Below, piece after piece: positions 1 through 64,000 of a DNA stretch of 64,000 bases (within the stretch, counting starts at the first letter, position 1; the number at the start of each line of letters is the position of its first letter). The notes beneath the pieces are model-generated. The model did no database searches. It had not been told where the DNA came from and was given only the letters and a program-made list of their open reading frames with translations. Both the position numbers and the translations under genes were made by a program. The stretch is from Salicibibacter cibi. GTDB lineage: Bacteria > Bacillota > Bacilli > Bacillales > Marinococcaceae. The stretch lies in assembly GCF_016495865.1 (NCBI RefSeq), contig NZ_CP054706.1, positions 2,666,001 through 2,730,000 on the forward strand, written 5' to 3'.

Positions 1-721
1 TTTCATGCCCTTCTTGCTTGTCTCCATTGGCTTCTTGAATGACGATTTTGTTCAATGCCTGATCGTCCCCAATAATTTCCTCAATTTTATAAGGGGTCAA
101 CACATTAACGTTTGATCGCCTAAGTTTTTCCACACTATGTTCATGAGCTCTGAATTTGCTTCGTCGATGACACAAGTGTACGTTTTTTGCAATCGGTTCA
201 AGCATTAACGCCCAATCCACAGCCGAATCTCCACCGCCACAAACAAAGACATTTTTGCCTTCAAACTGGTTAAGGTCGTCAATAAAATAATGAAGGTTTT
301 TGTTTTCATACCTTTGGGCATTATCCAATGCTAATCGGCGTGGTTGAAAGGCACCGACACCAGCTGTGACCAAGATCGTCTTGGAAAAGTGAACGTTTTC
401 CTCCGTAGACAGGGTAAACAATCCTTCCTCGTCTTTTTCAATCTCTTGCAGTGTTTCATTTAATACGATGGCTGGTTCAAATTGCATCGCTTGTGCCTTT
501 AATTGATCTACAAGCCCCTGTCCGGTTATCTCTGGAAAACCGGCCACATCATAAATATATTTTTCGGGATACAACGCAGCTAGCTGCCCGCCGAGTTCCG
601 GCATGCTTTCAATAACTTTCACTTTTAATTGACGCATGCCGCCATAAAAGGCAGCAAATAACCCTGCCGGCCCGCCCCCGATGATAGTTACATCATAAAT
701 CTCCTGCTGTTGAGGCAACAC
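1..721 (-). CDS. Ferredoxin-NADP+ reductase, thioredoxin-reductase-like fold (C-terminus outside window)
   Basis: Flavoenzyme expected to pass electrons from NADPH to a ferredoxin in the cytoplasm (YumC type, usually about 330-350 residues); only the first ~240 residues are inside the window. I read it from a GTG start at 721-719, six bases after an AAAGGAGG site (728-735). The FAD-binding motif [11 protein letters not shown] follows at residues ~15-25 and the NAD(P) motif [10 protein letters not shown] at ~160. The CxxC redox pair of true thioredoxin reductases is absent between the two motifs, which favours ferredoxin reductase. It is the downstream end of a minus-strand operon behind a Rieske ferredoxin, a plausible electron acceptor. 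Confidence 0.85.
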
Positions 722-770
722 TTATAACCTCCTTTCCAGGTTGTCGTATCCTCAAGGACTTTAACACCAC

Positions 771-1133
771 TTATTTCTTCGTAGAAACGACCACATCATT
801 TCCATCGAATGACACATTGAAATTCCCAAGCTTACGATTGCTATCGACAAGCATGCGCCCCTCATTTTTGATGTCAAATTCCATCCCGTGCCAAGGGCAA
901 CGAAGAATCTCGCCTTCTTTCTCGTAGCGGTATTCTCCAGGTGTATCCGTGGGAGCTGAGGCCCCACATAACACACCTTCCGACATAGGCGCTCCTTGAT
1001 GGATACATTTGTTCGTATAGGCATAAAATTCTCCGTCAGGTGTGCGGCACAAAACGATCGGTATCGGACCTACATTGGCGCTCATGATGTTCCCGGGGGA
1101 TAAATCTTCTTTTTTGCACACCACTTCTTTCAT
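771..1133 (-). CDS. Rieske [2Fe-2S] ferredoxin-like protein
   Basis: A 120-residue single-domain Rieske protein. The two cluster boxes are visible: C43-I-H45-Q-G and C79-P-W-H82-G, i.e. two Cys and two His ligands. The boxes are 33 residues apart, longer than the roughly 15-17 of ordinary Rieske ferredoxins, because of an inserted loop around residues 55-75. There is no catalytic domain, so it is an electron carrier, not an oxygenase. Its ATG overlaps the end of the upstream amidohydrolase gene by four bases (1130-1133), so the two are translationally coupled. A reductase gene follows 50 bases downstream. The oxygenase partner is not obvious; the HD-domain protein two genes upstream is a candidate. 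Confidence 0.85.
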   Translation of the reverse strand: MKEVVCKKEDLSPGNIMSANVGPIPIVLCRTPDGEFYAYTNKCIHQGAPMSEGVLCGASAPTDTPGEYRYEKEGEILRCPWHGMEFDIKNEGRMLVDSNRKLGNFNVSFDGNDVVVSTKK

Positions 1134-2212
1134 TGTGTAGCTTTCCTTTCTGGTAATTTCGGGTATAGTTTTCTGGCATTCTCTGCAAAAATCTTTTTTT
1201 CCAGCTCCTCCCCGAGAGGTGGAAGTGCCCGAAATGGGGAGTCATAATCCCAATGGGGATAATCTGTTGAAAAGCAAACGATCTCATCCGAACCCATAAG
1301 ATCAATAAACTTTAGGAATTCATCCCGTGTTAGCTCATCGACAGGTTGGGTCGTAACGCGAACATGATCCTTGACAATATCGCTCGGCATCCGTTTCACC
1401 CATGGGACTTCATGACGAAGTTCTTTATATTGCTGATCCATTTTCCTTATAAAAGCAGGGATATATGTGAAGCCAGCTTCGATCATCGCCAACTTAAGAT
1501 TTGGGTATTTTTCAAAAACGCCATTAAAAATCATACTGCTAATCTGAATCATATGCGTATTTGGCATGACGGAATGCCATTCAACAAAGTATCGCGGGAA
1601 ATTGCCAAAATAATTCGGTGGTTCTTGATGATGCATACCGATCACCAAATTATAGCGTTCAGCTGCCTCAAAAATCGGATGATAATAAGGGTCTCCCCAT
1701 GGCCGATTATCAATCGGCAACAACACTTGTACCATTTTCGGGTGGGAGCCAACCCGTTCGATTTCCCTGACAGCAGATTCAGGGTTCTGGGCCGCAACGT
1801 GTACAGACCCATACAATCGATCGTCTTTCTCTAGCCAATTTTCAATTACCCAATCATTGTAGGCGGTAGCTAGCGCTACAGCCATTTCATACCAACCATT
1901 CATCGATGATGGAGAGGGATCACCGGCTCCCGTTAAAATACCGGCTTCATGTCCAACATCATCGAGCAACTGTTGTTGCATAAATGAAAGATCGTTTCCT
2001 GCCGGACGACCGTCAGGAACTTTAGCATCTGCGCGATCCAGGCCGGCGGCTCCTGGTATAGGATAGGGAAGGTGTTTTTCCTGAACCCAATTACTATCGG
2101 TTATATATCTTTTCCAAGGGTTATCCAAGTAAGGTAGCAGGTCATTGTAAGTCGCCCTTTCGTGGATATCCATATCAATAATTGGACGTTTTTGCTGCTT
2201 GCTCGCTGCCAT
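1130..2212 (-). CDS. Amidohydrolase-2 family metal-dependent hydrolase or decarboxylase
   Basis: A 360-residue TIM-barrel enzyme of the amidohydrolase-related group that includes ACMSD and other non-oxidative decarboxylases. Visible metal-site elements: D13-x-D15-x-H17 on the first strand, H194-H195 in the middle, and D317 in STDYPHWD near the C-terminus. The start ATG has an AAAGGAGAGG site nine bases upstream. It lies in the middle of the five-gene minus-strand operon between the HD-domain gene and the Rieske gene. The family covers C-C and C-N bond cleavage of many ring or acyl substrates; the sequence alone does not tell which. Substrate unknown. Confidence 0.8.
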   Translation of the reverse strand: MAASKQQKRPIIDMDIHERATYNDLLPYLDNPWKRYITDSNWVQEKHLPYPIPGAAGLDRADAKVPDGRPAGNDLSFMQQQLLDDVGHEAGILTGAGDPSPSSMNGWYEMAVALATAYNDWVIENWLEKDDRLYGSVHVAAQNPESAVREIERVGSHPKMVQVLLPIDNRPWGDPYYHPIFEAAERYNLVIGMHHQEPPNYFGNFPRYFVEWHSVMPNTHMIQISSMIFNGVFEKYPNLKLAMIEAGFTYIPAFIRKMDQQYKELRHEVPWVKRMPSDIVKDHVRVTTQPVDELTRDEFLKFIDLMGSDEIVCFSTDYPHWDYDSPFRALPPLGEELEKKIFAENARKLYPKLPERKATQ

Positions 2213-2272
2213 TTTTCAACCTCTCCTTTTATTCATTATCAAATGCCCGTAAACATATGCCGATGCTGTTTC

Positions 2273-2830
2273 CTAGTCAAATTGAGGCTCGCGTGAAAAG
2301 ACTCTCCTCACCATTGGTTCAAAAAATTCAATCGGCAAATACTCATAGTCCGGATCAAAACAATTTTGATCGTAATCCCTGCAAAATTTCAAACAATCAT
2401 CATAATAAGGATGATCTTTGAAATGATCTCGAGCGTTTCTGTCTTCCTCGGATAGATGGCTCATGTAATGTTGTTGAAAGACCGGATGCATTTTGATAAT
2501 CCATGTAACTTTTTTTGATAGAAAAGGTTTCGTAATGGCGGCAACCATTTCTCCGTGCGTATGAGGCGCTAATTCGTCACCGATATCATGTAAAAGCCCG
2601 CCTACAATCATATCCTCATCTTCACCATTTCGATACGCTTTTGTAGCCGATTGTAAAGAATGCTCATAACGAGAGATTTGGTAGCCACTAAAGCTATGTT
2701 CAAGTGCTTTTACCGTTTCCAATAATCGATCCGGAAGACCTGTATTAAACCCATCTTCCAATTTCTCCAAATATATGAAATCTTCCTCAGTTCCCTCATT
2801 CATCTCTCTAAAATTTACAACTTTCTGCAT
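2273..2830 (-). CDS. HD-domain protein resembling mixed-valent diiron oxygenases (PhnZ/TmpB-like)
   Basis: A 185-residue HD-superfamily protein. The start is taken at the ATG at 2830 because an AAGGAGG site lies just upstream; a longer reading frame begins at 2869 without one. Candidate metal ligands: H57, H81-D82 (LLHDIGD), H92 and H115, with Asp152/154 as a possible last ligand. The 24-residue step from first His to the HD pair equals that of PhnZ, and the C-terminal half (LSEEDRNA, then an acidic-aromatic segment) follows the layout of that small oxygenase group rather than of HD phosphohydrolases. I infer an oxygenase role from this layout plus the neighbouring Rieske ferredoxin and reductase; a phosphohydrolase cannot be excluded. 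Confidence 0.65.
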   Translation of the reverse strand: MQKVVNFREMNEGTEEDFIYLEKLEDGFNTGLPDRLLETVKALEHSFSGYQISRYEHSLQSATKAYRNGEDEDMIVGGLLHDIGDELAPHTHGEMVAAITKPFLSKKVTWIIKMHPVFQQHYMSHLSEEDRNARDHFKDHPYYDDCLKFCRDYDQNCFDPDYEYLPIEFFEPMVRRVFSREPQFD

Positions 2831-2882
2831 TAATGAAACCTCCTTCAAATGTTTAAAAACTGTCTTCATTGCTTTTACAACA

Positions 2883-3683
2883 TTACTTCAGTAAATCAGG
2901 TTGCGCATTGACAATACGTTCCCACAAAGGCTGGAAATTTTCCCAACCATCTTTTTCTCTGCCAACTTGCTGAGCCGTTAATTCTGCATTTGTTGGATCA
3001 ATAGGATTAACGATACCGGCCGCTTCCGCTAGCAATTGTGATTGACAAGAACGCTCCATTGTAATGAACCAAAAAGCCGCTGCATCAACCGATTGACCAA
3101 CGGTTAAGGGACCATGGCTTCTTAATAGCACGGCTTTATTGTTTCCTAACGCCTCCGCAACTTTTTCTCCTTCTTTTTCTTCATATACAACACCTGAGAA
3201 TTCATCCAAAACGGAATGATCATTATAAAACGCACAAGAGTCTTGTGTAAGCGGATCGAGCAACCGTCCACTCACCGACCAAGTTTTCCCGTATATTGGA
3301 TGGGCATGCGCTGACGCAATCACATCCGGCCTTGCTTTGTGAACAGCAGAATGAATCATAAACGCCGACTTATGAATCGAATAGTTTCCCTCAACGACCT
3401 CTCCCTGGTCATTGACCAAGACGAGATCCGTCGTCTTCATTTCACTAAAAGGCTTGCCATACGGATTCACCCATAAATGATCTTTAAATTCGGGATCCCG
3501 ATATGTAACATGACCGGCTGTCCCTTCACTAAATCCAAAACGGGCAAATAAACGAAAAGCTGCTGCCAAGCGTTGCTTACCGTGTTGGCGTTCTTCGTTA
3601 ACATCCGTAAACGTCGGTTGCTGCAAGTAGTCTTGAACTCCTTTTCCGTTTACATACTCTTCTTGATCATGATCAAGAACCAA
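2883..3683 (-). CDS. Class II aldolase/adducin family protein
   Basis: About 266 residues, the length of stand-alone class II aldolase-domain proteins (fuculose-phosphate aldolase, ribulose-phosphate epimerase and related decarboxylases). The zinc-site elements SAHAHP (about residue 128) and RSHGPLTVG (about 193) are present. The frame opens with TTG at 3689, but the AAAGGAGG site ends only one base before it; the TTG at 3683 is seven bases away and is the better start. First gene of the minus-strand operon, transcribed from the divergent region at 3684-3877. Likely cleaves or decarboxylates a hydroxylated intermediate; substrate not readable from sequence. Confidence 0.75.
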   Translation of the reverse strand: MVLDHDQEEYVNGKGVQDYLQQPTFTDVNEERQHGKQRLAAAFRLFARFGFSEGTAGHVTYRDPEFKDHLWVNPYGKPFSEMKTTDLVLVNDQGEVVEGNYSIHKSAFMIHSAVHKARPDVIASAHAHPIYGKTWSVSGRLLDPLTQDSCAFYNDHSVLDEFSGVVYEEKEGEKVAEALGNNKAVLLRSHGPLTVGQSVDAAAFWFITMERSCQSQLLAEAAGIVNPIDPTNAELTAQQVGREKDGWENFQPLWERIVNAQPDLLK

Positions 3684-3754
3684 TTCCAAACCTCCTTTGC
3701 TTCGCTATGAATGAGACTGGTAATGGAATGAGACATATCATCCCTTTCGGAGAT

Positions 3755-3788
3755 TATAATAACAGTTATTATATGATTGTCAACAATC
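3755..3788. promoter_or_regulatory. Paired palindromes in the divergent promoter
   Basis: Two dyads lie side by side: arms ATAATAAC/GTTATTAT around one central base, extending to 19 bp at 3755-3773, and GATTGT/ACAATC around two bases at 3775-3788. On the minus strand a TTGACA-like -35 (3783-3778) and TATTAT (3761-3756) bracket the first dyad, so a protein bound here would block the aldolase operon. No regulator gene is inside the window. Confidence 0.5.
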
Positions 3789-3810
3789 TTATAATCAATC
3801 ATTTATATCA

Positions 3811-3839
3811 TTGACATGTATGCAATGAAGGGTTACTTT
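3811..3839 (+). promoter_or_regulatory. Sigma-A-like promoter for the ferredoxin-hydrolase pair
   Basis: TTGACA at 3811-3816 and TACTTT at 3834-3839 with a 17-base spacer, 38 bases before the ferredoxin start. The palindromes at 3755-3788 lie just upstream. Confidence 0.5.
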
Positions 3840-3877
3840 AATAGAGTGTTCAATTTAATAAAAAGGAGATTTTCATT

Positions 3878-4111
3878 GTGGCTTTTGTCATTACGTCGCC
3901 ATGCTTACATGAAAAGAATGCTGAATGCACGGAAGTCTGCCCAGTGGATTGTATCGAAGAAGGCGATGAAATGTTCCACATTGATCCCAATGTGTGTATT
4001 GATTGCGGGGCTTGTGAAGCAGTATGTCCCGTGGACGCGATCTATGCTCAGGAAGATGTACCCGATAATGAACAAAAATATATCGAAGTCAACCAACGCT
4101 TTTTTCAATAA
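3878..4111 (+). CDS. 7Fe-type (3Fe-4S/4Fe-4S) ferredoxin
   Basis: A 77-residue low-potential electron carrier. Eight cysteines: C9, C17, C21, C25 and C40, C43, C46, C50, with the second set in the classic CxxCxxCxxxCP order. The wide C9-x7-C17 spacing lacks the usual second Cys of a CxxC pair, as in Azotobacter-type 7Fe ferredoxins, so one cluster is probably 3Fe-4S. GTG start at 3878 after AAAAAGGAG. The hydrolase gene follows 25 bases downstream with its own AGGAGG, so they are probably co-transcribed, divergent from the Rieske operon. It may serve the reductase at 1-721. Confidence 0.85.
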   Translation: MAFVITSPCLHEKNAECTEVCPVDCIEEGDEMFHIDPNVCIDCGACEAVCPVDAIYAQEDVPDNEQKYIEVNQRFFQ

Positions 4112-4136
4112 TACTTCCACAGGAGGTTAGTATAGC

Positions 4137-5024
4137 GTGAATGATTTTGAACATGGATACGTAAACGTTAATGGCATCCAACTTCATTATGTCACTAGTG
4201 GTGAGAATGACGCTCCGGTTTGTATCCTTCTACATGGATTTCCACAAAATTGGTTCTCTTGGCGGTATGTCATTCCAAAACTTAAAAGCACTCATAAAGT
4301 GATAGCTGTAGATTTAAGGGGATATGGAGAATCTGATAAACCTGAAGCTATTCAGTGTTATGATAAAAAAATAATGGCAAGTGACATAAAAGATTTGCTC
4401 CATCACTTTCGTGTAAAAAATGCATTAATCGTAGGACACGACAGAGGTGCTCGAGTAGCAAGACGTCTGGGATTGGATTATCCCGATCTCGTGGATAAAC
4501 TTGTACTTATTGACATCATGCCAACCGAATATATCTATGATTCATTGTCCGTCTCTGAGGCAAGTGATAACTATTGGCAATGGGTTTTCCCGCTGATTCC
4601 CAAACTGCCTGAAAACTTAATCAATGGAAAAGAAGAAGATTATCTAGCGTTCTTATTACACCAGGACAATGATTTTTTTAATTTATTAAAGTCAGATGGT
4701 GCTTGGGAGCACTACATGGCAAGTTGGCAAAAGCCGAGAGCTATTTCAGCGGCCCTCAATGATTATAGAGCGTCCTATCAACTAGACTTGCCCAGATATC
4801 GTGAAGAGGCAAACAAACATGTAAAATTAGACATCCATACGCTTTTATTATGGGGGGAGCAAGGAAATGTTGCCCATTTTCCCGTGCTCGATGTATGGCG
4901 TCGCTCGATTCCAAATGCGATTGGCCGTGAAATAAAAGGCTGCGGGCATTACATTCCAGAAGAAAAGCCAAAGGAAATCGCGCAATCAATCATTGATTTC
5001 TCACAAAATACTTTCACAAGCTAA
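4137..5024 (+). CDS. Alpha/beta hydrolase, haloacetate dehalogenase/epoxide hydrolase-like
   Basis: 295 residues. The nucleophile elbow is G-H-D102-R103-G-A-R106, an Asp nucleophile followed by two arginines in the spacing that binds the carboxylate in fluoroacetate dehalogenases; the oxyanion HGFPQNW motif is at residues 33-39 and the catalytic His is in GCGHYIPEEKP near residue 272. In the cap the segment N-Y146-W147-Q-W aligns with the His-Trp of the halide pocket of those enzymes, so the His appears replaced by Tyr. This leaves dehalogenase versus epoxide or ester hydrolase open. GTG start at 4137 after AGGAGG; second gene of a pair with ferredoxin. Confidence 0.75.
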   Translation: MNDFEHGYVNVNGIQLHYVTSGENDAPVCILLHGFPQNWFSWRYVIPKLKSTHKVIAVDLRGYGESDKPEAIQCYDKKIMASDIKDLLHHFRVKNALIVGHDRGARVARRLGLDYPDLVDKLVLIDIMPTEYIYDSLSVSEASDNYWQWVFPLIPKLPENLINGKEEDYLAFLLHQDNDFFNLLKSDGAWEHYMASWQKPRAISAALNDYRASYQLDLPRYREEANKHVKLDIHTLLLWGEQGNVAHFPVLDVWRRSIPNAIGREIKGCGHYIPEEKPKEIAQSIIDFSQNTFTS

Positions 5025-5212
5025 ATATGCTCACTGAAACCACCATCAGAGGGAGGTCCCGATGTTGGTGTACGTTGGCACTAGCACATCCTGTGCTTCG
5101 CAAACAAAGTGTTAGCCCCGTTTTTCCAGAAGTCAAATTTAAAATCCGATCTCCGGAATTACGAGGGATTACCATCGGGATAACTGAAAGAAAACTATGG
5201 AGGTGTTGTGCG

Positions 5213-6382
5213 TTGCTCACATTTGAGAATGTATCGAAAACCTATAAAGGTGGTACATACGCTGTAAAAAATCTCTCATTGGAAATTGAAAAAGGGGAGT
5301 TCGTGGTTTTCATCGGTCCAAGTGGTTGCGGAAAAACAACGACCATGAAAATGATTAATCGCCTCATTAACCCATCAGAAGGGGTGATATCCATAGATGG
5401 AAAGAATGCCGTTGACCAGGATGCCGTTCAATTACGTCGTGAAATCGGGTATGTCATTCAACAGATCGGTTTGTTTCCTCATATGACCATTCAGGATAAT
5501 ATCACACTCGTTCCGAAGTTATTGAACTGGTCAAAAGAAAAACGAATAGAACGAGCCAGAGAATTACTTCAGCTCGTTGAAATGGGTGATGAATATTTAA
5601 CGCGTTATCCGAACGAACTTAGCGGCGGACAACAGCAACGAATTGGTGTTCTTCGAGCGCTCGCCGCCGATCCGCCTCTTATTTTAATGGACGAGCCTTT
5701 CGGAGCTTTAGACCCCATCACCCGTGATACGTTACAAGATGAATTTAAGAAGTTGCAGCAACACTTGGGGAAAACCATTGTTTTTGTCACCCATGACATG
5801 GACGAAGCTTTAAAACTAGCGGACCGTATGGTCATTTTAAAAGAAGGTGAACTTGTCCAAGTCGGTACGCCGGATGAGATTTTAACCGAACCTGCCAACG
5901 CATTCGTCGAAGAATTTATTGGCAAGGATCGTCTGTTGCAAATGCGTGCGAATGTCGAAAGCGTCGAAAGCATCATGAATGAGAATCCGGTCACTGTCCA
6001 TGAACATGCTACAATCTCCGAAGCCATTCAAATGATGCGTGAAAAACGTGTTGATTCCCTTCTGATCGTCGACAATCAGCATATTTTAAAAGGCTACATC
6101 GATATTGGGATGATCGAGTCTGCCCATGGCGAAAAAGCCATTGCCGACATTCTTCTGAGCAAAGTTCATACGGTGCATAAATCAGCAAGACTTAGAGATT
6201 CAGTCCGTCGGATCTTAAAGCTGGGCACGAGTTTTGTTCCAGTTGTTGACGATGACAAACGCTTGCTTGGCATTCTCACTCGTGCCACCCTTGTGGACGT
6301 TGTTTATGATTCGATTTGGGGGGATCAAGTGGAGGAGGCAGCTGAGCAGCAAGTTGCAACCGTTGAGGAGTCGATTTTATGA
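5213..6382 (+). CDS. opuCA: Glycine betaine/carnitine/choline ABC importer, ATP-binding subunit with two CBS domains
   Basis: About 389 residues, the usual OpuCA length (~380). Walker [10 protein letters not shown], signature LSGGQQQR, Walker [14 protein letters not shown] and the switch His in FVTHDMD are all present; two CBS domains fill the C-terminal third, which sense ionic strength or nucleotides in this family. The reading frame is open from 5027, but the family N-terminus ([12 protein letters not shown]) begins right at the TTG at 5213, eight bases after GGAGGT (5199-5204), so I take that start. The stop overlaps opuCB by four bases. First gene of an operon opuCA-CB-CC-CD for osmoprotectant uptake. 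Confidence 0.93.
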
Positions 6383-7029
6383 ACGCAGTGATAGAATTCT
6401 TTCAAGAGAACGGCGGAAATATGCTTTTACTCACATGGCAACATATTTATATCACTCTTGGCGCCCTATTTCTCGCTATTATTTTCGCTGTCCCTTTAGG
6501 TATTTTATTAAACAAAATGCCAAGAAAGGTGGGAAACTTCACCATTGGAATTGTAAGTATTTTACAGACTGTGCCAAGCCTGGCGCTTTTAGCATTAGTT
6601 ATTCCATTTCTTGGTATTGGTCAAGGACCGGCCATTTTTGCCCTTTTTATCTATGGATTACTTCCGATTTTACGCAATACGTACGTAGGCATCAGCGGCG
6701 TAAGTCCGGAACTTGGTGAATCCGGAAAAGGGATGGGCATGACGGCGTTGGAACGTATCCGTCATGTCGAATTGCCGCTTGCAATGCCCGTCATTATGTC
6801 GGGGATTCGTCTATCTACAGTCTACCTTGTCGGATGGGCTACCCTTGCTTCTTATATTGGTGGCGGGGGTCTTGGTGATTTTATCTTTAACGGCCTCAAC
6901 CTTTATCAACCTGAATTTATTTTTGCAGGTGCCATTCCGGTAACACTGATGGCTCTGTTATTTGAAATCATTCTTTCAAAATGGGAAAAAGGCTTAACCC
7001 CAAGAGGAATGAAACCGACAACGACTTAG
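6379..7029 (+). CDS. opuCB: Osmoprotectant ABC importer permease OpuCB
   Basis: 216-residue integral membrane protein with five to six hydrophobic segments and the permease coupling loop typical of binding-protein-dependent importers ([16 protein letters not shown], ~residues 115-130), which docks on the ATPase. Paralogous to the fourth gene of the operon. ATGA overlap with opuCA implies coupled translation. Forms the membrane channel with OpuCD for betaine-type solutes; relevant to the salt adaptation suggested by the acidic exported proteins here. Confidence 0.92.
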
Positions 7030-7041
7030 GGAGGAATGGTC

Positions 7042-7965
7042 ATGTTTCATAAAAAGCTAAAACACAGTTGTTTGGCCGGTCTTCTGGGTGTTGGTGTGTT
7101 AAGTGGATGTTCTCTCCCCGGAATAAGTGCAGGAAGTGGGGATGAAACCGTAACGATTGCCACGACAGACACATCTGAATCCCAGATCATCGGTCATATG
7201 CTTCGGCTTATGATCGAGAGACAAACAGATGCCAACGTAGAAATGCTCAATAATATCGCCACATCGGTCGTTGCACATCAGGCAATGCTGGATGGGGATG
7301 TTAATGTTTCCGCAACCCGTTATTCCGGCACTGATATGGCAGCGATCTTCAACGAAGATCCCACGGATTTAGATCCTGACGACGGGGGTTCCTATATGAT
7401 GAAAGAATATGAGGAACGTTTCGATCAAACGTGGTTTCCTTCTTACGGTTTTGATAACAATTACGCATTTGCCGTCCATGAGGATCTCGCAGAGGAGGAA
7501 GACCTCGAAACCATATCCGATTTAGAAGCGATTGCCGATACGGCCGATACAGGGGTGGACACAAATTGGTTGAGCCGTGAAGGAGATGGTTATCCAGCTT
7601 TTCAGGAACAATACGGGTTTGAGTTTGAAAATATTAACCCGATGCAAATCGGCCTCGTTTACGATGCGCTCGCGAGCGGAAATATGGATATTGTGCTCGC
7701 TTACACATCGGATGGGCGGATTGATGCCTACAACCTCCAATTATTAGAAGATGATATGCAGTTTTTCCCGCCCTATGATACATCTGCCGTCGCAAACAAT
7801 GATTTGTTAGAAGCCAACCCAAGCATTGAAGAAGCGATCCTTCAACTGGAAGGTGAAATAAGCACGGAACAAATGCAAACTTTGAACTATGAAGCGGATG
7901 CCGAATTACGCGAACCCGCAATCGTCGCGGAGGACTTTCTGGAAGAAAACAATTATTTCGAGTAA
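7042..7965 (+). CDS. opuCC: Osmoprotectant-binding lipoprotein OpuCC
   Basis: About 307 residues. Signal peptide with lipobox LSGC at the N-terminus; the mature part is acidic and belongs to the OpuAC/OpuCC type substrate-binding fold. GGGAGG (7029-7034) lies seven bases before the ATG at 7042, so this is preferred to the ATG at 7036, one base away. Captures glycine betaine, carnitine or choline outside the membrane and hands it to OpuCB/OpuCD. The order ATPase-permease-binding protein-permease is exactly that of B. subtilis opuC. Confidence 0.92.
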   Translation: MFHKKLKHSCLAGLLGVGVLSGCSLPGISAGSGDETVTIATTDTSESQIIGHMLRLMIERQTDANVEMLNNIATSVVAHQAMLDGDVNVSATRYSGTDMAAIFNEDPTDLDPDDGGSYMMKEYEERFDQTWFPSYGFDNNYAFAVHEDLAEEEDLETISDLEAIADTADTGVDTNWLSREGDGYPAFQEQYGFEFENINPMQIGLVYDALASGNMDIVLAYTSDGRIDAYNLQLLEDDMQFFPPYDTSAVANNDLLEANPSIEEAILQLEGEISTEQMQTLNYEADAELREPAIVAEDFLEENNYFE

Positions 7966-7988
7966 TAATCTGAGCAGGAGGTGTACGC

Positions 7989-8678
7989 ATGTTTGAAGTC
8001 ATTGGCGATGTCGTGAACTACTACACACAGAATTTTGGTTATGTTTCTCAAGAATTTTTCCGCCATTTTTTAATGGCAGCATATGGTGTTTTATTTGCGG
8101 CAATCGTCGCAATCCCTATCGGCATTGTGATCGCGCGCTTCAGCCGATTACACAATTGGATCATCCAACTTGCGAACATCATTCAAACGATTCCGCACTT
8201 GGCGATGCTCTCCATCCTGATGCTTGCCATGGGATTAGGCGCGAATACTGTTGTTTTCGCTTTATTTCTGTACTCGATTCTCCCGATCGTGAAAAACACG
8301 TATACCGGACTAGTGAACGTTGACCAGGTGTTGCTTGATTCCGGTAAGGCAATGGGGATGACAAAAGGTCAACGCTTACGTATGGTTGAACTCCCCCTTT
8401 CATTGTCTGTCATCATGGCCGGTCTTCGCAACGCGCTTGTCATTGCGATTGGCATAGCGGCAATTGGCGCGTTCTTCGGAGCCGGTGGTCTGGGTGACAT
8501 CATTGTTCGCGGGACTAACATCACGGACGGGACGCCGATCATTCTAGCAGGCGCGATTCCGACGGCCTTAATGGCTATTATGGCTGATGTGATTATGGGA
8601 ACACTCGAGAAGATTTTGGATCCAGTAAAATCCCAAAAAAATAAAAACGTGGATCTTGATCAAGCGGAAGCGGCATAA
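7989..8678 (+). CDS. opuCD: Osmoprotectant ABC importer permease OpuCD
   Basis: 229-residue membrane protein, five to six transmembrane segments, coupling loop AMGMTKGQRLRMVELPL (~residues 119-135). ATG with GGAGG seven bases upstream, 23 bases after opuCC. Last gene of the opuC operon. The C-terminal tail is hydrophilic and lysine/glutamate rich. No convincing terminator follows; only a weak CACTC/GAGTG dyad near 8690. Confidence 0.92.
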   Translation: MFEVIGDVVNYYTQNFGYVSQEFFRHFLMAAYGVLFAAIVAIPIGIVIARFSRLHNWIIQLANIIQTIPHLAMLSILMLAMGLGANTVVFALFLYSILPIVKNTYTGLVNVDQVLLDSGKAMGMTKGQRLRMVELPLSLSVIMAGLRNALVIAIGIAAIGAFFGAGGLGDIIVRGTNITDGTPIILAGAIPTALMAIMADVIMGTLEKILDPVKSQKNKNVDLDQAEAA

Positions 8679-9051
8679 TCACAGGCATTCACTCTAGTGA
8701 GTGTATATTGGGATGAATACTCGGAAAAAGTATACGATCATCCGGGGAGGGTGAATGATTCGGCAGACGTAACCGTCGGGAGGCTTCACGTTATCCAAAT
8801 GACTTCAACGTCATCCCGAGTAGTTAAGCTAATGATGATATCCATGATATTTATGAAAATACGAGAGCATATGTACCAATTCCCCGGAAAATCAGACATC
8901 AGCTGCGCCAAGCGATGGAAAAGCATGGCATATCAACTAAATTACAAGCGATATCAATCATGACGCCATAATCATAGACCTTCACCTTTCTGTCGCCATA
9001 CTGTCAAAAATAAGGACGGGTTCTGTCATAACTCAGACGAATGGTTATACT
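8679..9051. other. Gene-free stretch with a short open frame of unknown origin
   Basis: Between opuCD and the first MITE copy. I see no start codon with a ribosome binding site. One frame (8828-8971, plus) stays open for 47 codons and reads like protein (…YVPIPRKIRHQLRQAMEKHG…) but has no start; it may be the tail of a decayed gene. I could not assign it to a family. Confidence 0.3.
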
Positions 9052-9057
9052 TAAATA

Positions 9058-9335
9058 AGGACTGCTGAATAACGGAAAAAGATTGGCACATAAGCATTTT
9101 CCGTTGCTGTTGTCAAAGTTAGATGCAAGGAAATCCATCCTATAAACAAAAAAACCCTTGCACTTCTGGCGACGTATGGAGGGACGGTGCTGCAAGGGCG
9201 AGACTCCAGCGAAAAAACGGACGCGTCAAGATCCCGCAGCGTCGCGAGGAGGCTTGACCGTTCGTCCGCGGAAAGCGAAGCCATGGAAGCGGCATCCCGG
9301 CTTCAGCAGATATTTGCAAGTTGTTCTGCAATCCC
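9058..9335 (-). mobile_element. MITE-like element, copy 1 (inverted)
   Basis: 278 bp element, no protein coding capacity. Ends are imperfect inverted repeats GGGA(C/T)TGCTGAA (here the outermost G is A on one side). Flanked by TAAATA at 9052-9057 and again at 9336-9341, an apparent 6 bp target duplication. The interior shares with the other four copies a GC-rich block (TTTCCGCGGACGAACG … CGCTGGAGTCTCGCC) that resembles a repeat I recall as common between genes in halophilic and alkaliphilic Bacillaceae. Confidence 0.8.
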
Positions 9336-9419
9336 TAAATAACTGCTTGCATAGTTTCCATGTGTTAGAATCGTTGATCATTAATCAAAAAATCGCCATG
9401 AGTCATGGCGTATCCCGTT

Positions 9420-9662
9420 TCAGGCCATCGCATCAAAGCGATGGCCTTTGCCGGTCAACTTACTCTCGGATTCATGGCGATGATAGGGGGTCACGTACAC
9501 TCGAGAAGGGAATGGCTGTCCGTCTCGCTTATGGTAGTGACCGACGCGTTTTGCCCTGACACGATCAATCGGTGGATTTGCCTTGATTAACGGCGGCGCG
9601 GCTTGCACGCGATTGCGGTATTGGGAAGCAACATCGTTATGTTGCATCGGGACATAGCCCAT
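9420..9662 (-). CDS. Small basic hypothetical protein (80 aa)
   Basis: Frame MGYVPMQHNDVASQY… of 80 residues, rich in His, Arg, Gln and Pro, no membrane segment or signal peptide. ATG at 9662 is preceded by an AGGGGG-type site (about 8 bases). The 3' end overlaps a strong hairpin GGCCATCGC/GCGATGGCC (9422-9445), which could act as a terminator. Located next to cotZ, so a sporulation role is conceivable, but I do not recognise the family. Could be spurious. Confidence 0.4.
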   Translation of the reverse strand: MGYVPMQHNDVASQYRNRVQAAPPLIKANPPIDRVRAKRVGHYHKRDGQPFPSRVYVTPYHRHESESKLTGKGHRFDAMA

Positions 9663-9823
9663 CGCATAAACCCCCTTCCTCTCTCTATATATACCTATAC
9701 CCCAAAAACGATGGCAATACGCCTATTTCTCGTTAAAAGCCTTATTCGCGTGTGGCAAGGATACACGCATTAGGTAAAACGTACATAAGATGTAACGAAC
9801 CTGAAGGAAAAGGAGTGATGAAC

Positions 9824-10333
9824 GTGAGCTGCGGTTGCAAAGATTATGAATCGGGCCACTGTGTATGTGACGCGGTGCTCTCCATAAAGGAAGCACAGGA
9901 TGCTGTTGACAGAAAAGTAGATAACTGTGCAAACAGTTGCTACACAAACTTATTAAGCCCTAAAAGGCCCGGGATGGTTCAGGACACGGTTCCCTTCATG
10001 TTAAAAGACAAAAAGAGCAACTTGTTCTGGGCTACCGGCGGACTGACAGCGGATATGACGGACGTATTTGAAACGGTGTTTTTCCGGGTTGAGAGCATCG
10101 ACGCAAAAACGTGCTGTGCCACCTTGTCGTTGCTGCGCCCGACCAACGACATCAAGTTTACGCATAACTGCTGTGTCGACCCAACGTCGCTTTCCGACGT
10201 CTATACACTTGAAAAAACCCATTTCTGTATAGAAGTCGACTTGCGCTGCTTCTGCGCGATCCAATGCCTGGATCCGCACTTGCTCGATAATGTTGTCAAG
10301 AAAGACAAAAAACATCATCATTACGAAAAGTGA
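9824..10333 (+). CDS. cotZ: Spore coat (crust) morphogenetic protein CotZ
   Basis: About 169 residues, cysteine rich (some sixteen Cys), matching B. subtilis CotZ from end to end: CVCDAV near the N-terminus, SCYTNLL, VDPTSL, FCIEVDLRCFCAIQCL and the His-rich tail KDKKHHHYEK. CotZ organises the outermost spore layer (crust) with CotY. I choose GTG at 9824 (MSCGC, as in the family), eight bases after AAAGGAG; the ATG at 9818 is only two bases away. It converges on cotO with a 13-base overlap of the coding ends. No cotY/cotX neighbours are present. Confidence 0.93.
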   Translation: MSCGCKDYESGHCVCDAVLSIKEAQDAVDRKVDNCANSCYTNLLSPKRPGMVQDTVPFMLKDKKSNLFWATGGLTADMTDVFETVFFRVESIDAKTCCATLSLLRPTNDIKFTHNCCVDPTSLSDVYTLEKTHFCIEVDLRCFCAIQCLDPHLLDNVVKKDKKHHHYEK

Positions 10334-10931
10334 TCAAGGGATAATTCCTGCACATCGTCGTAATTGATCGTCACAAGATAAGGGGTTTGTTGGGTCTGCA
10401 TCGTAAAATACTGCTCCTCCGCAGCAGTAACGGTGCCGACCCATGTTTGTTCTTTCGCTTTACATATACACGTCATGGGTGTGCGATTCCGCATTTTTAA
10501 AAGAAATTCCACTTTTTCTTGCACGGATTTTTCTACAAAGGCTTGAGGTTTTTCTTCCTTTTTGTCTTCGTTCTTATCATCGCCGATACCTAAATGATCA
10601 TCAATAGGCTCTCTTTTAGCGGAGTGTTCCGACAATGTAGAAGCCAGGTTCTCTCGCGTACGATTGACATAATGCGATGGTGCGCTACTTTCCTGCCAAT
10701 CATAGCCTAAATGCTTCGATAAATTAAAGGAACGTTTTCTTTCTTGTTCTTTTTTTCCTCATTTTGATCATCGACTTCATGATTTTCTTCCGCGGGTTCT
10801 TCTTCACCTAAATGATTACGTTTGTACAAAACTTCCACTTCTGTACTGCCTTGGCCAGCAGATTCATGTTGATCGGGGGTATCGATATATAGCAGCGGTT
10901 GAACACGATTCCTCCGTTTTCGTGTGCTCAT
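10321..10931 (-). pseudogene. cotO: Spore coat protein CotO, reading frame broken by a one-base shift
   Basis: Two frames together give a CotO-like protein of about 200 residues. The first (10931-10707) has the N-terminal KRRNRVQPLLYI segment and a long acidic/lysine linker; the second (frame open from about 10750 down to 10321) continues with RKRSFNLSKHLGYDWQES and ends in the CotO C-terminal domain (RTPMTCICKAKEQTWVG…). The frames meet in a run of seven A (minus strand; T run near 10746-10752); one extra A restores a continuous protein EEKKEQERKRS. CotO is needed for late coat/crust assembly. Either a recent mutation, slippage-tolerant expression or a sequencing error. Position between cotZ and the fabI side matches B. 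subtilis. Confidence 0.75.
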
Positions 10932-11198
10932 CTCTTCTCCTCCCTCAGAAAACGTCTTGGTCCATTGTATTCAGTTGATAACAAGCTATGAATGAAAGGA
11001 AAAAAGAAACGTGCTTTATCTTAATATACGTTACCTTCGTTAAGAAAGACAGGGCTCCTATGCCACATAAACGAAAATTAGGTGATAGGCTGGTGCCTGT
11101 TTTGTCATTGAACGACACTCCTATGCGCATGACTGAATAACGTGTAAAAAGAACGATGGTATCGTTCTTCCAATGAAAAACTGGGAGGAGGAACTCAA

Positions 11199-11288
11199 AT
11201 GTCTGCCGGATACGGATTTGGTGGAGGATTTGCGTTAATTGTCGTACTGTTCATTTTGCTCATCATCGTTGGAGCATCTTACTGTTAA
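11199..11288 (+). CDS. YjcZ-family sporulation micropeptide (29 aa)
   Basis: MSAGYGFGGG followed by a single hydrophobic helix (FALIVVLFILLIIVG) and ASYC: the hallmark Gly-rich start plus one transmembrane segment of the YjcZ/YjzK tiny-TM family of Bacillus sporulation peptides. GGGAGGAG at 11183-11190 gives an eight-base spacer, and a good terminator follows at 11302. Stand-alone gene between cotO and the opp operon. Membrane or spore-envelope location is inferred from the family; function unknown. Confidence 0.9.
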   Translation: MSAGYGFGGGFALIVVLFILLIIVGASYC

Positions 11289-11301
11289 TAAGCGTAAGCT
11301 A

Positions 11302-11336
11302 AAATCATCCCCCGGGCTTAGGGATGATTTTTTTTG
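11302..11336 (+). terminator. Rho-independent terminator of the YjcZ-type gene
   Basis: Stem AAATCATCC / GGGATGATTT followed by a run of eight T. Confidence 0.85.
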
Positions 11337-11398
11337 TTTCCCGGATACTGCTTTTTTTGTATCGTATCATCCGAACAATTTACATTTTCTGGTATTTA

Positions 11399-11436
11399 AA
11401 AAAGAGTAAAAGAGGGATTCCCCTTTTACTCTTTTT
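11399..11436 (-). terminator. Terminator of the opp-type operon
   Basis: Twelve-base stem AAAGAGTAAAAG/CTTTTACTCTTT around GGGATTCCCC, with a T run on the minus strand. The stem overlaps the stop codon region of the OppF gene. Confidence 0.85.
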
Positions 11437-12457
11437 CGGCTACAGTGGTTTTATCATGTGAGGTACCATACTGCGCGATTTCTTCCATATGGTGGCAGGC
11501 GGCAAGGTGGTCGCCGCTCGAGTCGTCCGTCGCGCGAAGTTCTGGATCTTCCTGTTTACATATTTCCGTGGCGAACGGACAACGGGTGTGAAACCGGCAA
11601 CCGCTTGGAGGATCCAAAGGCGATGGGACATCCCCTTCCAACATGATACGCTCGCTTTTCCTTTCGGGATCCGGAACGGGGATCGCCGAAAGCAATGCGC
11701 GCGTATACGGGTGGCGCGGCTCGTCAAACAAGGCTTTTTTATCGCCGATTTCCACGATTTTTCCTAGATACATGACGACCACGCGATCGGAGATGTGGCG
11801 AACAACGCCCAAGTCGTGGGAAATAAACAAGTACGTAAGGCCGTACTCCTTCTGCAAGTCTCTGAGCAGGTTTAATACTTGTGCCTGCGTGGAAACATCA
11901 AGGGCAGATACCGCTTCGTCGCAGACGATCAACTTCGGATCCACGGAAAGGGCACGCGCGATTCCGATTCTTTGCCGTTGTCCTCCGCTAAATTCGTGCG
12001 GATAACGCTCGGCTTGTTGCGGACGGAGACCGACAACATCCATTAACTCGCGAATCCGTTTCGGGCGATCGTTTTTCGGGACGACGCCTTGAATGGCCAT
12101 TGCCTCGTCGAGAATTTGTTTCACTTTTTGGCGCGGGTTTAACGAAGCAAATGGATCTTGGAAAATGATTTGCATGTCTTTTCGTTTTTTCCGAAGATCG
12201 GTCTTATTTAGATTGCGAAAATCTTCCCCTTCAAAATAAATTTCCCCGTCGGTCGGTTCTTCCAACCGCAAAATCGCACGTCCGGTCGTCGACTTTCCGC
12301 AACCGGACTCGCCGACGATGCTCAGCGTTTCTCCTTCGTTGATCGCAAACGATATGTCATCGACCGCTTTGACATCGGCAAGTTTGCGATTGAGAACCCC
12401 ACCTTTCACCGGAAAATATTTCTTTAAATTTTTTGTTTCGAAAAGAGGCGTTGTCAT
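11426..12457 (-). CDS. Oligopeptide/dipeptide ABC importer ATPase, OppF/DppF type
   Basis: 343-residue ATPase: Walker A GESGCGKSTTGR, signature FSGGQRQRIGIARAL, Walker B LIVCDEAVSALD, and the C-terminal oligopeptide-transporter extension with four cysteines (CRFHTRCPFATEIC…C) that may hold an Fe-S cluster. Pairs with the second ATPase upstream to drive peptide uptake. Starts inside the end of the OppD gene (four-base overlap). Last gene of the minus-strand operon C-B-D-F. Whether the substrate is di- or oligopeptide is not readable from the ATPase. Confidence 0.92.
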   Translation of the reverse strand: MTTPLFETKNLKKYFPVKGGVLNRKLADVKAVDDISFAINEGETLSIVGESGCGKSTTGRAILRLEEPTDGEIYFEGEDFRNLNKTDLRKKRKDMQIIFQDPFASLNPRQKVKQILDEAMAIQGVVPKNDRPKRIRELMDVVGLRPQQAERYPHEFSGGQRQRIGIARALSVDPKLIVCDEAVSALDVSTQAQVLNLLRDLQKEYGLTYLFISHDLGVVRHISDRVVVMYLGKIVEIGDKKALFDEPRHPYTRALLSAIPVPDPERKSERIMLEGDVPSPLDPPSGCRFHTRCPFATEICKQEDPELRATDDSSGDHLAACHHMEEIAQYGTSHDKTTVAEKE

Positions 12458-13500
12458 GATTCTTGGTGCACCTCCTTATTCATCGGATGTTCTTGTTCCC
12501 ATTCATCGGTATATATCCAACAGCGTACAGATCCGTTGTCACTTTCCCCATCGAGGTTGTTTTTAGGCGTCCCCAGCGATGGATGCGTGTTGCAAATCTC
12601 AGAAGCGAACGGGCAACGCGAGGCAAATCGGCAGCCGTTTGGCATTTCCGCCGGGCTCGGAACCGTGCCTCTAATCACTTCCAATTCCTCCACGTCCACA
12701 TCATGGCGGGGAATCGACCGCATCAACCCTTGCGTATACGGATGCAACGGACGTTTAAACAGCGTGTTCACGTCTGCTTGTTCCACGACTTCCCCGGCGT
12801 ACATAACAGCCACTTGATCAGCCGTTTCCGCGATAACCCCAAGATCGTGGGTAATGATCATAACGGCCATTCCCGTTGATTCCTGCAAGCTTTTCATCAA
12901 TTCGAGAATCTGTGCCTGAATGGTGACATCAAGTGCGGTCGTCGGTTCATCGGCAATCAACAATTCAGGTTCGCACGCAAGCGCCATCGCGATCATCACA
13001 CGCTGCCGCATCCCGCCGGACAACTCATGGGGGTAACTTTTCGCCCGACTTTTCGGCGCGGGAATCCCCACAAGTTTGAGCATGCGGATGACTTCCTGAT
13101 GGGCTTCACGTTTGCCCATTTTTTTATGAATCCTTACCGTTTCAGCCACTTGATGGCCAACGGTAAAGACCGGATTTAAAGAGGTCATTGGTTCTTGAAA
13201 AATCATGGAAAGACGATTGCCGCGATATTTTGCAATCTGCGCTTTTGATTTTTTGAGTAAATCTTCGCCGTTTAATTCGATCTTGCCGCCGACAATTTCT
13301 CCGGGAGATTGAATCAGCTGCATCACCGATAAGGAAGTAATGCTTTTCCCGGAACCGGATTCTCCGACAATGCCCAGCGTTTCATTCGATCCTACTTCAA
13401 AATCAACGCCATCGACCGCTTTTACTTCGCCGTCCGGTGTAAAAAATGACGTTTGCAACCCTTCCACGTTTAAAACAGGAGCTTCTTCGTTGTTCGCCAC
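12454..13500 (-). CDS. Oligopeptide/dipeptide ABC importer ATPase, OppD/DppD type
   Basis: 348 residues with Walker [13 protein letters not shown], signature [15 protein letters not shown], Walker [13 protein letters not shown] and the Cys-containing C-terminal extension ([15 protein letters not shown]). Heterodimer partner of the OppF-type ATPase. Start ATG at 13500 is 18 bases after the permease gene end, with AAAGGGGG upstream. Operon position third of four. Confidence 0.92.
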
Positions 13501-13518
13501 CGCACATGCCCCCTTTCT

Positions 13519-14435
13519 TTAATTCAATTCAATGCGTTTATTCAAGACGCGATAAAGGATATCAACGAGGAAATTAACGAGTACGAATGTTAGCGCGAGG
13601 ACGATAACCGTTCCTTGTACAACCGGAAAATCCCGTTGGGAAATGGCATCGACAACGAGTCGTCCCAATCCGTTAATGCTAAAGACCGACTCGGTAAGAA
13701 CCGCCCCGCTCAAGAAATAGCCAAATTGCAGACCGATCACCGTGACGACCGGGATTAACGCGTTTCTCAAGGCGTGTTTGTAAATGACGAGCCGTTCTTT
13801 GACCCCTTTGGCCCGCGCAGTTCGAACGTAATCTTCCCCGATGACTTCGAGCATGGCCGAACGGGTCATACGAGCGATGATCGCCGCTCCGGCTGTTCCC
13901 ATTGTAATCGCTGGCAGGAAGATTTGCTGCCAATCCCCCCAACCGGAGGTAGGCAACCAGCCCAATTGGTTGGCAAACACATACATAAGCATGAGGCCAA
14001 GCCAAAAGTTTGGCATCGAGAGGCCGATAACCGCAAATGCCATCGTCCCAAAATCGCGGAAGGAGTTTTGCTTCGTCGCCGCTAGAATACCACCGATAAG
14101 ACCAACGCTAACTGCAACGACAAGTCCCCAAAATGCGAGTTCCAACGTAATCCAGAAGCGTGGGGCTACCAATTCCATGACCGGTTGGCCGGTGCGTACG
14201 GATTCGCCGAGGTCAAAACGGAGAAGATCACCTAAAAATAATCCATATTGTACATATAAAGGTTCGTTTAAGCCCAGATTCTCCCTCATTTGTTCCAATT
14301 GTTCTTCCGAAGCCGCCTCACCGGCCATGACTTGGGCTGCATCTCCGGGGATCAGTTGTATGATCAAAAAGCAACGAGGGTCACGCGATGATGACGGATC
14401 AGTTGTAGAAAACGGCGAATGATAAAGATGTGCAT
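13519..14435 (-). pseudogene. Peptide ABC importer permease, OppB/DppB type, 5' end frameshifted
   Basis: The body of the permease (about 280 residues from FLIIQLIPGDAAQVM onward, with the coupling loop EVIGEDYVRTARAKG and five membrane segments) is intact, but its natural N-terminus MHIFIIRRFLQLI, starting at 14435 after GGAGG, is in another frame. Between them the family pattern LIPVIIGVTLVAFLII can be recovered only by adding bases in C, G and T runs (roughly at 14395, 14385 and 14365). Read in the body frame, the sequence extends back to 14565 inside the OppC gene with an unrelated N-terminus. The other operon genes are intact, so sequencing errors in homopolymers are as likely as a genuine null mutation. 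Confidence 0.75.
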
Positions 14436-14447
14436 GTTTGCGCCTCC

Positions 14448-15365
14448 TTACTTTTTCGATCTTGGATCCAACGCATCCCGCAAACCATCCCCCAGCATGT
14501 TGAAGCCAAGGACGATGAGCACGAGCGCGATCCCCGGAAACAGGGTCAAATGGGGGTTTTCCCACATATAACTTCTTCCCGAGTTAAGCATGGCCCCCCA
14601 TTCGGATGTTGGCGGTTGGACACCAAGCCCGAGAAAGGATAAACCGGCTGCACTGAGAATCGATGTTGCTACCTGCAATGAAGCTTGTACGATAATCGGC
14701 GAGCTAACATTCGGAAGGATGTGCTGAAAAATAATCTTTCCATCCCTGGCCCCTAGCGCTCGTACCGCTTCTACGTACTCCACCGATTTTACTTCCAACA
14801 CCGACCCGCGGGTGATCCTGGCAAAAACTGGGATATTATAAATCGCTAATGCGATAATGACGTTATTCAAGTTGGGACCGAGTGCACTTACGATCGCAAG
14901 CGCCAATAAGATTCCCGGAAACGCAAGCAATACATCGGAGACGCGCATAATGATGGAATCAATGATGCGCCCGTAATAGCCTGCAAACAAGCCGAGAATA
15001 ATCCCAAACACCGCGCCGATCGCAACGGATAATACACCGACATATAACGTTAAATGTGTACCGTAAATAATCCGACTGTAGATATCCCTGCCGTTATGGT
15101 CCGTTCCAAACCAATGTTCCGATGATGGCGACTGGAAATCGTTGAGCACATCGGTTGAATCGGGATTATGTGTCATTAAATCAAATGGAAGAATCCGAAA
15201 TTGTGACAGTAACGTGCTTAACGCGATAAGTGTAAAAAGGATTAAAATAATGCCGCCGATTAATGACGATTTGTTGCGTATTAATTTTTTCATCAAGTTC
15301 TTGAAGCGTGATTCCGGCGCTGCAAATTCTTCGTGTTCCGGTTGCTGCTTTACGGTTGACCCCAT
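14448..15365 (-). CDS. Peptide ABC importer permease, OppC/DppC type
   Basis: 305 residues, six membrane segments. N-terminal cytoplasmic helix then membrane segment (SSLIGGIILILFTLIAL), extracellular region with HWFGTDHNGRDIYSR (the conserved GTD..GRD..SR motif of OppC/DppC proteins), and coupling loop EVKSVEYVEAVRALGARD. First gene of the minus-strand operon and divergent from the binding-protein gene at 15797. The unusual order C-B-D-F, with the solute-binding gene divergent, differs from the oppABCDF operon of B. subtilis. Confidence 0.92.
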   Translation of the reverse strand: MGSTVKQQPEHEEFAAPESRFKNLMKKLIRNKSSLIGGIILILFTLIALSTLLSQFRILPFDLMTHNPDSTDVLNDFQSPSSEHWFGTDHNGRDIYSRIIYGTHLTLYVGVLSVAIGAVFGIILGLFAGYYGRIIDSIIMRVSDVLLAFPGILLALAIVSALGPNLNNVIIALAIYNIPVFARITRGSVLEVKSVEYVEAVRALGARDGKIIFQHILPNVSSPIIVQASLQVATSILSAAGLSFLGLGVQPPTSEWGAMLNSGRSYMWENPHLTLFPGIALVLIVLGFNMLGDGLRDALDPRSKK

Positions 15366-15600
15366 CCTCGCTCAACCCTTTCTCATATTCTTCCATCCTA
15401 ACTATTTTCATGGGTAGGTAGACTCACCATGTTTACAATAATGCATATATGCGCTTTCGGCAAGCATTATTCGAACATTGTGTGACTTTTTTTATTTAAA
15501 ATTAATGCATTAAGTTTACATGAAACCCTTGTTGTTGTAAATCGTATTTTTTTCCGTTTCTAATTATTATTTGCCATCAAAGTCGTCTTTAAATTCGTAA

Positions 15601-15759
15601 ATTCGTAAGATAGAGTGGCGATTTGAAACGTTACGGTTGTTCTGGTTATTTTGGGGTTGATGTGTCGCCCTTTCTGTTTTATATTTTAATCTGATGTCGT
15701 TATCCTTCTAATTTTGCCAAAAAAAATGTATTGAAAGTTTTTAATTCGTAAGATATAGT
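15601..15759 (+). promoter_or_regulatory. Promoter of the peptide-binding gene with a duplicated 16-base element
   Basis: TTGAAA (15731-15736) and TATAGT (15754-15759) with a 17-base spacer sit about 38 bases before the start codon. The 16-mer ATTCGTAAGATATAGT that contains this -10 (15744-15759) recurs with one change at 15601-15616. The repeat may mark a regulator site or a second promoter. Rest of the 430-base divergent region is AT-rich with no gene. Confidence 0.5.
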
Positions 15760-15796
15760 TAATTTGACTTTTAATATTCCAAGGGGGGAATAACGT

Positions 15797-17461
15797 ATGA
15801 AGCGTTACAAACGTACCGGTTACTTCGTCGGAACTGCTCTTGCTACAAGCTTGTTGCTCGCGGCTTGTACGGATGACTCAGATGTGGACGAGGGCGCCGA
15901 AGAAACAGAGGGCGAGGAAGAGGAAGAAGCTGATGATGGGGAGGAAGCTTCCGGTGAGCCTCAAGAAGGCGGGGACTTCATGATGTCTCTACCAGGGGAG
16001 CCTGTTACAATGGATCCACACGGTTCCAATGATAACCCGTCAGCTCAAGCCCGTACTTTAATGTATGAAACACTCGTAACGCAAAATCCCGAAACACTCG
16101 AGGTTGAAACCGAAGGTTTGGCAGAATCATTCGACCAACCCGATGATGACACTTGGGTTTTTGAACTTCATGAAGGGGTTCAGTTCCATAATGGCGAAGA
16201 ATTGACGGCTGACGATGTTGTTGCCACATTCGAACGCGTGCTTGAAGAAGACCGCGCATCCGAAGCAGCCTTTCTGTTTGAAATGATTGAAGATATTGAG
16301 GCCGTTGATGACTACACAGTGGAATTCACGACCGAATATCCATTCGCTGCCTTGGACGCACACCTTGCACACAATGCTGCCGGCATTATGAGTGAAGCCG
16401 CGATCGAAGAAGAGGAAGAAGGCGATGAGCTCAACTTGGAAACGGAAGCTGTCGGCACAGGGCCATTTGAATTTGAAGATTGGACACAAGGGGATTCACT
16501 GACATTTACTAAAAATGAGGATTACTGGGGCGACAATGCTTACCTGGACAGCGTAACATTTGAAATTGTCGGTGAAGACCTTACGCGCGTCAGCATGCTT
16601 GAAAATAATGAAACACACTTTGCCGAAGACATCCAGCCAACGTTGATGGATCAAGTGGATGCCCTCGATAATGCGAGCGCTCTAACAGAACCGAGTCTAA
16701 GCATGACCTATATGGGTTTTAACACACAGGAAGAACCTTTCGATGATCCTCAGGTGCGCCAAGCCATTGCAATGGCGATAGACAACGAAATGCTGGTCGA
16801 TGGCGTTTACGAAGGCTACGGAGAAGCGGCGAACGGTCCTATCAATGATCTCGTCTTTGGTTATAATGAAGATGTCGAAGATGCCGACGCGACAAATTAT
16901 GATCCTGATCAAGCGCAAGAGTTGCTTGCAGACGCCGGTTATGAAGAAGATGAATTGGAAATTACATTGTGGACAAACAATGAAAGCGATGTTCGTGAAC
17001 AAACCACTGAACTTGTCCAAGACCAACTCGGAGAAATTGGGGTTGACGTTTCCATTGAAAATGTTGAATGGGGTGCTTATTTAGACCAAACCGCTGAAGG
17101 TGAACACGAGATGTTTATCCTTGGTTGGGGAACGGTAACCGCAGACGCTGACTACACCATGTATGCCTTGCTCCATTCCGATAGCGTGGGAGCACCGGGC
17201 AACCGAGCCTTCTATGAAAACGACGAAGTCGACGACCTTATTATGGACGCTCGACAGGAAACAGATGATGACGCACGCGAAGAGCTCTATGCCGAAATTT
17301 TGGATATTACAGTAGAAGAAGCACCTTACATTTACACTGTCTTTGATGAGCTTCGTTTCGGACTCTCTGATTCTGTGGAAAACTTTGTCTTCCATCCAAA
17401 CCGTACCTTTGATTTAAGCGAGACGTATATTACGGAAGATGCTGAAGAAGGCGGTTATTAA
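15797..17461 (+). CDS. Peptide-binding lipoprotein of an Opp/Dpp-type ABC importer (SBP_bac_5)
   Basis: 554 residues. Signal peptide with lipobox LAAC (Cys ~24), an extremely acidic linker (runs of Glu and Asp, residues 26-55), then the family-5 binding domain: GGDFMMSLPGEPVTMDPH, FELHEGVQFHNGEELTADDV and TGPFEFEDW. Surface acidity is typical of salt-adapted secreted proteins. Captures peptides for the divergent permease/ATPase operon. GGGGGG-type site nine bases before the ATG and a terminator directly after. Dipeptide versus oligopeptide (DppE/OppA) not resolved; nickel binding is a less likely alternative. Confidence 0.92.
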   Translation: MKRYKRTGYFVGTALATSLLLAACTDDSDVDEGAEETEGEEEEEADDGEEASGEPQEGGDFMMSLPGEPVTMDPHGSNDNPSAQARTLMYETLVTQNPETLEVETEGLAESFDQPDDDTWVFELHEGVQFHNGEELTADDVVATFERVLEEDRASEAAFLFEMIEDIEAVDDYTVEFTTEYPFAALDAHLAHNAAGIMSEAAIEEEEEGDELNLETEAVGTGPFEFEDWTQGDSLTFTKNEDYWGDNAYLDSVTFEIVGEDLTRVSMLENNETHFAEDIQPTLMDQVDALDNASALTEPSLSMTYMGFNTQEEPFDDPQVRQAIAMAIDNEMLVDGVYEGYGEAANGPINDLVFGYNEDVEDADATNYDPDQAQELLADAGYEEDELEITLWTNNESDVREQTTELVQDQLGEIGVDVSIENVEWGAYLDQTAEGEHEMFILGWGTVTADADYTMYALLHSDSVGAPGNRAFYENDEVDDLIMDARQETDDDAREELYAEILDITVEEAPYIYTVFDELRFGLSDSVENFVFHPNRTFDLSETYITEDAEEGGY

Positions 17462-17470
17462 AATCGATTA

Positions 17471-17503
17471 AACCACGCACGGGAAACCGGCGTGGTTTTT
17501 ATT
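17471..17503 (+). terminator. Terminator of the peptide-binding protein gene
   Basis: Stem AACCACGC / GCGTGGTT followed by TTTATTT, starting ten bases after the stop codon. Confidence 0.85.
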
Positions 17504-17550
17504 TGATTCGTTGTGACACCAGGACTTTTTCCGGCAGATTCTGTTACTCT

Positions 17551-17778
17551 TCATTTCCCTTTCAGTCGTTCAACTTCCGAACAGATTTCGTGTTGCCATT
17601 CATAATCTTCTGTCGTATAAGCGATATACGACATGGCGGCTAGTTTTTCTTTTTCCCTATAAAAATTTTTTAAGTACTGTTTGCTTTCCATATATTCTTG
17701 TTGTTCATGATCGGTCAGCGGCCGATGATCAGCCTCGAGCACCAAACGAATAAGTCTTTCTGCTACGACAGAGTACAA
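17551..17778 (-). CDS. Small conserved hypothetical protein (75 aa)
   Basis: Soluble, charged, all-helical looking protein: LTDHEQQEYMESKQYL … MSYIAYTTEDYEWQHEICSEVERL. The ending (WQHEIC near the C-terminus) matches my memory of a small uncharacterised family in Bacillaceae and Paenibacillaceae (DUF7667-like), which I cannot confirm here. TTG start at 17778; the Shine-Dalgarno sequence is weak (AAAGTGAG). Lies between the peptide-binding gene and fabI. No function can be assigned. Confidence 0.6.
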   Translation of the reverse strand: MYSVVAERLIRLVLEADHRPLTDHEQQEYMESKQYLKNFYREKEKLAAMSYIAYTTEDYEWQHEICSEVERLKGK

Positions 17779-17916
17779 AAGTCATCACTCACTTTCATTC
17801 ATCACTCCTTGTAGCATCTCCCAGAGAATGTAAAAATATAGCTTTTTTTTAATTTGGCGGTGACCGGGTGTTTATTTTGACCGTATGCACGCTGCTCACA
17901 GACTTTATCAGCCAAA

Positions 17917-17940
17917 CTTAAAAAACTGCCCGCAGGCAGT
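17917..17940 (-). terminator. Terminator of fabI
   Basis: On the minus strand, stem ACTGCC/GGCAGT with a four-base loop followed by TTTTTTAAG, 18 bases after the fabI stop. Confidence 0.8.
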
Positions 17941-17957
17941 CTTCTAGTCTTTCCCCA

Positions 17958-18740
17958 TTAGCCCAAACCGATAATGTGATAGCCTCCATCGACATGGAGC
18001 GTTTCTCCGGTCATTCCTTTCGACAAGTCACTCATTAAAAAGAGAGCGGTGTTGCCGACTTCTTCTGTGGTGACCCCCCGTCTCAACGGCGCCTTTTCTT
18101 CCATTTCCTTCAAAGAACTGCTAAAACCGGAGATGCCTTTTGCGGACAGCGTACGGATTGGACCTGCAGAAATGGCGTTTACGCGAATGCCGTGTTGGCC
18201 GAGGTCGTTCGCGAGGTAGCGGACACTTGCATCCAAAGCCGCTTTCGCAACCCCCATCACGTTGTAATTTTTCACGACACGTTCACCGCCGAGATACGTC
18301 ATCGTCATAATCGATCCGTTTTCGGCCATCATCTCATTTTTTTGCACGGCGTTCGCCACTGCCGTTAATGAATAGGCACTGATATCGTGCGCGATTTTAA
18401 AGCCTTCCCGTGACGTTTCCACGAACGTGCCCTCAAGGTCTTCGGTTTTTGCAAACGCAATGCAATGGGCCAGCCCATGAATCGTGCCTACTTCCTCTTT
18501 GATTTGCCGAAACGTGGCGTCGATTTCCTCATCGTTCGTAATATCACACGGATATACAAATGTTTCCGTTTCCAATGTATCCGCGAGCTCCCGCACATTT
18601 TTTCCGAGACGCTCACCTGCATATGTAAAAACAATTTTTGCGCCGGCGTTTGCCAAGCTCCGGGAGATGCCCCAGGCAATGCTTCTTTTGTTTGCGACAC
18701 CCATCACGACATAGGTGCGCCCTTCCAAAGATAAGCTCAT
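17958..18740 (-). CDS. fabI: Enoyl-[acyl-carrier-protein] reductase (NADH) FabI
   Basis: 260 residues, as in B. subtilis FabI (258). Reduces the enoyl-ACP double bond in the last step of each fatty-acid elongation cycle. Visible: glycine-rich cofactor motif GVANKRSIAWGIS near the N-terminus, the catalytic Y-x6-K pair in YNVMGVAK, and PIRTLSAKGI of the substrate-binding loop. The family N-terminus MSLSLEGRTYVVMG begins at 18740; a longer frame to 18767 adds nine residues with no homology. AAAGGAG lies 11 bases upstream (a TTG two codons earlier would be 5 bases away). No FapR-type palindrome seen upstream. Confidence 0.93.
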   Translation of the reverse strand: MSLSLEGRTYVVMGVANKRSIAWGISRSLANAGAKIVFTYAGERLGKNVRELADTLETETFVYPCDITNDEEIDATFRQIKEEVGTIHGLAHCIAFAKTEDLEGTFVETSREGFKIAHDISAYSLTAVANAVQKNEMMAENGSIMTMTYLGGERVVKNYNVMGVAKAALDASVRYLANDLGQHGIRVNAISAGPIRTLSAKGISGFSSSLKEMEEKAPLRRGVTTEEVGNTALFLMSDLSKGMTGETLHVDGGYHIIGLG

Positions 18741-18855
18741 TTTCAAAAAGTCTCCTTTCTCTCTCAACGTCCTTGTTCCGAGTATAGCACTTTTTTAAAA
18801 AACGGTCATTTCTATTTTAAGCAAATGTTTGCTATGATTTCAAAAGGTGATGCAA

Positions 18856-19710
18856 ATGGTGAAGGGTTTGGATTTTATCGGTGATATTCATGGATGCAGA
18901 CAAGAACTGCATACGCTCCTGCAAACATTGGGTTATGAAAAGAAAAAAGGGACTTACACGCATCCCAACGATCGAAAACTTATTTTTATCGGCGATCTCA
19001 CTGACCGGGGGCCGGACTCCGTTAACGTCATTGACGATGTCTCCGCGCTAGTTAACGACCGCACGGCCTATTATATCCCCGGGAATCACTGCGATAAACT
19101 TTATCGCTATTTTCTCGGACGGCCGGTGCAGATCCAACATGGCCTGGAAACGACGGTCACTGAACTGCACGCGCTCCCGGAGACTTCCTATCAACGGATA
19201 CGCCGCATGTTTATGCGTTTATTTGAAGAAGCGCCCCTGTACTTGCCGTTATGGAAGGATGAAGTCGTTGCCGCCCATGCCGGCATCCGTAAAAAAGACA
19301 TCGGCAGGACAGACAAAGCCGTGCGGGCGTTTGTCCTCTACGGGGATGTGGATCGCAGTGGGCAACGGGCGGGAAATCTTCCGAAACGGCGGGATTGGGT
19401 GTTAAAAGAAACCAACGGTTTCCCTTGGATTGTTTACGGCCATACGCCTGTCCATACGCCGAGAGTGTTTCGCCGTACGATTAACATCGATACCGGCTGT
19501 GTTTTCGGCGGAGCGCTGACTGCTTTTCGTTATCCGGAACTCACTACCGTTGATGTCCCCTCCCGGCAACCGGAGCAACCCGAGAAATTTCGCATCTTCG
19601 AGCAAGCGGAGGAACTTATTTTAAAAGAGAAAGGAACACAATATAATGAAACATACATGGATCATCAGTTTAACAAGTCTTTTTCTCCTTTTAACGGCTT
19701 GTGCCCCTAA
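18856..19710 (+). CDS. prpE: Bis(5'-nucleosyl)-tetraphosphatase PrpE (metallophosphoesterase)
   Basis: About 284 residues. Contains the phosphoesterase metal boxes GDIHG (near residue 10), [14 protein letters not shown] and later AAHAGI and YGHTPV, in the order of B. subtilis PrpE, which splits Ap4A-type dinucleotides and can act as a Ser/Thr/Tyr phosphatase. ATG at 18856 fits the family N-terminus; upstream GTG/ATG codons at 18847/18850 lie too close to AAAAGG. Homologues end around FRI; here the frame runs on ~40 residues, overlapping the next gene by 65 bases in another frame, so the natural stop may have been lost. Confidence 0.88.
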
Positions 19711-20080
19711 AGCCGATATCAGCCATATTGAAGAAGAAACAGACATTTTTTTATTTAACGAAGGGGATGATGTATCGATTTCTTTCAATGCTTTGATGAA
19801 TAACCAGTCGGAACGTCCCTCGGACGAACTGATCCTTAACTGGGAAGTTAACGATGATGAAGCGCGCAATTTGTTCAGCGAACCTGAGTTGTTAACGGAA
19901 TCCGAAGACGAGCCCTTTTCCATTGGTGGCGGGGAACGCTTCATGGTAAGTGAAACGTATTTGCTTGATGAAGCGCCGGAAGACACGGAAGCCCTTAGCG
20001 GTGTGATCGAGGGTGTCGTCATAAATGAAGATGGCGAGGAAGTATACCGCTTTACCTTCGATCAAGTCGAGGAAGTGTAA
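19646..20080 (+). CDS. Small acidic lipoprotein of unknown function (144 aa)
   Basis: Signal peptide [16 protein letters not shown] with lipobox LTAC (Cys 19), then about 125 residues rich in Glu and Asp with a beta-sandwich-like pattern ([36 protein letters not shown]). I do not recognise the family; the pattern resembles small intracellular-proteinase-inhibitor or CARDB-like folds, which is only a guess. AAAGGA is 12 bases upstream of the ATG. Starts inside the prpE frame and converges on nadK with a 19-base gap and no visible terminator. Confidence 0.75.
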
Positions 20081-20099
20081 AAAGACGAAGCATTCACTT

Positions 20100-20897
20100 T
20101 CATTCGCCGATAAACGATTCCTTCACACGCTGCCAAAATGGGAAAGGACGAAAACGGGCAAATCGTATATGTTCCGTTGCCACACGGCACTGAATCGAAG
20201 CGATGTCTTGATGAACAAAAGATTTATGGTCAACGGTCAGCTGCAAACCTACATCGTTCAACGGCTTCAATAAACAAGTGTGGTGCTCGGGCAGGATCAA
20301 GGGTGAACCAATCGTCCGGTACACTCGATTGTTAATGGATGCCATTTCAGCAATTTGCATGGAGGCGAGGGACGGGTGCAAAATTGCCCCTCCCAGCGCT
20401 TTGTTATAGGCGGTGCTCCCCGATGGGGTTGAGATACATAGTCCGTCTCCTCTAAACGTTTCGAAGACTTCCCCTTTGATCTCAACATTGCAAACGAGCG
20501 AGCCTTCCGTCGTCTTTACGGTACACTCGTTTAACGGAAGATACCTGTCTGAATCATTGTTCTCTCCATGGTAGCGGACAACGACTTCCAGAAGGGGATA
20601 TTCAACGACCTGGAAAGGTGTTTTCGCAATATGAATGATTAATTTGTCCACCTCATCCGGTTTCCAATCGGCATAAAACCCCAAATGCCCGGTGTGAACA
20701 CCGACGAAACAAGTATCCTCCAATCGATGCTTATGCTCGTGAAAAGCTTCGAGAAGGGTCCCGTCTCCGCCGACAGAGATAACGACCTCCGGTGTTTCTT
20801 TGTCGAACGTCAGCCCATGTCCGATCAGTTCACTTCGGATTTGTCCGGTGATCTCATTCGACACATCATCTCCCCGAGACGTAACATCAAACTTCAT
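20100..20897 (-). CDS. nadK: NAD kinase
   Basis: 265 residues. Phosphorylates NAD to NADP. Key motif GGDGT ([15 protein letters not shown], residues ~41-55), then [10 protein letters not shown], the NE near residue 124 and the [15 protein letters not shown] glycine-rich loop. AAAGGGGG 9 bases before the ATG. Directly downstream of the alarmone synthetase gene with a 15-base gap, the same pair as B. subtilis yjbM-yjbN (nadF). Confidence 0.95.
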
Positions 20898-20912
20898 AGC
20901 TTGTTCCCCCTT

Positions 20913-21551
20913 TCATTTATAGGCTCCTCTGTTTTCTTCCCGACGTTTCGTAATGATCGATTGCGCCTCTCGGACCTCATCTTGAATCTTGGACATCTCT
21001 TCGTCCAAATTATAGGCAGCTTCCGCGGCACGAACAAGACGCCGCTTCACATGCTCCGGAATTTCCCCGCTGTATTTATAATTGAGAGAATGTTCAATTG
21101 TCGCCCAAAAGTTCATCGCCATCGTACGGATTTGAATTTCCGCAAGGACATGTTTCGTTCCTTCGATAGTATGCACCGGATAATTGATCACCATATGATA
21201 CGAACGATACCCGCTTGATTTTTTCTCTTTTATATAATCCCTTTCGTGCATCACCGTAATGTCATTTCGCGACCGCAACATGTCTACAATTATATCAATG
21301 TCTGTTACAAATTGACAGACGATGCGCAAACCCGCGATATCCTGCATCTCCGTATGCAGACGTTCCATAGATATATTTTTCCTTTTGGCTTTCTCTTGGA
21401 TGCTCGTCATTGGTTTTACACGACCGGTAACAAATTCAATTGGTGTATGTTTGGAGGATCGTTGATATTGATCTCTCAAGCTTTTGAATTTTACTTTTAA
21501 CTCTTCAACCGCCTGGTAGTAAGGAGATAGAAAAATCGCCCATCCGTTCAT
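20913..21551 (-). CDS. sasB: Small alarmone synthetase (GTP pyrophosphokinase, RelQ/SasB type)
   Basis: 212 residues, single RelA/SpoT synthetase domain without hydrolase or regulatory domains, as in SasB/RelQ. Makes (p)ppGpp from ATP and GTP/GDP. Visible: FVTGRVKPMTSIQEKAKRK (G-loop/ATP region), DIAGLRIVCQF, KSSGYRSYHMVI and EIQIRTMAMNFWATIEHSLNYKY, the signature near the active-site Glu. GGAGGGG eight bases before the ATG. Operon with nadK; yjbL homologue upstream by 12 bases. Confidence 0.95.
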   Translation of the reverse strand: MNGWAIFLSPYYQAVEELKVKFKSLRDQYQRSSKHTPIEFVTGRVKPMTSIQEKAKRKNISMERLHTEMQDIAGLRIVCQFVTDIDIIVDMLRSRNDITVMHERDYIKEKKSSGYRSYHMVINYPVHTIEGTKHVLAEIQIRTMAMNFWATIEHSLNYKYSGEIPEHVKRRLVRAAEAAYNLDEEMSKIQDEVREAQSIITKRREENRGAYK

Positions 21552-21563
21552 AAGACCCCTCCC

Positions 21564-21935
21564 TCAATCGTCTGTCGGAACCGGGAAATGTTTTTCAACA
21601 GTGCTAACCATTTCAGATCCATAATTATTGTTCCCTTGAATAATATCGAGAAACATGTCCAACTCCTCATGAATATCCGCAAAATCGACACTGGATGTAT
21701 CAAGGTATATGGGCGTCCGGTCCTGATGGCTTTTGTTAATGTCCGGCCAAAAATCCTCCGGGATATGTACTTGGACAAACGCGCCTTCCCTATCAAAAAT
21801 ATAAACGAGCGCAAAATTATCCGAATCGGCCAGCAGACGGCCTGTAGGTGTTAGCGGTCGCTCCGTGTTACGGTCCGTTTCCAGATAAAGGCCATCTTCT
21901 TTATGCCGCGCAATCTTCACATTGATTGTATCCAT
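21564..21935 (-). CDS. yjbL: UPF0738 family protein (YjbL homologue)
   Basis: 123 residues, same length as B. subtilis YjbL. Matching segments: LTPTGRLLADSDNFALVYI near residue 28, and the C-terminal FLDIIQGNNNYGSEMVSTVE. Soluble, no signal peptide. AAAAGGAG upstream of the ATG. First gene of the yjbL-sasB-nadK transcription unit, divergent from the CYTH gene. No biochemical function is known for the family. Confidence 0.88.
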   Translation of the reverse strand: MDTINVKIARHKEDGLYLETDRNTERPLTPTGRLLADSDNFALVYIFDREGAFVQVHIPEDFWPDINKSHQDRTPIYLDTSSVDFADIHEELDMFLDIIQGNNNYGSEMVSTVEKHFPVPTDD

Positions 21936-22008
21936 GTTTATCCGGCTCCTTTTCTATCGTTGTTGCCCCATCATCTCTGTGTCATAATGCCGGCAGGAGG
22001 ATGATCAC

Positions 22009-22611
22009 ATGAGTCGTTCATTTGACGAAATTGAAATAGAGGGCAAACGTCTCCTTCACGTACGAGAATTCAGGAAAATACAAGCGTATTTCCAATTAAA
22101 CGAAGATGATTTTATCATCCAACACAATCACTATTTTGACACATCCGATTTCCAATTAAAAGAACAAAACGCCGCTTTGCGAATTCGTTATAAAAACGGG
22201 GCACATGTGCTCACATTGAAAGTGCGAAACGAGGCCGGAGTGCTGGAAAAACATCAGCCGCTCGGCCCCCGCGAATGGAGTGAAGGTGCACCGCTTACAC
22301 AGCTCAGCGAGGGAGGCTCCGTCCAAACATATTTGGAAAAAGAATGGAAGATCCCTTTTCACACGTTACATCCTTTGGGGCGACTAACGACAAGGCGTGC
22401 AGAACTGCCATATGAACAAGGCCTCTTAGTTCTGGATGAGAGCCATTATTTCGAAGAAATCGACTATGAACTGGAATACGAGGGAAATTCCCAAGAACAT
22501 GTGCAAGGAGTGCTAACACAGGTCGCCGTTCGTGTTGGACTCGATCCGCATAGCCCCGAACCGCAACCGAAAATTCAGCGGTTTTTTTCTGTCGCAAAAG
22601 GACGCATATAG
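22009..22611 (+). CDS. yjbK: CYTH-domain triphosphatase-like protein (YjbK homologue)
   Basis: 200 residues with the CYTH tunnel-fold signature: E-I-E-G-K at the start (ExExK box), YFDTSDFQLKEQNAALRIRYK, and LTLKV followed by alternating acidic residues. The fold hydrolyses triphosphates or binds polyphosphate; YjbK activity is not firmly known. GGAGG site before the ATG at 22009. Conserved neighbour of the alarmone synthetase in Bacillus, which hints at nucleotide or polyphosphate metabolism. Confidence 0.9.
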   Translation: MSRSFDEIEIEGKRLLHVREFRKIQAYFQLNEDDFIIQHNHYFDTSDFQLKEQNAALRIRYKNGAHVLTLKVRNEAGVLEKHQPLGPREWSEGAPLTQLSEGGSVQTYLEKEWKIPFHTLHPLGRLTTRRAELPYEQGLLVLDESHYFEEIDYELEYEGNSQEHVQGVLTQVAVRVGLDPHSPEPQPKIQRFFSVAKGRI

Positions 22612-22699
22612 GACTTTGATCTTTTTTTCGGGAAAGTCTTGTTTTTAACACAAGTTCTGCTATAGTCATATTATATCATTAGTTCGAGGAGTATTGGAA

Positions 22700-23377
22700 A
22701 TGAACGACATGCACGCCTTGCTTTTAAGTCTTCAACAATCAGGACCTGTTTCAGAACCGACAAAAAACCTGGCGGAAAAACAACCGTCTATTGACTTCGC
22801 TACGCTGCTCGCCCGTATTGAATCCGAAGAAAAAAACGAAGAATCTTTCCCTTTGGATGTTGCGAGCGAGCGATCGCTTTACTACCATCCGATGAATGAA
22901 CCGGTTATGCCCGCTTCCGAAGAAACATTGAACGAGGCCGAAACAGCTGATCCCAGTATTGAAGAGGGAAGCCAAGTCGACGGTGTTTTGCCTGATTCGC
23001 CGTATAACCAACTCATCGAAGCTTCGGCAGACAAACACGGCGTGGACGCCAGCTTGATCTATGCCATTATCCAGCATGAATCCAACTTTCAATCGGATAC
23101 CACAAGCCATGCCGGGGCAACGGGGCTTATGCAATTAATGCCGGAAACCGCCCGTGGCTTGGGAGTGACAGATGCGACAGACCCGGCTCAGAACATCGAT
23201 GCGGGGACCCGCTATATCCGCGATATGCTTAACCGTTACGACGATGATCCGGAAAAAGCCCTCGCCGCCTACAACGCCGGTCCCGGGAATGTGGACAAAT
23301 ATAACGGCATCCCTCCCTTCGATGAAACAACCGCCTATGTCCCGAAAGTCATGGACACTTATCAGAGCTTGATATAA
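22700..23377 (+). CDS. cwlQ: Lytic transglycosylase (CwlQ/YjbJ-like, SLT domain)
   Basis: About 225 residues. N-terminal ~110 residues are a low-complexity acidic region without a signal peptide; the C-terminal ~115 form a Slt-type goose-lysozyme domain: catalytic Glu in [32 protein letters not shown] and [13 protein letters not shown]. Cleaves peptidoglycan glycan strands; B. subtilis CwlQ was reported to have both transglycosylase and muramidase activity. ATG at 22700 is eight bases after GAGGAG; TTG at 22694 is too close. Confidence 0.92.
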
Positions 23378-23383
23378 AAGCAG

Positions 23384-23417
23384 CGGCGTATCGCTTACAA
23401 TAGGATACGCCGTTTTT
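23384..23417 (+). terminator. Terminator of cwlQ
   Basis: Stem GGCGTATC / GATACGCC with an eleven-base loop, followed by GTTTTTTGG. Confidence 0.85.
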
Positions 23418-23732
23418 TGGTAGGTAAGAAAGTATAAATCAACTTTCATACCTACATAAGTGCAACGTGTTTTGCAGGCGAAGATCGCGGGCATGTGTCC
23501 AAAACGTATGCCTCGTTTCCCGGGCGACTCGGTTGTTTTAACAACCATGCACGGTTACCAGGTGAGGTGTATTCATTACGTCCCTATATCCCGCAAGCAT
23601 AGGATTTGAACCTTTCATCATGCCTTGCTACAATAAAGTGAAACTATCGCTAAAAGTTATTTTCGCAGATTACAAAACCCGCACAGATCACGACGTTTAT
23701 GTACGAATGAAATAAATTGAAAAAGTGGGAGA
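23418..23732. other. Gene-free stretch with a long hairpin
   Basis: A 14-base stem with one mismatch (GTAGGTAAGAAAGT / ACTTTCATACCTAC, 23420-23455) directly follows the cwlQ terminator. The rest of the 315 bases shows no gene or recognisable repeat. Confidence 0.5.
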
Positions 23733-23735
23733 ATG

Positions 23736-24122
23736 ATGGAATACCTTAAAGGAACATTGTATGACGCTCTCGGTGGCGAACGTGGCATTGAGACCATCGT
23801 AGAACAATTTTACGACAGGGTAAGCGAGCATCCGGAATTAATCCCTTTGTTCCCTGATGATTTGACAGATACAAGGCGAAAACAAAAACAATTTCTCACC
23901 CAATTTTGCGGAGGCCCTGCACTGTTCACGAGAGAACACGGGCATCCACGATTGCGGGCTCGTCACCTACCCTTTCCAATCACACCAGTCAAAGCAGAGG
24001 CATGGCTAGATTGTATGGGACGCGCGCTGCAAGCATGTGAGCTTGAAAACGATAAAGCCGTTCAAGAATTGTATCAACGGTTAACTTTAACGGCACAACA
24101 TATGATTAACTCGCAGGTATAA
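23736..24122 (+). CDS. yjbI: Truncated hemoglobin, group II (YjbI-like)
   Basis: 128 residues, a 2-on-2 globin (trHbO group). Visible: FYDRVSEHPELIPLFPDD (B/C helix region), FLTQFCGGPALFTREHGHPRLRARHLPFPI with the proximal His in the HPRLRARH stretch, and the WLDCMGRAL helix. Binds heme and reacts with O2, NO or peroxide; in Bacillus it is encoded next to spxH, also here. Two ATGs (23733, 23736); the second is the better spaced from GGGAG. Runs 21 bases into the spxH gene leader, so probably one operon. Confidence 0.92.
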   Translation: MEYLKGTLYDALGGERGIETIVEQFYDRVSEHPELIPLFPDDLTDTRRKQKQFLTQFCGGPALFTREHGHPRLRARHLPFPITPVKAEAWLDCMGRALQACELENDKAVQELYQRLTLTAQHMINSQV

Positions 24123-24143
24123 AACGGGAAGGAGCGCATAACC

Positions 24144-25046
24144 TTGGTGAAGACAAATCAACAGGGCTGTAATGATAGCCTCGGCGTTTGTGGCGTTGAC
24201 ATGAACGAGCAAAAGCAAACGATAGACCAGAAAAAATTGGAAATTTACATCTTTACAGATCCTCTTTGCCCAGATTGCTGGGGATTTGAACCAGTCATTA
24301 AAAAGTTCAGGCTGGAGTACGGCCATTTATGTAAAATGCGCTTTTTTATCGTTCCCGAAGCCGCAAGTTGGTGTGTGAATGAACAAAACCAAAAATCCCT
24401 TGCAGACCTTTGGGAAGAAACCTCATCACGTACCGGGATGTGTTGTGACGGAGACATATGGCATGAAAATCCGCTTGCACAATCAGAAACCCCTGCCATC
24501 GCTGTAAAGGCTGCCGAAATGCAGGGCCGGCAATACGGCCTGCGCTATTTGCGAAGATTGCGTGAAGCCCTCTTTCTCAATAAGGAAAATATTTCAAAAG
24601 AAGATGTTTTGCTAGACTGTGCGAAGCGGGCAAATTTGGATGTTCAGGAATTCCATAAAGATCTCCATTCAGATTTGGCACGCAAAGCTTTAGACGCTGA
24701 CATCAACACAACACATGAGATGGGTGCCGGAGATGTGCCTACAATGATTTTTTTTAACGATTGCATTGAAGATGCCGGCATAAAAATTTCCGGCTTACAC
24801 GACTTTCATGTATACGTTGATATACTGGGAAAAATGCTCGGATCCCCCCCGAAACCACAGGAAAAAATGGAAATCGATGAATTTATGAAAACCTATGAAC
24901 TCGTTGCTACCCGGGAAGTTGCACAAGTTTACGATTTGTCCATGAAAGAAGCAACCTCCCGTTTAAAAGCATTACAATTACAACAAAAAATCGAAAGCGT
25001 CCCCGTAAAAAAAGGCACCTTTTGGAAAGCAGACAAAGCACTTTAA
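24144..25046 (+). CDS. spxH: ClpXP adaptor protein SpxH (YjbH), DsbA-like thioredoxin fold
   Basis: 300 residues, matching B. subtilis YjbH along its length: IYIFTDPLCPDCWGFEP with the C42-P-D-C45 pair, ASRTGMCCDGDIWHEN-like region, EFHKDLHSDLARKAL, and C-terminal EVAQVYDLSMKEAT … FWKADKAL. The N-terminal ~30 residues carry two further Cys (9, 16), reminiscent of the zinc-binding N-terminus of YjbH. Delivers Spx to ClpXP for degradation in unstressed cells. TTG start at 24144, nine bases after GGAAGGAG. Its target spx lies 5 kb away in this window. Confidence 0.93.
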   Translation: MVKTNQQGCNDSLGVCGVDMNEQKQTIDQKKLEIYIFTDPLCPDCWGFEPVIKKFRLEYGHLCKMRFFIVPEAASWCVNEQNQKSLADLWEETSSRTGMCCDGDIWHENPLAQSETPAIAVKAAEMQGRQYGLRYLRRLREALFLNKENISKEDVLLDCAKRANLDVQEFHKDLHSDLARKALDADINTTHEMGAGDVPTMIFFNDCIEDAGIKISGLHDFHVYVDILGKMLGSPPKPQEKMEIDEFMKTYELVATREVAQVYDLSMKEATSRLKALQLQQKIESVPVKKGTFWKADKAL

Positions 25047-25271
25047 GATTAATATCGACGCGTGCATTCGCTCATCTTGTCTCGGTTCGGATTGAATCGG
25101 GACAAATTTTTTATCACTGTTTTGAGGACAAACATTCGCATCATCCGTAGTTTTGTATTTTTGTTTTGAATGCTCCCCTTCATAAGTGCTCTCCCAGAAC
25201 CATCTTTTTTCAAGTGATGAAACCAGAAACGTCCATCATATACTTAGGACAGACGCAGCAAAGGGGGATCG

Positions 25272-25445
25272 ATGATGCACAACTTGATGACAAGTATCCT
25301 TACGGTCTTAGTTGGATATATTTTATTTCTCGTATCGGTTCTGCGCTTATTTCCATTGTGGATCGCTGTACCTTTGTTTTTGGCCTCCATCATCATTAGC
25401 GTCCATTTCCTCAATGAGCGCGGGAGGTTTAAAGGTTTTTCCTAA
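25272..25445 (+). CDS. Small membrane protein (57 aa)
   Basis: Frame MMHNLMTSILTVLVGYILFLVSVLRL… with two hydrophobic segments (about residues 6-22 and 27-46) and a basic C-terminus (NERGRFKGFS). AAGGGGG at 25261-25267 fits the ATG at 25275 (7 bases) or 25272 (4 bases). Plus strand between spxH and the repeats. No family recognised; two-TM microproteins of this type often act in membrane stress or transporter regulation, but nothing here shows it. Confidence 0.6.
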   Translation: MMHNLMTSILTVLVGYILFLVSVLRLFPLWIAVPLFLASIIISVHFLNERGRFKGFS

Positions 25446-25448
25446 TTA

Positions 25449-25522
25449 GAAAACTTGGCTTTTCGCCAAGCTTTTATGGCGAAAACCTTCGCCCAACTTA
25501 TGCAGATAAGAAAGTTGATTTA
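25449..25522. repeat. 74 bp triple-hairpin repeat, copy A
   Basis: Three consecutive inverted repeats: AAAACTTGGC/GCCAAGCTTTT, GGCGAA/TTCGCC and CAACTT/AAGTTG. About 95% identical to copy B at 29031-29104. The MITE at 25523 is inserted at its 3' border, using its last bases GATTTA as target duplication. Confidence 0.85.
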
Positions 25523-25811
25523 GGGATTGCTGAACAACTTGCAGCTATCAGCTGAAGCCGGGGGATGCCGCTTCCATGGCTATCGCTTTCCGCGGACGAA
25601 CGGTCAAGCCTCCTCGCGCAAAACCGGCGCTGCGGGGGCTTGACGCGTCCGTTTTTCCGCTGGAGTCTCGCCATTGCAGCACCGTCCCTCCGTACGTTGC
25701 CAGAAGTGCAAGGGTTTTTTTGTTTATAGGATGGATTTCCTTGCATCCAGCTTCGACAACACCAACGGAAAATGCTTATGGGCCAGTCTTTTTCCGTTAT
25801 TCAGCAGTCCC
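25523..25811 (+). mobile_element. MITE-like element, copy 2
   Basis: 289 bp, ends GGGATTGCTGAA … TTCAGCAGTCCC. GATTTA occurs immediately before (25517-25522) and after (25812-25817), a perfect 6 bp target duplication. Same GC-rich interior as the other copies; no transposase. Confidence 0.85.
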
Positions 25812-25832
25812 GATTTATGCTTTTTTATCTGC

Positions 25833-25857
25833 CAAAAAAACCCTCCGAATGAGGGTT
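25833..25857 (-). terminator. Terminator of pepF
   Basis: Minus-strand stem AACCCTC/GAGGGTT with loop ATTCG and TTTTTTT behind it. Confidence 0.85.
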
Positions 25858-25865
25858 CTCAACTA

Positions 25866-27692
25866 CTATTTTGCCATTAAATCATCAGCAATTTGTTCCG
25901 CTTGTTCCAATAGCGATTCAAACTGGTTCATGGCCGCTTGAATGGGCGCCGGTTCGGTCATATCAACCCCTGCTCCCTTCAATAGTGCAATTGGATAATC
26001 GGAACTTCCGGACTTCAGAAACGATAAATACCGCTCAACTGCCGGCTCTCCTTCTTCCAATATTTTGTTGCTTAGCGCAACTGCGGCACTATAACCTGTC
26101 GCATATTGGTAAACGTAGAAATTCATGTAAAAATGGGGAATTCGAGACCATTCGTAGGCGATTTCATCATCATAAACGATGGCTTCCCCGAAATATTTTT
26201 GGTTCAAATCAAAGTATGCGGATTTCAGATTTTCCGGGGTCAACGCCTCCCCTTCGGCCACTTTTTGATGAATCAACTGCTCGAATTCGGCAAACATCGT
26301 CTGCCGGAAAATCGTTCCTTTAAACCCTTCCAATTGTTGATTGAGCAAATAGAGCTTATCGGCTTTGCTTTCGGTTTTTTGTTTTAACGCGTGGGAAAGC
26401 AAGAGTTCATTGACGGTGGAAGCCACTTCCGCAACGAAGATCGTATAATCGCCATATGGATATGGCTGGTATTTATGGGTGAAATAGCTATGCATGGAAT
26501 GGCCAAGTTCATGGGCAAGAGTGTACATTTCGTCAATGCTGTCTTGCCAATTCATTAAAATATATGGTTGCGTCAAATATGCACCGGAAGAATACGCACC
26601 GCTCGTCTTCCCTTTATTTTCATGAACATCGACCCATCCGTTTTTTTCCAATCCAGCTGTCATGGCTGCGCTATAATCATTCCCCAACGGTTTTAAGGAT
26701 TGGATAATTTCCGTTTTCGCCTCTTCATACCCGTAATCAAAAGCCTCGCTTTCCACTAACGGAACGTATAAATCATAAAAATGAAGCTCTTCCAATTGCA
26801 GTAACTTTTTTCGCAACCGTAAGTACCGCTGAAAAAGATGAAGGTGATCGTTAACGACCGTCACGAGCTGATCATAAACCTTTTCGGGGATATGATTCGT
26901 ATGCATGGCCTGCGCACGGGCTGACGAATAATTTCGCGTTTCAGCGTAAAATTGATTTCGCTTCACCTGGCCGCTTAACAAACTGGCCAGTGTGTTCTCA
27001 TGGTTCCGATACGAACGATACAATGACGTAAATGCATCTTTTCGCACGTTTCGATTTTTATTTTGCAACAATTGAATAAAACGACCGTTGCTCACGGCTG
27101 ATTCGTTTCCGTTTTCATCTTCGATCGAATCAAAGGTCATGTCAGCATCCGATAGCATCGAAAAAGCCTGTCCCGCTTGGTCCGTCACCTCAGAAGCTTT
27201 GGCGAGCAGCCCTTCTTCTTTTTCCGATAAAACGTGGGGCCTGCGTTCGTTTAATAATGCCAATTCATGTGCATACAATTGCAACGGTTCATATTCGTTC
27301 GTCCAATGTGTAAGCGTCTCTTCCGATATGGACAAAATTTCCGGTTCGTAAAAGGCGATTGCAGCACTGAAACGAGTGATCAACGAACGCGCGCGGTCAA
27401 ACAATCCTTGATAAAAACTGTCGGACGTATCTTCATCGTTTTTCAAATGAGCATAGACGACAACTTTTTCCAATTCCATGCCGGCTTCATCCCGTTGTTT
27501 TAACCCTTCATGCAAGGTTTCTGCCGAATTTGTGAGCTTCCCTTGAAATGATTGAAGTTTCGGCAATTGGTTTTCCACACTTTTATATGCTTGCTCCCAT
27601 TCATCTGTATCAACAAAAATTGCTTCCACATCCCATTTGCGTTCAACGGGAATTTCGGATCGTTCAGGTACTTTTGTATTGCCGGTTGTCAT
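25866..27692 (-). CDS. pepF: Oligoendopeptidase F (M3B zinc peptidase)
   Basis: 608 residues. Cytoplasmic zinc metallopeptidase that cuts oligopeptides of about 7-17 residues. HExxH zinc motif in LAHELGHSMHSYFTH (about residue 391) and the third ligand Glu in FVAEVASTVNE downstream; M3 C-terminal block NFYVYQYATGYSAAV present. GGAGG upstream of the ATG at 27692. Own terminator, and the coiA gene ends 24 bases upstream, so the two may share a transcript. Same place as yjbG in B. subtilis. Confidence 0.95.
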   Translation of the reverse strand: MTTGNTKVPERSEIPVERKWDVEAIFVDTDEWEQAYKSVENQLPKLQSFQGKLTNSAETLHEGLKQRDEAGMELEKVVVYAHLKNDEDTSDSFYQGLFDRARSLITRFSAAIAFYEPEILSISEETLTHWTNEYEPLQLYAHELALLNERRPHVLSEKEEGLLAKASEVTDQAGQAFSMLSDADMTFDSIEDENGNESAVSNGRFIQLLQNKNRNVRKDAFTSLYRSYRNHENTLASLLSGQVKRNQFYAETRNYSSARAQAMHTNHIPEKVYDQLVTVVNDHLHLFQRYLRLRKKLLQLEELHFYDLYVPLVESEAFDYGYEEAKTEIIQSLKPLGNDYSAAMTAGLEKNGWVDVHENKGKTSGAYSSGAYLTQPYILMNWQDSIDEMYTLAHELGHSMHSYFTHKYQPYPYGDYTIFVAEVASTVNELLLSHALKQKTESKADKLYLLNQQLEGFKGTIFRQTMFAEFEQLIHQKVAEGEALTPENLKSAYFDLNQKYFGEAIVYDDEIAYEWSRIPHFYMNFYVYQYATGYSAAVALSNKILEEGEPAVERYLSFLKSGSSDYPIALLKGAGVDMTEPAPIQAAMNQFESLLEQAEQIADDLMAK

Positions 27693-27715
27693 GACGATCC
27701 CTCCTTTTCTTCTTT

Positions 27716-28927
27716 CTATAATACGGGAAAGGACCCACTCAGGGCAACGGAATCGTTCGTAGGACGAGTCAGCGATGCATAACGTTGATCCATCGCAAAT
27801 CCTTCGTCGGCCGATTGAGGCAAACGTGGCGTCTGCACGAGCGTAAAAGTATCATCCGCGTGGCACATCAACACCCGAAGCCGCGTTAAAAACCGAAAAT
27901 ACGCAGTGATTAATAGCTGCACGCGCGCAATAGGGATTCGTAGGTAGCTTGAAAGCAATTGCTTTTCTCTTTCCAGACTTTGTGACGAAACAAAGGTTTG
28001 CCGTTTAAAATGGGAAAGGATTTGTAAAAAAAGCCAAGATTGCCAAAGGACTGGTGATTCACTTACCCACGTTTGCCAGGGCAGAAACCAACCTGCTTCT
28101 GCGGGATGTAAATGAAGGGGAATTTTTTCGCGAAGCAACTGAGTCTGGACAAAGGTTGAAAACGGGGTCGAAGGCGGCCGTTTCCCGTAGCGAGCCTCTT
28201 TTTTATAGGTGAGAAGCGCACTTCGTTGAACATTATCCGGAACGACGACGGACGTGCGCACACGTTCCAGTGTTGATTGCGGCAATCGATGGGCAATAAA
28301 ACGGGCATGAGCTTTTTTCGGGGACAGGTAAGCGTTGATGTGTGCGGTCCAGAGGATCGATGGTGGTTGGAAATAAAAGAGAGAGGGCATTCTTGGCAAA
28401 TCGATATCCGGAGCTTCTGGAGCATCACCGAAATAAGCAGCTTCCCACTGCCATTCCTTTAGATAGACTACGTTTTCTTTTCTCCGCAAATGATCGAATG
28501 GCATCACCCAGATGACTTGAACGCCAATGGATTGATACAATGTTGTGCGTCTCCGTATGAGTTCGCGGTCAACGGTAGAGCATTGGTATTCAAGGGCAAT
28601 CGTTTCGTTTTTGTTTTTGACAAGGAGGTCGGCACGTTGATTGCTTTCGGGCAAAAAGGCCTCCAGACGAACGTCAGCCCCTTGGGCTTTCAACCATTGA
28701 AAAAGCAAAGCCTTCCCTTCAAGATGGCGTTCGGATTCAGGATTGGACGATGGGCAGACGGTGTTGGGATGGTGGGCAAAGTGAGTCCTTCGTTTCTTCC
28801 CTTTTTTCAACTGCAGGCATTCCTTGCAAATCGGGCAATACCATTCGGTGTTGGACTCAATATGCGCGCGATCAGCATCGCTTAATAGCGAAACTGTCCG
28901 CCCGGAAGAAGAGGTGGCGGTGAACAA
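27716..28927 (-). CDS. coiA: Competence protein CoiA-like
   Basis: 403 residues. N-terminal zinc-ribbon-like CPICKECLQLKKGKKRRTHFAHH, then a nuclease-like core (ERHLEGKALLFQWL, ADLLVKN, IALEYQCSTVDRELIRRRTTLYQ) as in CoiA, which is needed for recombination of incoming DNA during transformation. C-terminal half variable. Located between mecA and pepF as in B. subtilis. The start codon has no strong ribosome binding site in the bases I checked. Presence of coiA and mecA suggests retained competence regulation. Confidence 0.88.
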   Translation of the reverse strand: MFTATSSSGRTVSLLSDADRAHIESNTEWYCPICKECLQLKKGKKRRTHFAHHPNTVCPSSNPESERHLEGKALLFQWLKAQGADVRLEAFLPESNQRADLLVKNKNETIALEYQCSTVDRELIRRRTTLYQSIGVQVIWVMPFDHLRRKENVVYLKEWQWEAAYFGDAPEAPDIDLPRMPSLFYFQPPSILWTAHINAYLSPKKAHARFIAHRLPQSTLERVRTSVVVPDNVQRSALLTYKKEARYGKRPPSTPFSTFVQTQLLREKIPLHLHPAEAGWFLPWQTWVSESPVLWQSWLFLQILSHFKRQTFVSSQSLEREKQLLSSYLRIPIARVQLLITAYFRFLTRLRVLMCHADDTFTLVQTPRLPQSADEGFAMDQRYASLTRPTNDSVALSGSFPVL

Positions 28928-29030
28928 TAGGGATCATCCTTTCGTGGGGAGTTGTAGCGAGGGATTTCGTGCTTCTTTCTATATTCACCGCACGTCCTTG
29001 ATTTTCCTTCTCTTTAATAAAAATTAATGA

Positions 29031-29104
29031 GAAAACTTGGCTTTTCGCCAAATTTTTATGGCGAAAGTCTTCGCCCAACTTATGCAGATAAGAAAGTTGA
29101 TTTA
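29031..29104. repeat. 74 bp triple-hairpin repeat, copy B
   Basis: Same sequence and hairpins as 25449-25522; here uninterrupted and followed by TACC instead of a MITE. Lies between coiA and mecA, which are both on the minus strand. Confidence 0.85.
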
Positions 29105-29120
29105 TACCTTCTTATCCACT

Positions 29121-29157
29121 AAAAAAACGCTGCCCCCAAAATTGGGATCAGCGCGTT
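29121..29157 (-). terminator. Terminator of mecA
   Basis: Minus strand: long stem (AACGCGCTG … CAGCGTT) with an inner CCAATTTTGG dyad, followed by seven T. Confidence 0.85.
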
Positions 29158-29164
29158 GCAGTAT

Positions 29165-29824
29165 TTATGTGAAGTAGGAGTTCAATACTTCCAACCCGTT
29201 TTCCGACACAACCGTCTTGCCGTATTCGCGAATGCGATGGATGGATACATCCGATTCATTGCCGTATTCCAATACTCTGCTCAAGATGTTATCTTGTTCT
29301 TCTTCATCATAATAATCATCAAAAACGATATGAAGGTAATAAACATTTTCCATCGCGTAAATTTCATTTTGAACATAGTCCAATTGCACGGCTTTGCTTA
29401 AGGAGAGCAGATCTTCCAAATCTCCGAATGCAATGACGATGCTGAGCGGATCTTCGGCGTTTGCGTCTCTGCCCTTATGCTTCGAACGCAACTGCTCGTC
29501 GAGCATGTCAACAATGTTGTCGTCTACATCATTATCGTCTTTATCTTTGCCTACCGGGATTTCAAGTTTCACATTTCCGTCACTCATATGGCCACGGGTG
29601 ACAACGATCTCCAGTCCATTATTAAATGCCTGGACTTGAATCCACAATGGTCCTTCTATTTCAAAGTCCTCATGATCATACGCTTCGTTTATCATTTCAA
29701 AGAAGAACTCTTCTCCCCGCTCGCGGTTATACCAGATTTCATCGCTATCAAAGCCTCTGTCCTCAATATCCGCATACGTCACATAAAACTTAATGGTCGT
29801 ATCATTGATTCTTTCGATTTCCAC
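29165..29824 (-). CDS. mecA: Adaptor protein MecA
   Basis: 219 residues, the standard MecA length. N-terminal substrate-binding part MEIERINDTTIKFYVTYADIEDRGF and C-terminal ClpC-binding domain (YLHIVFDDYYDEEEQDNILSRVLEYG), joined by an acidic linker (residues ~85-120). Targets ComK and other proteins to ClpCP and activates ClpC. Lies upstream of coiA and downstream of spx on the same strand, as in Bacillus, with its own terminator. Confidence 0.95.
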   Translation of the reverse strand: MEIERINDTTIKFYVTYADIEDRGFDSDEIWYNRERGEEFFFEMINEAYDHEDFEIEGPLWIQVQAFNNGLEIVVTRGHMSDGNVKLEIPVGKDKDDNDVDDNIVDMLDEQLRSKHKGRDANAEDPLSIVIAFGDLEDLLSLSKAVQLDYVQNEIYAMENVYYLHIVFDDYYDEEEQDNILSRVLEYGNESDVSIHRIREYGKTVVSENGLEVLNSYFT

Positions 29825-30078
29825 GATTTCTCCCTCCTCGGGTCAAAGTGGACCAGTAACTCATTCTTTAACCAAGCGTCCTTTCAGGGTTTGCGTCCAT
29901 TCACTGTAGTATTCTAAATGATGTTAACGTAAGTGTACCATTTTATATGGGTGGAATGCCATCCTTTCGTATCCTCAGCTTGTCATTTTTCTCGTCCTTG
30001 ACCGTACAAAGGGTTCTGGCAACGTATCTTTGTTTACTGTATAAAATTTCAGGTGTGCTTATGCACATTCTTTCCTGT

Positions 30079-30113
30079 TAAAAAAAACTTCTATCTGCAA
30101 TCGATAGAAGTTT
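30079..30113 (-). terminator. Terminator of spx
   Basis: Minus-strand stem ACTTCTATC/GATAGAAGT, seven-base loop, followed by a run of eight T. Confidence 0.9.
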
Positions 30114-30126
30114 GGTTGTCGGTCCA

Positions 30127-30522
30127 TTAATTCACGAGTTTTTGCGCTTCTTGCAAAAAGTATGTCCGTATTTTCCGAGGCAAGAATCGGCGAATTTCAG
30201 CTTCATTATAGCCAACTTGAAGCCGTTTATCATCATAAATGATCGGCCTTCTCAATAAGCCGGGATGTTCACTAATAAGCTCGAACAGCCGATGCAGGGA
30301 CAATGTATCTACATCAATGTCCAATTCCTGAAAAATTTTCGAGCGTTTGGAGACAATTTCATCTGTTCCGTCCTCCGTCATGCGGATGACATCTTTAACC
30401 TCTTCCACGGAAAGCGGTTCTGCGAACACATTCCTTTCCTGAAAAGGGATATCATGTTCTTCCAACCACCCTTTTGCTTTTCGACAAGAAGTACAACTCG
30501 GTGAAGTCAGTAACGTCACCAT
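30127..30522 (-). CDS. spx: Transcriptional regulator Spx
   Basis: 131 residues, exactly the Spx length, from the ATG at 30522 (GGAG eight bases upstream; a longer frame to 30540 adds six unrelated residues). Redox switch C10-T-S-C13 in [40 protein letters not shown] is the RNA-polymerase alpha-CTD contact region. Activates thiol-stress genes by binding polymerase. Its degradation adaptor SpxH is encoded at 24144. Confidence 0.96.
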
Positions 30523-30791
30523 CTGACCCTCTCCTTTCAACCCAATTGACGTTCAGCTGCCCCAAAAAATTGGCATTTATGAGATCTATCATAAAAGAGG
30601 TCAACTACAATATTGAGAACAATGTTGAATTCTCTTCAATTTATCCTAAAAACACAAGTTGCATGTATATCACTCACATTAATAATTATACAATAATGGT
30701 TCTAATCTAGCAAGAGCCCATTTGAAATTGCCCAAGATTGTTCGAATCGGCATTACTTCCCAAATACCCGGGACGTTTTCCGTTTAAACGT

Positions 30792-32027
30792 TTATTGTTT
30801 AAACCAAGATGATTTCTCATTTGTATCGGTGATCGGTTTATTTTCACCACGGCTTGGATTGTGTTTCACTCCTTGTGTATAAGTATTTCCGGCGTTCCAT
30901 AGCAAATATTCATGAATGTCGTTTTCATATAAGGCTTGGATTTGCGCTTCCACTTCTTCTTTTCCGTAAGGAATATAATTCCCCGACCCGAGCCATGAGG
31001 CGGTAAAGTCTTGAATCCAAGGCCTGCTAAGCGGAGGATCATCAAGCCTTGCCAACAACGGATTTTCCACTTTTGTGTAGGCATCGATTAATTCGTACGG
31101 CGCTGCGTCAGGGGTGTCAATGCCGAAATGGGGGGTCCAATGGCTGGGGTAAATCATCGAAGATAAGACATCGGCATTTTCTGCGATTCTGGAAACGTTT
31201 TGACCGATGCCCGGTGCTTCTTCAATCATAGTTGCATACCCAAAAATATCCACAGAGATATTCACACCATAATCGGATAACGCTTCCCCTGCATAAGCGA
31301 CAAAATCCGACACTGCATCTACTCGCCCTTGCACACGTTCTTTCTTTTCATCATAAGATCCAAAACTGTATTCCAATTCTTCATCTCGTGTTTCAAAACC
31401 TTCCGGAAACCGCACATAATCAAATTGTATGTCTTGGAAACCCAAATCTGCCGCCCTTTTGGCAACCTCCACATTATAGTCCCATACTTCTTTTTCAAAC
31501 GGGTTAACAAACGATTCCCCTTTATTGTTCGACCAGACAGAACCGTCACTGATAAAAGATAAATCAGGCCGTTCATGCGCAAGAAGCGTATCCTTAAATA
31601 CGACAATACGGGCGATCGGGTAAATGTTGCGTTCATGCAGTGCCTCCATTAACGCAGGAAGATCTTCAATCAAAGAGGTCTCATTGCCGAAATGCCCATC
31701 TTCCGATTGATAAGTGAGATAACCACGGTCATCTTTTATATCAATCACCATTGCATTTAAATCCGTTTGTTCAACGAAATCGAGCAACTCTTCCATGCGA
31801 TCTCCGCCTGCCGAATGCCCGCTTACGTAAATCCCTCTGACGGCGTCCGGATATGCAAAAGCATCATCAGCATCACCAGCAAATCGCGTGATTTGTTCCG
31901 GAAGTTCTTTTTTCGGCTCCCCCGGCGCTTTCAACGCGTTATTTTCTGCCGCTCCCATCTCGTAATTGCCGACGCTAAGCAGAGCCACCATTAGCGTCGA
32001 TGCCAAGGCGATTTTCCATTTTCCCAT
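30792..32027 (-). CDS. Exported putative glycoside hydrolase (DUF4015/GH13-like TIM barrel)
   Basis: 411 residues. N-terminal signal peptide (KWKIALASTLMVALLSVG) then the DUF4015 domain: GIYVSGHSAGG, AMVIDIKDDRGYLTY, PIARIVVFKD, NPFEKEVWDYNVEVAKRAADLGFQDIQFDYVRFP and ISVDIFGYATM. The Asp/Glu residues in DIQFDYVRFPE and SVDIFGY are in the places of catalytic acids in related barrels. Expected outside the membrane; substrate unknown, cell-wall or exopolysaccharide are possibilities. Single gene, GGAGG upstream of the ATG. Confidence 0.85.
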   Translation of the reverse strand: MGKWKIALASTLMVALLSVGNYEMGAAENNALKAPGEPKKELPEQITRFAGDADDAFAYPDAVRGIYVSGHSAGGDRMEELLDFVEQTDLNAMVIDIKDDRGYLTYQSEDGHFGNETSLIEDLPALMEALHERNIYPIARIVVFKDTLLAHERPDLSFISDGSVWSNNKGESFVNPFEKEVWDYNVEVAKRAADLGFQDIQFDYVRFPEGFETRDEELEYSFGSYDEKKERVQGRVDAVSDFVAYAGEALSDYGVNISVDIFGYATMIEEAPGIGQNVSRIAENADVLSSMIYPSHWTPHFGIDTPDAAPYELIDAYTKVENPLLARLDDPPLSRPWIQDFTASWLGSGNYIPYGKEEVEAQIQALYENDIHEYLLWNAGNTYTQGVKHNPSRGENKPITDTNEKSSWFKQ

Positions 32028-32203
32028 GCTACGACCCTCCTTTTTTCAGGATTAACGTTCTTGCCACAGATTATGTGAACCTCTCCACCTAAATCAAAGA
32101 TTATGAAGGGGACTTCTCGGCAAAACGGGTAAACGAGGATAGAACAATTGATTTAATGTAAAACTACACCTATCCCATTCGGAAAAAGGTAAAGGGTGAT
32201 CCC

Positions 32204-33172
32204 ATGATCTATCTTATCTTTCTCGTCGCAGTAATCGTAACTGTCGTTTCCGCGACGAAGCTGTCTGCATATGCCGATGCCATCAGTCGTCTGTCTGGGC
32301 TCGGCACTCTTCTTATTGGCACGTTTCTGTTGGCGGTGGCTACTGCTTTGCCGGAAGTAACAACCACTGTGACCGCAATTTATTTGAATAATCCCGATTT
32401 GGCTGTCGGCAATATTTTCGGCAGCAATCATTTCAACTTATTGATATTGGCTGTATTCGATCTCCTTTTCCGAAAACGGAAACTGCTGTCCAATATTCAC
32501 CGGCAACAACGGTACACGGCGTTGTTCGGGGTATTCATGACGCTTATCACTGCCATCGCCATCTTCACGACCATCGAAATCCCTTTTCTCGGCGTTGGCG
32601 CAGAAGCGCTTCTCATTGTTGCCCTTTATTTATTAAGTTTATGGATCATTCAACGCACGACCGGCGATGAAAGGGAAGGTACGTTTGATGAGTCACAAAA
32701 AGAAGAAAAATATACGCTTAAACACGCGATTATCGGGTTTATCATTACGGCAATTGTGATTTTCATTGCCGGGACCGCCCTCACTTTTTCCGGGGATGAG
32801 ATCGCTGTTATCACAGGACTTGGTTCCAGTTTTGTCGGCAGTTTCTTGATTGCGGCTTCAACGTCCCTTCCGGAAGTGGTGACGGTATGGACAGCACTTA
32901 AATTGAGCAATGAAAACTTGGCGGCAGCGTCTATTTTTGGGAGCAACTTGTTTAACATGGTTATTTTGGTTATATGCGACTTGCTCTACGCAGGTTCCCT
33001 TTTGCAAGCCACATCGATGAGCCATGCGGTCACCGTTCTTTTATTGCTTATGAACAGCGCCCTTGTCTCCTACGCCGTATTTTCCAACGGGCATCGTCGC
33101 TTTTACACATGGCCTTCGCTGCTTATGGTATTGTTTTATGTACTTTCGATGCTTTGGCTGTATTTTTTTTAG
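32204..33172 (+). CDS. CaCA-family cation antiporter (Na+/Ca2+ or K+ exchanger)
   Basis: 322 residues, about ten membrane segments. The two inverted alpha-repeats are plain: GTFLLAVATALPEVTTT … NPDLAVGNIFGSNHFN and GSFLIAASTSLPEVVTV … NENLAAASIFGSNLFN, whose GNIFGSN-type motifs bind the ions. A charged loop (residues ~155-175) separates the halves. Probably exchanges Ca2+ or another cation for Na+ or H+, useful in a saline habitat. Stands alone, divergent from the glycosidase gene. Confidence 0.92.
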   Translation: MIYLIFLVAVIVTVVSATKLSAYADAISRLSGLGTLLIGTFLLAVATALPEVTTTVTAIYLNNPDLAVGNIFGSNHFNLLILAVFDLLFRKRKLLSNIHRQQRYTALFGVFMTLITAIAIFTTIEIPFLGVGAEALLIVALYLLSLWIIQRTTGDEREGTFDESQKEEKYTLKHAIIGFIITAIVIFIAGTALTFSGDEIAVITGLGSSFVGSFLIAASTSLPEVVTVWTALKLSNENLAAASIFGSNLFNMVILVICDLLYAGSLLQATSMSHAVTVLLLLMNSALVSYAVFSNGHRRFYTWPSLLMVLFYVLSMLWLYFF

Positions 33173-33256
33173 ACAAGAAACGCCCTGTCGAAGGACGCTT
33201 TAATTGAATAAAAGTTGTACCATATGAACGGGCCAGATTGTGGGGGAACTAAGTTA

Positions 33257-33532
33257 GGGTTTGCTGAACATATTAGTTGGAACCGGGATGCCGCTTCCAT
33301 GGCTTCGCTTTCCGCGGACGAACGGACAAGCCTCCTCGCGCAAAACCGGCGCTGCGGGGGCTTGACGCGTCCGTTTTTCCGCTGGAGTCTCGCCATTGCA
33401 GCACCGTCCCTCCGTGTGTTGCCAGACGTGCAAGGGTTTTCTGCTTTTAGGATAGATTTCCTTGCATCCAGTTTTGACAACATCAACGGAAAATGCTTAT
33501 GTGCCAATCTTTTTCCGTTATTCAGCAGTCCC
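33257..33532 (+). mobile_element. MITE-like element, copy 3
   Basis: 276 bp with ends GGGTTTGCTGAA and TTCAGCAGTCCC. Flanks AAGTTA and TAAGTA do not form a clean duplication, unlike the other copies. Sits between the antiporter and the MerR gene. The left part is slightly shorter than in copies 2, 4 and 5. Confidence 0.8.
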
Positions 33533-33564
33533 TAAGTATGGGTTTGAACAGAAAAACATATCAG

Positions 33565-34284
33565 TTAATAGCAACTGTTTTCTCCCAACAGTCCAGTCAT
33601 TTCACACAAACCATAAAGCTCATGCATGCCATGAAGTTGACTACGGTTTCGATGGTTAATGCTTTCGAGTGCTTCTTGGGTTACTCTTGTCGCCTGTTGA
33701 ACTGGTCTATGCTCCAATGACTTGATCATTTCTTTTATGCTATCAAGAGAATAAACCGTATTTCGAACGGCACGAATAAGGAAAATTTGACGAAGGTGCC
33801 TCCGTGTGTATATTCGATATCCATTCTCTGAATGACGATATGGTGTAATCAGGTTTTCCTTCTCCCAGTGACGAATGGCCGATGTTGTCACTCCAGTCAA
33901 ATGAGCTACCTCCCCAATCCTCATTTCATCTTTAACTTTCATATTGTCAATGTTCTCTAGATTTGGATGATGCAACATCTTTAGCGTATGTTCAGCAGCT
34001 ACTTTCTCCTGATGTAATCTCGCTTGCTCTTCATTAACAACCCAAAACGCTGCATCTACATCCTTCTGCTGGATATAAAGAAGGATTTTTGATACGGCAC
34101 GCATGTTAACGGCTGGAAACATGGCACGGATACAGCGAAAGTAGGCAAAATGGACTTCTGTATACAACCGGTATCCATTTTTGGTCCGTTCTGGCGCTGG
34201 AACGATGCCCCAGGATTCGTAATGACGAAGAGCACTTGTACTCACATTGAGGTGTTTAGCGATCTCTTTCGGTTTATAGTACAT
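33565..34284 (-). CDS. MerR-type regulator with two DNA-binding heads
   Basis: 239 residues with two MerR winged-helix units: residues 4-70 (PKEIAKHLNVSTSALRHYESWGIV … GYRLYTEVHFAYFRCI) and about 119-188 (RIGEVAHLTGVTTSAIRHWEKENLI … GYRIYTRRHLRQIFLI). Between them is a short helical linker, and after the second only ~50 residues, ending in LYGLCEMTGLLGENSCY with two Cys. Ordinary MerR proteins have one head and a dimerisation helix, so this one may bind as a monomeric pseudo-dimer. Divergent from the VOC/ABC genes, which it may control. Confidence 0.85.
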   Translation of the reverse strand: MYYKPKEIAKHLNVSTSALRHYESWGIVPAPERTKNGYRLYTEVHFAYFRCIRAMFPAVNMRAVSKILLYIQQKDVDAAFWVVNEEQARLHQEKVAAEHTLKMLHHPNLENIDNMKVKDEMRIGEVAHLTGVTTSAIRHWEKENLITPYRHSENGYRIYTRRHLRQIFLIRAVRNTVYSLDSIKEMIKSLEHRPVQQATRVTQEALESINHRNRSQLHGMHELYGLCEMTGLLGENSCY

Positions 34285-34336
34285 ATATCACTCATCCTTC
34301 ATTCCAATAAAATTATACTAAAACATTAAAGTTACG

Positions 34337-34349
34337 TGACGGATCGTCA
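34337..34349. promoter_or_regulatory. Palindrome in the merR-VOC divergent region
   Basis: TGACG-GAT-CGTCA, a perfect five-base-arm dyad, 50 bases upstream of the double-headed MerR start and 115 before the VOC gene. On the minus strand TATAAT lies at about 34310-34315. Candidate operator only. Confidence 0.4.
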
Positions 34350-34463
34350 AATTAAAATGCGTGAATATCAACTTCATTATACAAAAAACTTGGCACTTGC
34401 ATAAATGTCATAAAATGAGGATGAAAGATCTTTTAATAAATCCAAGAAAGGGCGGAATGAAGA

Positions 34464-34802
34464 ATGAAAATAAATCACCTTAATCTAACGGTGACAGATG
34501 TCCCGGCTGCTCGAAAGTTTTTAGAAATCTACTTTGGTTTGACGGGAGGCACCGATCGTGGAAAAGGCTTTGATGTGGTGTTTGATGATGGTGGTTTCGT
34601 ACTCACGTTAATGAGGGGGCGTGAGGTACACTATCCAAAAACGTTCCACATCGGATTCTCCCAGGAAAATGAAGAGCAGGTAGATAAGATCAATCAGCAA
34701 CTCAAAGAAGATGGTTTTGATGTAAATCCACCAGTACATTCCCATGGCTATACCTTTTATGTCGAGGCACCTGGAGGATTTACTGTCGAAGTGCTCTGCT
34801 AA
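34464..34802 (+). CDS. VOC-family (glyoxalase/bleomycin resistance fold) protein
   Basis: 112 residues, one VOC domain: MKINHLNLTVTDVPAARKFLEIYFGL at the start, DDGGFVLTLMRG, HIGF and GYTFYVEAPGGFTVEVLC at the end with the metal-site His (HLNL, HIGF) and the final Glu. Such proteins isomerise, dioxygenate or simply sequester small molecules, often antibiotics. Upstream of an ABC exporter on the same strand with an 87-base gap, and divergent from the MerR gene, which suggests a drug or toxic-metabolite response. Substrate unknown. Confidence 0.85.
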   Translation: MKINHLNLTVTDVPAARKFLEIYFGLTGGTDRGKGFDVVFDDGGFVLTLMRGREVHYPKTFHIGFSQENEEQVDKINQQLKEDGFDVNPPVHSHGYTFYVEAPGGFTVEVLC

Positions 34803-34889
34803 CCAATATTAGTGAGCAAAACAACATCTATTATTTGCGGAATATCATTTGTGATTTTCGATAGGTAGAAATGTAGAAAGGATGAGCTT

Positions 34890-35837
34890 ATGACAACGAA
34901 AGGTCATTCGCAAAAAGAAGCACACGTCATTGAAGTCCATCAGCTAAAAATGCGCTATGGTCCGAAGGACGTATTAAAGGATGTCAATTTCTCCATAAAG
35001 CGCGGCGAGGTGCTGGCTCTCCTCGGACCGAACGGAGCGGGAAAGACGAGCACCATTGAAATTTTGGAAGGGTTCCGTATCCCTTCCGGAGGAGACGTCC
35101 AAGTATTGGGCGTAACTCCAAAAGAGGGCGATGAATCGTGGCGAGCGCAGCTCGGTATTGTCATGCAGTCCTGGCGGGATCACCCAAAATGGAGAGTACT
35201 TGAATTGTTAGAGCATTTAGGCCGATACTACGAGCCCTATGCGTCTGAAACTCGCATGAGACCAATGGATGCCGCTGATTTGATAGTGAAAGTCGGCCTT
35301 CAAGAGCAAGTGAATCAAAAGGTGAGTAGTTTATCCGGTGGTCAGCGTAGGCGGTTAGATGTGGCCATCGGCTTGATCGGCAATCCTGAGATATTGTTTC
35401 TTGACGAGCCGACGACGGGGTTCGATCCACAAGCCCGCCGGGATTTCCATGAAGTTATCCGGCGTTTGTCCGAAATAGAAGACACGACAATTTTATTAAC
35501 AACGCATGATTTGCATGAGGCGGAGAAACTATCCGATCGCATTTTGATACTGGCAGATGGCCGAATCGTTGCCAATGGTAGTGCAGAGCAATTAGCTGAG
35601 AAAGTGGCCGGAACATCAGAAGTGCGCTGGGTAGTGAACAATGAACGTTTCCAACAAGAGGTAATCGATGCTCCCCGATTCGTCCAGGAATTGTTTGTAA
35701 AACACGGCGATACCGTGACGGATCTGGAAGTGCGTAAGGCAAGTCTGGAAGATTCATATATCAAAATGGTTCAACATATAAAAACGACTGATCGCTTGGA
35801 AAATACATTGGCCAATTTTGAGGAGGGAACCGAATGA
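34890..35837 (+). CDS. ABC exporter ATP-binding protein (ABC-2 type)
   Basis: 315 residues. Walker A GPNGAGKTS, signature SLSGGQRRRLDVAIGL, Walker B ILFLDEPTTGFDP, switch His in LTTHDLHE. C-terminal extension of ~90 residues typical of drug exporters of the CcmA/DrrA class. AAAGGATG upstream of the ATG. Overlaps the permease gene by four bases, so the pair forms one transporter. Substrate not predictable; the context (VOC protein, MerR) favours a toxic compound. Confidence 0.9.
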   Translation: MTTKGHSQKEAHVIEVHQLKMRYGPKDVLKDVNFSIKRGEVLALLGPNGAGKTSTIEILEGFRIPSGGDVQVLGVTPKEGDESWRAQLGIVMQSWRDHPKWRVLELLEHLGRYYEPYASETRMRPMDAADLIVKVGLQEQVNQKVSSLSGGQRRRLDVAIGLIGNPEILFLDEPTTGFDPQARRDFHEVIRRLSEIEDTTILLTTHDLHEAEKLSDRILILADGRIVANGSAEQLAEKVAGTSEVRWVVNNERFQQEVIDAPRFVQELFVKHGDTVTDLEVRKASLEDSYIKMVQHIKTTDRLENTLANFEEGTE

Positions 35838-36688
35838 GCCCTGTAGTACATGCGGCCAAACTTGGTGTCGTGCGCGGTTGGATTGAATTTAAACAAATGC
35901 TCAAAAGTCCACAGGATTTTGGTTTCAATATCGTTATGACGGTGATATTTTTGATTGTGTTGTATTTCCAGCGTGATCGGATGATTGAAGGGACCGATAT
36001 GGCCTTAGCCATGTTTGTTCTGCCAAGTCTGCTTGGCATGTTGGTAGTATTCGGCGGCTTTATGGGTGCCGCTACTACATTAACGTTTGAACGGGAAGAT
36101 GGTACACTGCTACGGGCTAAGGCAACACCGAATGGCATGGTCAGTTATTTAATTAGCCGGATTATTAGTGTGACGACCTATTCCTTGCTAAGCGTAATTA
36201 TGCTGCTCGTACCCGGACTGTTCTTGATCCAGGGATTGGCGGATACTCCCTGGACCGGTTGGCTGATGTTGATCATTATATTTATCATTGGCATATTAGC
36301 CACCCTGCCATGGGGAGCGGTTATTGGATCGGTGGTGAAAAGCACGTCCTCTTCTTTTAACTTGACGATGTTACCCATTGGTGGATTGACGGCAATCTCG
36401 GGTATTTTTAATCCTATCACCAGTTTGCCAGACTGGCTGCAGATCATCGCTCAAATATTCCCCGTATATTGGCTCGGTCTCGGTATGCGGGCAGCATTAT
36501 TGCCGGAAGCCGCTGTGCTAGCTGAAATCGGGGAATCGTGGCGCTATCTTGAAATGTTCGGCGTGCTTGGGATTTGGGCGATTGCGGGTTTCTTGATTGT
36601 TCCACGATTATTACGACGAATGGCACGTAAAGAATCTGGATCAACGATGGAGAAACGTAAGCAAGAAATGATGTCCCGTGGGTATTAA
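35834..36688 (+). CDS. ABC-2 type exporter permease
   Basis: 284 residues, six membrane segments and a basic C-terminal tail (RRMARKESGSTMEKRKQEM). First segment follows an N-terminal amphipathic stretch (KLGVVRGWIEFKQMLKSPQDF); FEREDGTLLRAKATP is the conserved cytosolic loop of ABC-2 permeases. Coupled to the upstream ATPase by an ATGA overlap. Probably the last gene of the VOC-ATPase-permease unit. Confidence 0.9.
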   Translation: MSPVVHAAKLGVVRGWIEFKQMLKSPQDFGFNIVMTVIFLIVLYFQRDRMIEGTDMALAMFVLPSLLGMLVVFGGFMGAATTLTFEREDGTLLRAKATPNGMVSYLISRIISVTTYSLLSVIMLLVPGLFLIQGLADTPWTGWLMLIIIFIIGILATLPWGAVIGSVVKSTSSSFNLTMLPIGGLTAISGIFNPITSLPDWLQIIAQIFPVYWLGLGMRAALLPEAAVLAEIGESWRYLEMFGVLGIWAIAGFLIVPRLLRRMARKESGSTMEKRKQEMMSRGY

Positions 36689-36776
36689 ATGGCTTGCTAG
36701 GTTCAATCGATCAGAGTAGATCAGGTTGGAGAAAGAAATTGAGGCATTCCCTTTCTCTGTTCCACGAATGGGCGTT

Positions 36777-37277
36777 TCACTCGAAAGCCTTTAGTACTTC
36801 CTGTTTATTCAACGGTCCAAAAAAAGGTTTCACGATCTCTTGCTGTTCGTCGATGGCGTATGTGGTCGGGATGCCCTGTACGCCGTAGCTTTTTGCAATC
36901 CGTCCGTCGCGATCGATCACGACCGGGATTTGCAATCCGCTGGCAAACGCTTTAATATCGGTGTCTTTTCGTTCTGCAGTGGCCATGTTAACGGCCAGCA
37001 CTTCAATCCCTTTGTCTTTCAAAAAATCATAGTTCTCGGAAAGCATGGGCAATTCTTGCTGGCAAACTTCACACCACGTTGTGAAAAAAACGAGCAGCAT
37101 ATTGTCTCCTTCATAATCCCGGAGAGAAACGGAGTCCCCATCCAGGTTCTCGGCGTCAAAGGGTACAGCTTTCATCACCGGAACAGCATCTTCCCAACCT
37201 TCCGCACTTGCATCACCGGAAACACTTACGGCAAGCCCGGCAACCAACAGAAACATAGCAATAATACATTTTTGCAA
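36777..37277 (-). CDS. Exported thioredoxin-like protein (TlpA/ResA type)
   Basis: 166 residues. Signal or anchor peptide MQKCIIAMFLLVAGLAVSVSGDASA, then a thioredoxin fold with active site W-C69-E-V-C72 in LLVFFTTWCEVCQQELP, and the cis-Pro in GIPTTYAID. Extracytoplasmic thiol-disulfide oxidoreductase of the AhpC/TSA-Redoxin group; ResA-like proteins keep cytochrome c apo-cysteines reduced. No cytochrome maturation genes are near. GGAGGG upstream of the ATG. Confidence 0.9.
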   Translation of the reverse strand: MQKCIIAMFLLVAGLAVSVSGDASAEGWEDAVPVMKAVPFDAENLDGDSVSLRDYEGDNMLLVFFTTWCEVCQQELPMLSENYDFLKDKGIEVLAVNMATAERKDTDIKAFASGLQIPVVIDRDGRIAKSYGVQGIPTTYAIDEQQEIVKPFFGPLNKQEVLKAFE

Positions 37278-37324
37278 ACGATTCCCTCCAATTTTTGTTA
37301 TAATCTTACGGTAGGGGGGTGCAC

Positions 37325-37489
37325 ATGGTCATTCGATCGATCTCGATCTTCCTTGCCGTTACATTGGCAGGATTGGTGCTTTTTGAAAACCGGACAGGTA
37401 TCGATACCGGTATGTTCCCGTACCTGATTCTTATTTTCCTCCTGCCGATGTTCGTCTATGATTTTTGGCGCCGCCGAAAGGCGTCTTAA
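37325..37489 (+). CDS. Small membrane protein (54 aa)
   Basis: Two hydrophobic segments (IRSISIFLAVTLAGLVLF and MFPYLILIFLLPMFVYDF) joined by a short loop ENRTGIDTG, with a basic tail RRRKAS that fixes the C-terminus inside. ATG at 37325 after a GGGGGG stretch. Lies between tlpA-like and trpS. Not recognised; the frame, start signal and topology look genuine. Confidence 0.6.
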   Translation: MVIRSISIFLAVTLAGLVLFENRTGIDTGMFPYLILIFLLPMFVYDFWRRRKAS

Positions 37490-37513
37490 CTAACATTTAC
37501 TCTTTTTTTATGA

Positions 37514-38548
<1,035 letters not shown>

Positions 38549-38561
38549 TCGAGGGATAGGA

Positions 38562-38830
38562 CATAGCGCCCTTTCGGTCGGGTCGATTGCAGTTTCGGTC
38601 GCCATGGGAGCTTCATGGCGACCGAAAGATCGATCTACTCTTGATTTCGGGCTTCATGAACGTCCCATGGCGACTGAAAAGCCTTGTTTCATGCATTTTC
38701 GGGACTCATGACCTCTTCATGGCAACCGAAAGATCGATCCACTCTTGCTTTCAGGCTCCATGAACACCCCATGGCGACCGGAAAGCCCTGCTTCAATCGA
38801 ATTCGGTCGTCATGCCGCTTCCATGCTGAC
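38562..38830. repeat. Tandem array 1, 52 bp period, GGTCGCCATG hairpin family
   Basis: CATGGCGACCGAAA-like motifs begin at 38562 (weak), 38614, 38666, 38718, 38770 and 38822, always 52 bases apart; alternate units are more alike, giving a 104 bp super-period. The most regular unit has 14-base perfect arms (TTTCGGTCGCCATG at 38593-38606 and its complement at 38614-38627) around seven bases. 52 is not a multiple of three, and stops occur in all frames, so it is not coding. Confidence 0.85.
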
Positions 38831-38881
38831 CGTTTCATGCTTTTTCCTTAAATTCGCTCGCCACGCCCCCATCTAACCAAA

Positions 38882-38920
38882 CAAAAAAAGCACTGTCCCT
38901 TCACTCCGGGTTCAGTGCTC
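38882..38920 (-). terminator. Terminator of the 38-residue membrane peptide gene
   Basis: Minus-strand stem AGCACTG/CAGTGCT followed by seven T, just after the stop at 38927. Confidence 0.85.
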
Positions 38921-38926
38921 ACCTGA

Positions 38927-39043
38927 TTAATATTCTTTTCCTTGTTTGCGCCAAATTCGTCCAATGAAAACAGGAACAGCGATCGATCCGACAATGAGCA
39001 CGGCAGTAGCCACTTGCATGATCGTGTAAACCAATCCGTCCAT
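38927..39043 (-). CDS. Membrane micropeptide (38 aa)
   Basis: MDGLVYTIMQVATAVLIVGSIAVPVFIGRI… one membrane helix and a basic end (WRKQGKEY). AGGAGGG at 39048-39054 gives an ideal spacer to the ATG at 39043, and a strong terminator follows, so it is a complete transcription unit despite its size. Located between yjbA and trpS. Function unknown. Confidence 0.75.
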   Translation of the reverse strand: MDGLVYTIMQVATAVLIVGSIAVPVFIGRIWRKQGKEY

Positions 39044-39131
39044 GATGTCCCTCCTCACTCCATTTCTCGTCCCTATTATAATTGAGGAAAGAGAAAGTGT
39101 AAATGAAGGAATAGTTTGCGCCTACAGGCTA

Positions 39132-39881
39132 TTATTTATGCATTTCGCTTTCATGTTGCATATCCCATATTTTCTCAAAGAACGGCTGTCCCTTTGTCAT
39201 CGCTTCGCATAAATGATAATGATCTTCGCTCCAGCCAACGCTTACTTCATTATACAACCGTTGCAATGCTTCTTCCCCACTCATCATTTGAATCTCCATG
39301 TATTTTTCAGGGACCCACTCCGTGTACCAATAACGGATTTCCGCCTCTTGACCGGAGGTGTCCAATTGATCGATAATCATAAACAACAATTGTTTTAGTT
39401 GCCGTTCTTTACGTGTTAATCCTTGCATATATTTCGGATGCGGGGACAGGATATGATATTCCTTTTCGATCGGCTCCCCTTCTTCCCCACAAGCAGGTTC
39501 TTCGGACTGTTCGATCGCCTCGATCGTCAGTTTTTCCTGCCGGGGTGTCAGACGGCTTTTTCGGATCGGCGTTTCGTACCCAAGTGTATCCACGACCAAT
39601 GTGGCTGTGCCGGTCGTTGCAATAAAACAATAATCGAGCGGAAGCTTGGACATATTTTTGCGAAGCGCACTTTTTCGATATACAGCATCGAGCAATTGTC
39701 GAGGAACCGTCTCTAGGCTATTTTCCAGTTGTTCATATAATCGCTCAGTGACCTTGACTACCTCGGCGATATCAAGGACTTCTATTTTGTCTTCACTTCG
39801 CCATTCATGGAATGGACAAATATTGTACCCATTTTCTTCGCCTTCAAACCAATTGACCCATACATCACGAATTCGGGCCAT
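39132..39881 (-). CDS. yjbA: UPF0736 family protein (YjbA homologue)
   Basis: 249 residues. Nearly every conserved block of B. subtilis YjbA is present: DVWVNWFEGEENGYNIC, DTLGYETPIRKSRLTPRQE, HILSPHPKYMQGLTRKERQ, EIRYWYTEWVPE and KGQPFFEKIWDM. Soluble protein, unknown function, restricted to Bacillaceae and relatives. In B. subtilis it is also the neighbour of trpS. Confidence 0.93.
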   Translation of the reverse strand: MARIRDVWVNWFEGEENGYNICPFHEWRSEDKIEVLDIAEVVKVTERLYEQLENSLETVPRQLLDAVYRKSALRKNMSKLPLDYCFIATTGTATLVVDTLGYETPIRKSRLTPRQEKLTIEAIEQSEEPACGEEGEPIEKEYHILSPHPKYMQGLTRKERQLKQLLFMIIDQLDTSGQEAEIRYWYTEWVPEKYMEIQMMSGEEALQRLYNEVSVGWSEDHYHLCEAMTKGQPFFEKIWDMQHESEMHK

Positions 39882-39941
39882 TAGTAAGCCCCCTTCCTAT
39901 ACGAGAAATCGTACCTACAGTATAGTCGGAGTTAAGGGATT

Positions 39942-40187
39942 TTATTCCACGATATCCTTTTTGATTTGTTTTTTCGTTTTTCGGGGCATGCGAAGAAAAC
40001 TAAAGGCCGCCAGTAGCAACCCACCTGTGAAAAGATACAATTCAGGTTGCAAAATAATGAAATGCCAATACTCGTAAAAGCTATACCCGGATACGGTTAA
40101 ATTTAAATAGCCGATCAGACCAATCGCTCCGACTGCAGCAATAAAAACACCGATGGCAGCGATAGACACTCGAATAGCAATCGTCAT
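39942..40187 (-). CDS. Hypothetical membrane protein (about 81 aa)
   Basis: Two hydrophobic segments (VSIAAIGVFIAAVGAIGLIGYL and FIILQPELYLFTGGLLLAAFSFL) and a lysine-rich tail KTKKQIKKDIVE. I place the start at the ATG at 40187 directly behind AAGGGGGG; a longer frame to 40241 would add a hydrophilic leader. The short distance between the purine run and that ATG makes the exact start uncertain. Divergent from the nucleotidyltransferase gene. Not recognised. Confidence 0.6.
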   Translation of the reverse strand: MTIAIRVSIAAIGVFIAAVGAIGLIGYLNLTVSGYSFYEYWHFIILQPELYLFTGGLLLAAFSFLRMPRKTKKQIKKDIVE

Positions 40188-40276
40188 CTCCCCCCTTACC
40201 GGAAGTGGGAGTTTCCCCACTTTATCCAATGGTATGATCAAACTTTATGCGTATGACAAGCCGAGGTGTAAATAAT

Positions 40277-42808
40277 ATGAAAATCATCGCTTCCCATAAA
40301 AACACGGATTTCGACGCACTTGCTTCTCTCGTTGCAGCGAAAAAACTATATCCCGACGCGAACATTTTATTGCCGGCAAAAGTTAGCCCGAATGTGAAAA
40401 AGTATTTAGCCATTTACCGCGACCAGTTTCCTTATATCAACGAACAACAATTGCCTTCCTCCGACAAGATCGAAGCGCTGATTTTAGTCGATACATATGA
40501 TCCTGTCCGTGTGAGCAATCATTTTCAGGACAACAATCCCGCGAGCGTTATTGTCTATGACCACCATCCCGAAAGTTTCCATCTTCCCCACCCTGGAGAA
40601 ACAGCCCCGGTCGGGGCAACGATTACGATACTCCTCGAGCTTATTCAAGCAGAAGAAATCGTGCTCACCGATTGGGAACGGACGCTTTTCGCGCTTGGCT
40701 TATATACGGATACCGGCTCTTTCACCTACGAACATACGACAAGCCGTGACGTGCGCGCCCTTCTTTTTTTATTCAACCAAGGAATTGCCCTTGATGTTGT
40801 CAATCGTTTTTCCGACACTTCTTTTTCCGAGGAACAAAAAGCGCTGCTTATGCAACTTCTGCAGCAAGGGAAAGCGCACGACGTTGACGGCGTTTCGATC
40901 ATGATTGGAACGATTTCCGCCGATGCTTTCATTGACCGGCTAAACCTCATCGTTGACAAGTGGCTTGATTTGGCAGAAGCAGATGCATGTATCGCCGTCT
41001 CGGAAATGAAAAATACGATTTTCGTTACGGCAAGGAGCAGACACTCACGTGTGGATGTATCAAAAGCTTTGGCTGCCGTTGGCGGCGGCGGACACCCCCA
41101 AGCTGCCGCCGCAACAATCAAAGACGGTAAACAAGCGGAAATAGCCGCTAACATTCAGACCCACCTTTCCACCGCAGTTTCGCCTGCTCTCGTAGCAAAA
41201 CAAATGATGAGCCACCCGGTAAAAACAGTGAGCCCCGACACCCCTATTGAAGAAGTCGGAGAGGAGATCCGCCGTTACGGTCATTCCGGATTTCCGGTTC
41301 AAGAAAATGGTCAACTAGTCGGCATGATCTCCCGCCGTGATGTGGACAAAGCGGTCCATCATGGGCTTGGGCACGCTCCGGTAAAAGGGCATATGAACGA
41401 ACGGGTCATTACGTGTGAAGCGAACGCGACCTCCGAAGACGTTCAACAACAGATGATCACGCACGACATCGGGCGTTTACCGATTCTCGCAAACAATGAA
41501 CTGATCGGCATCATTTCACGTTCCGATCTTTTGCAATTGCTGCACGATGAGCACTATGAAAAAAAACAAAAGCAAACACGCAACATGATGGACAACATGG
41601 CACGTGCTCTGCCTGCCAATCATTTCGATTTGCTGCAAACGATCGGCCACATTGCCGACCAAAAAGGGGTCCAAGCCTATCTTATCGGCGGGATCGTCAG
41701 AGATCTGTTGCTCGAACGCGAAAATGAAGATATGGACATCGTTGTCGAAGGGGATGGCATCGCCTTTGCCGAAACGGCTGCCGATCAATTGGAAGGAGAA
41801 CTGCATACACACAATGACTTTAAGACCGCAAAAATAATCCTCAACGACGGGCAGCACATTGATATTGCCTCTGCCCGGGCGGAATATTACGATGCGCCTG
41901 CCGCTCTGCCGAACGTCAGATTTTCGAACTTGCGGGAAGACCTTTATCGCAGGGACTTTACTTTTAACGCACTGGCGATTCACCTTAATGAAGATGGATT
42001 TGGAACGCTTATCGACCCTTTCGGCGGAGAAAAAGATTTACAAGATGGGATCATACGCGTCCTTCACAATCTCAGTTTCATCGAAGATCCGACGAGAATC
42101 TTACGCGCCATCCGTTTTGAATTAAAATTTTCCTACACCTTTGCCGCAGATACGCAAAGATTCGCCGAGTTGGCTACAGCTGCCATTTCCCACTTATCCG
42201 CCGAACGTATCAAAGCCGAATTTCAGCGATTATTCGTGGAAGTGTCAGCGGCAAAGACCTTTAAACGATTGGAAGATATGAACCTATTGGGAGCCTTCAT
42301 TCCATTTGCCGGTTGGTCCAGGGAAGTCGGGCAGATGATCTCAACGTTAGAATACGAATCCTTGCCGGAAAACCTGTTCACTTTTTCACGACTTCTTCCG
42401 TTATTTGCATTCGACGGAGCGTTACAACACCTGACCCGTTTTGCGTTGACGAAAACCGAAAAACAACTGTTGAATGCCTTCGGTCGCTTGCAAGCTCTTG
42501 ATGAAACAGCCTTCACTTCTCTCGGCACCCTTCATGAAAACGTCCATGAAGCCGAAGAGACTAGTCTGGTTCTTTTTGAAATGTATACGGAAGTTTTAAA
42601 TAAAAACAAAAGCATGATGATCAAACGATACCGCGATAAACGGCGCCGCATGCCTGCTTTGCTTTCAGGTGAAGATTTGCGAAAGCTTCCCATGGCTCCC
42701 GGGCCGCGATACAAGCACTATTTGCTAAAAGCGGAAAGTCTATGGATGAATGATACATTAAAAAACCGGGAGGATGCGTTGCAATGGCTGAAGGCCCCCG
42801 ACAAATAG
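40277..42808 (+). CDS. DHH-CBS-CBS-tRNA nucleotidyltransferase fusion
   Basis: About 843 residues. Order: DHH/DHHA1 phosphoesterase domain (ASHKNTDFDALAS, LVDTYD, DHHPES, and GGGGHPQAAA at ~residue 280), two CBS domains (about 310-435: MMSHPVKTVSPDTPIEEV …, then DLLQLLHDE), then a class II polymerase domain with IGGIVRDLLLERENEDMDIVVEG (G-G/D-x-D catalytic site) and RRDFTFNALAI, and a C-terminal tRNA-binding part. The same architecture occurs in the A-adding tRNA enzyme of Aquifex; so CCA-, A-adding or poly(A) activity plus oligonucleotide cleavage. ATG at 40277 follows GAGGTG; a longer frame from 40247 lacks a site. Confidence 0.85.
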   Translation: MKIIASHKNTDFDALASLVAAKKLYPDANILLPAKVSPNVKKYLAIYRDQFPYINEQQLPSSDKIEALILVDTYDPVRVSNHFQDNNPASVIVYDHHPESFHLPHPGETAPVGATITILLELIQAEEIVLTDWERTLFALGLYTDTGSFTYEHTTSRDVRALLFLFNQGIALDVVNRFSDTSFSEEQKALLMQLLQQGKAHDVDGVSIMIGTISADAFIDRLNLIVDKWLDLAEADACIAVSEMKNTIFVTARSRHSRVDVSKALAAVGGGGHPQAAAATIKDGKQAEIAANIQTHLSTAVSPALVAKQMMSHPVKTVSPDTPIEEVGEEIRRYGHSGFPVQENGQLVGMISRRDVDKAVHHGLGHAPVKGHMNERVITCEANATSEDVQQQMITHDIGRLPILANNELIGIISRSDLLQLLHDEHYEKKQKQTRNMMDNMARALPANHFDLLQTIGHIADQKGVQAYLIGGIVRDLLLERENEDMDIVVEGDGIAFAETAADQLEGELHTHNDFKTAKIILNDGQHIDIASARAEYYDAPAALPNVRFSNLREDLYRRDFTFNALAIHLNEDGFGTLIDPFGGEKDLQDGIIRVLHNLSFIEDPTRILRAIRFELKFSYTFAADTQRFAELATAAISHLSAERIKAEFQRLFVEVSAAKTFKRLEDMNLLGAFIPFAGWSREVGQMISTLEYESLPENLFTFSRLLPLFAFDGALQHLTRFALTKTEKQLLNAFGRLQALDETAFTSLGTLHENVHEAEETSLVLFEMYTEVLNKNKSMMIKRYRDKRRRMPALLSGEDLRKLPMAPGPRYKHYLLKAESLWMNDTLKNREDALQWLKAPDK

Positions 42809-42885
42809 GGGGCTTGCTGCCCCTTCATTCCTCCATTATGATAGATGTAAGCGATACCATTCTTACTCTTGAAGGAGGATTACAC

Positions 42886-43809
42886 ATGCCCCTTGATCCG
42901 CAAGCAAAAACAGTTTTGGATTTTTTGTCTCAAGGTCCGTCATTGGAAACATTGCCGCTCGAGGAGGCGCGGGCTTCGTTTGAAAAACTGAGCGCCACCG
43001 CGCAACCCCCATTTGTTGAAAACGTCGAAGATCGGAGCATCCCCGGACCGGATGGCGACATTCCGATTCGCGTTTACAACCCCTTTAAAGAAGGGACGCA
43101 CCCTGCACTGATTTTCTATCACGGGGGTGGATGGGTGGTAGGGAGCATTGAATCCCATGATTCTTTATGCCGGTCATTGGCCAACCTCGCGCAATGCATC
43201 GTCATTTCCGTAGACTACCGACTGGCGCCTGAACATAAGTTTCCGAAAGCAGTGGAAGATGCATACGCTGCCGCTGAATGGGTTGCCAATAACGGAGCAT
43301 CCCTTCATGTGGATACAGATCACCTTGCAGTAGGTGGCGACAGTGCGGGCGGAAATTTAGCGACGGTAACCGCAATGATTACCAAAGAAAAAGGGGAGCC
43401 TGCCCTTTCCTACCAGGTGCTTTTTTACCCTTCCACGGGCGCGGGAATTCCAACTGAATCACAACGGGAAAATGGCGAGGGATATTTTTTAACGACAGAT
43501 ATGATGACCTGGTTCGCAGGACAATATTTTGAGACATTTGATGAATTGCAAAACCCTTACGCCGTTCCTTTAAAAGCGGAAGATTTAAGCGGTTTGCCGC
43601 CTGCGCTCGTGATCACGGCCGAATTCGACCCGTTGCGGGATGAAGGAAAAGCCTATGCCGATAAACTGGAAAAGGCGGGCGTGGACGTTGTGCATACGTG
43701 CTACGGCGGGATGATTCACGGCTTCGTTAGCATGGTAGCATTCATATCCAAAGGAACCGAAGCGATCGAGCAAGCTGCCGAGGCGTTGAAGGGTGCGTTT
43801 CGGAGATGA
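42886..43809 (+). CDS. Alpha/beta hydrolase, hormone-sensitive-lipase-like carboxylesterase
   Basis: 307 residues. Oxyanion motif HGGGWV at about residue 82, nucleophile GDSAGGN (~155), acid in EFDPLRDEG and His in GMIHGF near the end: the HSL (family IV) esterase pattern. Cytoplasmic, no signal peptide. GAAGGAGG (42871-42878) is seven bases before the ATG at 42886; the frame is open from 42784 but that part overlaps the preceding gene. The 3' end merges with a 52 bp-period repeat array. Confidence 0.9.
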   Translation: MPLDPQAKTVLDFLSQGPSLETLPLEEARASFEKLSATAQPPFVENVEDRSIPGPDGDIPIRVYNPFKEGTHPALIFYHGGGWVVGSIESHDSLCRSLANLAQCIVISVDYRLAPEHKFPKAVEDAYAAAEWVANNGASLHVDTDHLAVGGDSAGGNLATVTAMITKEKGEPALSYQVLFYPSTGAGIPTESQRENGEGYFLTTDMMTWFAGQYFETFDELQNPYAVPLKAEDLSGLPPALVITAEFDPLRDEGKAYADKLEKAGVDVVHTCYGGMIHGFVSMVAFISKGTEAIEQAAEALKGAFRR

Positions 43810-43965
43810 TCTGAAACGAAGGATATGGTTCACGTTGTCGCACCTCTATTTCGGAGCAGCTCGACCTCCGTCTGAGGGATTACTTTGCTTCTCTTGTTCC
43901 TCTCGGAGAAGTTCGTTCTCTGTCCGAGAGGATCGCGCTGCCACCCTTCGATCGGTAGCGACAAC
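43800..43965. repeat. Tandem array 2, ~52 bp period, TCGGAG family
   Basis: TCGGAG occurs at 43800, 43851 and 43903 with related context, i.e. 51 and 52 bases apart; a weaker TCGGTAG follows at 43952. The 43903 unit has perfect nine-base arms CCTCTCGGA/TCCGAGAGG around 15 bases. Overlaps the last codons of the esterase gene. Confidence 0.65.
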
Positions 43966-44313
43966 ACTTAAGATAAACAATTTCCGAGATAGAGTGCTAG
44001 TGTAGGGTAGTTGAATTATCCGATCACACCCAATAGTGAGGCAACAAATAAGATGGCATGAGCGCTAATCAAGTGAAATCCGGCGCTATCTATGTATGGA
44101 GAAGACATTATTTTACGCTTTGCCTATTTTTTTGTCCTCACCCACGCCCGGTGAGGACTAATATCCTTCTTTTTTTGATTGATCATTTATTTCAACCATT
44201 CGGCACTACTGTACTGTTTCAAAAGTTCCTTCACGGCGTTATACGGACAAAATCCTTGTTAATAGATGATTATTCCCACTCTGGCGGGACGATTTTTGCG
44301 TAATACTGAACCA
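43966..44313. other. Gene-free stretch with one solitary hairpin
   Basis: No credible gene. The only structure is a perfect hairpin GTCCTCACC/GGTGAGGAC (44134-44158), whose arm shares GTCCTCA/TGAGGAC with the arrays at 44844 and 50371. It looks like a single, untandemed member of that family. Confidence 0.55.
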
Positions 44314-44352
44314 AAAAATAACCGCCCTTACATCTGCAACGATTAGGGCAGT
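44314..44352 (-). terminator. Terminator downstream of the osmC relic
   Basis: Minus-strand stem AACTGCCCT/AGGGCGGTT followed by ATTTTTT. Confidence 0.75.
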
Positions 44353-44366
44353 TATTGCACTCCGTG

Positions 44367-44605
44367 CTATTTTGTCGTTTTTTCAACTACTACTTGAGTG
44401 GAGGCTAGACTAACCTGATTGGCAATGGTGTCTCCAACTGGGCAATGAGCCTCAATAAATTCCTTGTATGCAGGTATTTTTTCTTCAGAGGCATTTGTTT
44501 CAATATGGAAGGTATATCGAATATCAGAAAAACCCGGCCGCACATCCGACTTGCAAAAAACCCATCCAGATCAATATCACCCTCTAGTTCAACCCAACCA
44601 GGAGC
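44367..44605 (-). pseudogene. OsmC-family peroxiredoxin remnant (C-terminal third)
   Basis: Translating the minus strand gives the end of an OsmC/Ohr-like protein: WVELEGDIDLDGF, then after a one-base shift in a T run CKSDVRPGFSDIRYTFHIE, and EFIEAHCPVGDTIANQVSL before the stop at 44369-44367. The second active-site Cys region (HCPVGDTI) is retained, but the N-terminal two thirds, including the first Cys, are missing; they are replaced by the 53 bp repeat array that begins at 44607. Adding one T restores the frame inside the relic. Still followed by its terminator. OsmC proteins reduce organic hydroperoxides; this one cannot be functional. Confidence 0.8.
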
Positions 44606-44606
44606 C

Positions 44607-44765
44607 GGTTAGAGACCCTTTAAACGGTTTACCCCCCGCTGTTCGGGTGCCAATTGTATGATTAGTGACCCTTCGAACGTGTTTTTAACCTCTGTTCGGG
44701 TGCTAATGACACGGTTAGTGACCCATCAACCTGGTTTTCACTGCTGTTCGGGGTCCTAACTAGTT
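44607..44765. repeat. Tandem array 3, 53 bp period, GGTTAGTGACCC family
   Basis: Three units starting at 44607, 44660 and 44713 (GGTTAGAGACCC, GATTAGTGACCC, GGTTAGTGACCC), each containing CTGTTCGGGTGCTAA-like sequence. GGGTGCTAA and TTAGTGACCC pair across unit borders around about eight bases. Units are 60-75% alike, so the array is old. Directly abuts the broken end of the osmC relic. Confidence 0.75.
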
Positions 44766-44843
44766 ATTGTACTCCTCCATTCGAGCGTTACATGTGGAAA
44801 ACCACCGGTGCGTATGCCTAGTGGTCTGGAGCAGGGTCGGAAA

Positions 44844-44930
44844 AGTCCTCAGAAACGAGATCTGCGGACTCCGAGGTTGACTCAGGAGCCAGATGAGTCC
44901 TCAGGCTCGGGTTTTGGGGATTGATAATGG
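44844..44930. repeat. Tandem array 4, two units, 52 bp period, AGTCCTCA family
   Basis: AGTCCTCAG at 44844 and again at 44896, exactly 52 bases apart. The motif and spacing are those of the large array at 50371-50938, but intervening sequence has diverged. Confidence 0.6.
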
Positions 44931-45015
44931 GTGCCGAACGGCAAATTCATCCGCTAAAATAACAAAAAAAGGAAAATTCACCATTGTATACATCTTTAAT
45001 GGGGTGTATCAAAGC

Positions 45016-45471
45016 GCCGCGGTTGGATAAACTTTTGCCCACTATATCAATGAACCGGACGTTCGGCTTATCGGCGCAGAACCGGCAGAAGCACCTACAA
45101 TGTCACAAGGTTCTCCCGCAATCATTCATGGTTATAAGTGTTTAACGCTCGTAGACGAAAACGGGGAGCCGAAGCCGACGTATTCGATCGCTGCCGGTCT
45201 CGATTACCCGGGAGTCGGACCTGAACACAGCTATTTAAAAGTAAGCGAGCGAGCCGAGTATGTGACGGTCAGCGGCGATGAAGCACTGGAAGCATTTCAA
45301 GAACTGGCTCGCGAGGAAGGGATCATTCCGGCTTTGGAAAGTGCACACGCTTTAGCAGAGACAATGAAACTTGCCAAAATCTTATCGCCGGATGATAGCA
45401 TCATCGTCAACCTCTCCGGAAGAGGAGACAAAGATGTGGATCAGGTTTTTCAACTTTTAAAAGCTAAATAA
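45016..45471 (+). pseudogene. trpB: Tryptophan synthase beta-chain remnant (C-terminal third)
   Basis: The frame gives the end of Trp[37 protein letters not shown] segment, a Glu/Ala helix region and [14 protein letters not shown] near the C-terminus, the GRGDKD block that ends TrpB proteins. About 150 residues of ~400 remain. An in-frame TAA (45028-45030) lies just inside the homologous part and everything upstream, including the pyridoxal-phosphate lysine, is missing. Neighbouring trp genes are absent. An ATG at 45100 opens 123 codons but has no ribosome binding site. Relic of gene loss or of incoming DNA. Confidence 0.85.
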
Positions 45472-45476
45472 TCGAA

Positions 45477-45509
45477 AAAGCAGGGGCAAATCCCTGCTTT
45501 TTTATTTTT
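45477..45509. terminator. Terminator after the trpB relic, possibly bidirectional
   Basis: Stem AGCAGGG/CCCTGCT, six-base loop, T run on plus and A run on minus, between the trpB relic and the convergent ABC permease gene. Confidence 0.8.
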
Positions 45510-45520
45510 CACAGTACACC

Positions 45521-46261
45521 CTAATTTCTTGATTCACGCAAAAACTTCCGGTAACCAACAAATGCTAAAACAAACCCAACACCTGTGTAACCAAGTAATA
45601 TGAGTAAGGCTATCCCTACGTTTTCCCCATCGGGTTGTCCGGGAAGCGTTGAAAGCAACGCTTGGTGCGCCCAATATTGGGGGGAGAACGTACCGATCGT
45701 TTGGATCGTTTCGGGTAACGTTTCAAACGGCATCCATAGCCCACCAAGGATGGCTCCGGCAAAAGCAATCACTTGTGTGAGTGCAAGCCCCGTGTTTTCC
45801 GTTTTGGAGAACATTGCAATAGCCACACCCCAGGATGTCACCATCATAGCCACAAAACAGGCAATGAGCAGATAGAAAAAGGGTTGATCAATGCTCATGC
45901 CATAAACAACGATTCCCAAAATCGCGAGTACTATGATTTGTCCGACAACGATAGCACCAAAAGGCAACCATTTGCCGATAAAATAACCGCCCGGCGTGAG
46001 TGGCGTGCTAGCCAGACGTGCCACAAATCCATTTTCCCGATCTTTGACAAAACTGATGACCATGGAAATGATAATAAAAACAGCAAAAAAGACGCTAAAT
46101 CCCGTGATAATTTGATTGGCAACCGCTGTCTGATCCGGTGCGTCCGCAGCAAAGATGGCCATAAATCCCATAATAAATACGATCGGCAAAGCCAGGGTCC
46201 AGAACAGTAAAGCTTTGTCTTGCAGTTGTTTTCTCGTTTCTATATTTGCTACAGCCCACAT
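45521..46261 (-). CDS. ABC-2 type transporter permease
   Basis: About 246 residues, six membrane segments. N-terminal cytosolic helix NIETRKQLQDKALLFW then segments; FVKDRENGFVARLASTPL is the ABC-2 cytosolic loop and YWAHQALLSTLPG a C-terminal extracellular loop. I take ATG 46261 (MWAVAN) as start, nine bases after GGAGG; the frame is open to 46285 inside the ATPase gene. Last gene of the LytTR-DUF3021-ATPase-permease operon. Confidence 0.88.
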   Translation of the reverse strand: MWAVANIETRKQLQDKALLFWTLALPIVFIMGFMAIFAADAPDQTAVANQIITGFSVFFAVFIIISMVISFVKDRENGFVARLASTPLTPGGYFIGKWLPFGAIVVGQIIVLAILGIVVYGMSIDQPFFYLLIACFVAMMVTSWGVAIAMFSKTENTGLALTQVIAFAGAILGGLWMPFETLPETIQTIGTFSPQYWAHQALLSTLPGQPDGENVGIALLILLGYTGVGFVLAFVGYRKFLRESRN

Positions 46262-46274
46262 ATGTTCATACCTC

Positions 46275-47162
46275 CTATGCAGCATCCCGCAAAGCAGTGC
46301 CGGTTAATGTGAAAAATACATCTTCCAAACGTGGTTGCATCAATGATAATTGCGACGGCGTGATATTGTGTTCTTCGCAACGTCTCGCTAAATCACCGAG
46401 GAGTTGCATAGGGTTCGATGACGTGAAAAGCCACCCGCCATCTTTTTGCTGAATGACGTTCTCGGAATCTAGCCACGCTTGCGGAAGATCTCCTTTGATA
46501 AACACTGCCGGTTGTGCATAGCTGGCCAGTAAACCATCGATGCTCCCTTGTTCAACAATTTTTCCGCCATCCATAAACGCAACCTCATCGCAAAGCGCTT
46601 CAATCTCTTCCATATAATGGCTCGCATAAATAATCGTTTTTCCCTGCTGTTTTAACGTACGAATCAGTTGGAAAATATGGTGACGGGATTGGGGATCAAC
46701 GCCAACGGTCGGTTCATCCATAATGACAAGATCCGGTTCATGCATAAGTGCACATCCAATATTAAGACGGCGTTTCATTCCACCTGAAAATGTCTTCACT
46801 TTTGATTTGGCACGGTTGGTTAAGCCAATCTCATTAAATACGGTTTTCACCTGCCGAGCAAGTTTCTCGCCGGTTAATCCATGAATTTTTCCATAAAAAT
46901 GGAGGTTGGTGGTTGCTGATAACGTTTCTTCCACACAAATTTCCTGGGGAACATAGCCGAGAGGAGGCGAAGTCGAATCAGATACGTGAATCGATCCTTC
47001 ATAATCTTTAATTACCCCCGCCAGAATTTTAATTAAAGAGGACTTCCCTGCACCATTTGGACCGACGAGCCCGTAACACACGCCTGCCGGAATTGATAAG
47101 TCAATATTTTGCAATGCCTGAATGTCTTTATAACGTTTGTTTACATTTTGGATAGTAATCAT
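46275..47162 (-). CDS. ABC exporter ATP-binding protein in a LytTR operon
   Basis: About 295 residues: Walker A GPNGAGKSSL, signature TFSGGMKRRLNIGCAL, Walker B LVIMDEPTVGVDP, switch His in YASHYMEE. Start chosen at the ATG at 47162 (MITIQNVNKRY), six bases after GAGAGG. C-terminal ~80 residues are the DrrA-like extension. Paired with the following permease. Transported compound unknown; LytTR-linked ABC-2 exporters often handle bacteriocins or peptides. Confidence 0.9.
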   Translation of the reverse strand: MITIQNVNKRYKDIQALQNIDLSIPAGVCYGLVGPNGAGKSSLIKILAGVIKDYEGSIHVSDSTSPPLGYVPQEICVEETLSATTNLHFYGKIHGLTGEKLARQVKTVFNEIGLTNRAKSKVKTFSGGMKRRLNIGCALMHEPDLVIMDEPTVGVDPQSRHHIFQLIRTLKQQGKTIIYASHYMEEIEALCDEVAFMDGGKIVEQGSIDGLLASYAQPAVFIKGDLPQAWLDSENVIQQKDGGWLFTSSNPMQLLGDLARRCEEHNITPSQLSLMQPRLEDVFFTLTGTALRDAA

Positions 47163-47176
47163 ATTCATCCTCTCTT

Positions 47177-47581
47177 TCACTTTACCGAATCATTCATATC
47201 GGCTTCTATCTTTTTAAAATAAGCCCTAAAAGCAAACCAGAAGAACACATAGAGGGCGGTGAACATGCCAAAAGAAAGCACAATCGAGCGCAACGTAAAG
47301 GGAATCCACCCCGCCATAAAAATGGCGATGAGAAACCAAAGCATAATGGAAAGACCGAAATGGACGGCGACTTGTTTCAAAGGACTCCATTTCTCAATTT
47401 CAAAGAAGAATGAGGAAACGCCAAAATAAACCCCAAGTATCATGCTGCCCAACATATAGACCCATACTTGTGCAACGGGCACTTCAATATCCTGAACCGT
47501 GAGGATGGTCAAAGCAACAAAAGTAATCACGCAGGCAAAACCGAGACCGCCAAGACTTCTTTCTACCATTTCACGTAGCAT
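47177..47581 (-). CDS. DUF3021 membrane protein (LytTR partner)
   Basis: About 134 residues with four membrane helices in the DUF3021 pattern (GGLGFACVITFVALTIL; YMLGSMILGVYFGVSSFFF; hydrophobic pair; FTALYVFFWFAFRAYFKKI). The start is the ATG at 47581, eight bases after GGGGGG, overlapping the LytTR gene. In LytTR regulatory systems the small membrane protein restrains its cognate regulator; co-occurrence here suggests that role. Confidence 0.85.
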   Translation of the reverse strand: MLREMVERSLGGLGFACVITFVALTILTVQDIEVPVAQVWVYMLGSMILGVYFGVSSFFFEIEKWSPLKQVAVHFGLSIMLWFLIAIFMAGWIPFTLRSIVLSFGMFTALYVFFWFAFRAYFKKIEADMNDSVK

Positions 47582-48035
47582 TCGAACCACCCCCCATCAC
47601 CAATTTTTCCTTTAACGGTGCCACGTATTTTCGGGATACATACTCCTTGTTGCCTGAGTCGAAATGAATACACAAATTGCCGTTAAACGCCAATTCAAAA
47701 CGCTGAATATGATGAATGTTGCCGATTACCGATTTGGAAAAACGTGTAAAATCATAACCTTCAAGCAACGCTTCAACTTCATACAGTTTCATTTTCAATT
47801 CAATGTTCTGCTTCGTTGTCGTCGCGGCAAACACCTTCCTTTTTTCCGCATACACAAAGTCAATGTCATTCGGGTCGAGCACAATCGATTGCTCTTCACT
47901 AACACCGACAATGCGCCCGCTTGTTGTGTTATTCAATTGTCTGACAAGCGCCTCCAACTCGGGCGACCACTCCCTGGCCTGAATGATGACCGTCGTCTCC
48001 TCATGCTTGTCGCTAAGATCAATGTTCACATTCAC
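47571..48035 (-). CDS. LytTR-family DNA-binding regulator without receiver domain
   Basis: 154 residues. C-terminal LytTR domain: DIDFVYAEKRKVFA, KLYEVEALLEGYDFTRFSKSVIGNIHHIQRFE and YVSRKYVAPLKEKL. The N-terminal ~50 residues lack a response-regulator receiver, so it is not a two-component regulator but the LytTR-plus-membrane-inhibitor type. GTG start at 48035, eight bases after GAGGGG. Heads a four-gene operon; autoregulation likely, although I found no clear paired LytTR site in the 130-base leader. Confidence 0.9.
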   Translation of the reverse strand: MNVNIDLSDKHEETTVIIQAREWSPELEALVRQLNNTTSGRIVGVSEEQSIVLDPNDIDFVYAEKRKVFAATTTKQNIELKMKLYEVEALLEGYDFTRFSKSVIGNIHHIQRFELAFNGNLCIHFDSGNKEYVSRKYVAPLKEKLVMGGGSNAT

Positions 48036-48166
48036 TTGTTATACCCCTCTTCAGATATAGTAAAGGATCAACCGTAACGTTGTGTTAAACATAGCATAAC
48101 CCGTTGCCAGAGGTGTTCAAGATGACTTGATCGGTGTACGAAATGTTTTTTTTAAATATGACAATA

Positions 48167-48769
48167 TTACCCGTTCCGAGCTATCCTGAGCAATCTTCTG
48201 CCCGTTAACACAATTACAACACTTGTTATCCACAATATTAACATAGAACCAAACCCAACCAATGACCACCATGTATTGACCTGGTGCTGTCCCAGACTGA
48301 CCTCTAGTGGAACAAAGAGCACTGTCCCAATGGCAAGCAAACAAAGAAGCGTTCCCGTAATATAGTAAGTCTTCACTTGAAAAAGATAGGCCAGAGGAAG
48401 GAAGTGAATCCCTACAATAATAGCCATAATCGGGAAAAACCAATCGAACTGTCCAATCGCATTGCACACGAAGGCAGCAATAATAATCAACACAAATTCT
48501 GCAGCAATAATAATATTAAACCACTTGTCGACATTCTTTGAGCTATGAACATTTGTATTAGACAAGTTTCGGGAACCCTTAATCAATGAAATTCCCGAGC
48601 AAAATAAAACAGTACCGATCAATATCGCCAGAATCAGTATCCAGATGGAAGCCGATTCCTGCAAACCGCCAATCCCGACATTCGCCCACACTGTTCCAAA
48701 AAAGGCCATAAACATAACCCCGGAAGCCGTCCCGCGCACATCTGCTTTAGAGACAACCGTTCGCGACAC
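48167..48769 (-). CDS. Six-TM hypothetical membrane protein
   Basis: About 200 residues with six hydrophobic helices (for example SIWILILAILIGTVLFCSG, FNIIIAAEFVLIIIAAF, MLILWITSVVIVLTG). No motif recognised; resembles uncharacterised proteins in drug-response loci. AAAGGGGG is directly followed by an ATG at 48775 but GTG at 48769 has the better six-base spacer. Divergent from the MerR-TipAS gene; the promoter region between them carries a MerR-type site, so both may be one regulatory unit. Confidence 0.7.
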   Translation of the reverse strand: MSRTVVSKADVRGTASGVMFMAFFGTVWANVGIGGLQESASIWILILAILIGTVLFCSGISLIKGSRNLSNTNVHSSKNVDKWFNIIIAAEFVLIIIAAFVCNAIGQFDWFFPIMAIIVGIHFLPLAYLFQVKTYYITGTLLCLLAIGTVLFVPLEVSLGQHQVNTWWSLVGFGSMLILWITSVVIVLTGRRLLRIARNG

Positions 48770-48827
48770 ACACATCCCCCTTTCCTGCTATGCCACCAAA
48801 TAATACCTTTAAAAAAAATTATTTTCC

Positions 48828-48860
48828 CCTTGAGGTTAACGTTACGTAAAGGTTTATAAT
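48828..48860 (+). promoter_or_regulatory. MerR-type promoter with 19 bp spacer and dyad
   Basis: TTGAGG (48830-48835) and TATAAT (48855-48860) are 19 bases apart, the lengthened spacing that MerR proteins correct by twisting DNA. An imperfect dyad centred at 48840 (CCTT … AAGG outer arms, 8 of 12 pairs) fills the spacer. 25 bases upstream of the MerR-TipAS start: autoregulation. Confidence 0.75.
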
Positions 48861-48885
48861 AATTATAGTCAAGGGATGGATAATC

Positions 48886-49644
48886 ATGAAATACACGGTA
48901 AATCAACTCGCGCACTTGTCAGGTGTAAGCGGGCGAACATTACGTTACTATGATCAAATCGGGCTGCTTAAACCCGCCAGAATCAATTCATCCGGATATC
49001 GGATTTACGGGCATAAAGAGGTAGATCTTCTTCAGCAAATCCTATTTTACCGTGAATTGGATGTCAGTCTTTCGGAAATCATGAAAATCATTAATCAGCC
49101 AACATTTGATCAAACAAAGGCTCTAAAATATCATTATAACAATCTGAAGGAAAAGCGTACCCGCCTTGACAAAATAATGGCGACTGTTGAAAGGACAATT
49201 GCCTATAAGGAAAGAGGAGCATTGATGCTTGATAAAGAAAAATTCGAAGGATTCAAGGAAAAATTAATCCAAGACAACGAGCAAAAGCACGGGAAAGAAG
49301 TCCGGGGAAAACATGGCGATGCTGCGGTAGATGCAAGCAATGAAAAGCTTAGGGAAATGTCTCGAGAGGACTACTATGCTTTCACTACGTTGGAAGAAGA
49401 AATCCATTCATTACTTCCAAAGGCATATGCAACCGGGGATCCCTCATCTGACCTAGCACAAGAACTTGCTGCCAAGCATAAAGAATGGTTGATGTATTCA
49501 TGGGGAAGTTACTCCAAAGAAGCACATGCCGGATTAGCAGAAATATATGTTTCCGATGAACGTTTTACGGCTTACTATGACAAGAGCGTCAAAGGCGGAA
49601 CCGCATTTTTGCGAGATGCCATTTTGGTTTATGTAAGATACTGA
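48886..49644 (+). CDS. MerR-family regulator with TipAS antibiotic-recognition domain
   Basis: 252 residues. N-terminal MerR head (YTVNQLAHLSGVSGRTLRYYDQIGLLKPAR … GYRIYGHKEV), coiled-coil dimer helix to about residue 115, then a TipAS-like helical domain (YYAFTTLEEEIHSLLPKA, HKEWLMYSWGSYSKEAHAGLAEIYVSDERFTAYYDKSVKGGTAFL). TipA-class proteins bind thiopeptides or other ligands and switch on their own promoter and resistance genes; the 19 bp-spacer promoter upstream agrees. Length matches full-length TipA-type proteins (~250). Confidence 0.93.
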   Translation: MKYTVNQLAHLSGVSGRTLRYYDQIGLLKPARINSSGYRIYGHKEVDLLQQILFYRELDVSLSEIMKIINQPTFDQTKALKYHYNNLKEKRTRLDKIMATVERTIAYKERGALMLDKEKFEGFKEKLIQDNEQKHGKEVRGKHGDAAVDASNEKLREMSREDYYAFTTLEEEIHSLLPKAYATGDPSSDLAQELAAKHKEWLMYSWGSYSKEAHAGLAEIYVSDERFTAYYDKSVKGGTAFLRDAILVYVRY

Positions 49645-49815
49645 TGTTAATAATTAATAAAATCGCTGGTATGAAATTAAATCAATATTCATTCAAATCG
49701 TTCCGTTACCGTTAAAGGAAAAAGCGAAATCATTATTCCTGTTCGGAAAAGATGCAGAGAGAACTGCTGTTGCAGCCAAAATAAACAGTATAATCTGAGT
49801 AAAAGGAGATATCCA

Positions 49816-50090
49816 GTGACCATTATTGCTATGAATGGTAGCCCACGATGAAGAAAATCAACTCATATCCTAAAAGTTAATTACATTTTTACAAACATGC
49901 CTGATAAAAGCACCAATGTATATTCCAACTTCTGATAAAACGTTTCCTTTGCTTCTTGTGGGAGCGCATAAAAGTTCCCCTTCTTTTCAACATTATAACT
50001 CATTTTTATTACGTTGAAGCAGAGTACAAAACCTGCGAATATATTAAAGCAGAAAAACTAGGGCAAGGTGGCTTAATTACCCGATCATGA
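49816..50090 (+). pseudogene. NADPH-dependent FMN-reductase/flavodoxin-like gene remnant
   Basis: Start and end of a gene remain. At 49816 a GTG behind AAAAGGAG reads MTIIAMNGSPR, the typical N-terminus of flavodoxin-fold NAD(P)H oxidoreductases, but is stopped by TGA at 49849 (then RKSTHILKV in frame). At 50010-50090 another open stretch ends with EYIKAEKLGQGGLITRS and a stop, a plausible C-terminus of the same gene. The ~130 bases between cannot hold the missing ~130 residues, so the centre is deleted. The stop codon region merges into a 52 bp repeat array. Confidence 0.65.
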
Positions 50091-50200
50091 GGACAGCGAC
50101 CGAACGAGCGATTGGTTTTCGTGTTCGGTCGCCATAACCGTTTCATGGTGACCGGGGAGCCCTGCTTCGCGAGAAGACATTGGGTCATTGACGATAGCCT
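50086..50200. repeat. Tandem array 5, 52 bp period, GGTCGCCAT family
   Basis: GACCG blocks at 50098 and 50150 are 52 bases apart. CGGTCGCCAT and ATGGTGACCG form a hairpin around nine bases (50127-50154), and GGAGCCCTGCTTCG recalls array 1 (AAGCCCTGCTTCA at 38783), 11.5 kb away. Same sequence family as array 1, fewer and more diverged units. Confidence 0.65.
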
Positions 50201-50370
50201 TTGATACCTTCACTCGGGCTGTGGCAGTTTAATCCCATCGATCACTAACCCCAGTTTGAAGTCCTAATACGGTCTTCCGGTCGTCGGTGTGATCGCTTAT
50301 TTCCGACAGGCTGCACTAGTAGTCTATATCAGAAGTTCTGAAACTCCTATTCAAATATCTCCCGATTCTT

Positions 50371-50938
50371 TGAGGACTGATCGGGGTCAAACATTGCGTT
50401 TTGAGTCCTCAGTTGTCCGGTCTGAGGACTGATCGGGGTTAAAAACTGCATTTTGAGTCCTCAGTTGCCCGATCTGAAGACTGATCGGGGGGTTAAAAAC
50501 TGCATTTTGAGTCCTCAGTTGCCCGATCTGAGGACTGATCGGGGTCAAACATTGCGTTTTGAGTCCTCAGTTGTCCGGTCTGAGGACTAATCGGGGTTAA
50601 AAACTGCATTTTGAGTCCTCAGTTGCCCGATCTGAGGACTGATCGGGGTTAAAAACTGCATTTTGAGTCCTCAGTTGCCCGGTCTGAAGACTGATCGGGG
50701 TCAAACATTGCGTTTTGAGTCCTCAGTTGCCCGGTCTGAAGACTGATCGGGGTTAAAAACTGCATTTTGAGTCCTCAGTTGCCCGATCTGAGGACTGATC
50801 GGGGTCAAAAACTGCATTTTGAGTCCTCAGTTGCCCGGTCTGAAGACTGATCGGGGTTAAAAACTGCATTTTGAGTCCTCAGTTGTCCGGTCTGAGGACT
50901 GATCGGGGTTAAAAACTGCATTTTGAGTCCTCAGTTGC
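50371..50938. repeat. Tandem array 6, eleven units of 52 bp, AGTCCTCA hairpin family
   Basis: Units start at 50371, 50423, 50475, 50529, 50581, 50633, 50685, 50737, 50789, 50841 and 50893; only the third is longer (54, two extra G). Each has TGAGGACT (or TGAAGACT), GATCGGGG, an A/T-rich middle and TTTTGAGTCCTCAGTTG(C/T)CCG(A/G)TC. AGTCCTCA pairs with the next TGAGGACT around 11 bases, and CCCGATC in that loop can alternatively pair with GATCGGG. Units are >90% identical, so the array is young or homogenised. Not CRISPR: no unique spacers. No gene within 300 bases upstream. Confidence 0.95.
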
Positions 50939-51047
50939 TGTGGTTGATCATCGTTTGGCCGGATTTTTGTGCAGGAAAGCATTTTTGAAACGTTATACTA
51001 GGACGAGTATAAAACCCGCCCAAGTTCTTTTTTTTCGTCCTTTATTT

Positions 51048-51758
51048 TCACACTTCCACCACAGCATTTTTAGTTAGCTTACGCATGAGCGTAACCAACA
51101 GAATGATTAGAATGACACTCGTACTTATAGCCAACCCCACGGAAAACTGCTCAACCGGCAGAAGCCAATGAAAAAATGTCAACGTGCCAGCTGTTTCACC
51201 CCAAACATAATCATTAATGGTTATAGCGACAATACTAACAGCAATAAAACCGAAACCAAGGAGCCAATGATGGTAAAAGCCTGCACTAATGAACCAGCCA
51301 AGAAGATACCAGATCACGAATTGGAAAAAAACCATTCCCAGTGTCAATATGACAGTCTCATCCCCGGCAACCGCTGCACCGGAAAGCCATTGATCCCAAC
51401 CTGTCAAAGAAAAAAGCAAACGTTCCAGTCCATACAAGCTCCCCGCAAGAAGGGTCATCACAAATCCAAGGAAGAAGAGAGTATAGGTTGCACCGAGATA
51501 ATAATCTCTGCGGGTGACACCATTGGAGACAAACTCGCTCAGGAAACCGCCCATTGACAACACTCCCGTGACAAATAAGAATACTCTTGCCGGTTGCATG
51601 GCGGCATCCAATATTGTCGTTTCCATCATTCCGCTAACATTTATAGAAACAATTTGAACAGCAATGTAAATCAACAAAAATATTCCGACCACCCACATCG
51701 TCCACTGTAAAAATGTCCCGAACATCATTTTAGAAACGAGTACAGATTTATTGTTCAT
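51048..51758 (-). CDS. Membrane subunit of a GntR-linked ABC transporter
   Basis: 236 residues, six membrane segments; EFVSNGVTRRDYYLGAT in the first cytosolic loop is typical of the permeases in GntR/YtrA-type ABC operons, where "FxxNGxTRr" recurs. No signal peptide. AGGAGGAG before the ATG at 51758. Third gene of the operon GntR-ATPase-permease. Probably responds to cell-envelope-active compounds; inferred from operon type only. Confidence 0.85.
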   Translation of the reverse strand: MNNKSVLVSKMMFGTFLQWTMWVVGIFLLIYIAVQIVSINVSGMMETTILDAAMQPARVFLFVTGVLSMGGFLSEFVSNGVTRRDYYLGATYTLFFLGFVMTLLAGSLYGLERLLFSLTGWDQWLSGAAVAGDETVILTLGMVFFQFVIWYLLGWFISAGFYHHWLLGFGFIAVSIVAITINDYVWGETAGTLTFFHWLLPVEQFSVGLAISTSVILIILLVTLMRKLTKNAVVEV

Positions 51759-52620
51759 GCTTCTCCTCCTCTGTCAGATGGATGAATAACTCTTGCAATG
51801 CAATCGGGCTGAATTCCAAGCCAAGCGATTTTCCTTCTTTTCGCTCATCATCGGAAAAACCGTCGTAAATCATCACTGATTTTGTTCCGCCCAGTGATTG
51901 TTCGTTTAATACCTTCTTTCCGGCCGTGAATTGATCCACTCGTGACTTTTCACCGATGACCGTCGTTCCTCGATCCAGCAACGTTTCCGTATCTTCATGG
52001 AGGAGGAGCGAACCTTCTTTTATAACAAGGACTTCTTCAAACAACCCATCCATTTCTGAGATTAAATGCGTGGATAGAATGATCGTCCGCGGATGTTCCA
52101 TGTAATCCTTCAACACTTCTTCGTAGAAAATTTTCCGTGCCGGCGCATCCATCCCCAAATATGCTTCATCAAAAATCGTAATTGGTGCACGACTGGCCAA
52201 ACCAACGGTTACCCCTAGCGCCGATTGCATCCCGGTCGATAGTTTATTTACAGCTTCATGAAGAGGAAGTTTAAACCTTCGGACAAGCTGCGCAGCGTAG
52301 CTATGGTCAAAGAGAGGACGAAATTCGGCTATATACTCGATCCACTTCTCTACGGTTTCTGTTTCTTCCTCTAACTTCACATCACGAATGAACATAATGC
52401 TCTCCATGACACGAGCATTTTCAAAAGGCGCTTCGCCATCAACCGTAATGTTACCGCTCGACGGCTGATTAAAGGCTGCAAGCAGTGATAATAACGATGT
52501 TTTGCCCGCTCCGTTTCGACCGAGCAAACCGTATATTTTTTCACCTTCCAGTTCAAATGAAATGTCTTTTAACACGGAATGTTCGCCATACTTGAGTGAG
52601 AGTTCCTTAGCTTTAATCAC
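51748..52620 (-). CDS. ABC transporter ATP-binding protein, YtrB-like
   Basis: 290 residues. Walker A GRNGAGKTSLL, a degenerate signature (KLSTGMQSALGVTVGL), Walker B ITIFDEAYLGMDAP with DEA in place of DEP, and the switch His in LSTHLISE. The altered signature and Walker B are usual in YtrB-type ATPases. Overlaps both neighbours by a few bases, so regulator, ATPase and permease are tightly coupled. Confidence 0.88.
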   Translation of the reverse strand: MIKAKELSLKYGEHSVLKDISFELEGEKIYGLLGRNGAGKTSLLSLLAAFNQPSSGNITVDGEAPFENARVMESIMFIRDVKLEEETETVEKWIEYIAEFRPLFDHSYAAQLVRRFKLPLHEAVNKLSTGMQSALGVTVGLASRAPITIFDEAYLGMDAPARKIFYEEVLKDYMEHPRTIILSTHLISEMDGLFEEVLVIKEGSLLLHEDTETLLDRGTTVIGEKSRVDQFTAGKKVLNEQSLGGTKSVMIYDGFSDDERKEGKSLGLEFSPIALQELFIHLTEEEKHEQ

Positions 52621-52994
52621 AGGTCATCCCTTCCTTTCATCAATCGAACCATTTCTTGTACCTCTTCGTTGGAAATGCCAATCCTGTTTGCTTCGCGCAT
52701 CATTCGCCAGACGTACTCCTCTTTAAACGCTTCTTTCCGTGCTTGTAAAAGTTGATTTCGTGCCCCTTCCGCGACAAACATTCCGACTCCTCGTTTCTTA
52801 TATAGAATCCCCTCATCCACAAGTTGGTTAATCCCTTTTAAAACCGTGGAAGGATTAATCGTGTAATAATCGACAAGTTGATTGGTGGAGGGGGCCTGTT
52901 CACCTTCCTTGATCCCACCCTCCACAATTTCGTTTTCAATCATCTCCCGTATTTGTATGAAAACCGGTTGATGATCATCCAATGATTGCCACAC
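52617..52994 (-). CDS. GntR-family repressor, YtrA subfamily
   Basis: 125 residues: winged helix PVFIQIREMIENEIVEGGIKEGEQAPSTNQLVDYYTINPSTVLKGINQLVDEGILYKKRGVGMFV and a short two-helix tail (~45 residues) that dimerises but is too small for a ligand domain, the YtrA pattern. GTG start at 52994. First gene of the operon; a matching inverted repeat overlaps its own promoter (53019-53048), so it is probably autorepressed and released by antibiotic stress. Confidence 0.92.
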   Translation of the reverse strand: MWQSLDDHQPVFIQIREMIENEIVEGGIKEGEQAPSTNQLVDYYTINPSTVLKGINQLVDEGILYKKRGVGMFVAEGARNQLLQARKEAFKEEYVWRMMREANRIGISNEEVQEMVRLMKGRDDL

Positions 52995-53018
52995 CTACTT
53001 GCACCACCTCTCATCTAT

Positions 53019-53071
53019 TATGGTTAGTTGGTTATGTGGTTAACCATATACCAAACAGTCTTTTTTGTCAA
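53019..53071 (-). promoter_or_regulatory. Promoter and operator of the GntR-ABC operon
   Basis: Minus strand: TTGACA at 53071-53066, -10 TATGGT about 17 bases on. TATGGTTA (53019-53026) and its complement TAACCATA (53041-53048) are separated by 14 bases, the wide inverted repeat expected for YtrA-type repressors; one arm covers the -10. Confidence 0.7.
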
Positions 53072-53110
53072 TAAAATAAACCGCCCGAAATTCGAGCGGT
53101 GTTTAGTCTG

Positions 53111-53779
53111 CTAGATCTCATTCAATTTTACATTTTTATTTTTTAAAGTGGCAACGCTGTCTCGAACCTGATAGGAAGTGAAAAGTTTATCTTCATTAAA
53201 TGAAAGAAATACCCCATTATCAAAATCAGTACCCGATTCTTTAAAGAAAACACCGTTTTCAACTGTTGTTTTCGTTTTGTGCTCTGTAAGATAATAGTGA
53301 TCATTTTCCTCCATCGGTTCAAGAAACGCATAAACGCCCTTATCATAAGGCAATTTTTCATATGGAAACGCAACATCTTGAGGGATAAAATGAAGTTCCA
53401 AAAAAGTCATCCGCTTCATCAAAAGGTTCATAAAAGAACCATGGATCATTTCCTCCCATCGGCTTTCTGCTACATGTGCCAATACGAGCTGCGTGAACCC
53501 CGTATCCCTTGTAAATGCTTCCAAAAATTTAACCAGCCTCTGATGGTTTCTGAATTCTTTAATCTTAAATTCACTGGCTCCTAAATCTTTACTGAGCTTT
53601 TTACTCTCAGCGAAGGCAAGTTCTATTTCCGGTTGATCAAAATTATCTCTATCAGACTCGATCAAAAAAAGAACTTCAAAGTCACTGTTTAACGCTTTGG
53701 CTAGCTGTGCGCCTCTGAGTATTGTGTTTGGACTGTATAAATCAAAGTCCAGCAACACAAGAATCTTATCCTTGTTCAT
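53111..53779 (-). CDS. Universal-stress-protein-like protein with C-terminal extension
   Basis: About 222 residues. N-terminal part has an alpha/beta USP-like pattern (DKILVLLDFDLYSPNTILRGAQLAKALNSDFEVLFLIESD; TGFTQLVLAHVAESRWEEMIHGSFMNLLM, where the G-x(2)-G ATP loop is not complete). The remaining ~90 residues are charged beta-rich sequence I do not recognise. Start at MNKDK (53779); the frame is open to 53794. Ribosome binding site weak. Flanked by a MITE copy on its 5' side, 27 bases upstream of its coding start, so its promoter may lie within the element. Confidence 0.6.
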   Translation of the reverse strand: MNKDKILVLLDFDLYSPNTILRGAQLAKALNSDFEVLFLIESDRDNFDQPEIELAFAESKKLSKDLGASEFKIKEFRNHQRLVKFLEAFTRDTGFTQLVLAHVAESRWEEMIHGSFMNLLMKRMTFLELHFIPQDVAFPYEKLPYDKGVYAFLEPMEENDHYYLTEHKTKTTVENGVFFKESGTDFDNGVFLSFNEDKLFTSYQVRDSVATLKNKNVKLNEI

Positions 53780-53820
53780 CAATGGAAAAACCATTTTTCA
53801 TCACCCATTTCCTAATCAGG

Positions 53821-54098
53821 GATTGCTGAACAACTTGCAGCTATCAGCTGAAGCCGGGATGCCGCTTCCATGGCTTCGCTTTCCGCGGACGAACGGTCAA
53901 GCCTCCTCGCTAAAGGCGTGCGGGGGTGTTGACACGTCCGTTTTTCCGCTGGAGTCTCGCCATTGCAGCACCGTCCCTCCGTACGTTGCCAGAAGTGCAA
54001 AGGATTTTGCTTATAGGATGGATTTCCTTGCATCCAACTTTGACAACACCAACGGAAAATGCTTATGTGCCAGTCTTTTTCCGTTATTCAGCAGTCCC
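53821..54098 (+). mobile_element. MITE-like element, copy 4
   Basis: 278 bp, ends GGGATTGCTGAA/TTCAGCAGTCCC. Flanked by TAATCA (53815-53820) and TAATTA (54099-54104), five of six bases equal. Between the stress-protein-like gene and a TetR gene. Confidence 0.85.
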
Positions 54099-54125
54099 TA
54101 ATTATTCACTTAATAATGCTCTTCC

Positions 54126-54177
54126 TTTACACGAATAACCAGAAAGGCTATAATGAACATTGTCTAACGATCGATCG
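54126..54177 (+). promoter_or_regulatory. Promoter and palindrome of the TetR gene at 54246
   Basis: TTTACA (54126-54131), 17 bases, TATAAT (54149-54154). The palindrome CGATCGATCG (54168-54177) lies at the expected transcription start and may be the autoregulatory operator. Confidence 0.65.
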
Positions 54178-54245
54178 GTAGGCAGACAAATTATAACCCA
54201 CCTTGATTTTGTTGTAAATACCTTAATGAAAAAAAGGAGCGCATC

Positions 54246-54827
54246 ATGGATACGAAAGAGAAAATTTTAGCAGAGAGCATGGAACTTTTTGCGATCAATG
54301 GCTATGATGGTACGTCAATGACAAAAATTGCGGAGAAGGTTGGGATTAAAAAACCTTCCTTATACGCGCATTATAAAAGCAAAGAAACGTTATTTATAGA
54401 TGTAACGAAGGCAATGGCGGACAACAACGTTGACTTTGTCAGAAGATCCCTTGATGTGCAAGCGCCGAATGTAAAAACAGTGTTATATCATTCATTTAAA
54501 ACGCATATTCAGGATTTGATCAGCGATGATGCGAGTAATCAGTTTTATAATCGTTTTATGCATTATCCGCCAGAAGGATTGGAAAACGAATTAACCGCTT
54601 ACGTGGAACAAAGTGAGAAACAAGCAAACAGGCTTTTGGAGAATGTGATCGCTAAAGGTCAGGCGTCACAAGAAGTAACAAAGGAGCTCCATGCCAAAAG
54701 TATGGCGCATACGTATTTCTGCTTAATCGAAGGTCTTGCTGACGAAACCACCATTTATACGTCCGATGAAATAGAACGGCATGCTGAATCGGCTTGGATG
54801 GTCTTTTGGCGCGGAGTCAGGGCTTAA
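54246..54827 (+). CDS. TetR/AcrR-family transcriptional regulator
   Basis: 193 residues. N-terminal helix-turn-helix DTKEKILAESMELFAINGYDGTSMTKIAEKVGIKKPSLYAHYKSKETLF; ligand-binding helices in the remaining 140 residues show no recognisable ligand signature. AAAAAAAGGAG upstream of the ATG. Downstream neighbour (arylamine N-acetyltransferase) is convergent, so the target is not obvious; self-regulation is suggested by the palindrome in its promoter. Confidence 0.93.
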   Translation: MDTKEKILAESMELFAINGYDGTSMTKIAEKVGIKKPSLYAHYKSKETLFIDVTKAMADNNVDFVRRSLDVQAPNVKTVLYHSFKTHIQDLISDDASNQFYNRFMHYPPEGLENELTAYVEQSEKQANRLLENVIAKGQASQEVTKELHAKSMAHTYFCLIEGLADETTIYTSDEIERHAESAWMVFWRGVRA

Positions 54828-54991
54828 TAAAGATACAAATCATCTTGCAAGTCAATCCCCATCATCCGACTCCTATATTTTTGATACGACGTCCAGATAT
54901 CGGTCGCTTTCCAGTTTTAAATTCCTCATATTGTCATGGCGTCTCTGCATTTCTTTTAGAGACGTGGAGAATCATACCTATTTTCGAACGC

Positions 54992-55861
54992 TCAATCAGC
55001 CTCATCTTCTTTTTGCTCTTGAAAAATATTGACACCCATTCCCTCAAGAATTCCTATGGCCTTTTCGACAGGCAATTTAGGGAGCTTGAATTCTTCCTCG
55101 ATAACGTTTCGAACCTCGAAACGATCTTTTAATGTTTGCTTCTCGACTTTTCTATTCCTATATCGGATGCTCAATACATTATTGACCAAAGATAATGAAC
55201 GCTTTTGACTTAATTGCCAAATTTGACAGCGTAAAACCGATGTAAATGCACCATTGGGCTGGAAATATTTTTGTATGGCCGGTTGAAAATCATCAAATTG
55301 ATAGCTTTTCTTTGTGTCAAAAGACCAATCCATATCCGTGAGTAACGTTCCATCTACATACCGGTAATATTTATACGTTCCGAATTCATCTCCCGGACGA
55401 AGTCTCACTTCAATTCCCCCATATTCCGAAACATTTCCCGGGTCTGTCTCTAATCGAATAGGTTCAAAAAAGGGTGCACCATTCCCTATATCAACATACA
55501 GTTCTTCCTTTTCACCGGGAAGTCGAACAAGCAAAGCTACATGACCTCCGCCTAAGAAAGTGTAACGGCTATGAAAGCCAAGCTGCTTTAACAATTGATG
55601 AAGGCTGCTGTTCAACATATAACATGTTCCGCCCATATGATGCTGAAATAATTGTTTAACAAACTTTTTTTCATCCTCCACAAGCTTTCTTTCCTCGTGG
55701 TATGCCTTGTAATGCAACAAAGTGCTAATATTCTCAAAAGGTATTTGGTTTAAATGTGCAGTGCTAATTTCTTTTAAATACGAATAGGAAGGTTCTCTAG
55801 CCGGCACTTGAATATATTGTAAATAATCCTTTGCCCATAGAGGTAATTGTTTTTGAGTCAT
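54992..55861 (-). CDS. Arylamine N-acetyltransferase
   Basis: About 289 residues. Transfers acetyl from acetyl-CoA to aromatic amines or hydrazines. Catalytic triad visible: Cys in HHMGGTCYMLN, His in FLGGGHVALLV, Asp in LYVDIGNGAPF; the N-terminal IPFENIS block also fits. ATG at 55861 (MTQKQ) preceded by GGGAGAG; the frame is open to 55879. The 5' side borders a MITE copy 32 bases upstream, so the native promoter may be displaced. Confidence 0.92.
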   Translation of the reverse strand: MTQKQLPLWAKDYLQYIQVPAREPSYSYLKEISTAHLNQIPFENISTLLHYKAYHEERKLVEDEKKFVKQLFQHHMGGTCYMLNSSLHQLLKQLGFHSRYTFLGGGHVALLVRLPGEKEELYVDIGNGAPFFEPIRLETDPGNVSEYGGIEVRLRPGDEFGTYKYYRYVDGTLLTDMDWSFDTKKSYQFDDFQPAIQKYFQPNGAFTSVLRCQIWQLSQKRSLSLVNNVLSIRYRNRKVEKQTLKDRFEVRNVIEEEFKLPKLPVEKAIGILEGMGVNIFQEQKEDEAD

Positions 55862-55893
55862 TATTCTTCTCTCCCTCAATAATAAATTTTTTA

Positions 55894-56175
55894 GGGATTG
55901 CTGAACAACTTGCAGCTATCAACTGAAGCCGGGATGCCGCTTCCATGGCTTCGCTTTCCGCGGACGAACGGTCAAGCCTCCTCGCGCAAAACCGGCGCTG
56001 CGGGGTCTTGACGCGTCCGTTTTTCCGCTGGAGTCTCGCCATTGCAACGTCATCCCTCCGTACGTTACCAGAAGCGCAAGGGTTTGTTTATAGGATGGAT
56101 TTCCTTGCATCCAGCTTCGACAACACCAACGGAAAATGCTTATGTGCCAGTCTTTTTCCGCTATTCAGCAGTCCC
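55894..56175 (+). mobile_element. MITE-like element, copy 5
   Basis: 282 bp, ends GGGATTGCTGAA/TTCAGCAGTCCC; flanks TTTTTA and TATTTA (five of six equal). More than 90% identical to copy 4, only 1.8 kb away. Confidence 0.85.
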
Positions 56176-56220
56176 TATTTAAGTGTACCTTTGATTTACT
56201 TAACTTAACCTCACCAACTA

Positions 56221-56769
56221 CTATGGTCTTTTTCTCCAGGGTTGTAACGTTCCAACAACGGTGTTCTTCTTATCATGATGAATGGCTGAAATAACACCCT
56301 TGGAAATCTCTTCATGCGTTAACCATCGTGAAACATTCTCCTCAATTTTAAATCCGAGCTGCACATCACGATATAAGCAATTTTTAGAGACAGTGATTTG
56401 TGCTTGTATCGATGAGAGATCGTGACTGCTCCCTTTAATGTGAACAAAGCGCCATTGATCCTTTTGATAATGATTCATTTCTTCAAGGATGATAGGAATA
56501 GCATCAGGCGCAACGTTATGAATCCAGGATACAACAAGATTAACGGGACCATACGTTTGAATGGTTTGTCGTAAAAAATGGCTCAACGCCTCATTATCCT
56601 TGTAATCTAATGTGACGAGCCGTAAATCACTGTTGTCATGATCCGGATATAGCTGTTCCAACCTGTGTTTGTTTCTCCCGATTACTGATATATGGTTTGT
56701 ACTTTTCATCAACCATTTTGTCGCCCCTGCGAGCATTCCTGTTCCACCAAATACAATGGCATGTTTCAT
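56221..56769 (-). CDS. Short-chain dehydrogenase-like Rossmann protein
   Basis: 182 residues. Begins MKHAIVFGGTGMLAGATKWL (GGTGMLAG nucleotide loop), followed by VIGRNKHRLEQL and the DYKDNEAL acidic stretch; no YxxxK catalytic pair is visible, and a SDR active-site region (NLVVSWIHNVAP) is altered, so it may bind NAD(P) without being an ordinary dehydrogenase. ATG at 56769 with AGGAGG five bases upstream; the frame continues upstream to 56955 without homology. Single gene. Confidence 0.75.
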   Translation of the reverse strand: MKHAIVFGGTGMLAGATKWLMKSTNHISVIGRNKHRLEQLYPDHDNSDLRLVTLDYKDNEALSHFLRQTIQTYGPVNLVVSWIHNVAPDAIPIILEEMNHYQKDQWRFVHIKGSSHDLSSIQAQITVSKNCLYRDVQLGFKIEENVSRWLTHEEISKGVISAIHHDKKNTVVGTLQPWRKRP

Positions 56770-56913
56770 AACGATCCTCCTATCGCCGTTTTCACAACGC
56801 GTTGACATATTCAATGTCTCTTTGTTTACTTTTAAACTTTTGAAAGGTGATCTATCTTTACTGTACGGCTTTTCATGTTCAGTTGCCTCGTACGACAGTC
56901 TAAATATTCCATA

Positions 56914-56945
56914 CAAAAAAGGCCTTATCATCGATAAGACCTTTT
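56914..56945. terminator. Terminator-like hairpin not linked to a visible gene
   Basis: AAGGCCTTATC/GATAAGACCTT stem with three-base loop, A run on the left and T-rich on the right. It lies upstream of the dehydrogenase gene; it could attenuate a transcript in either direction. Confidence 0.5.
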
Positions 56946-57121
56946 CTACGACCATTGTCGTACGTTATGTTTCAAAAATATTACGGCTCCTCACCAAAAT
57001 CTATCGTTGATATTAGTGAATAATGATGGTAATAACTCTAGCCTAGCAAAGGAAAAACAAGGAGACACCTGTGGGAAAGCGCAGTGTTTTTTCGTAGCGG
57101 TTACCATCGTTATCATTACAC

Positions 57122-57280
57122 CTATTTCCAACCATAGATTTTAGTGTTGATCCCTATTTTGTTTGAGAGAAATGCTAAGTCTTTCTCATAATCATCAACA
57201 AAAACAGCTGCTACCTCACGAGATACATCTCTTTGATTTGCAGCTAATTGCGCAATTTCAATTCTTTTTTGTTTCTCCAT
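57122..57280 (-). CDS. Small hypothetical protein (52 aa)
   Basis: MEKQKRIEIAQLAANQRDVS… then FVDDYEKDLAFLSNK and a GINTKIYGWK end. Charged, helical, no membrane segment. ATG at 57280 preceded by GAGAGGTG. Composition and start signal look genuine. No family recognised; sits alone between a dehydrogenase and an ABC exporter. Confidence 0.6.
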   Translation of the reverse strand: MEKQKRIEIAQLAANQRDVSREVAAVFVDDYEKDLAFLSNKIGINTKIYGWK

Positions 57281-57394
57281 TTTAAAACACCTCTCTAAAT
57301 TATTTTAGGAATTTTGACAATCAAAGACCGCGCACATTTATTCCGTTGCGTTTTATTGTTACTATCCCCACTATGCTAATTCCATTACAAAATC

Positions 57395-58168
57395 TCATTC
57401 GCCTTTATGACGTTTGAATAGAAACGTCGCGATGATCATTGACACAATCAATAATCCACCAAACCAAGCAATCATCAACCAATGATTATGACCAATTGGA
57501 GTTCCGAGCAAAAGGCCGCGCAATGTCTCTATCAGCGGAGTCATCGGCTGGTTTTCAGCGAATGCATGGAGCCATGAAGGCATAGTTTCGGTTGGTACAA
57601 AGGCACTGCTCAAATAAGGCAGAAACAACATAGGAAATGTAAGAGCGTTAGCTGCTTCTACACTTTTTACGAGTAAACCAAAAACAACAAATACCCAGCT
57701 AATGGATAACATGAAAAGGGTCAAGACCCCAATCACACCAAGCCATTCCAGCCACCCCGCATCTGGCTGAAAACCAATAAGCAAGGCAACGAGAATGGCC
57801 ACTGTCGTCGCGATCACATTGCGAACGAATCCTCCGATAACATGGCCAACCATTAATGAAGATGGGAGAAGCGGCATGCTGCGGAAACGCTCAAATAAGC
57901 CACCGACCATGTCCTGTGTAACACTAACCGCGATGATCGAACTCCCAAAACCGACACATGTGATGATTACCCCGGGGACAACGTAATTCACATAATCGGT
58001 CCCCGTCTGAATCGCTCCTCCGAAAACATAGACAAACATAATCATGATGGCTACTGGTAATCCGATCGCCATCACCAGTGACTCTGCTTCTCGGAAAATA
58101 TGCTTTAAGCTACGTTTGGACATCGTCCATCCGTCTAAAATGGCCCAATACCACTTCGATTCACTCAC
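57395..58168 (-). CDS. Daunorubicin-type ABC-2 exporter permease (DrrB-like)
   Basis: About 257 residues, six membrane segments. DGWTMSKRSLKHIFREAESLVMAIGLPVAIMI at the start and FERFRSMPLLPSSLMVGHV as the conserved ABC-2 loop; NALTFPMLFLPYLSSAFVPTETMPSWL and ENQPMTPLIETLRGLL are the signature C-terminal parts of DrrB permeases. I place the start at GTG 58168 behind AAAGGGG. Overlaps the ATPase gene by eight bases. Exports hydrophobic drugs with the preceding ATPase. Confidence 0.9.
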   Translation of the reverse strand: MSESKWYWAILDGWTMSKRSLKHIFREAESLVMAIGLPVAIMIMFVYVFGGAIQTGTDYVNYVVPGVIITCVGFGSSIIAVSVTQDMVGGLFERFRSMPLLPSSLMVGHVIGGFVRNVIATTVAILVALLIGFQPDAGWLEWLGVIGVLTLFMLSISWVFVVFGLLVKSVEAANALTFPMLFLPYLSSAFVPTETMPSWLHAFAENQPMTPLIETLRGLLLGTPIGHNHWLMIAWFGGLLIVSMIIATFLFKRHKGE

Positions 58169-59105
58169 TGACAACAACCCCTTTCTTATCATCACTTGTT
58201 ATATCCATAAACACATCGTCCAGTGTCGGATGACGGAAGGTAAAAGATGCTGGATCTGTGCCGTATTCATGCAATGTGTTCAACAGCCCGCGCATATTCT
58301 CCGGTGAACCTTCCGTTGTAACGGTAATACTCATTTCATTTACGTCCATTTGCGCATCCAAAAGATCCCGAGCTTTACGACACGATGGCAAATCATAAAA
58401 AGTGAATGCCACCTTTTCTTCTCCGACCATGCGTTTCAACTCCTCAGCCGTGCCCTCTTCGACAATTTTACCTCCACTGATCACGGCAATCTTGTCTGCA
58501 AGCTGATCGGCCTCTTCCAAATATTGCGTTGTTAAAAAAATGGTTACGCCGCTCTCCGCAAGCCGCTGAATCATGTGCCACATATTCTTCCGACTGCGTG
58601 GGTCCAGTCCGGTTGTCGGCTCATCAAGGAAAATGACCTCCGGGTCCGCAATCAGACTGATGGCGATGTCAAGCCTGCGGCGCATTCCGCCGGAATAGGA
58701 TTGTGCACGTTTTTTAGCTGCATCTTGCAAATCAAATTGTTGTAACAGTTCTGCTGTGCGCTTTTTTACTGTCTTGCGGTCCAGGTGATTTAATCGCCCC
58801 ATCATGATCAGATTTTCTTCACCTGTTAATAATCCATCTACTGCTGCGTACTGACCGGTTAAACTAATCATTTTTTTTACAGAAGCGGATTCACGATCTG
58901 TATCGTAACCGCCAATGGTTGCAATACCCCCATCTGCTTTCATCAAGGTTGATAAAATACGAACCATGGTGGTTTTTCCCGCTCCATTCTCTCCAAGTAG
59001 CGCAAAAATAGAGCCCTTGGTCACTTCAAAATCGATGCCATCCAAAACCATTTTCTTCCCATAGCTTTTTTTAATATTTTTCGCTGAAATAACAGGATCG
59101 GGCAT
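58161..59105 (-). CDS. Daunorubicin-type ABC exporter ATPase (DrrA-like)
   Basis: About 314 residues. Walker A GENGAGKTTMV, signature YSGGMRRRLDIAISL, Walker B VIFLDEPTTGLDP, switch His replaced by Gln in LTTQYLEEAD, as in DrrA proteins, and the DrrA C-terminal domain. ATG at 59105 (MPDPVISAKNIKKSYGKK) follows AAAGGGGA. Two copies of the TetR-type operator lie directly upstream (59127-59194), so the TetR gene at 61198 is its probable repressor. Confidence 0.92.
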   Translation of the reverse strand: MPDPVISAKNIKKSYGKKMVLDGIDFEVTKGSIFALLGENGAGKTTMVRILSTLMKADGGIATIGGYDTDRESASVKKMISLTGQYAAVDGLLTGEENLIMMGRLNHLDRKTVKKRTAELLQQFDLQDAAKKRAQSYSGGMRRRLDIAISLIADPEVIFLDEPTTGLDPRSRKNMWHMIQRLAESGVTIFLTTQYLEEADQLADKIAVISGGKIVEEGTAEELKRMVGEEKVAFTFYDLPSCRKARDLLDAQMDVNEMSITVTTEGSPENMRGLLNTLHEYGTDPASFTFRHPTLDDVFMDITSDDKKGVVVSE

Positions 59106-59126
59106 AAAATCGTCCCCTTTTATATA

Positions 59127-59194
59127 TTGATTGATTAATTCAGTCAAATAAAATGAGAATAAACCTCTTAAATTCGATTGACTAATTCAATTAA
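59127..59194. promoter_or_regulatory. Two TetR-type operators upstream of the DrrA-like gene
   Basis: TTGATTGA-TTAAT-TCAGTCAA at 59127-59147 and TCGATTGA-CTAAT-TCAATTAA at 59174-59194, centres 47 bases apart. The same arrangement recurs at 61078-61144, and a single site precedes the TetR gene at 61828-61848. Confidence 0.75.
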
Positions 59195-59747
59195 TATAAG
59201 TGTTAAGTGAAAATAAAGTTGTTTACTTTTGATGATGAGATGCCGCATTGTTCCGTTCAAAAATGCGGCTATTTCTAAAAAATAGTTCTTTACTTTTCAT
59301 ATTCGTCCAGCTATTGCATACGAAATTTGTTATAAAAAAATTGTTTAATCATCCTCCACAATCGCGACCGTTTGTATAATGTAATAGTCTTAATCCATTA
59401 TCGGTGTTCCATTATAATCATCTTTATTAAAAAGGCTATTACTATTTTCAGATTAGGCGTTTTGAACCGTTCCCCCATATTAAGTTTTATCCTCATCAAT
59501 CCTTGTATGGAAGCGAAATAGTAAACAGTCATTTCCGAAGCACGCTTCTTTCGCTATTTGAGAACACCGTCTTAAAGCCATCGTCTCAGAGGCTACGGTG
59601 ATGGCTTATCTTCGCAAATTTATTTTTCGCATGTTTGCCCTACAGCCGCATTTATCCATAACCAAAATAATTCAAATGAAGAAGGAAATACCTGATTCTG
59701 ACGATGATTGGCTGGCTTCTTAAGCTTGATGACTTTTGACTGTCCAG
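59195..59747. other. Gene-free stretch
   Basis: About 550 bases of AT-rich DNA. One imperfect hairpin AAGCCATC/GATGGCTT at about 59574-59606; no start signal, no recognisable relic. It separates the exporter operon from the TIM-barrel gene. Confidence 0.6.
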
Positions 59748-60770
59748 TTATTTATTGGTTGTGTTAAACTTAGCAATTTCATGAAATGCCTCTTTAGGCT
59801 CCCAATAGCCACTTTCATATGGTTTTTCAGAATTAGGCGGGTAAACCTTTACAATACTATATCCAGCCATATCTAAATCATATCGTGTATCCGGAGAGTA
59901 AGGATGATAAGGCTGAATAAAATCATATATGAATGCGCCGTAGATATTTTCTGATTTGTAAATTTTGAGAAGGTCAATAATATAATTCGCTTGTACTCTC
60001 TCGCTTCTTTTAACATTTCCTTTAATTTGGGGAATTGAAGTACTCCAATCTATAATTTCATGACTTTCTGGCCCCTTTTTATCCGCACCTTCGTAGGTGG
60101 CACATCCAAATTCAAAAATAACAATCGGTTTATTTTGTCGATGAAACTTCCTGAGGGTTTTAACATATCTTGATTCATTGTAAGGTACTTTGTAAAGATT
60201 CAAACCAACTACATCGAACTCTTTCCAATTAACACGTTCCCAGAGTGCTGCTCCGTAACTTATCTTACCCTTGAATTTCTCCCGAACTACTTTACATGCT
60301 TTACTAAGATAATCGTTCAATTTTTTGTTATACCATGGAAGTAGCCACCACATCGTACTCAGCTTCGATGCCCTCTCGGCGTAATTATTTCCTGGTATCA
60401 TACCGGAAGAAAAAATTGAAAGTTCACAGCCTAGGTTTAGATCGATTCTCTTGTATTTCTTTCGCAATTGTTCGGTCGCCCGTGCGACTTCCGACAAATG
60501 TGCTAATGTTTCTTCTTGATTTCCCTCTACCAGTCGAGGCTGAAGCCATACGTGAAGACCATTCTCTAAGGCAGTCTTTGCACATGCTATCAATCTATCC
60601 ACATCCGTACCATAAATTTGGATTGAAGTACAATGCAACTGGTCGCGTATCGCGCGGATTTCTTGTTCCATTAACCTCTCTAGCCATTCACGAGTCAGAG
60701 AATCCGGGCTGAAATTGGTCCCCGTATCATAATTTACTCCCTTTTGCATCAATGCTCTTTGATTTTTCAT
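59748..60770 (-). CDS. Putative TIM-barrel glycosidase-like protein
   Basis: 340 residues, no signal peptide. RGVNYDTGT-type start (QKGVNYDTGTNFSPDSLTREWL), AIRDQLHCTSIQIYGTDVDRL, NGLHVWLQPRL, then LNLGCELSIFSSGMIPG and IVIFEFGCATYEGADK: the Glu residues in GCE and FEFG have the strand-4/strand-7 placement of retaining glycosidases. Homologues I recall in actinobacteria and bacilli are often labelled abortive infection protein without support. Lies between the exporter operon and a duplicated 5' fragment of that operon, so it may have arrived with the rearrangement. Confidence 0.65.
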   Translation of the reverse strand: MKNQRALMQKGVNYDTGTNFSPDSLTREWLERLMEQEIRAIRDQLHCTSIQIYGTDVDRLIACAKTALENGLHVWLQPRLVEGNQEETLAHLSEVARATEQLRKKYKRIDLNLGCELSIFSSGMIPGNNYAERASKLSTMWWLLPWYNKKLNDYLSKACKVVREKFKGKISYGAALWERVNWKEFDVVGLNLYKVPYNESRYVKTLRKFHRQNKPIVIFEFGCATYEGADKKGPESHEIIDWSTSIPQIKGNVKRSERVQANYIIDLLKIYKSENIYGAFIYDFIQPYHPYSPDTRYDLDMAGYSIVKVYPPNSEKPYESGYWEPKEAFHEIAKFNTTNK

Positions 60771-60865
60771 TTATATCTCCTTTACATACAAACCAGCCTC
60801 AACCTTAGATCTTGCCCTTCAGATTGAGTTTCAACAGTAATGTGTATGAGTTTGATCACCTTCAT

Positions 60866-61069
60866 TCACTTATTGCTATGACATAGGTTGATCCATTGAA
60901 GCAAATGACGCCCCTCAAAGGAAGAAATTGCTTGTTCCAATCGTTTTTCAAGCGATTGATCTGATCCCTCAGTTAAATGGTCCAGCAATTGTTTTCCAAC
61001 AGCTTTCTTACCGTAACTTTTTTTAATACTTTTTACTGAATAACGGAATCTGTCATAAAATCGTCTCAT
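60866..61069 (-). pseudogene. 5' fragment of a second DrrA-like ATPase gene, fused to other sequence
   Basis: The first ~65 bases from the ribosome binding side (GACGATTTTATG …) match the start of the gene at 59105: the residues VKSIKKSYGKK correspond to AKNIKKSYGKK there, with a one-base shift ahead of them (GTTATTCAG versus GTTATTTCAG). After GKK similarity ends and ~45 unrelated codons follow (AVGKQLLDHLTEGS…). Upstream carries the same pair of operators at the same distance. So a copy of promoter, operators and first codons remains from a duplicated or exchanged exporter operon. Confidence 0.75.
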
Positions 61070-61077
61070 TTCAAATA

Positions 61078-61144
61078 TAGATTGAACAAATCAGTCAATG
61101 ACGCTTCAAAAAATATAATTGATTTGATTGATTAAATCAGTCGA
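61078..61144. promoter_or_regulatory. Two TetR-type operators upstream of the ATPase fragment
   Basis: TAGATTGA-ACAAA-TCAGTCAA (61078-61098) and TTGATTGA-TTAAA-TCAGTCGA (61124-61144), centres 46 bases apart, mirroring 59127-59194. Confidence 0.75.
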
Positions 61145-61197
61145 TATAAGATTAAAGGTATTCTGCCGATATGTCAATGTTTTTTTGAGAAAAATAT

Positions 61198-61809
61198 TTA
61201 ACGAACCGAGATCATCCGTGAAAGGATTTCAACTTTCCATTCCGTGTTTTCTTTCCAGAATGACGGGTCATCCGCCATAATACCTGATAAAACAGTTAAA
61301 TAAACGCCCAGCAGCTCTTCAGCATCTCCTTGAATGATCTCTCCGGATTTCTGTCCTTCAAGAAATATAGGGTATAATGCTTCTATGTATAACTGCCCTG
61401 TATTGTTTACGAGTTCACTTATATGAGCTGGTAAACCATCCGCTACAGTTAAATGTTGCATAATCCGAAAAACTGATTGAGTTACCCACCTATCGCTTTC
61501 TGAAAATGCGAATTGGGTAAACGCCTTGATTTTTTCCAAGGGGCTTTTCCCGCTTTCATTCAGATCATTAAACACTTGTGCTACTCTATTTTCTTCCGTC
61601 CCCCATTCTATACTCTCATACAGTATTTCATCTTTTGAATCAAAATAATGATAGACCAATCCATGACTCACTTTTGCTTCTTTTGCAATCATGCTTATTT
61701 TCGTGAGTTTAACCCCATTATCCGCAAACACTTTTAAAGCGGCTCGCATAATTTGTTCTTTTCGCTCCCTCTTTTTCTGGTCTAATTGTTCCTCATTTAA
61801 CGGTGCCAT
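61198..61809 (-). CDS. TetR/AcrR-family repressor of the DrrA/B-like exporter
   Basis: 203 residues. HTH in KEQIMRAALKVFADNGVKLTKISMIAKEAKVSHGLVYHYFDSKDEIL; C-terminal ligand domain with TetR_C-like helices. GGAGG upstream of the ATG. One operator copy (61828-61848) lies just upstream of its start codon, so it is probably autoregulated; the four other copies tie it to the exporter at 57.4-59.1 kb and to the truncated copy at 60.9-61.1 kb. The inducer is presumably the exported drug. Confidence 0.92.
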   Translation of the reverse strand: MAPLNEEQLDQKKRERKEQIMRAALKVFADNGVKLTKISMIAKEAKVSHGLVYHYFDSKDEILYESIEWGTEENRVAQVFNDLNESGKSPLEKIKAFTQFAFSESDRWVTQSVFRIMQHLTVADGLPAHISELVNNTGQLYIEALYPIFLEGQKSGEIIQGDAEELLGVYLTVLSGIMADDPSFWKENTEWKVEILSRMISVR

Positions 61810-61827
61810 AATATCCTCCCTTATATT

Positions 61828-61848
61828 TTGATTGAATCATTCAGTCTT
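61828..61848. promoter_or_regulatory. TetR-type operator upstream of its own gene
   Basis: TTGATTGA-ATCAT-TCAGTCTT, fifth copy of the TTGATTGA-N5-TCAGTCAA motif, 19 bases upstream of the TetR start codon. Confidence 0.75.
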
Positions 61849-62113
61849 TTTAAGAGTAGGACTTATTCAAAATAGAGTCAAGTCATGTCATTTGCACGGA
61901 AGTATCCGGGTATACAACTTCCTCAGACTTCTACTCACCCGAAAGGTGATTTAAAGTTCACAACCGATATTGGAAATGTTAGACAAAGGTTTCACCGTTT
62001 GCATTAAAGCTGACAAATCTATGACAAGCCTATTAAGAGTCAAATTCGAAATGTTATATTATGTGTATGGAGAAACCTTTAGTATCTATTTAATTTAAGG
62101 AGTTGTGTTTTCT

Positions 62114-62449
62114 GTGAATAAATTATTAATGATTCTTGGCAGCTCAGTCATGCTACTTGCTGCTTGTGGCGGAGAAGAAGCAACGGATGAAGGAGATGAA
62201 ACTGAAGAAGATCAAGAATTTACATTGGAAGAACTCGGAGAATATGATGGGCAAGATGGAAACGATGCTTATGTAGCGGTTGATGGAGTCGTTTACGACG
62301 TTACAGATGTTGCAGAATGGGACGGTGGAGAACACGCCCCCGCTGGTGGATTAGAGGCTGGTGAGGACCACACAGAAGAAATTGAAGAAGCTCCACATGG
62401 GACTGATGTATTAGAAGACTTACCAACTGTCGGTACACTTGAAGAATAA
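62114..62449 (+). CDS. Lipoprotein with cytochrome b5-like heme/steroid-binding domain
   Basis: About 111 residues. Signal peptide ending in lipobox LAAC, an acidic linker, then a small cytochrome-b5-like domain: EFTLEELGEYDGQDGNDAYVAVDGVVYDVTDVAEW … HAPAGGLEAGED … LPTVGTLEE, the short bacterial variant. A His in GGEHAPAG may ligate heme. GTG at 62114 is 11 bases after AAGGAG; GTG at 62105 is only two away. Surface redox or heme-binding role inferred. Ends in a good terminator. Confidence 0.85.
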   Translation: MNKLLMILGSSVMLLAACGGEEATDEGDETEEDQEFTLEELGEYDGQDGNDAYVAVDGVVYDVTDVAEWDGGEHAPAGGLEAGEDHTEEIEEAPHGTDVLEDLPTVGTLEE

Positions 62450-62470
62450 TAGGAATGAGTTGCGAAGTTT

Positions 62471-62505
62471 AACCCTTTGGATAAGATGATGCCAAAGGTT
62501 TTTTT
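62471..62505 (+). terminator. Terminator of the cytochrome b5-like lipoprotein gene
   Basis: Stem CCTTTGG/CCAAAGG, eleven-base loop, then seven T. Confidence 0.85.
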
Positions 62506-62657
62506 ATGGAATGTTCCACAGTTATGCCCTTTGTATTATGAATTCAACGAGAAATGACTATTCAAGAAAAGAGGCACACGTTTATGAAAGAACATCCTTT
62601 ACGCAAAATTCCTTTATTTCTGTGATATAATAGGGGCAAATGGAACGGAGGAGTAAA

Positions 62658-62915
62658 ATGCGTTGGCAGGAAGTAAAAAAACGATTCCCAAATGAATGGG
62701 TTGTCCTGGAAGTAATAAAAGCGCACTCAGAAAATGGATATAGGTATATTGAAGACGTAGTAATTATAGATAGATTCGAAAATTCCTTAGAAGCAATGAA
62801 TCGATATGAGGAATTACGAAAAGATCAACCACAACGAGAATATTGTTTTTTCCATACTTCCAGACAAAATTTAGTGGCTCGCGAAAGGTATGCAGGGATT
62901 CGAGGCTCAAGATGA
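62658..62915 (+). CDS. Small hypothetical partner of the retropepsin-like protease (85 aa)
   Basis: MRWQEVKKRFPNEWVVLEVIKAHS … RYIEDVVIIDRFENSLEAMNRYEELRK … YCFFHTSR. Compact alpha/beta protein, no membrane segment. ATG at 62658 with GGAGGAG six bases upstream; a longer frame to 62640 lacks one. Its stop overlaps the protease start (ATGA, 62912-62915), so the two are translationally coupled. The pair recurs, as I recall, in other bacteria and cyanobacteria; function unknown. Could be a substrate, inhibitor or adaptor of the protease. Confidence 0.75.
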   Translation: MRWQEVKKRFPNEWVVLEVIKAHSENGYRYIEDVVIIDRFENSLEAMNRYEELRKDQPQREYCFFHTSRQNLVARERYAGIRGSR

Positions 62916-63295
62916 AAATTAACATTCAGTATGGACTTCCATTTGTCGAACTTGAAGTAACATTTCGTGGAAAGACATTGAGATTAGATAACGTATTATT
63001 GGACACTGGATCCGCAGGAACAATTTTCAATGCAAATGTTGTAGAAAATATAGGCGTTGTACCTGAAAAAAATGATATTGTTGATACAATTAGAGGCGTT
63101 GGCGGTGTAGAATACGTTTACGTAAAGAATTTTAATTTGATACAGCTCGAGGAAATTAGCCAAAGAGACTTCGAAGTTGAAATTGGAAATATGGATTATG
63201 GGATGAAAATGGATGGTATCTTAGGATTTGATTTTATCAGTTCGGCAAAGCTTGTTGTTGATACGAATAAAATGCTAGTTTATACGTCGAAATAA
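62912..63295 (+). CDS. Retropepsin-like aspartyl protease
   Basis: 127 residues, single domain. Active-site D-T-G-S in NVLLDTGSAGTIFN and the second hallmark ILGFDFI (hydrophobic-hydrophobic-Gly) near residue 103, as in retropepsins, which act as homodimers. No signal peptide and no membrane helix, so cytoplasmic. Overlaps its upstream partner by four bases. Bacterial members are little studied. AT-rich codon usage compared with the 10-43 kb core agrees with an accessory origin. Confidence 0.85.
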   Translation: MKINIQYGLPFVELEVTFRGKTLRLDNVLLDTGSAGTIFNANVVENIGVVPEKNDIVDTIRGVGGVEYVYVKNFNLIQLEEISQRDFEVEIGNMDYGMKMDGILGFDFISSAKLVVDTNKMLVYTSK

Positions 63296-63625
63296 TATGG
63301 GCCTATGTTAAGATTAGCCTTTTTATTGAGGAAAGCTGGATAGTATAAATTGTCAAATAATAAATGAAATTAAATCTAAAACAACACATCTAATATCAGG
63401 GGGACAACTATTTCCTTAAACGGAGCGCGTTTGTGGAATGAAAAGATGTTTGGAAACAACTTTATTTGTATTGAACAGGAGCTCGAAAAAAGTAGATCAC
63501 CATAAGCGATCGGTGGTTGCGCCACTACTGCTGAGTACAATGCGTGCATTAGGAATGTGCAAAAAGTGCTCCTTTAAAAGGAGTGAACAGCACCTATTCC
63601 TTCTATATACTTGGCACAAAAGAAT
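63296..63625. other. Gene-free stretch before the IS630 element
   Basis: No credible gene. An open frame on the plus strand at 63438-63671 lacks a ribosome binding site and runs into the transposase gene. The left boundary of the insertion sequence should lie in the last ~150 bases but I could not see both ends. Confidence 0.5.
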
Positions 63626-64000
63626 TTATAACTTGCTACAAAGCCGTTTCTTAACCTTTTTTGGCTCCTGATTGATCTTAGCAATAAAAGATTGGACGGC
63701 TTCGCGAATCTGTTCAACAGTCTCATAGAATACATTGTAGATCACTGATTTTTTCAGCCAGCCCCACAGACCTTCGATTAAATTCAATTGTGGGCTGTAT
63801 GGCGGGAGAAACATGAGTTGTAGTTGATGGGAATGTTCCTCTAAAAATGGCTGAATAAGCTTCGCATGATGAATCTTGGAATTGTCTAGAATCATGACGA
63901 TTTTTTGATTGGGATACTTCTTGAGCACACTTTTTAAAAATGACAAAAACACTTTTGCGTCATAACGTTCTTCTTCGACACAAAACGTTTCTCCAGTTGC
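63626..64000 (-). mobile_element. IS630-family transposase, C-terminal half (cut by window end)
   Basis: DDE_3-type transposase: residues ATGETFCVEEERYDAK at the window edge, then VMILDNSKIHHAK with the second catalytic Asp, and LPPYSPQLNLIEGLWGWLKK with the final Glu, the hallmark of IS630. The frame is open to base 64000, so the N-terminal part with the first Asp lies outside. Ends with QEPKKVKKRLCSKL at 63626. Confidence 0.93.

What the first reader, a model, noticed from the sequence alone, without database searches (positions are those of the whole stretch)
38562..50938. Six non-coding arrays of four sequence families share one 52-53 bp period
Seen directly: arrays at 38562-38830 (steps 52), 43800-43965 (51, 52), 44607-44765 (53, 53), 44844-44930 (52), 50086-50200 (52) and 50371-50938 (ten steps, nine of 52). 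The unit sequences belong to different families (GGTCGCCATG, TCGGAG, GGTTAGTGACCC, AGTCCTCA), yet the period is constant and most units contain one inverted repeat with a 7-15 base loop. Chance tandem duplication would give unrelated periods. 52 bp is close to five turns of B-DNA, so each hairpin or dyad would face the same side; it is also not a multiple of three, arguing against coding. Inference: a common generating process (an element, polymerase or recombinase that measures 52 nt) or a common binding partner.
Basis: partly seen in the sequence, partly recalled or inferred. Interest (0 to 1): 0.88.

Follow-up and report, generated by a model that had tools for sequence, protein, structure and literature searches.

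The report
Fixed-length 52-bp intergenic DNA arrays
Several related bacterial genomes carry many short tandem DNA arrays between genes whose repeat length stays close to 52 base pairs although the sequences differ, which suggests that something in the cell measures or requires that length.

Summary
All six arrays have the stated steps, but only three stand on their own statistically; the weak ones (43800, 44844, 50086) are supported by homologues. A scan for any period from 20 to 200 found that 51 of 77 non-coding arrays in samples of four same-genus genomes have period 51-53 or about double (48 of 73 without the window); they fall into 17 BLAST clusters. A second genus has 12 of 12 at 52 or a multiple; a genome of another family has two such arrays. 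For the commonest dyad family, 51 of 59 neighbouring units lie exactly 52 bp apart, yet those units differ at 33% of bases. The 'hairpins' are better read as duplex-DNA dyads: arms do not clearly covary within families. Two window arrays sit inside TA-flanked MITEs with an empty site in a sister species. Closest known kinds: BOX, STAR and BIME repeats. I favour selection for five-turn spacing of protein-bound dyads; no binding protein is identified.

The parts
38588..38832 (+). F2 array (GGTCGCCATG dyads), five dyads 52 bp apart, starting 40 bp after the stop of a Trp/Tyr-tRNA synthetase gene (PF00579; called trpS here)
   Evidence: F2 sites at the same place in the three sister species, in G002 interrupted by an intron-like insert (by eye)
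43799..43965 (+). F4 array (TCGGAG...CTCCG), about three units, steps 51 and 52
   Evidence: about 16-17 units of 52 at the orthologous place in G003
44607..44765 (+). F3 array (GGTTAGTGACCC), three units, steps 53 and 53
   Evidence: five other matches in the genome
44844..44930 (+). F1-type short array, two anchors 52 bp apart, flank shared with L007 and L054
50061..50316 (+). type B MITE carrying an F2 array; right end matches one end of a DDE_3 (IS630-type) insertion sequence (40/55 aligned columns)
50319..50998 (+). type A MITE carrying the F1 array; left end matches the right end of a 1715-bp DDE_3 (IS630-type) insertion sequence (46/59 aligned columns)
50371..50938 (+). F1 array (TGAGGACT...AGTCCTCA), 10.9 units of 52 bp
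50059..50060 (.). TA at the left insertion edge (within CTAG; uninterrupted in G003)
50317..50318 (.). TA between the two adjacent elements
50999..51000 (.). TA at the right insertion edge

Best explanation
These are intergenic, satellite-like arrays built from a 52-bp module: in the families studied most closely, a dyad of two roughly 10-12-bp half-sites around a fixed 7-9-bp centre, plus a fast-changing linker. Arrays grow and shrink by whole units, most simply by unequal exchange (inferred from copy-number differences and repeated blocks of units), and some are spread by IS630-type transposition inside MITEs (indicated by TA flanks, an empty site and one shared end each). The length is held by selection at the level of duplex DNA: successive dyads five helical turns apart present their half-sites on one face to a cooperatively binding protein. 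The length constraint is supported here; the DNA-level reading is supported by independent variation of the two arms; the protein and the phasing are inferred.
For: Period: 51 of 77 non-coding arrays (open frame <150 aa) in 1,264 kb of four same-genus genomes at 51-53 or about double (48 of 73 without the window), in 17 clusters; 12 of 12 in G009, another genus, at 52, 104 or 156; in G194, another family, 2 of 5, at 52 and 53 (one of its four stretches was chosen because it held the profile's hit). Spacing measured with a profile that does not use spacing: 51 of 59 neighbours exactly 52, 56 of 59 at 51-53; with a second profile 57 of 93 and 89 of 93. Units exactly 52 apart differ at 25.5% (core) and 43.1% (linker) of positions; with the indel rate of nearby intergenic DNA the neutral chance of no net length change is about 0.14, or 0.29 with short gaps only. 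Dyad, not stem: paired cells 0.762 vs shuffled 0.752 (F2, 117 units), 0.736 vs 0.744 (F1, 116), 0.540 vs 0.540 (F4, 43), 0.609 vs 0.625 (G009b, 86), 0.737 vs 0.721 (G009a, 39); commonest centre length in 95/117, 106/116, 38/43, 63/86 and 36/39. Orientation to genes even (18 arrays scored). Few arrays in divergent regions: 17 convergent vs 3 divergent in total lengths of 49.4 and 47.1 kb.
Against: No binding protein found. Only 25 of 51 arrays have a dyad above all 40 column shuffles, and 30 of 51 are reached by at most two; for the window's F3 array all 40 shuffles reach it. So a dyad is not shown for every family. The F4 arms as I defined them pair poorly (0.54), a weak test. G009a is slightly above its shuffles (0.737 vs 0.721, sd 0.0066, largest 0.744), and between the F2 and G009a clades 7 of 11 dyad pairs have changes on both sides, with 80.6% of cells paired against 67.4% shuffled, which a structured RNA or ssDNA would also give. 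Arrays fold better than mononucleotide shuffles (31 of 51 with z below -2). If helical phase were all that mattered, 41-42 and 62-63 bp arrays should be common; one 42-bp array was seen. 26 of 77 non-coding arrays have other periods. The indel control rests on 26 events, and units of one array are not independent.
Confidence: 0.4

Rival explanations
1. Common descent alone: all families descend from one ancestral 52-bp array (BOX/STAR-like repeat) and keep the period only because unequal exchange copies whole units; no selection on length.
For: F2 and the G009a family align without gaps across genera; G194 of another family has a similar core; blocks of units are repeated, as unit-step amplification would give (by eye).
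Against: Linkers of units exactly 52 apart differ at 43% and the spacing is exactly 52 in 51 of 59 pairs, where local intergenic DNA would be expected to gain about 2.3 indels per unit (small control); 17 clusters without detectable similarity.
Confidence: 0.3
2. A length-measuring generator: an enzyme copies or inserts 52-nt units (rolling-circle, reverse transcription, or a recombinase acting on 11-7-11 sites, an architecture that recalls tyrosine-recombinase core sites; recalled, not tested).
For: New families would be born with the same length; the fixed centre with flanking inverted arms resembles recombinase core sites.
Against: No enzyme identified; this genome has only two partial Y1 transposase matches; G001 and G002 have no intact PF13358 match; repeated blocks of units suggest ordinary unequal exchange.
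Confidence: 0.12
3. RNA-level hairpins in 3' untranslated regions (REP- or terminator-like mRNA stabilisers).
For: Intergenic and commoner in convergent than divergent regions; hairpin potential; symmetrical change between clades.
Against: No clear within-family covariation, even orientation to genes, and no reason for a fixed spacing.
Confidence: 0.12

Closest known systems
BOX elements of Streptococcus pneumoniae (boxA-boxB(n)-boxC), PMC3049150 (passages seen)
   Same: Ends around a variable number of tandem internal modules, reported TIRs and target duplications, length variation by module, clustering and insertion into one another; the F1 element fits this plan (10.9, 3.9, 1.9 and 0.8 units by match length in L001, L002, L004 and L006).
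   Different: Here many sequence families share one module length, some arrays have no MITE ends that I could see, and the module reads as a DNA dyad without clear within-family covariation.
STAR elements of Staphylococcus, PMC3532100 (passages seen)
   Same: Intergenic direct repeats with a conserved motif and locus-specific spacers (40-44 bp at one locus), giving tandem repeats of about 50 nt whose copy number varies.
   Different: STAR motif not found in the window (0 matches with up to 2 mismatches); here one period is shared by many motif families.
REP/BIME with RAYT transposases, PMC2817692 (passages seen)
   Same: Palindromic, intergenic, many per genome, several families per genome.
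   Different: Only partial Y1 transposase matches in this genome; the paper reports complementary changes keeping REP palindromes, not clearly seen within families here; units are head-to-tail at one period.
IS630-associated MITEs such as RUP, PMC3049150 (passages seen)
   Same: The paper gives trans-mobilisation of RUP by IS630-Spn1 as hypothesised; here TA flanks at CTAG and one end shared with a resident DDE_3 element. The IS630 preference for TA/CTAG is recalled.
   Different: Carry internal 52-bp arrays.
Eukaryotic satellite DNA of nucleosomal unit length, PMC8122249 (start of abstract in a search listing)
   Same: Unit length conserved while sequence changes (analogy, recalled).
   Different: Bacterial, short, dispersed.

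Membership tests
BOX-type modular repeat | conserved ends flanking a variable number of internal tandem modules | tested here: met
   F1 element only: flanks shared by L001, L002, L004 and L006 with 10.9, 3.9, 1.9 and 0.8 units by match length
BOX-type modular repeat | sequence homology to boxA/B/C | not tested
   BOX sequences were not fetched; an Rfam search of the window at gathering thresholds gave 0 matches
STAR element | 14-bp motif T(G/A/T)TGTTG(G/T)GGCCC(C/A) | tested here: not met
   0 matches in the window with up to 2 mismatches
REP/BIME-RAYT | resident intact Y1 (RAYT-type) transposase | tested here: not met
   G000: two partial PF01797 matches; of the sister species, full-length matches occur in G001 (one without stops), G002 (one) and G003 (many)
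IS630-type MITE (the two window elements) | TA target duplication with an empty site | tested here: met
   window 50059-51000 against G003 L160
IS630-type MITE (the two window elements) | both ends match the ends of a resident IS | tested here: inconclusive
   one end of each exceeds its shuffled maximum (67 vs 34; 47 vs 30); the opposite ends do not (22 vs 28; 25 vs 26 and 22 vs 25)
CRISPR array | near-identical repeats with unrelated spacers | tested here: not met
   by eye: repeats are imperfect and linkers are near-identical or gradually diverged in most arrays read, more different in some (L017, L026)

The most novel reading that the evidence does not exclude
A bacterial satellite-DNA system: a genome-wide set of sequence-diverse arrays whose monomer length, not sequence, is conserved across genera and families because an unknown protein complex assembles on DNA in 52-bp (five-turn) steps, comparable in principle to nucleosome-length satellites.
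Probability: 0.25. Interest if true: 0.88.

Novelty: new variant of a known kind. Interest (0 to 1): 0.72.

Why it matters
Intergenic tandem repeats such as BOX and STAR have, as far as I know, no agreed function. Here one length is held across many sequence families and in three genera of two bacterial families, which turns the vague question 'what are they for' into a direct one: what recognises 52 bp. It gives a natural series of arrays (same spacing, different half-sites) for DNA-affinity capture and spacing mutants.

Tried and rejected
RNA hairpin under selection: set aside as main reading because arms do not clearly covary within families, though between-clade changes are symmetrical. 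RAYT origin: rejected for this genome. Rfam family: none at gathering threshold in the window. Coding repeats: rejected for most 52-bp arrays because the period is not a multiple of 3, 48 of 49 arrays with neighbours on both sides did not overlap a called ORF, but ORFs with over 30% of their length inside an array had been dropped first, and the ORF caller is crude. Mobile element as the sole cause: rejected. Phages and plasmids: no match for window 50061-50998, the only stretch searched. The search for related loci in genome contigs returned one irrelevant locus, L153. My scan is ungapped and cannot see arrays with frequent indels. One search used a hand-copied, incomplete part of the listing (45 of 45 neighbours at exactly 52; 61 of 64 pairs near multiples); one search repeats the test on all 173 rows and is the one to rely on. 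One search placed some site centres wrongly (40 of 52 exact); from it I use only the control and the neutral estimate. In one search at most 150 candidates per genome were scored and not all matches listed, so its counts are lower bounds; one search used stricter filters and an E-value of 1e-5.
Full report
Observation. The six arrays are at the stated places with the stated steps. TRF and an ungapped self-shift scan find three of them unaided; the other three do not beat chance alone but have homologues in the same genome or in a sister species.

Genome-wide test. The window is 64 kb of a 3.81-Mb genome. I scanned the window and evenly spaced 20-kb stretches, 1,264 kb in four same-genus genomes, for any period from 20 to 200. 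Shuffled copies of the G000 and G003 material gave one array (period 138). Of 77 arrays without a 150-aa open frame, 51 had period 51-53 or about double: G000 10 of 15 (7 of 11 without the window), G003 23 of 36, G001 11 of 14, G002 7 of 12. The other 26 include tRNA clusters (by eye), 21-bp and 138-143-bp repeats, and one 42-bp array. In 400 kb of four genomes outside the genus the count is 0 of 6. The 51 arrays fall into 17 BLAST clusters. The F1 element itself was found in 3 of 3 other same-genus genomes and 0 of 57 more distant ones.

Beyond the genus. A further 600 kb from eleven family genomes showed that G009, of another genus, has 12 arrays without a 150-aa open frame, all with period 52, 104 or 156; its first stretch was taken blind, nine more because it was positive. 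The other ten genomes (400 kb) have 5 such arrays, none at 51-53. One G009 family aligns without gaps over 53 columns with the window's F2 family. A sequence-only profile of both matched 5 of 29 family genomes, 2 of 12 genera; the other genome of G009's genus, G017, had none. In the order it matched 2 of 299 genomes at 1e-5 with stricter filters: this genome and G194, of another family. There the match lies in an array of about 12 units at 52 bp, and one of three arbitrarily chosen stretches holds a 53-bp array with a similar core. The distribution is patchy, so horizontal spread and loss are both possible.

Rigidity of the length. With the profile, which knows nothing of spacing, 51 of 59 neighbouring sites lie exactly 52 bp apart and 56 of 59 within 51-53; 61 of all 66 pairs up to 330 bp apart lie within one base of a multiple of 52 (from all 173 rows). 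Units exactly 52 apart differ at 33.3% of positions, 25.5% in the 29-bp core and 43.1% in the linker. Six intergenic comparisons near the arrays gave 26 indel events for 223 substitutions; at the divergence used that predicts about 2.3 events per unit and a chance of about 0.14 (0.29 with short gaps only) of no net change. The control is small, but the length looks constrained beyond inheritance.

Dyad rather than hairpin. If the inverted repeat were a selected stem, changes should be compensated. Within families they are not, or hardly: F2 0.762 paired against 0.752 shuffled (117 units; shuffled maximum 0.767), F1 0.736 against 0.744 (116), F4 0.540 against 0.540 (43; arms defined loosely), G009b 0.609 against 0.625 (86), G009a 0.737 against 0.721, sd 0.0066 (39). 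The centre is mostly 7 bp (F2, G009a, G009b) or 9 bp (F1, F4). Between the F2 and G009a clades, however, 7 of 11 pairs have changes on both sides, as expected both for a stem and for a symmetric protein site whose specificity shifted. Dyads are not demonstrable for all arrays: 25 of 51 exceed all 40 column shuffles. F2 orientation to genes is even among 18 arrays scored: tandem 4 same and 4 opposite, convergent 4 and 4, divergent 2.

Context. Of 49 arrays with called neighbours, 29 lie in tandem, 17 in convergent and 3 in divergent intergenic regions, while these regions total 134.5, 49.4 and 47.1 kb. Downstream of the trpS-like gene F2 sites are present in all four species, strongly diverged in G001. 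The F4 array after the esterase gene has about 3 units here and about 16-17 in G003, with repeated blocks of four units by eye; G002 has F2 sites at that place and none was seen in G001.

Mobility. Two adjacent elements at 50061-50316 and 50319-50998 are flanked by TA within CTAG; G003 has the uninterrupted site. The left end of the F1 element matches the right end of a 1715-bp element with a DDE_3 transposase in this genome (46 of 59 aligned columns, score 67 against a shuffled maximum of 34), and the right end of the F2 element matches one end of a second DDE_3 element (40 of 55, 47 against 30); the opposite ends are not significant. I call them IS630-type from DDE_3 plus TA target (recalled association). 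They can disperse some arrays but do not explain the period: G001 and G002 have no intact PF13358 match and have 11 and 7 arrays near 52 or double in 200 kb each.

Reading. BOX (PMC3049150) and STAR (PMC3532100) are the nearest kinds: modular or motif-plus-spacer intergenic repeats whose copy number varies (passages seen). What appears new is the strict, shared length across many families and across genera. None of the titles and abstract starts listed in my searches (open-access PMC papers only) describes this. I commit to selection for five-turn spacing of protein-bound dyads (0.4), with common descent without length selection as the main rival (0.3). The protein is unknown.

Taxonomy. From recall, four single-contig species would fit the genus Salicibibacter, which has four named species; this was not tested.

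Noticed in passing
window 44250-45470: Compared with G003, about 1.2 kb is missing here: an OsmC-like gene (my reading of the translation) and the first 240 residues of a trpB-like gene are cut, and the F3 and F1 arrays (44600-44960) sit at the junction; residues 241-391 of the trpB-like protein remain.
   Followed up: partly
L161:600-2610: In G002 a group II intron-like insert (by eye, no family search) interrupts the F2 array downstream of the trpS-like gene.
   Followed up: no
L107:12269-12323, L109:9601-9697, L110:16389-16462, L115:2615-2688; L096:11794-11863: A second recurrent array class with period 21 (core like TTTATCAGCC), once 42, about two helical turns; coding status unclear.
   Followed up: no
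window 15570-15759; L107:2374-2556: A repeat pair 142-143 bp apart occurs in both G000 and G003 with similar sequence.
   Followed up: no
window 63707-64000: A DDE_3 transposase match on the minus strand runs off the window's end.
   Followed up: partly
L068:8289-9037: A repeat with a 51-bp period inside a 574-aa open frame, a reminder that near-52 periods can also be coding.
   Followed up: no
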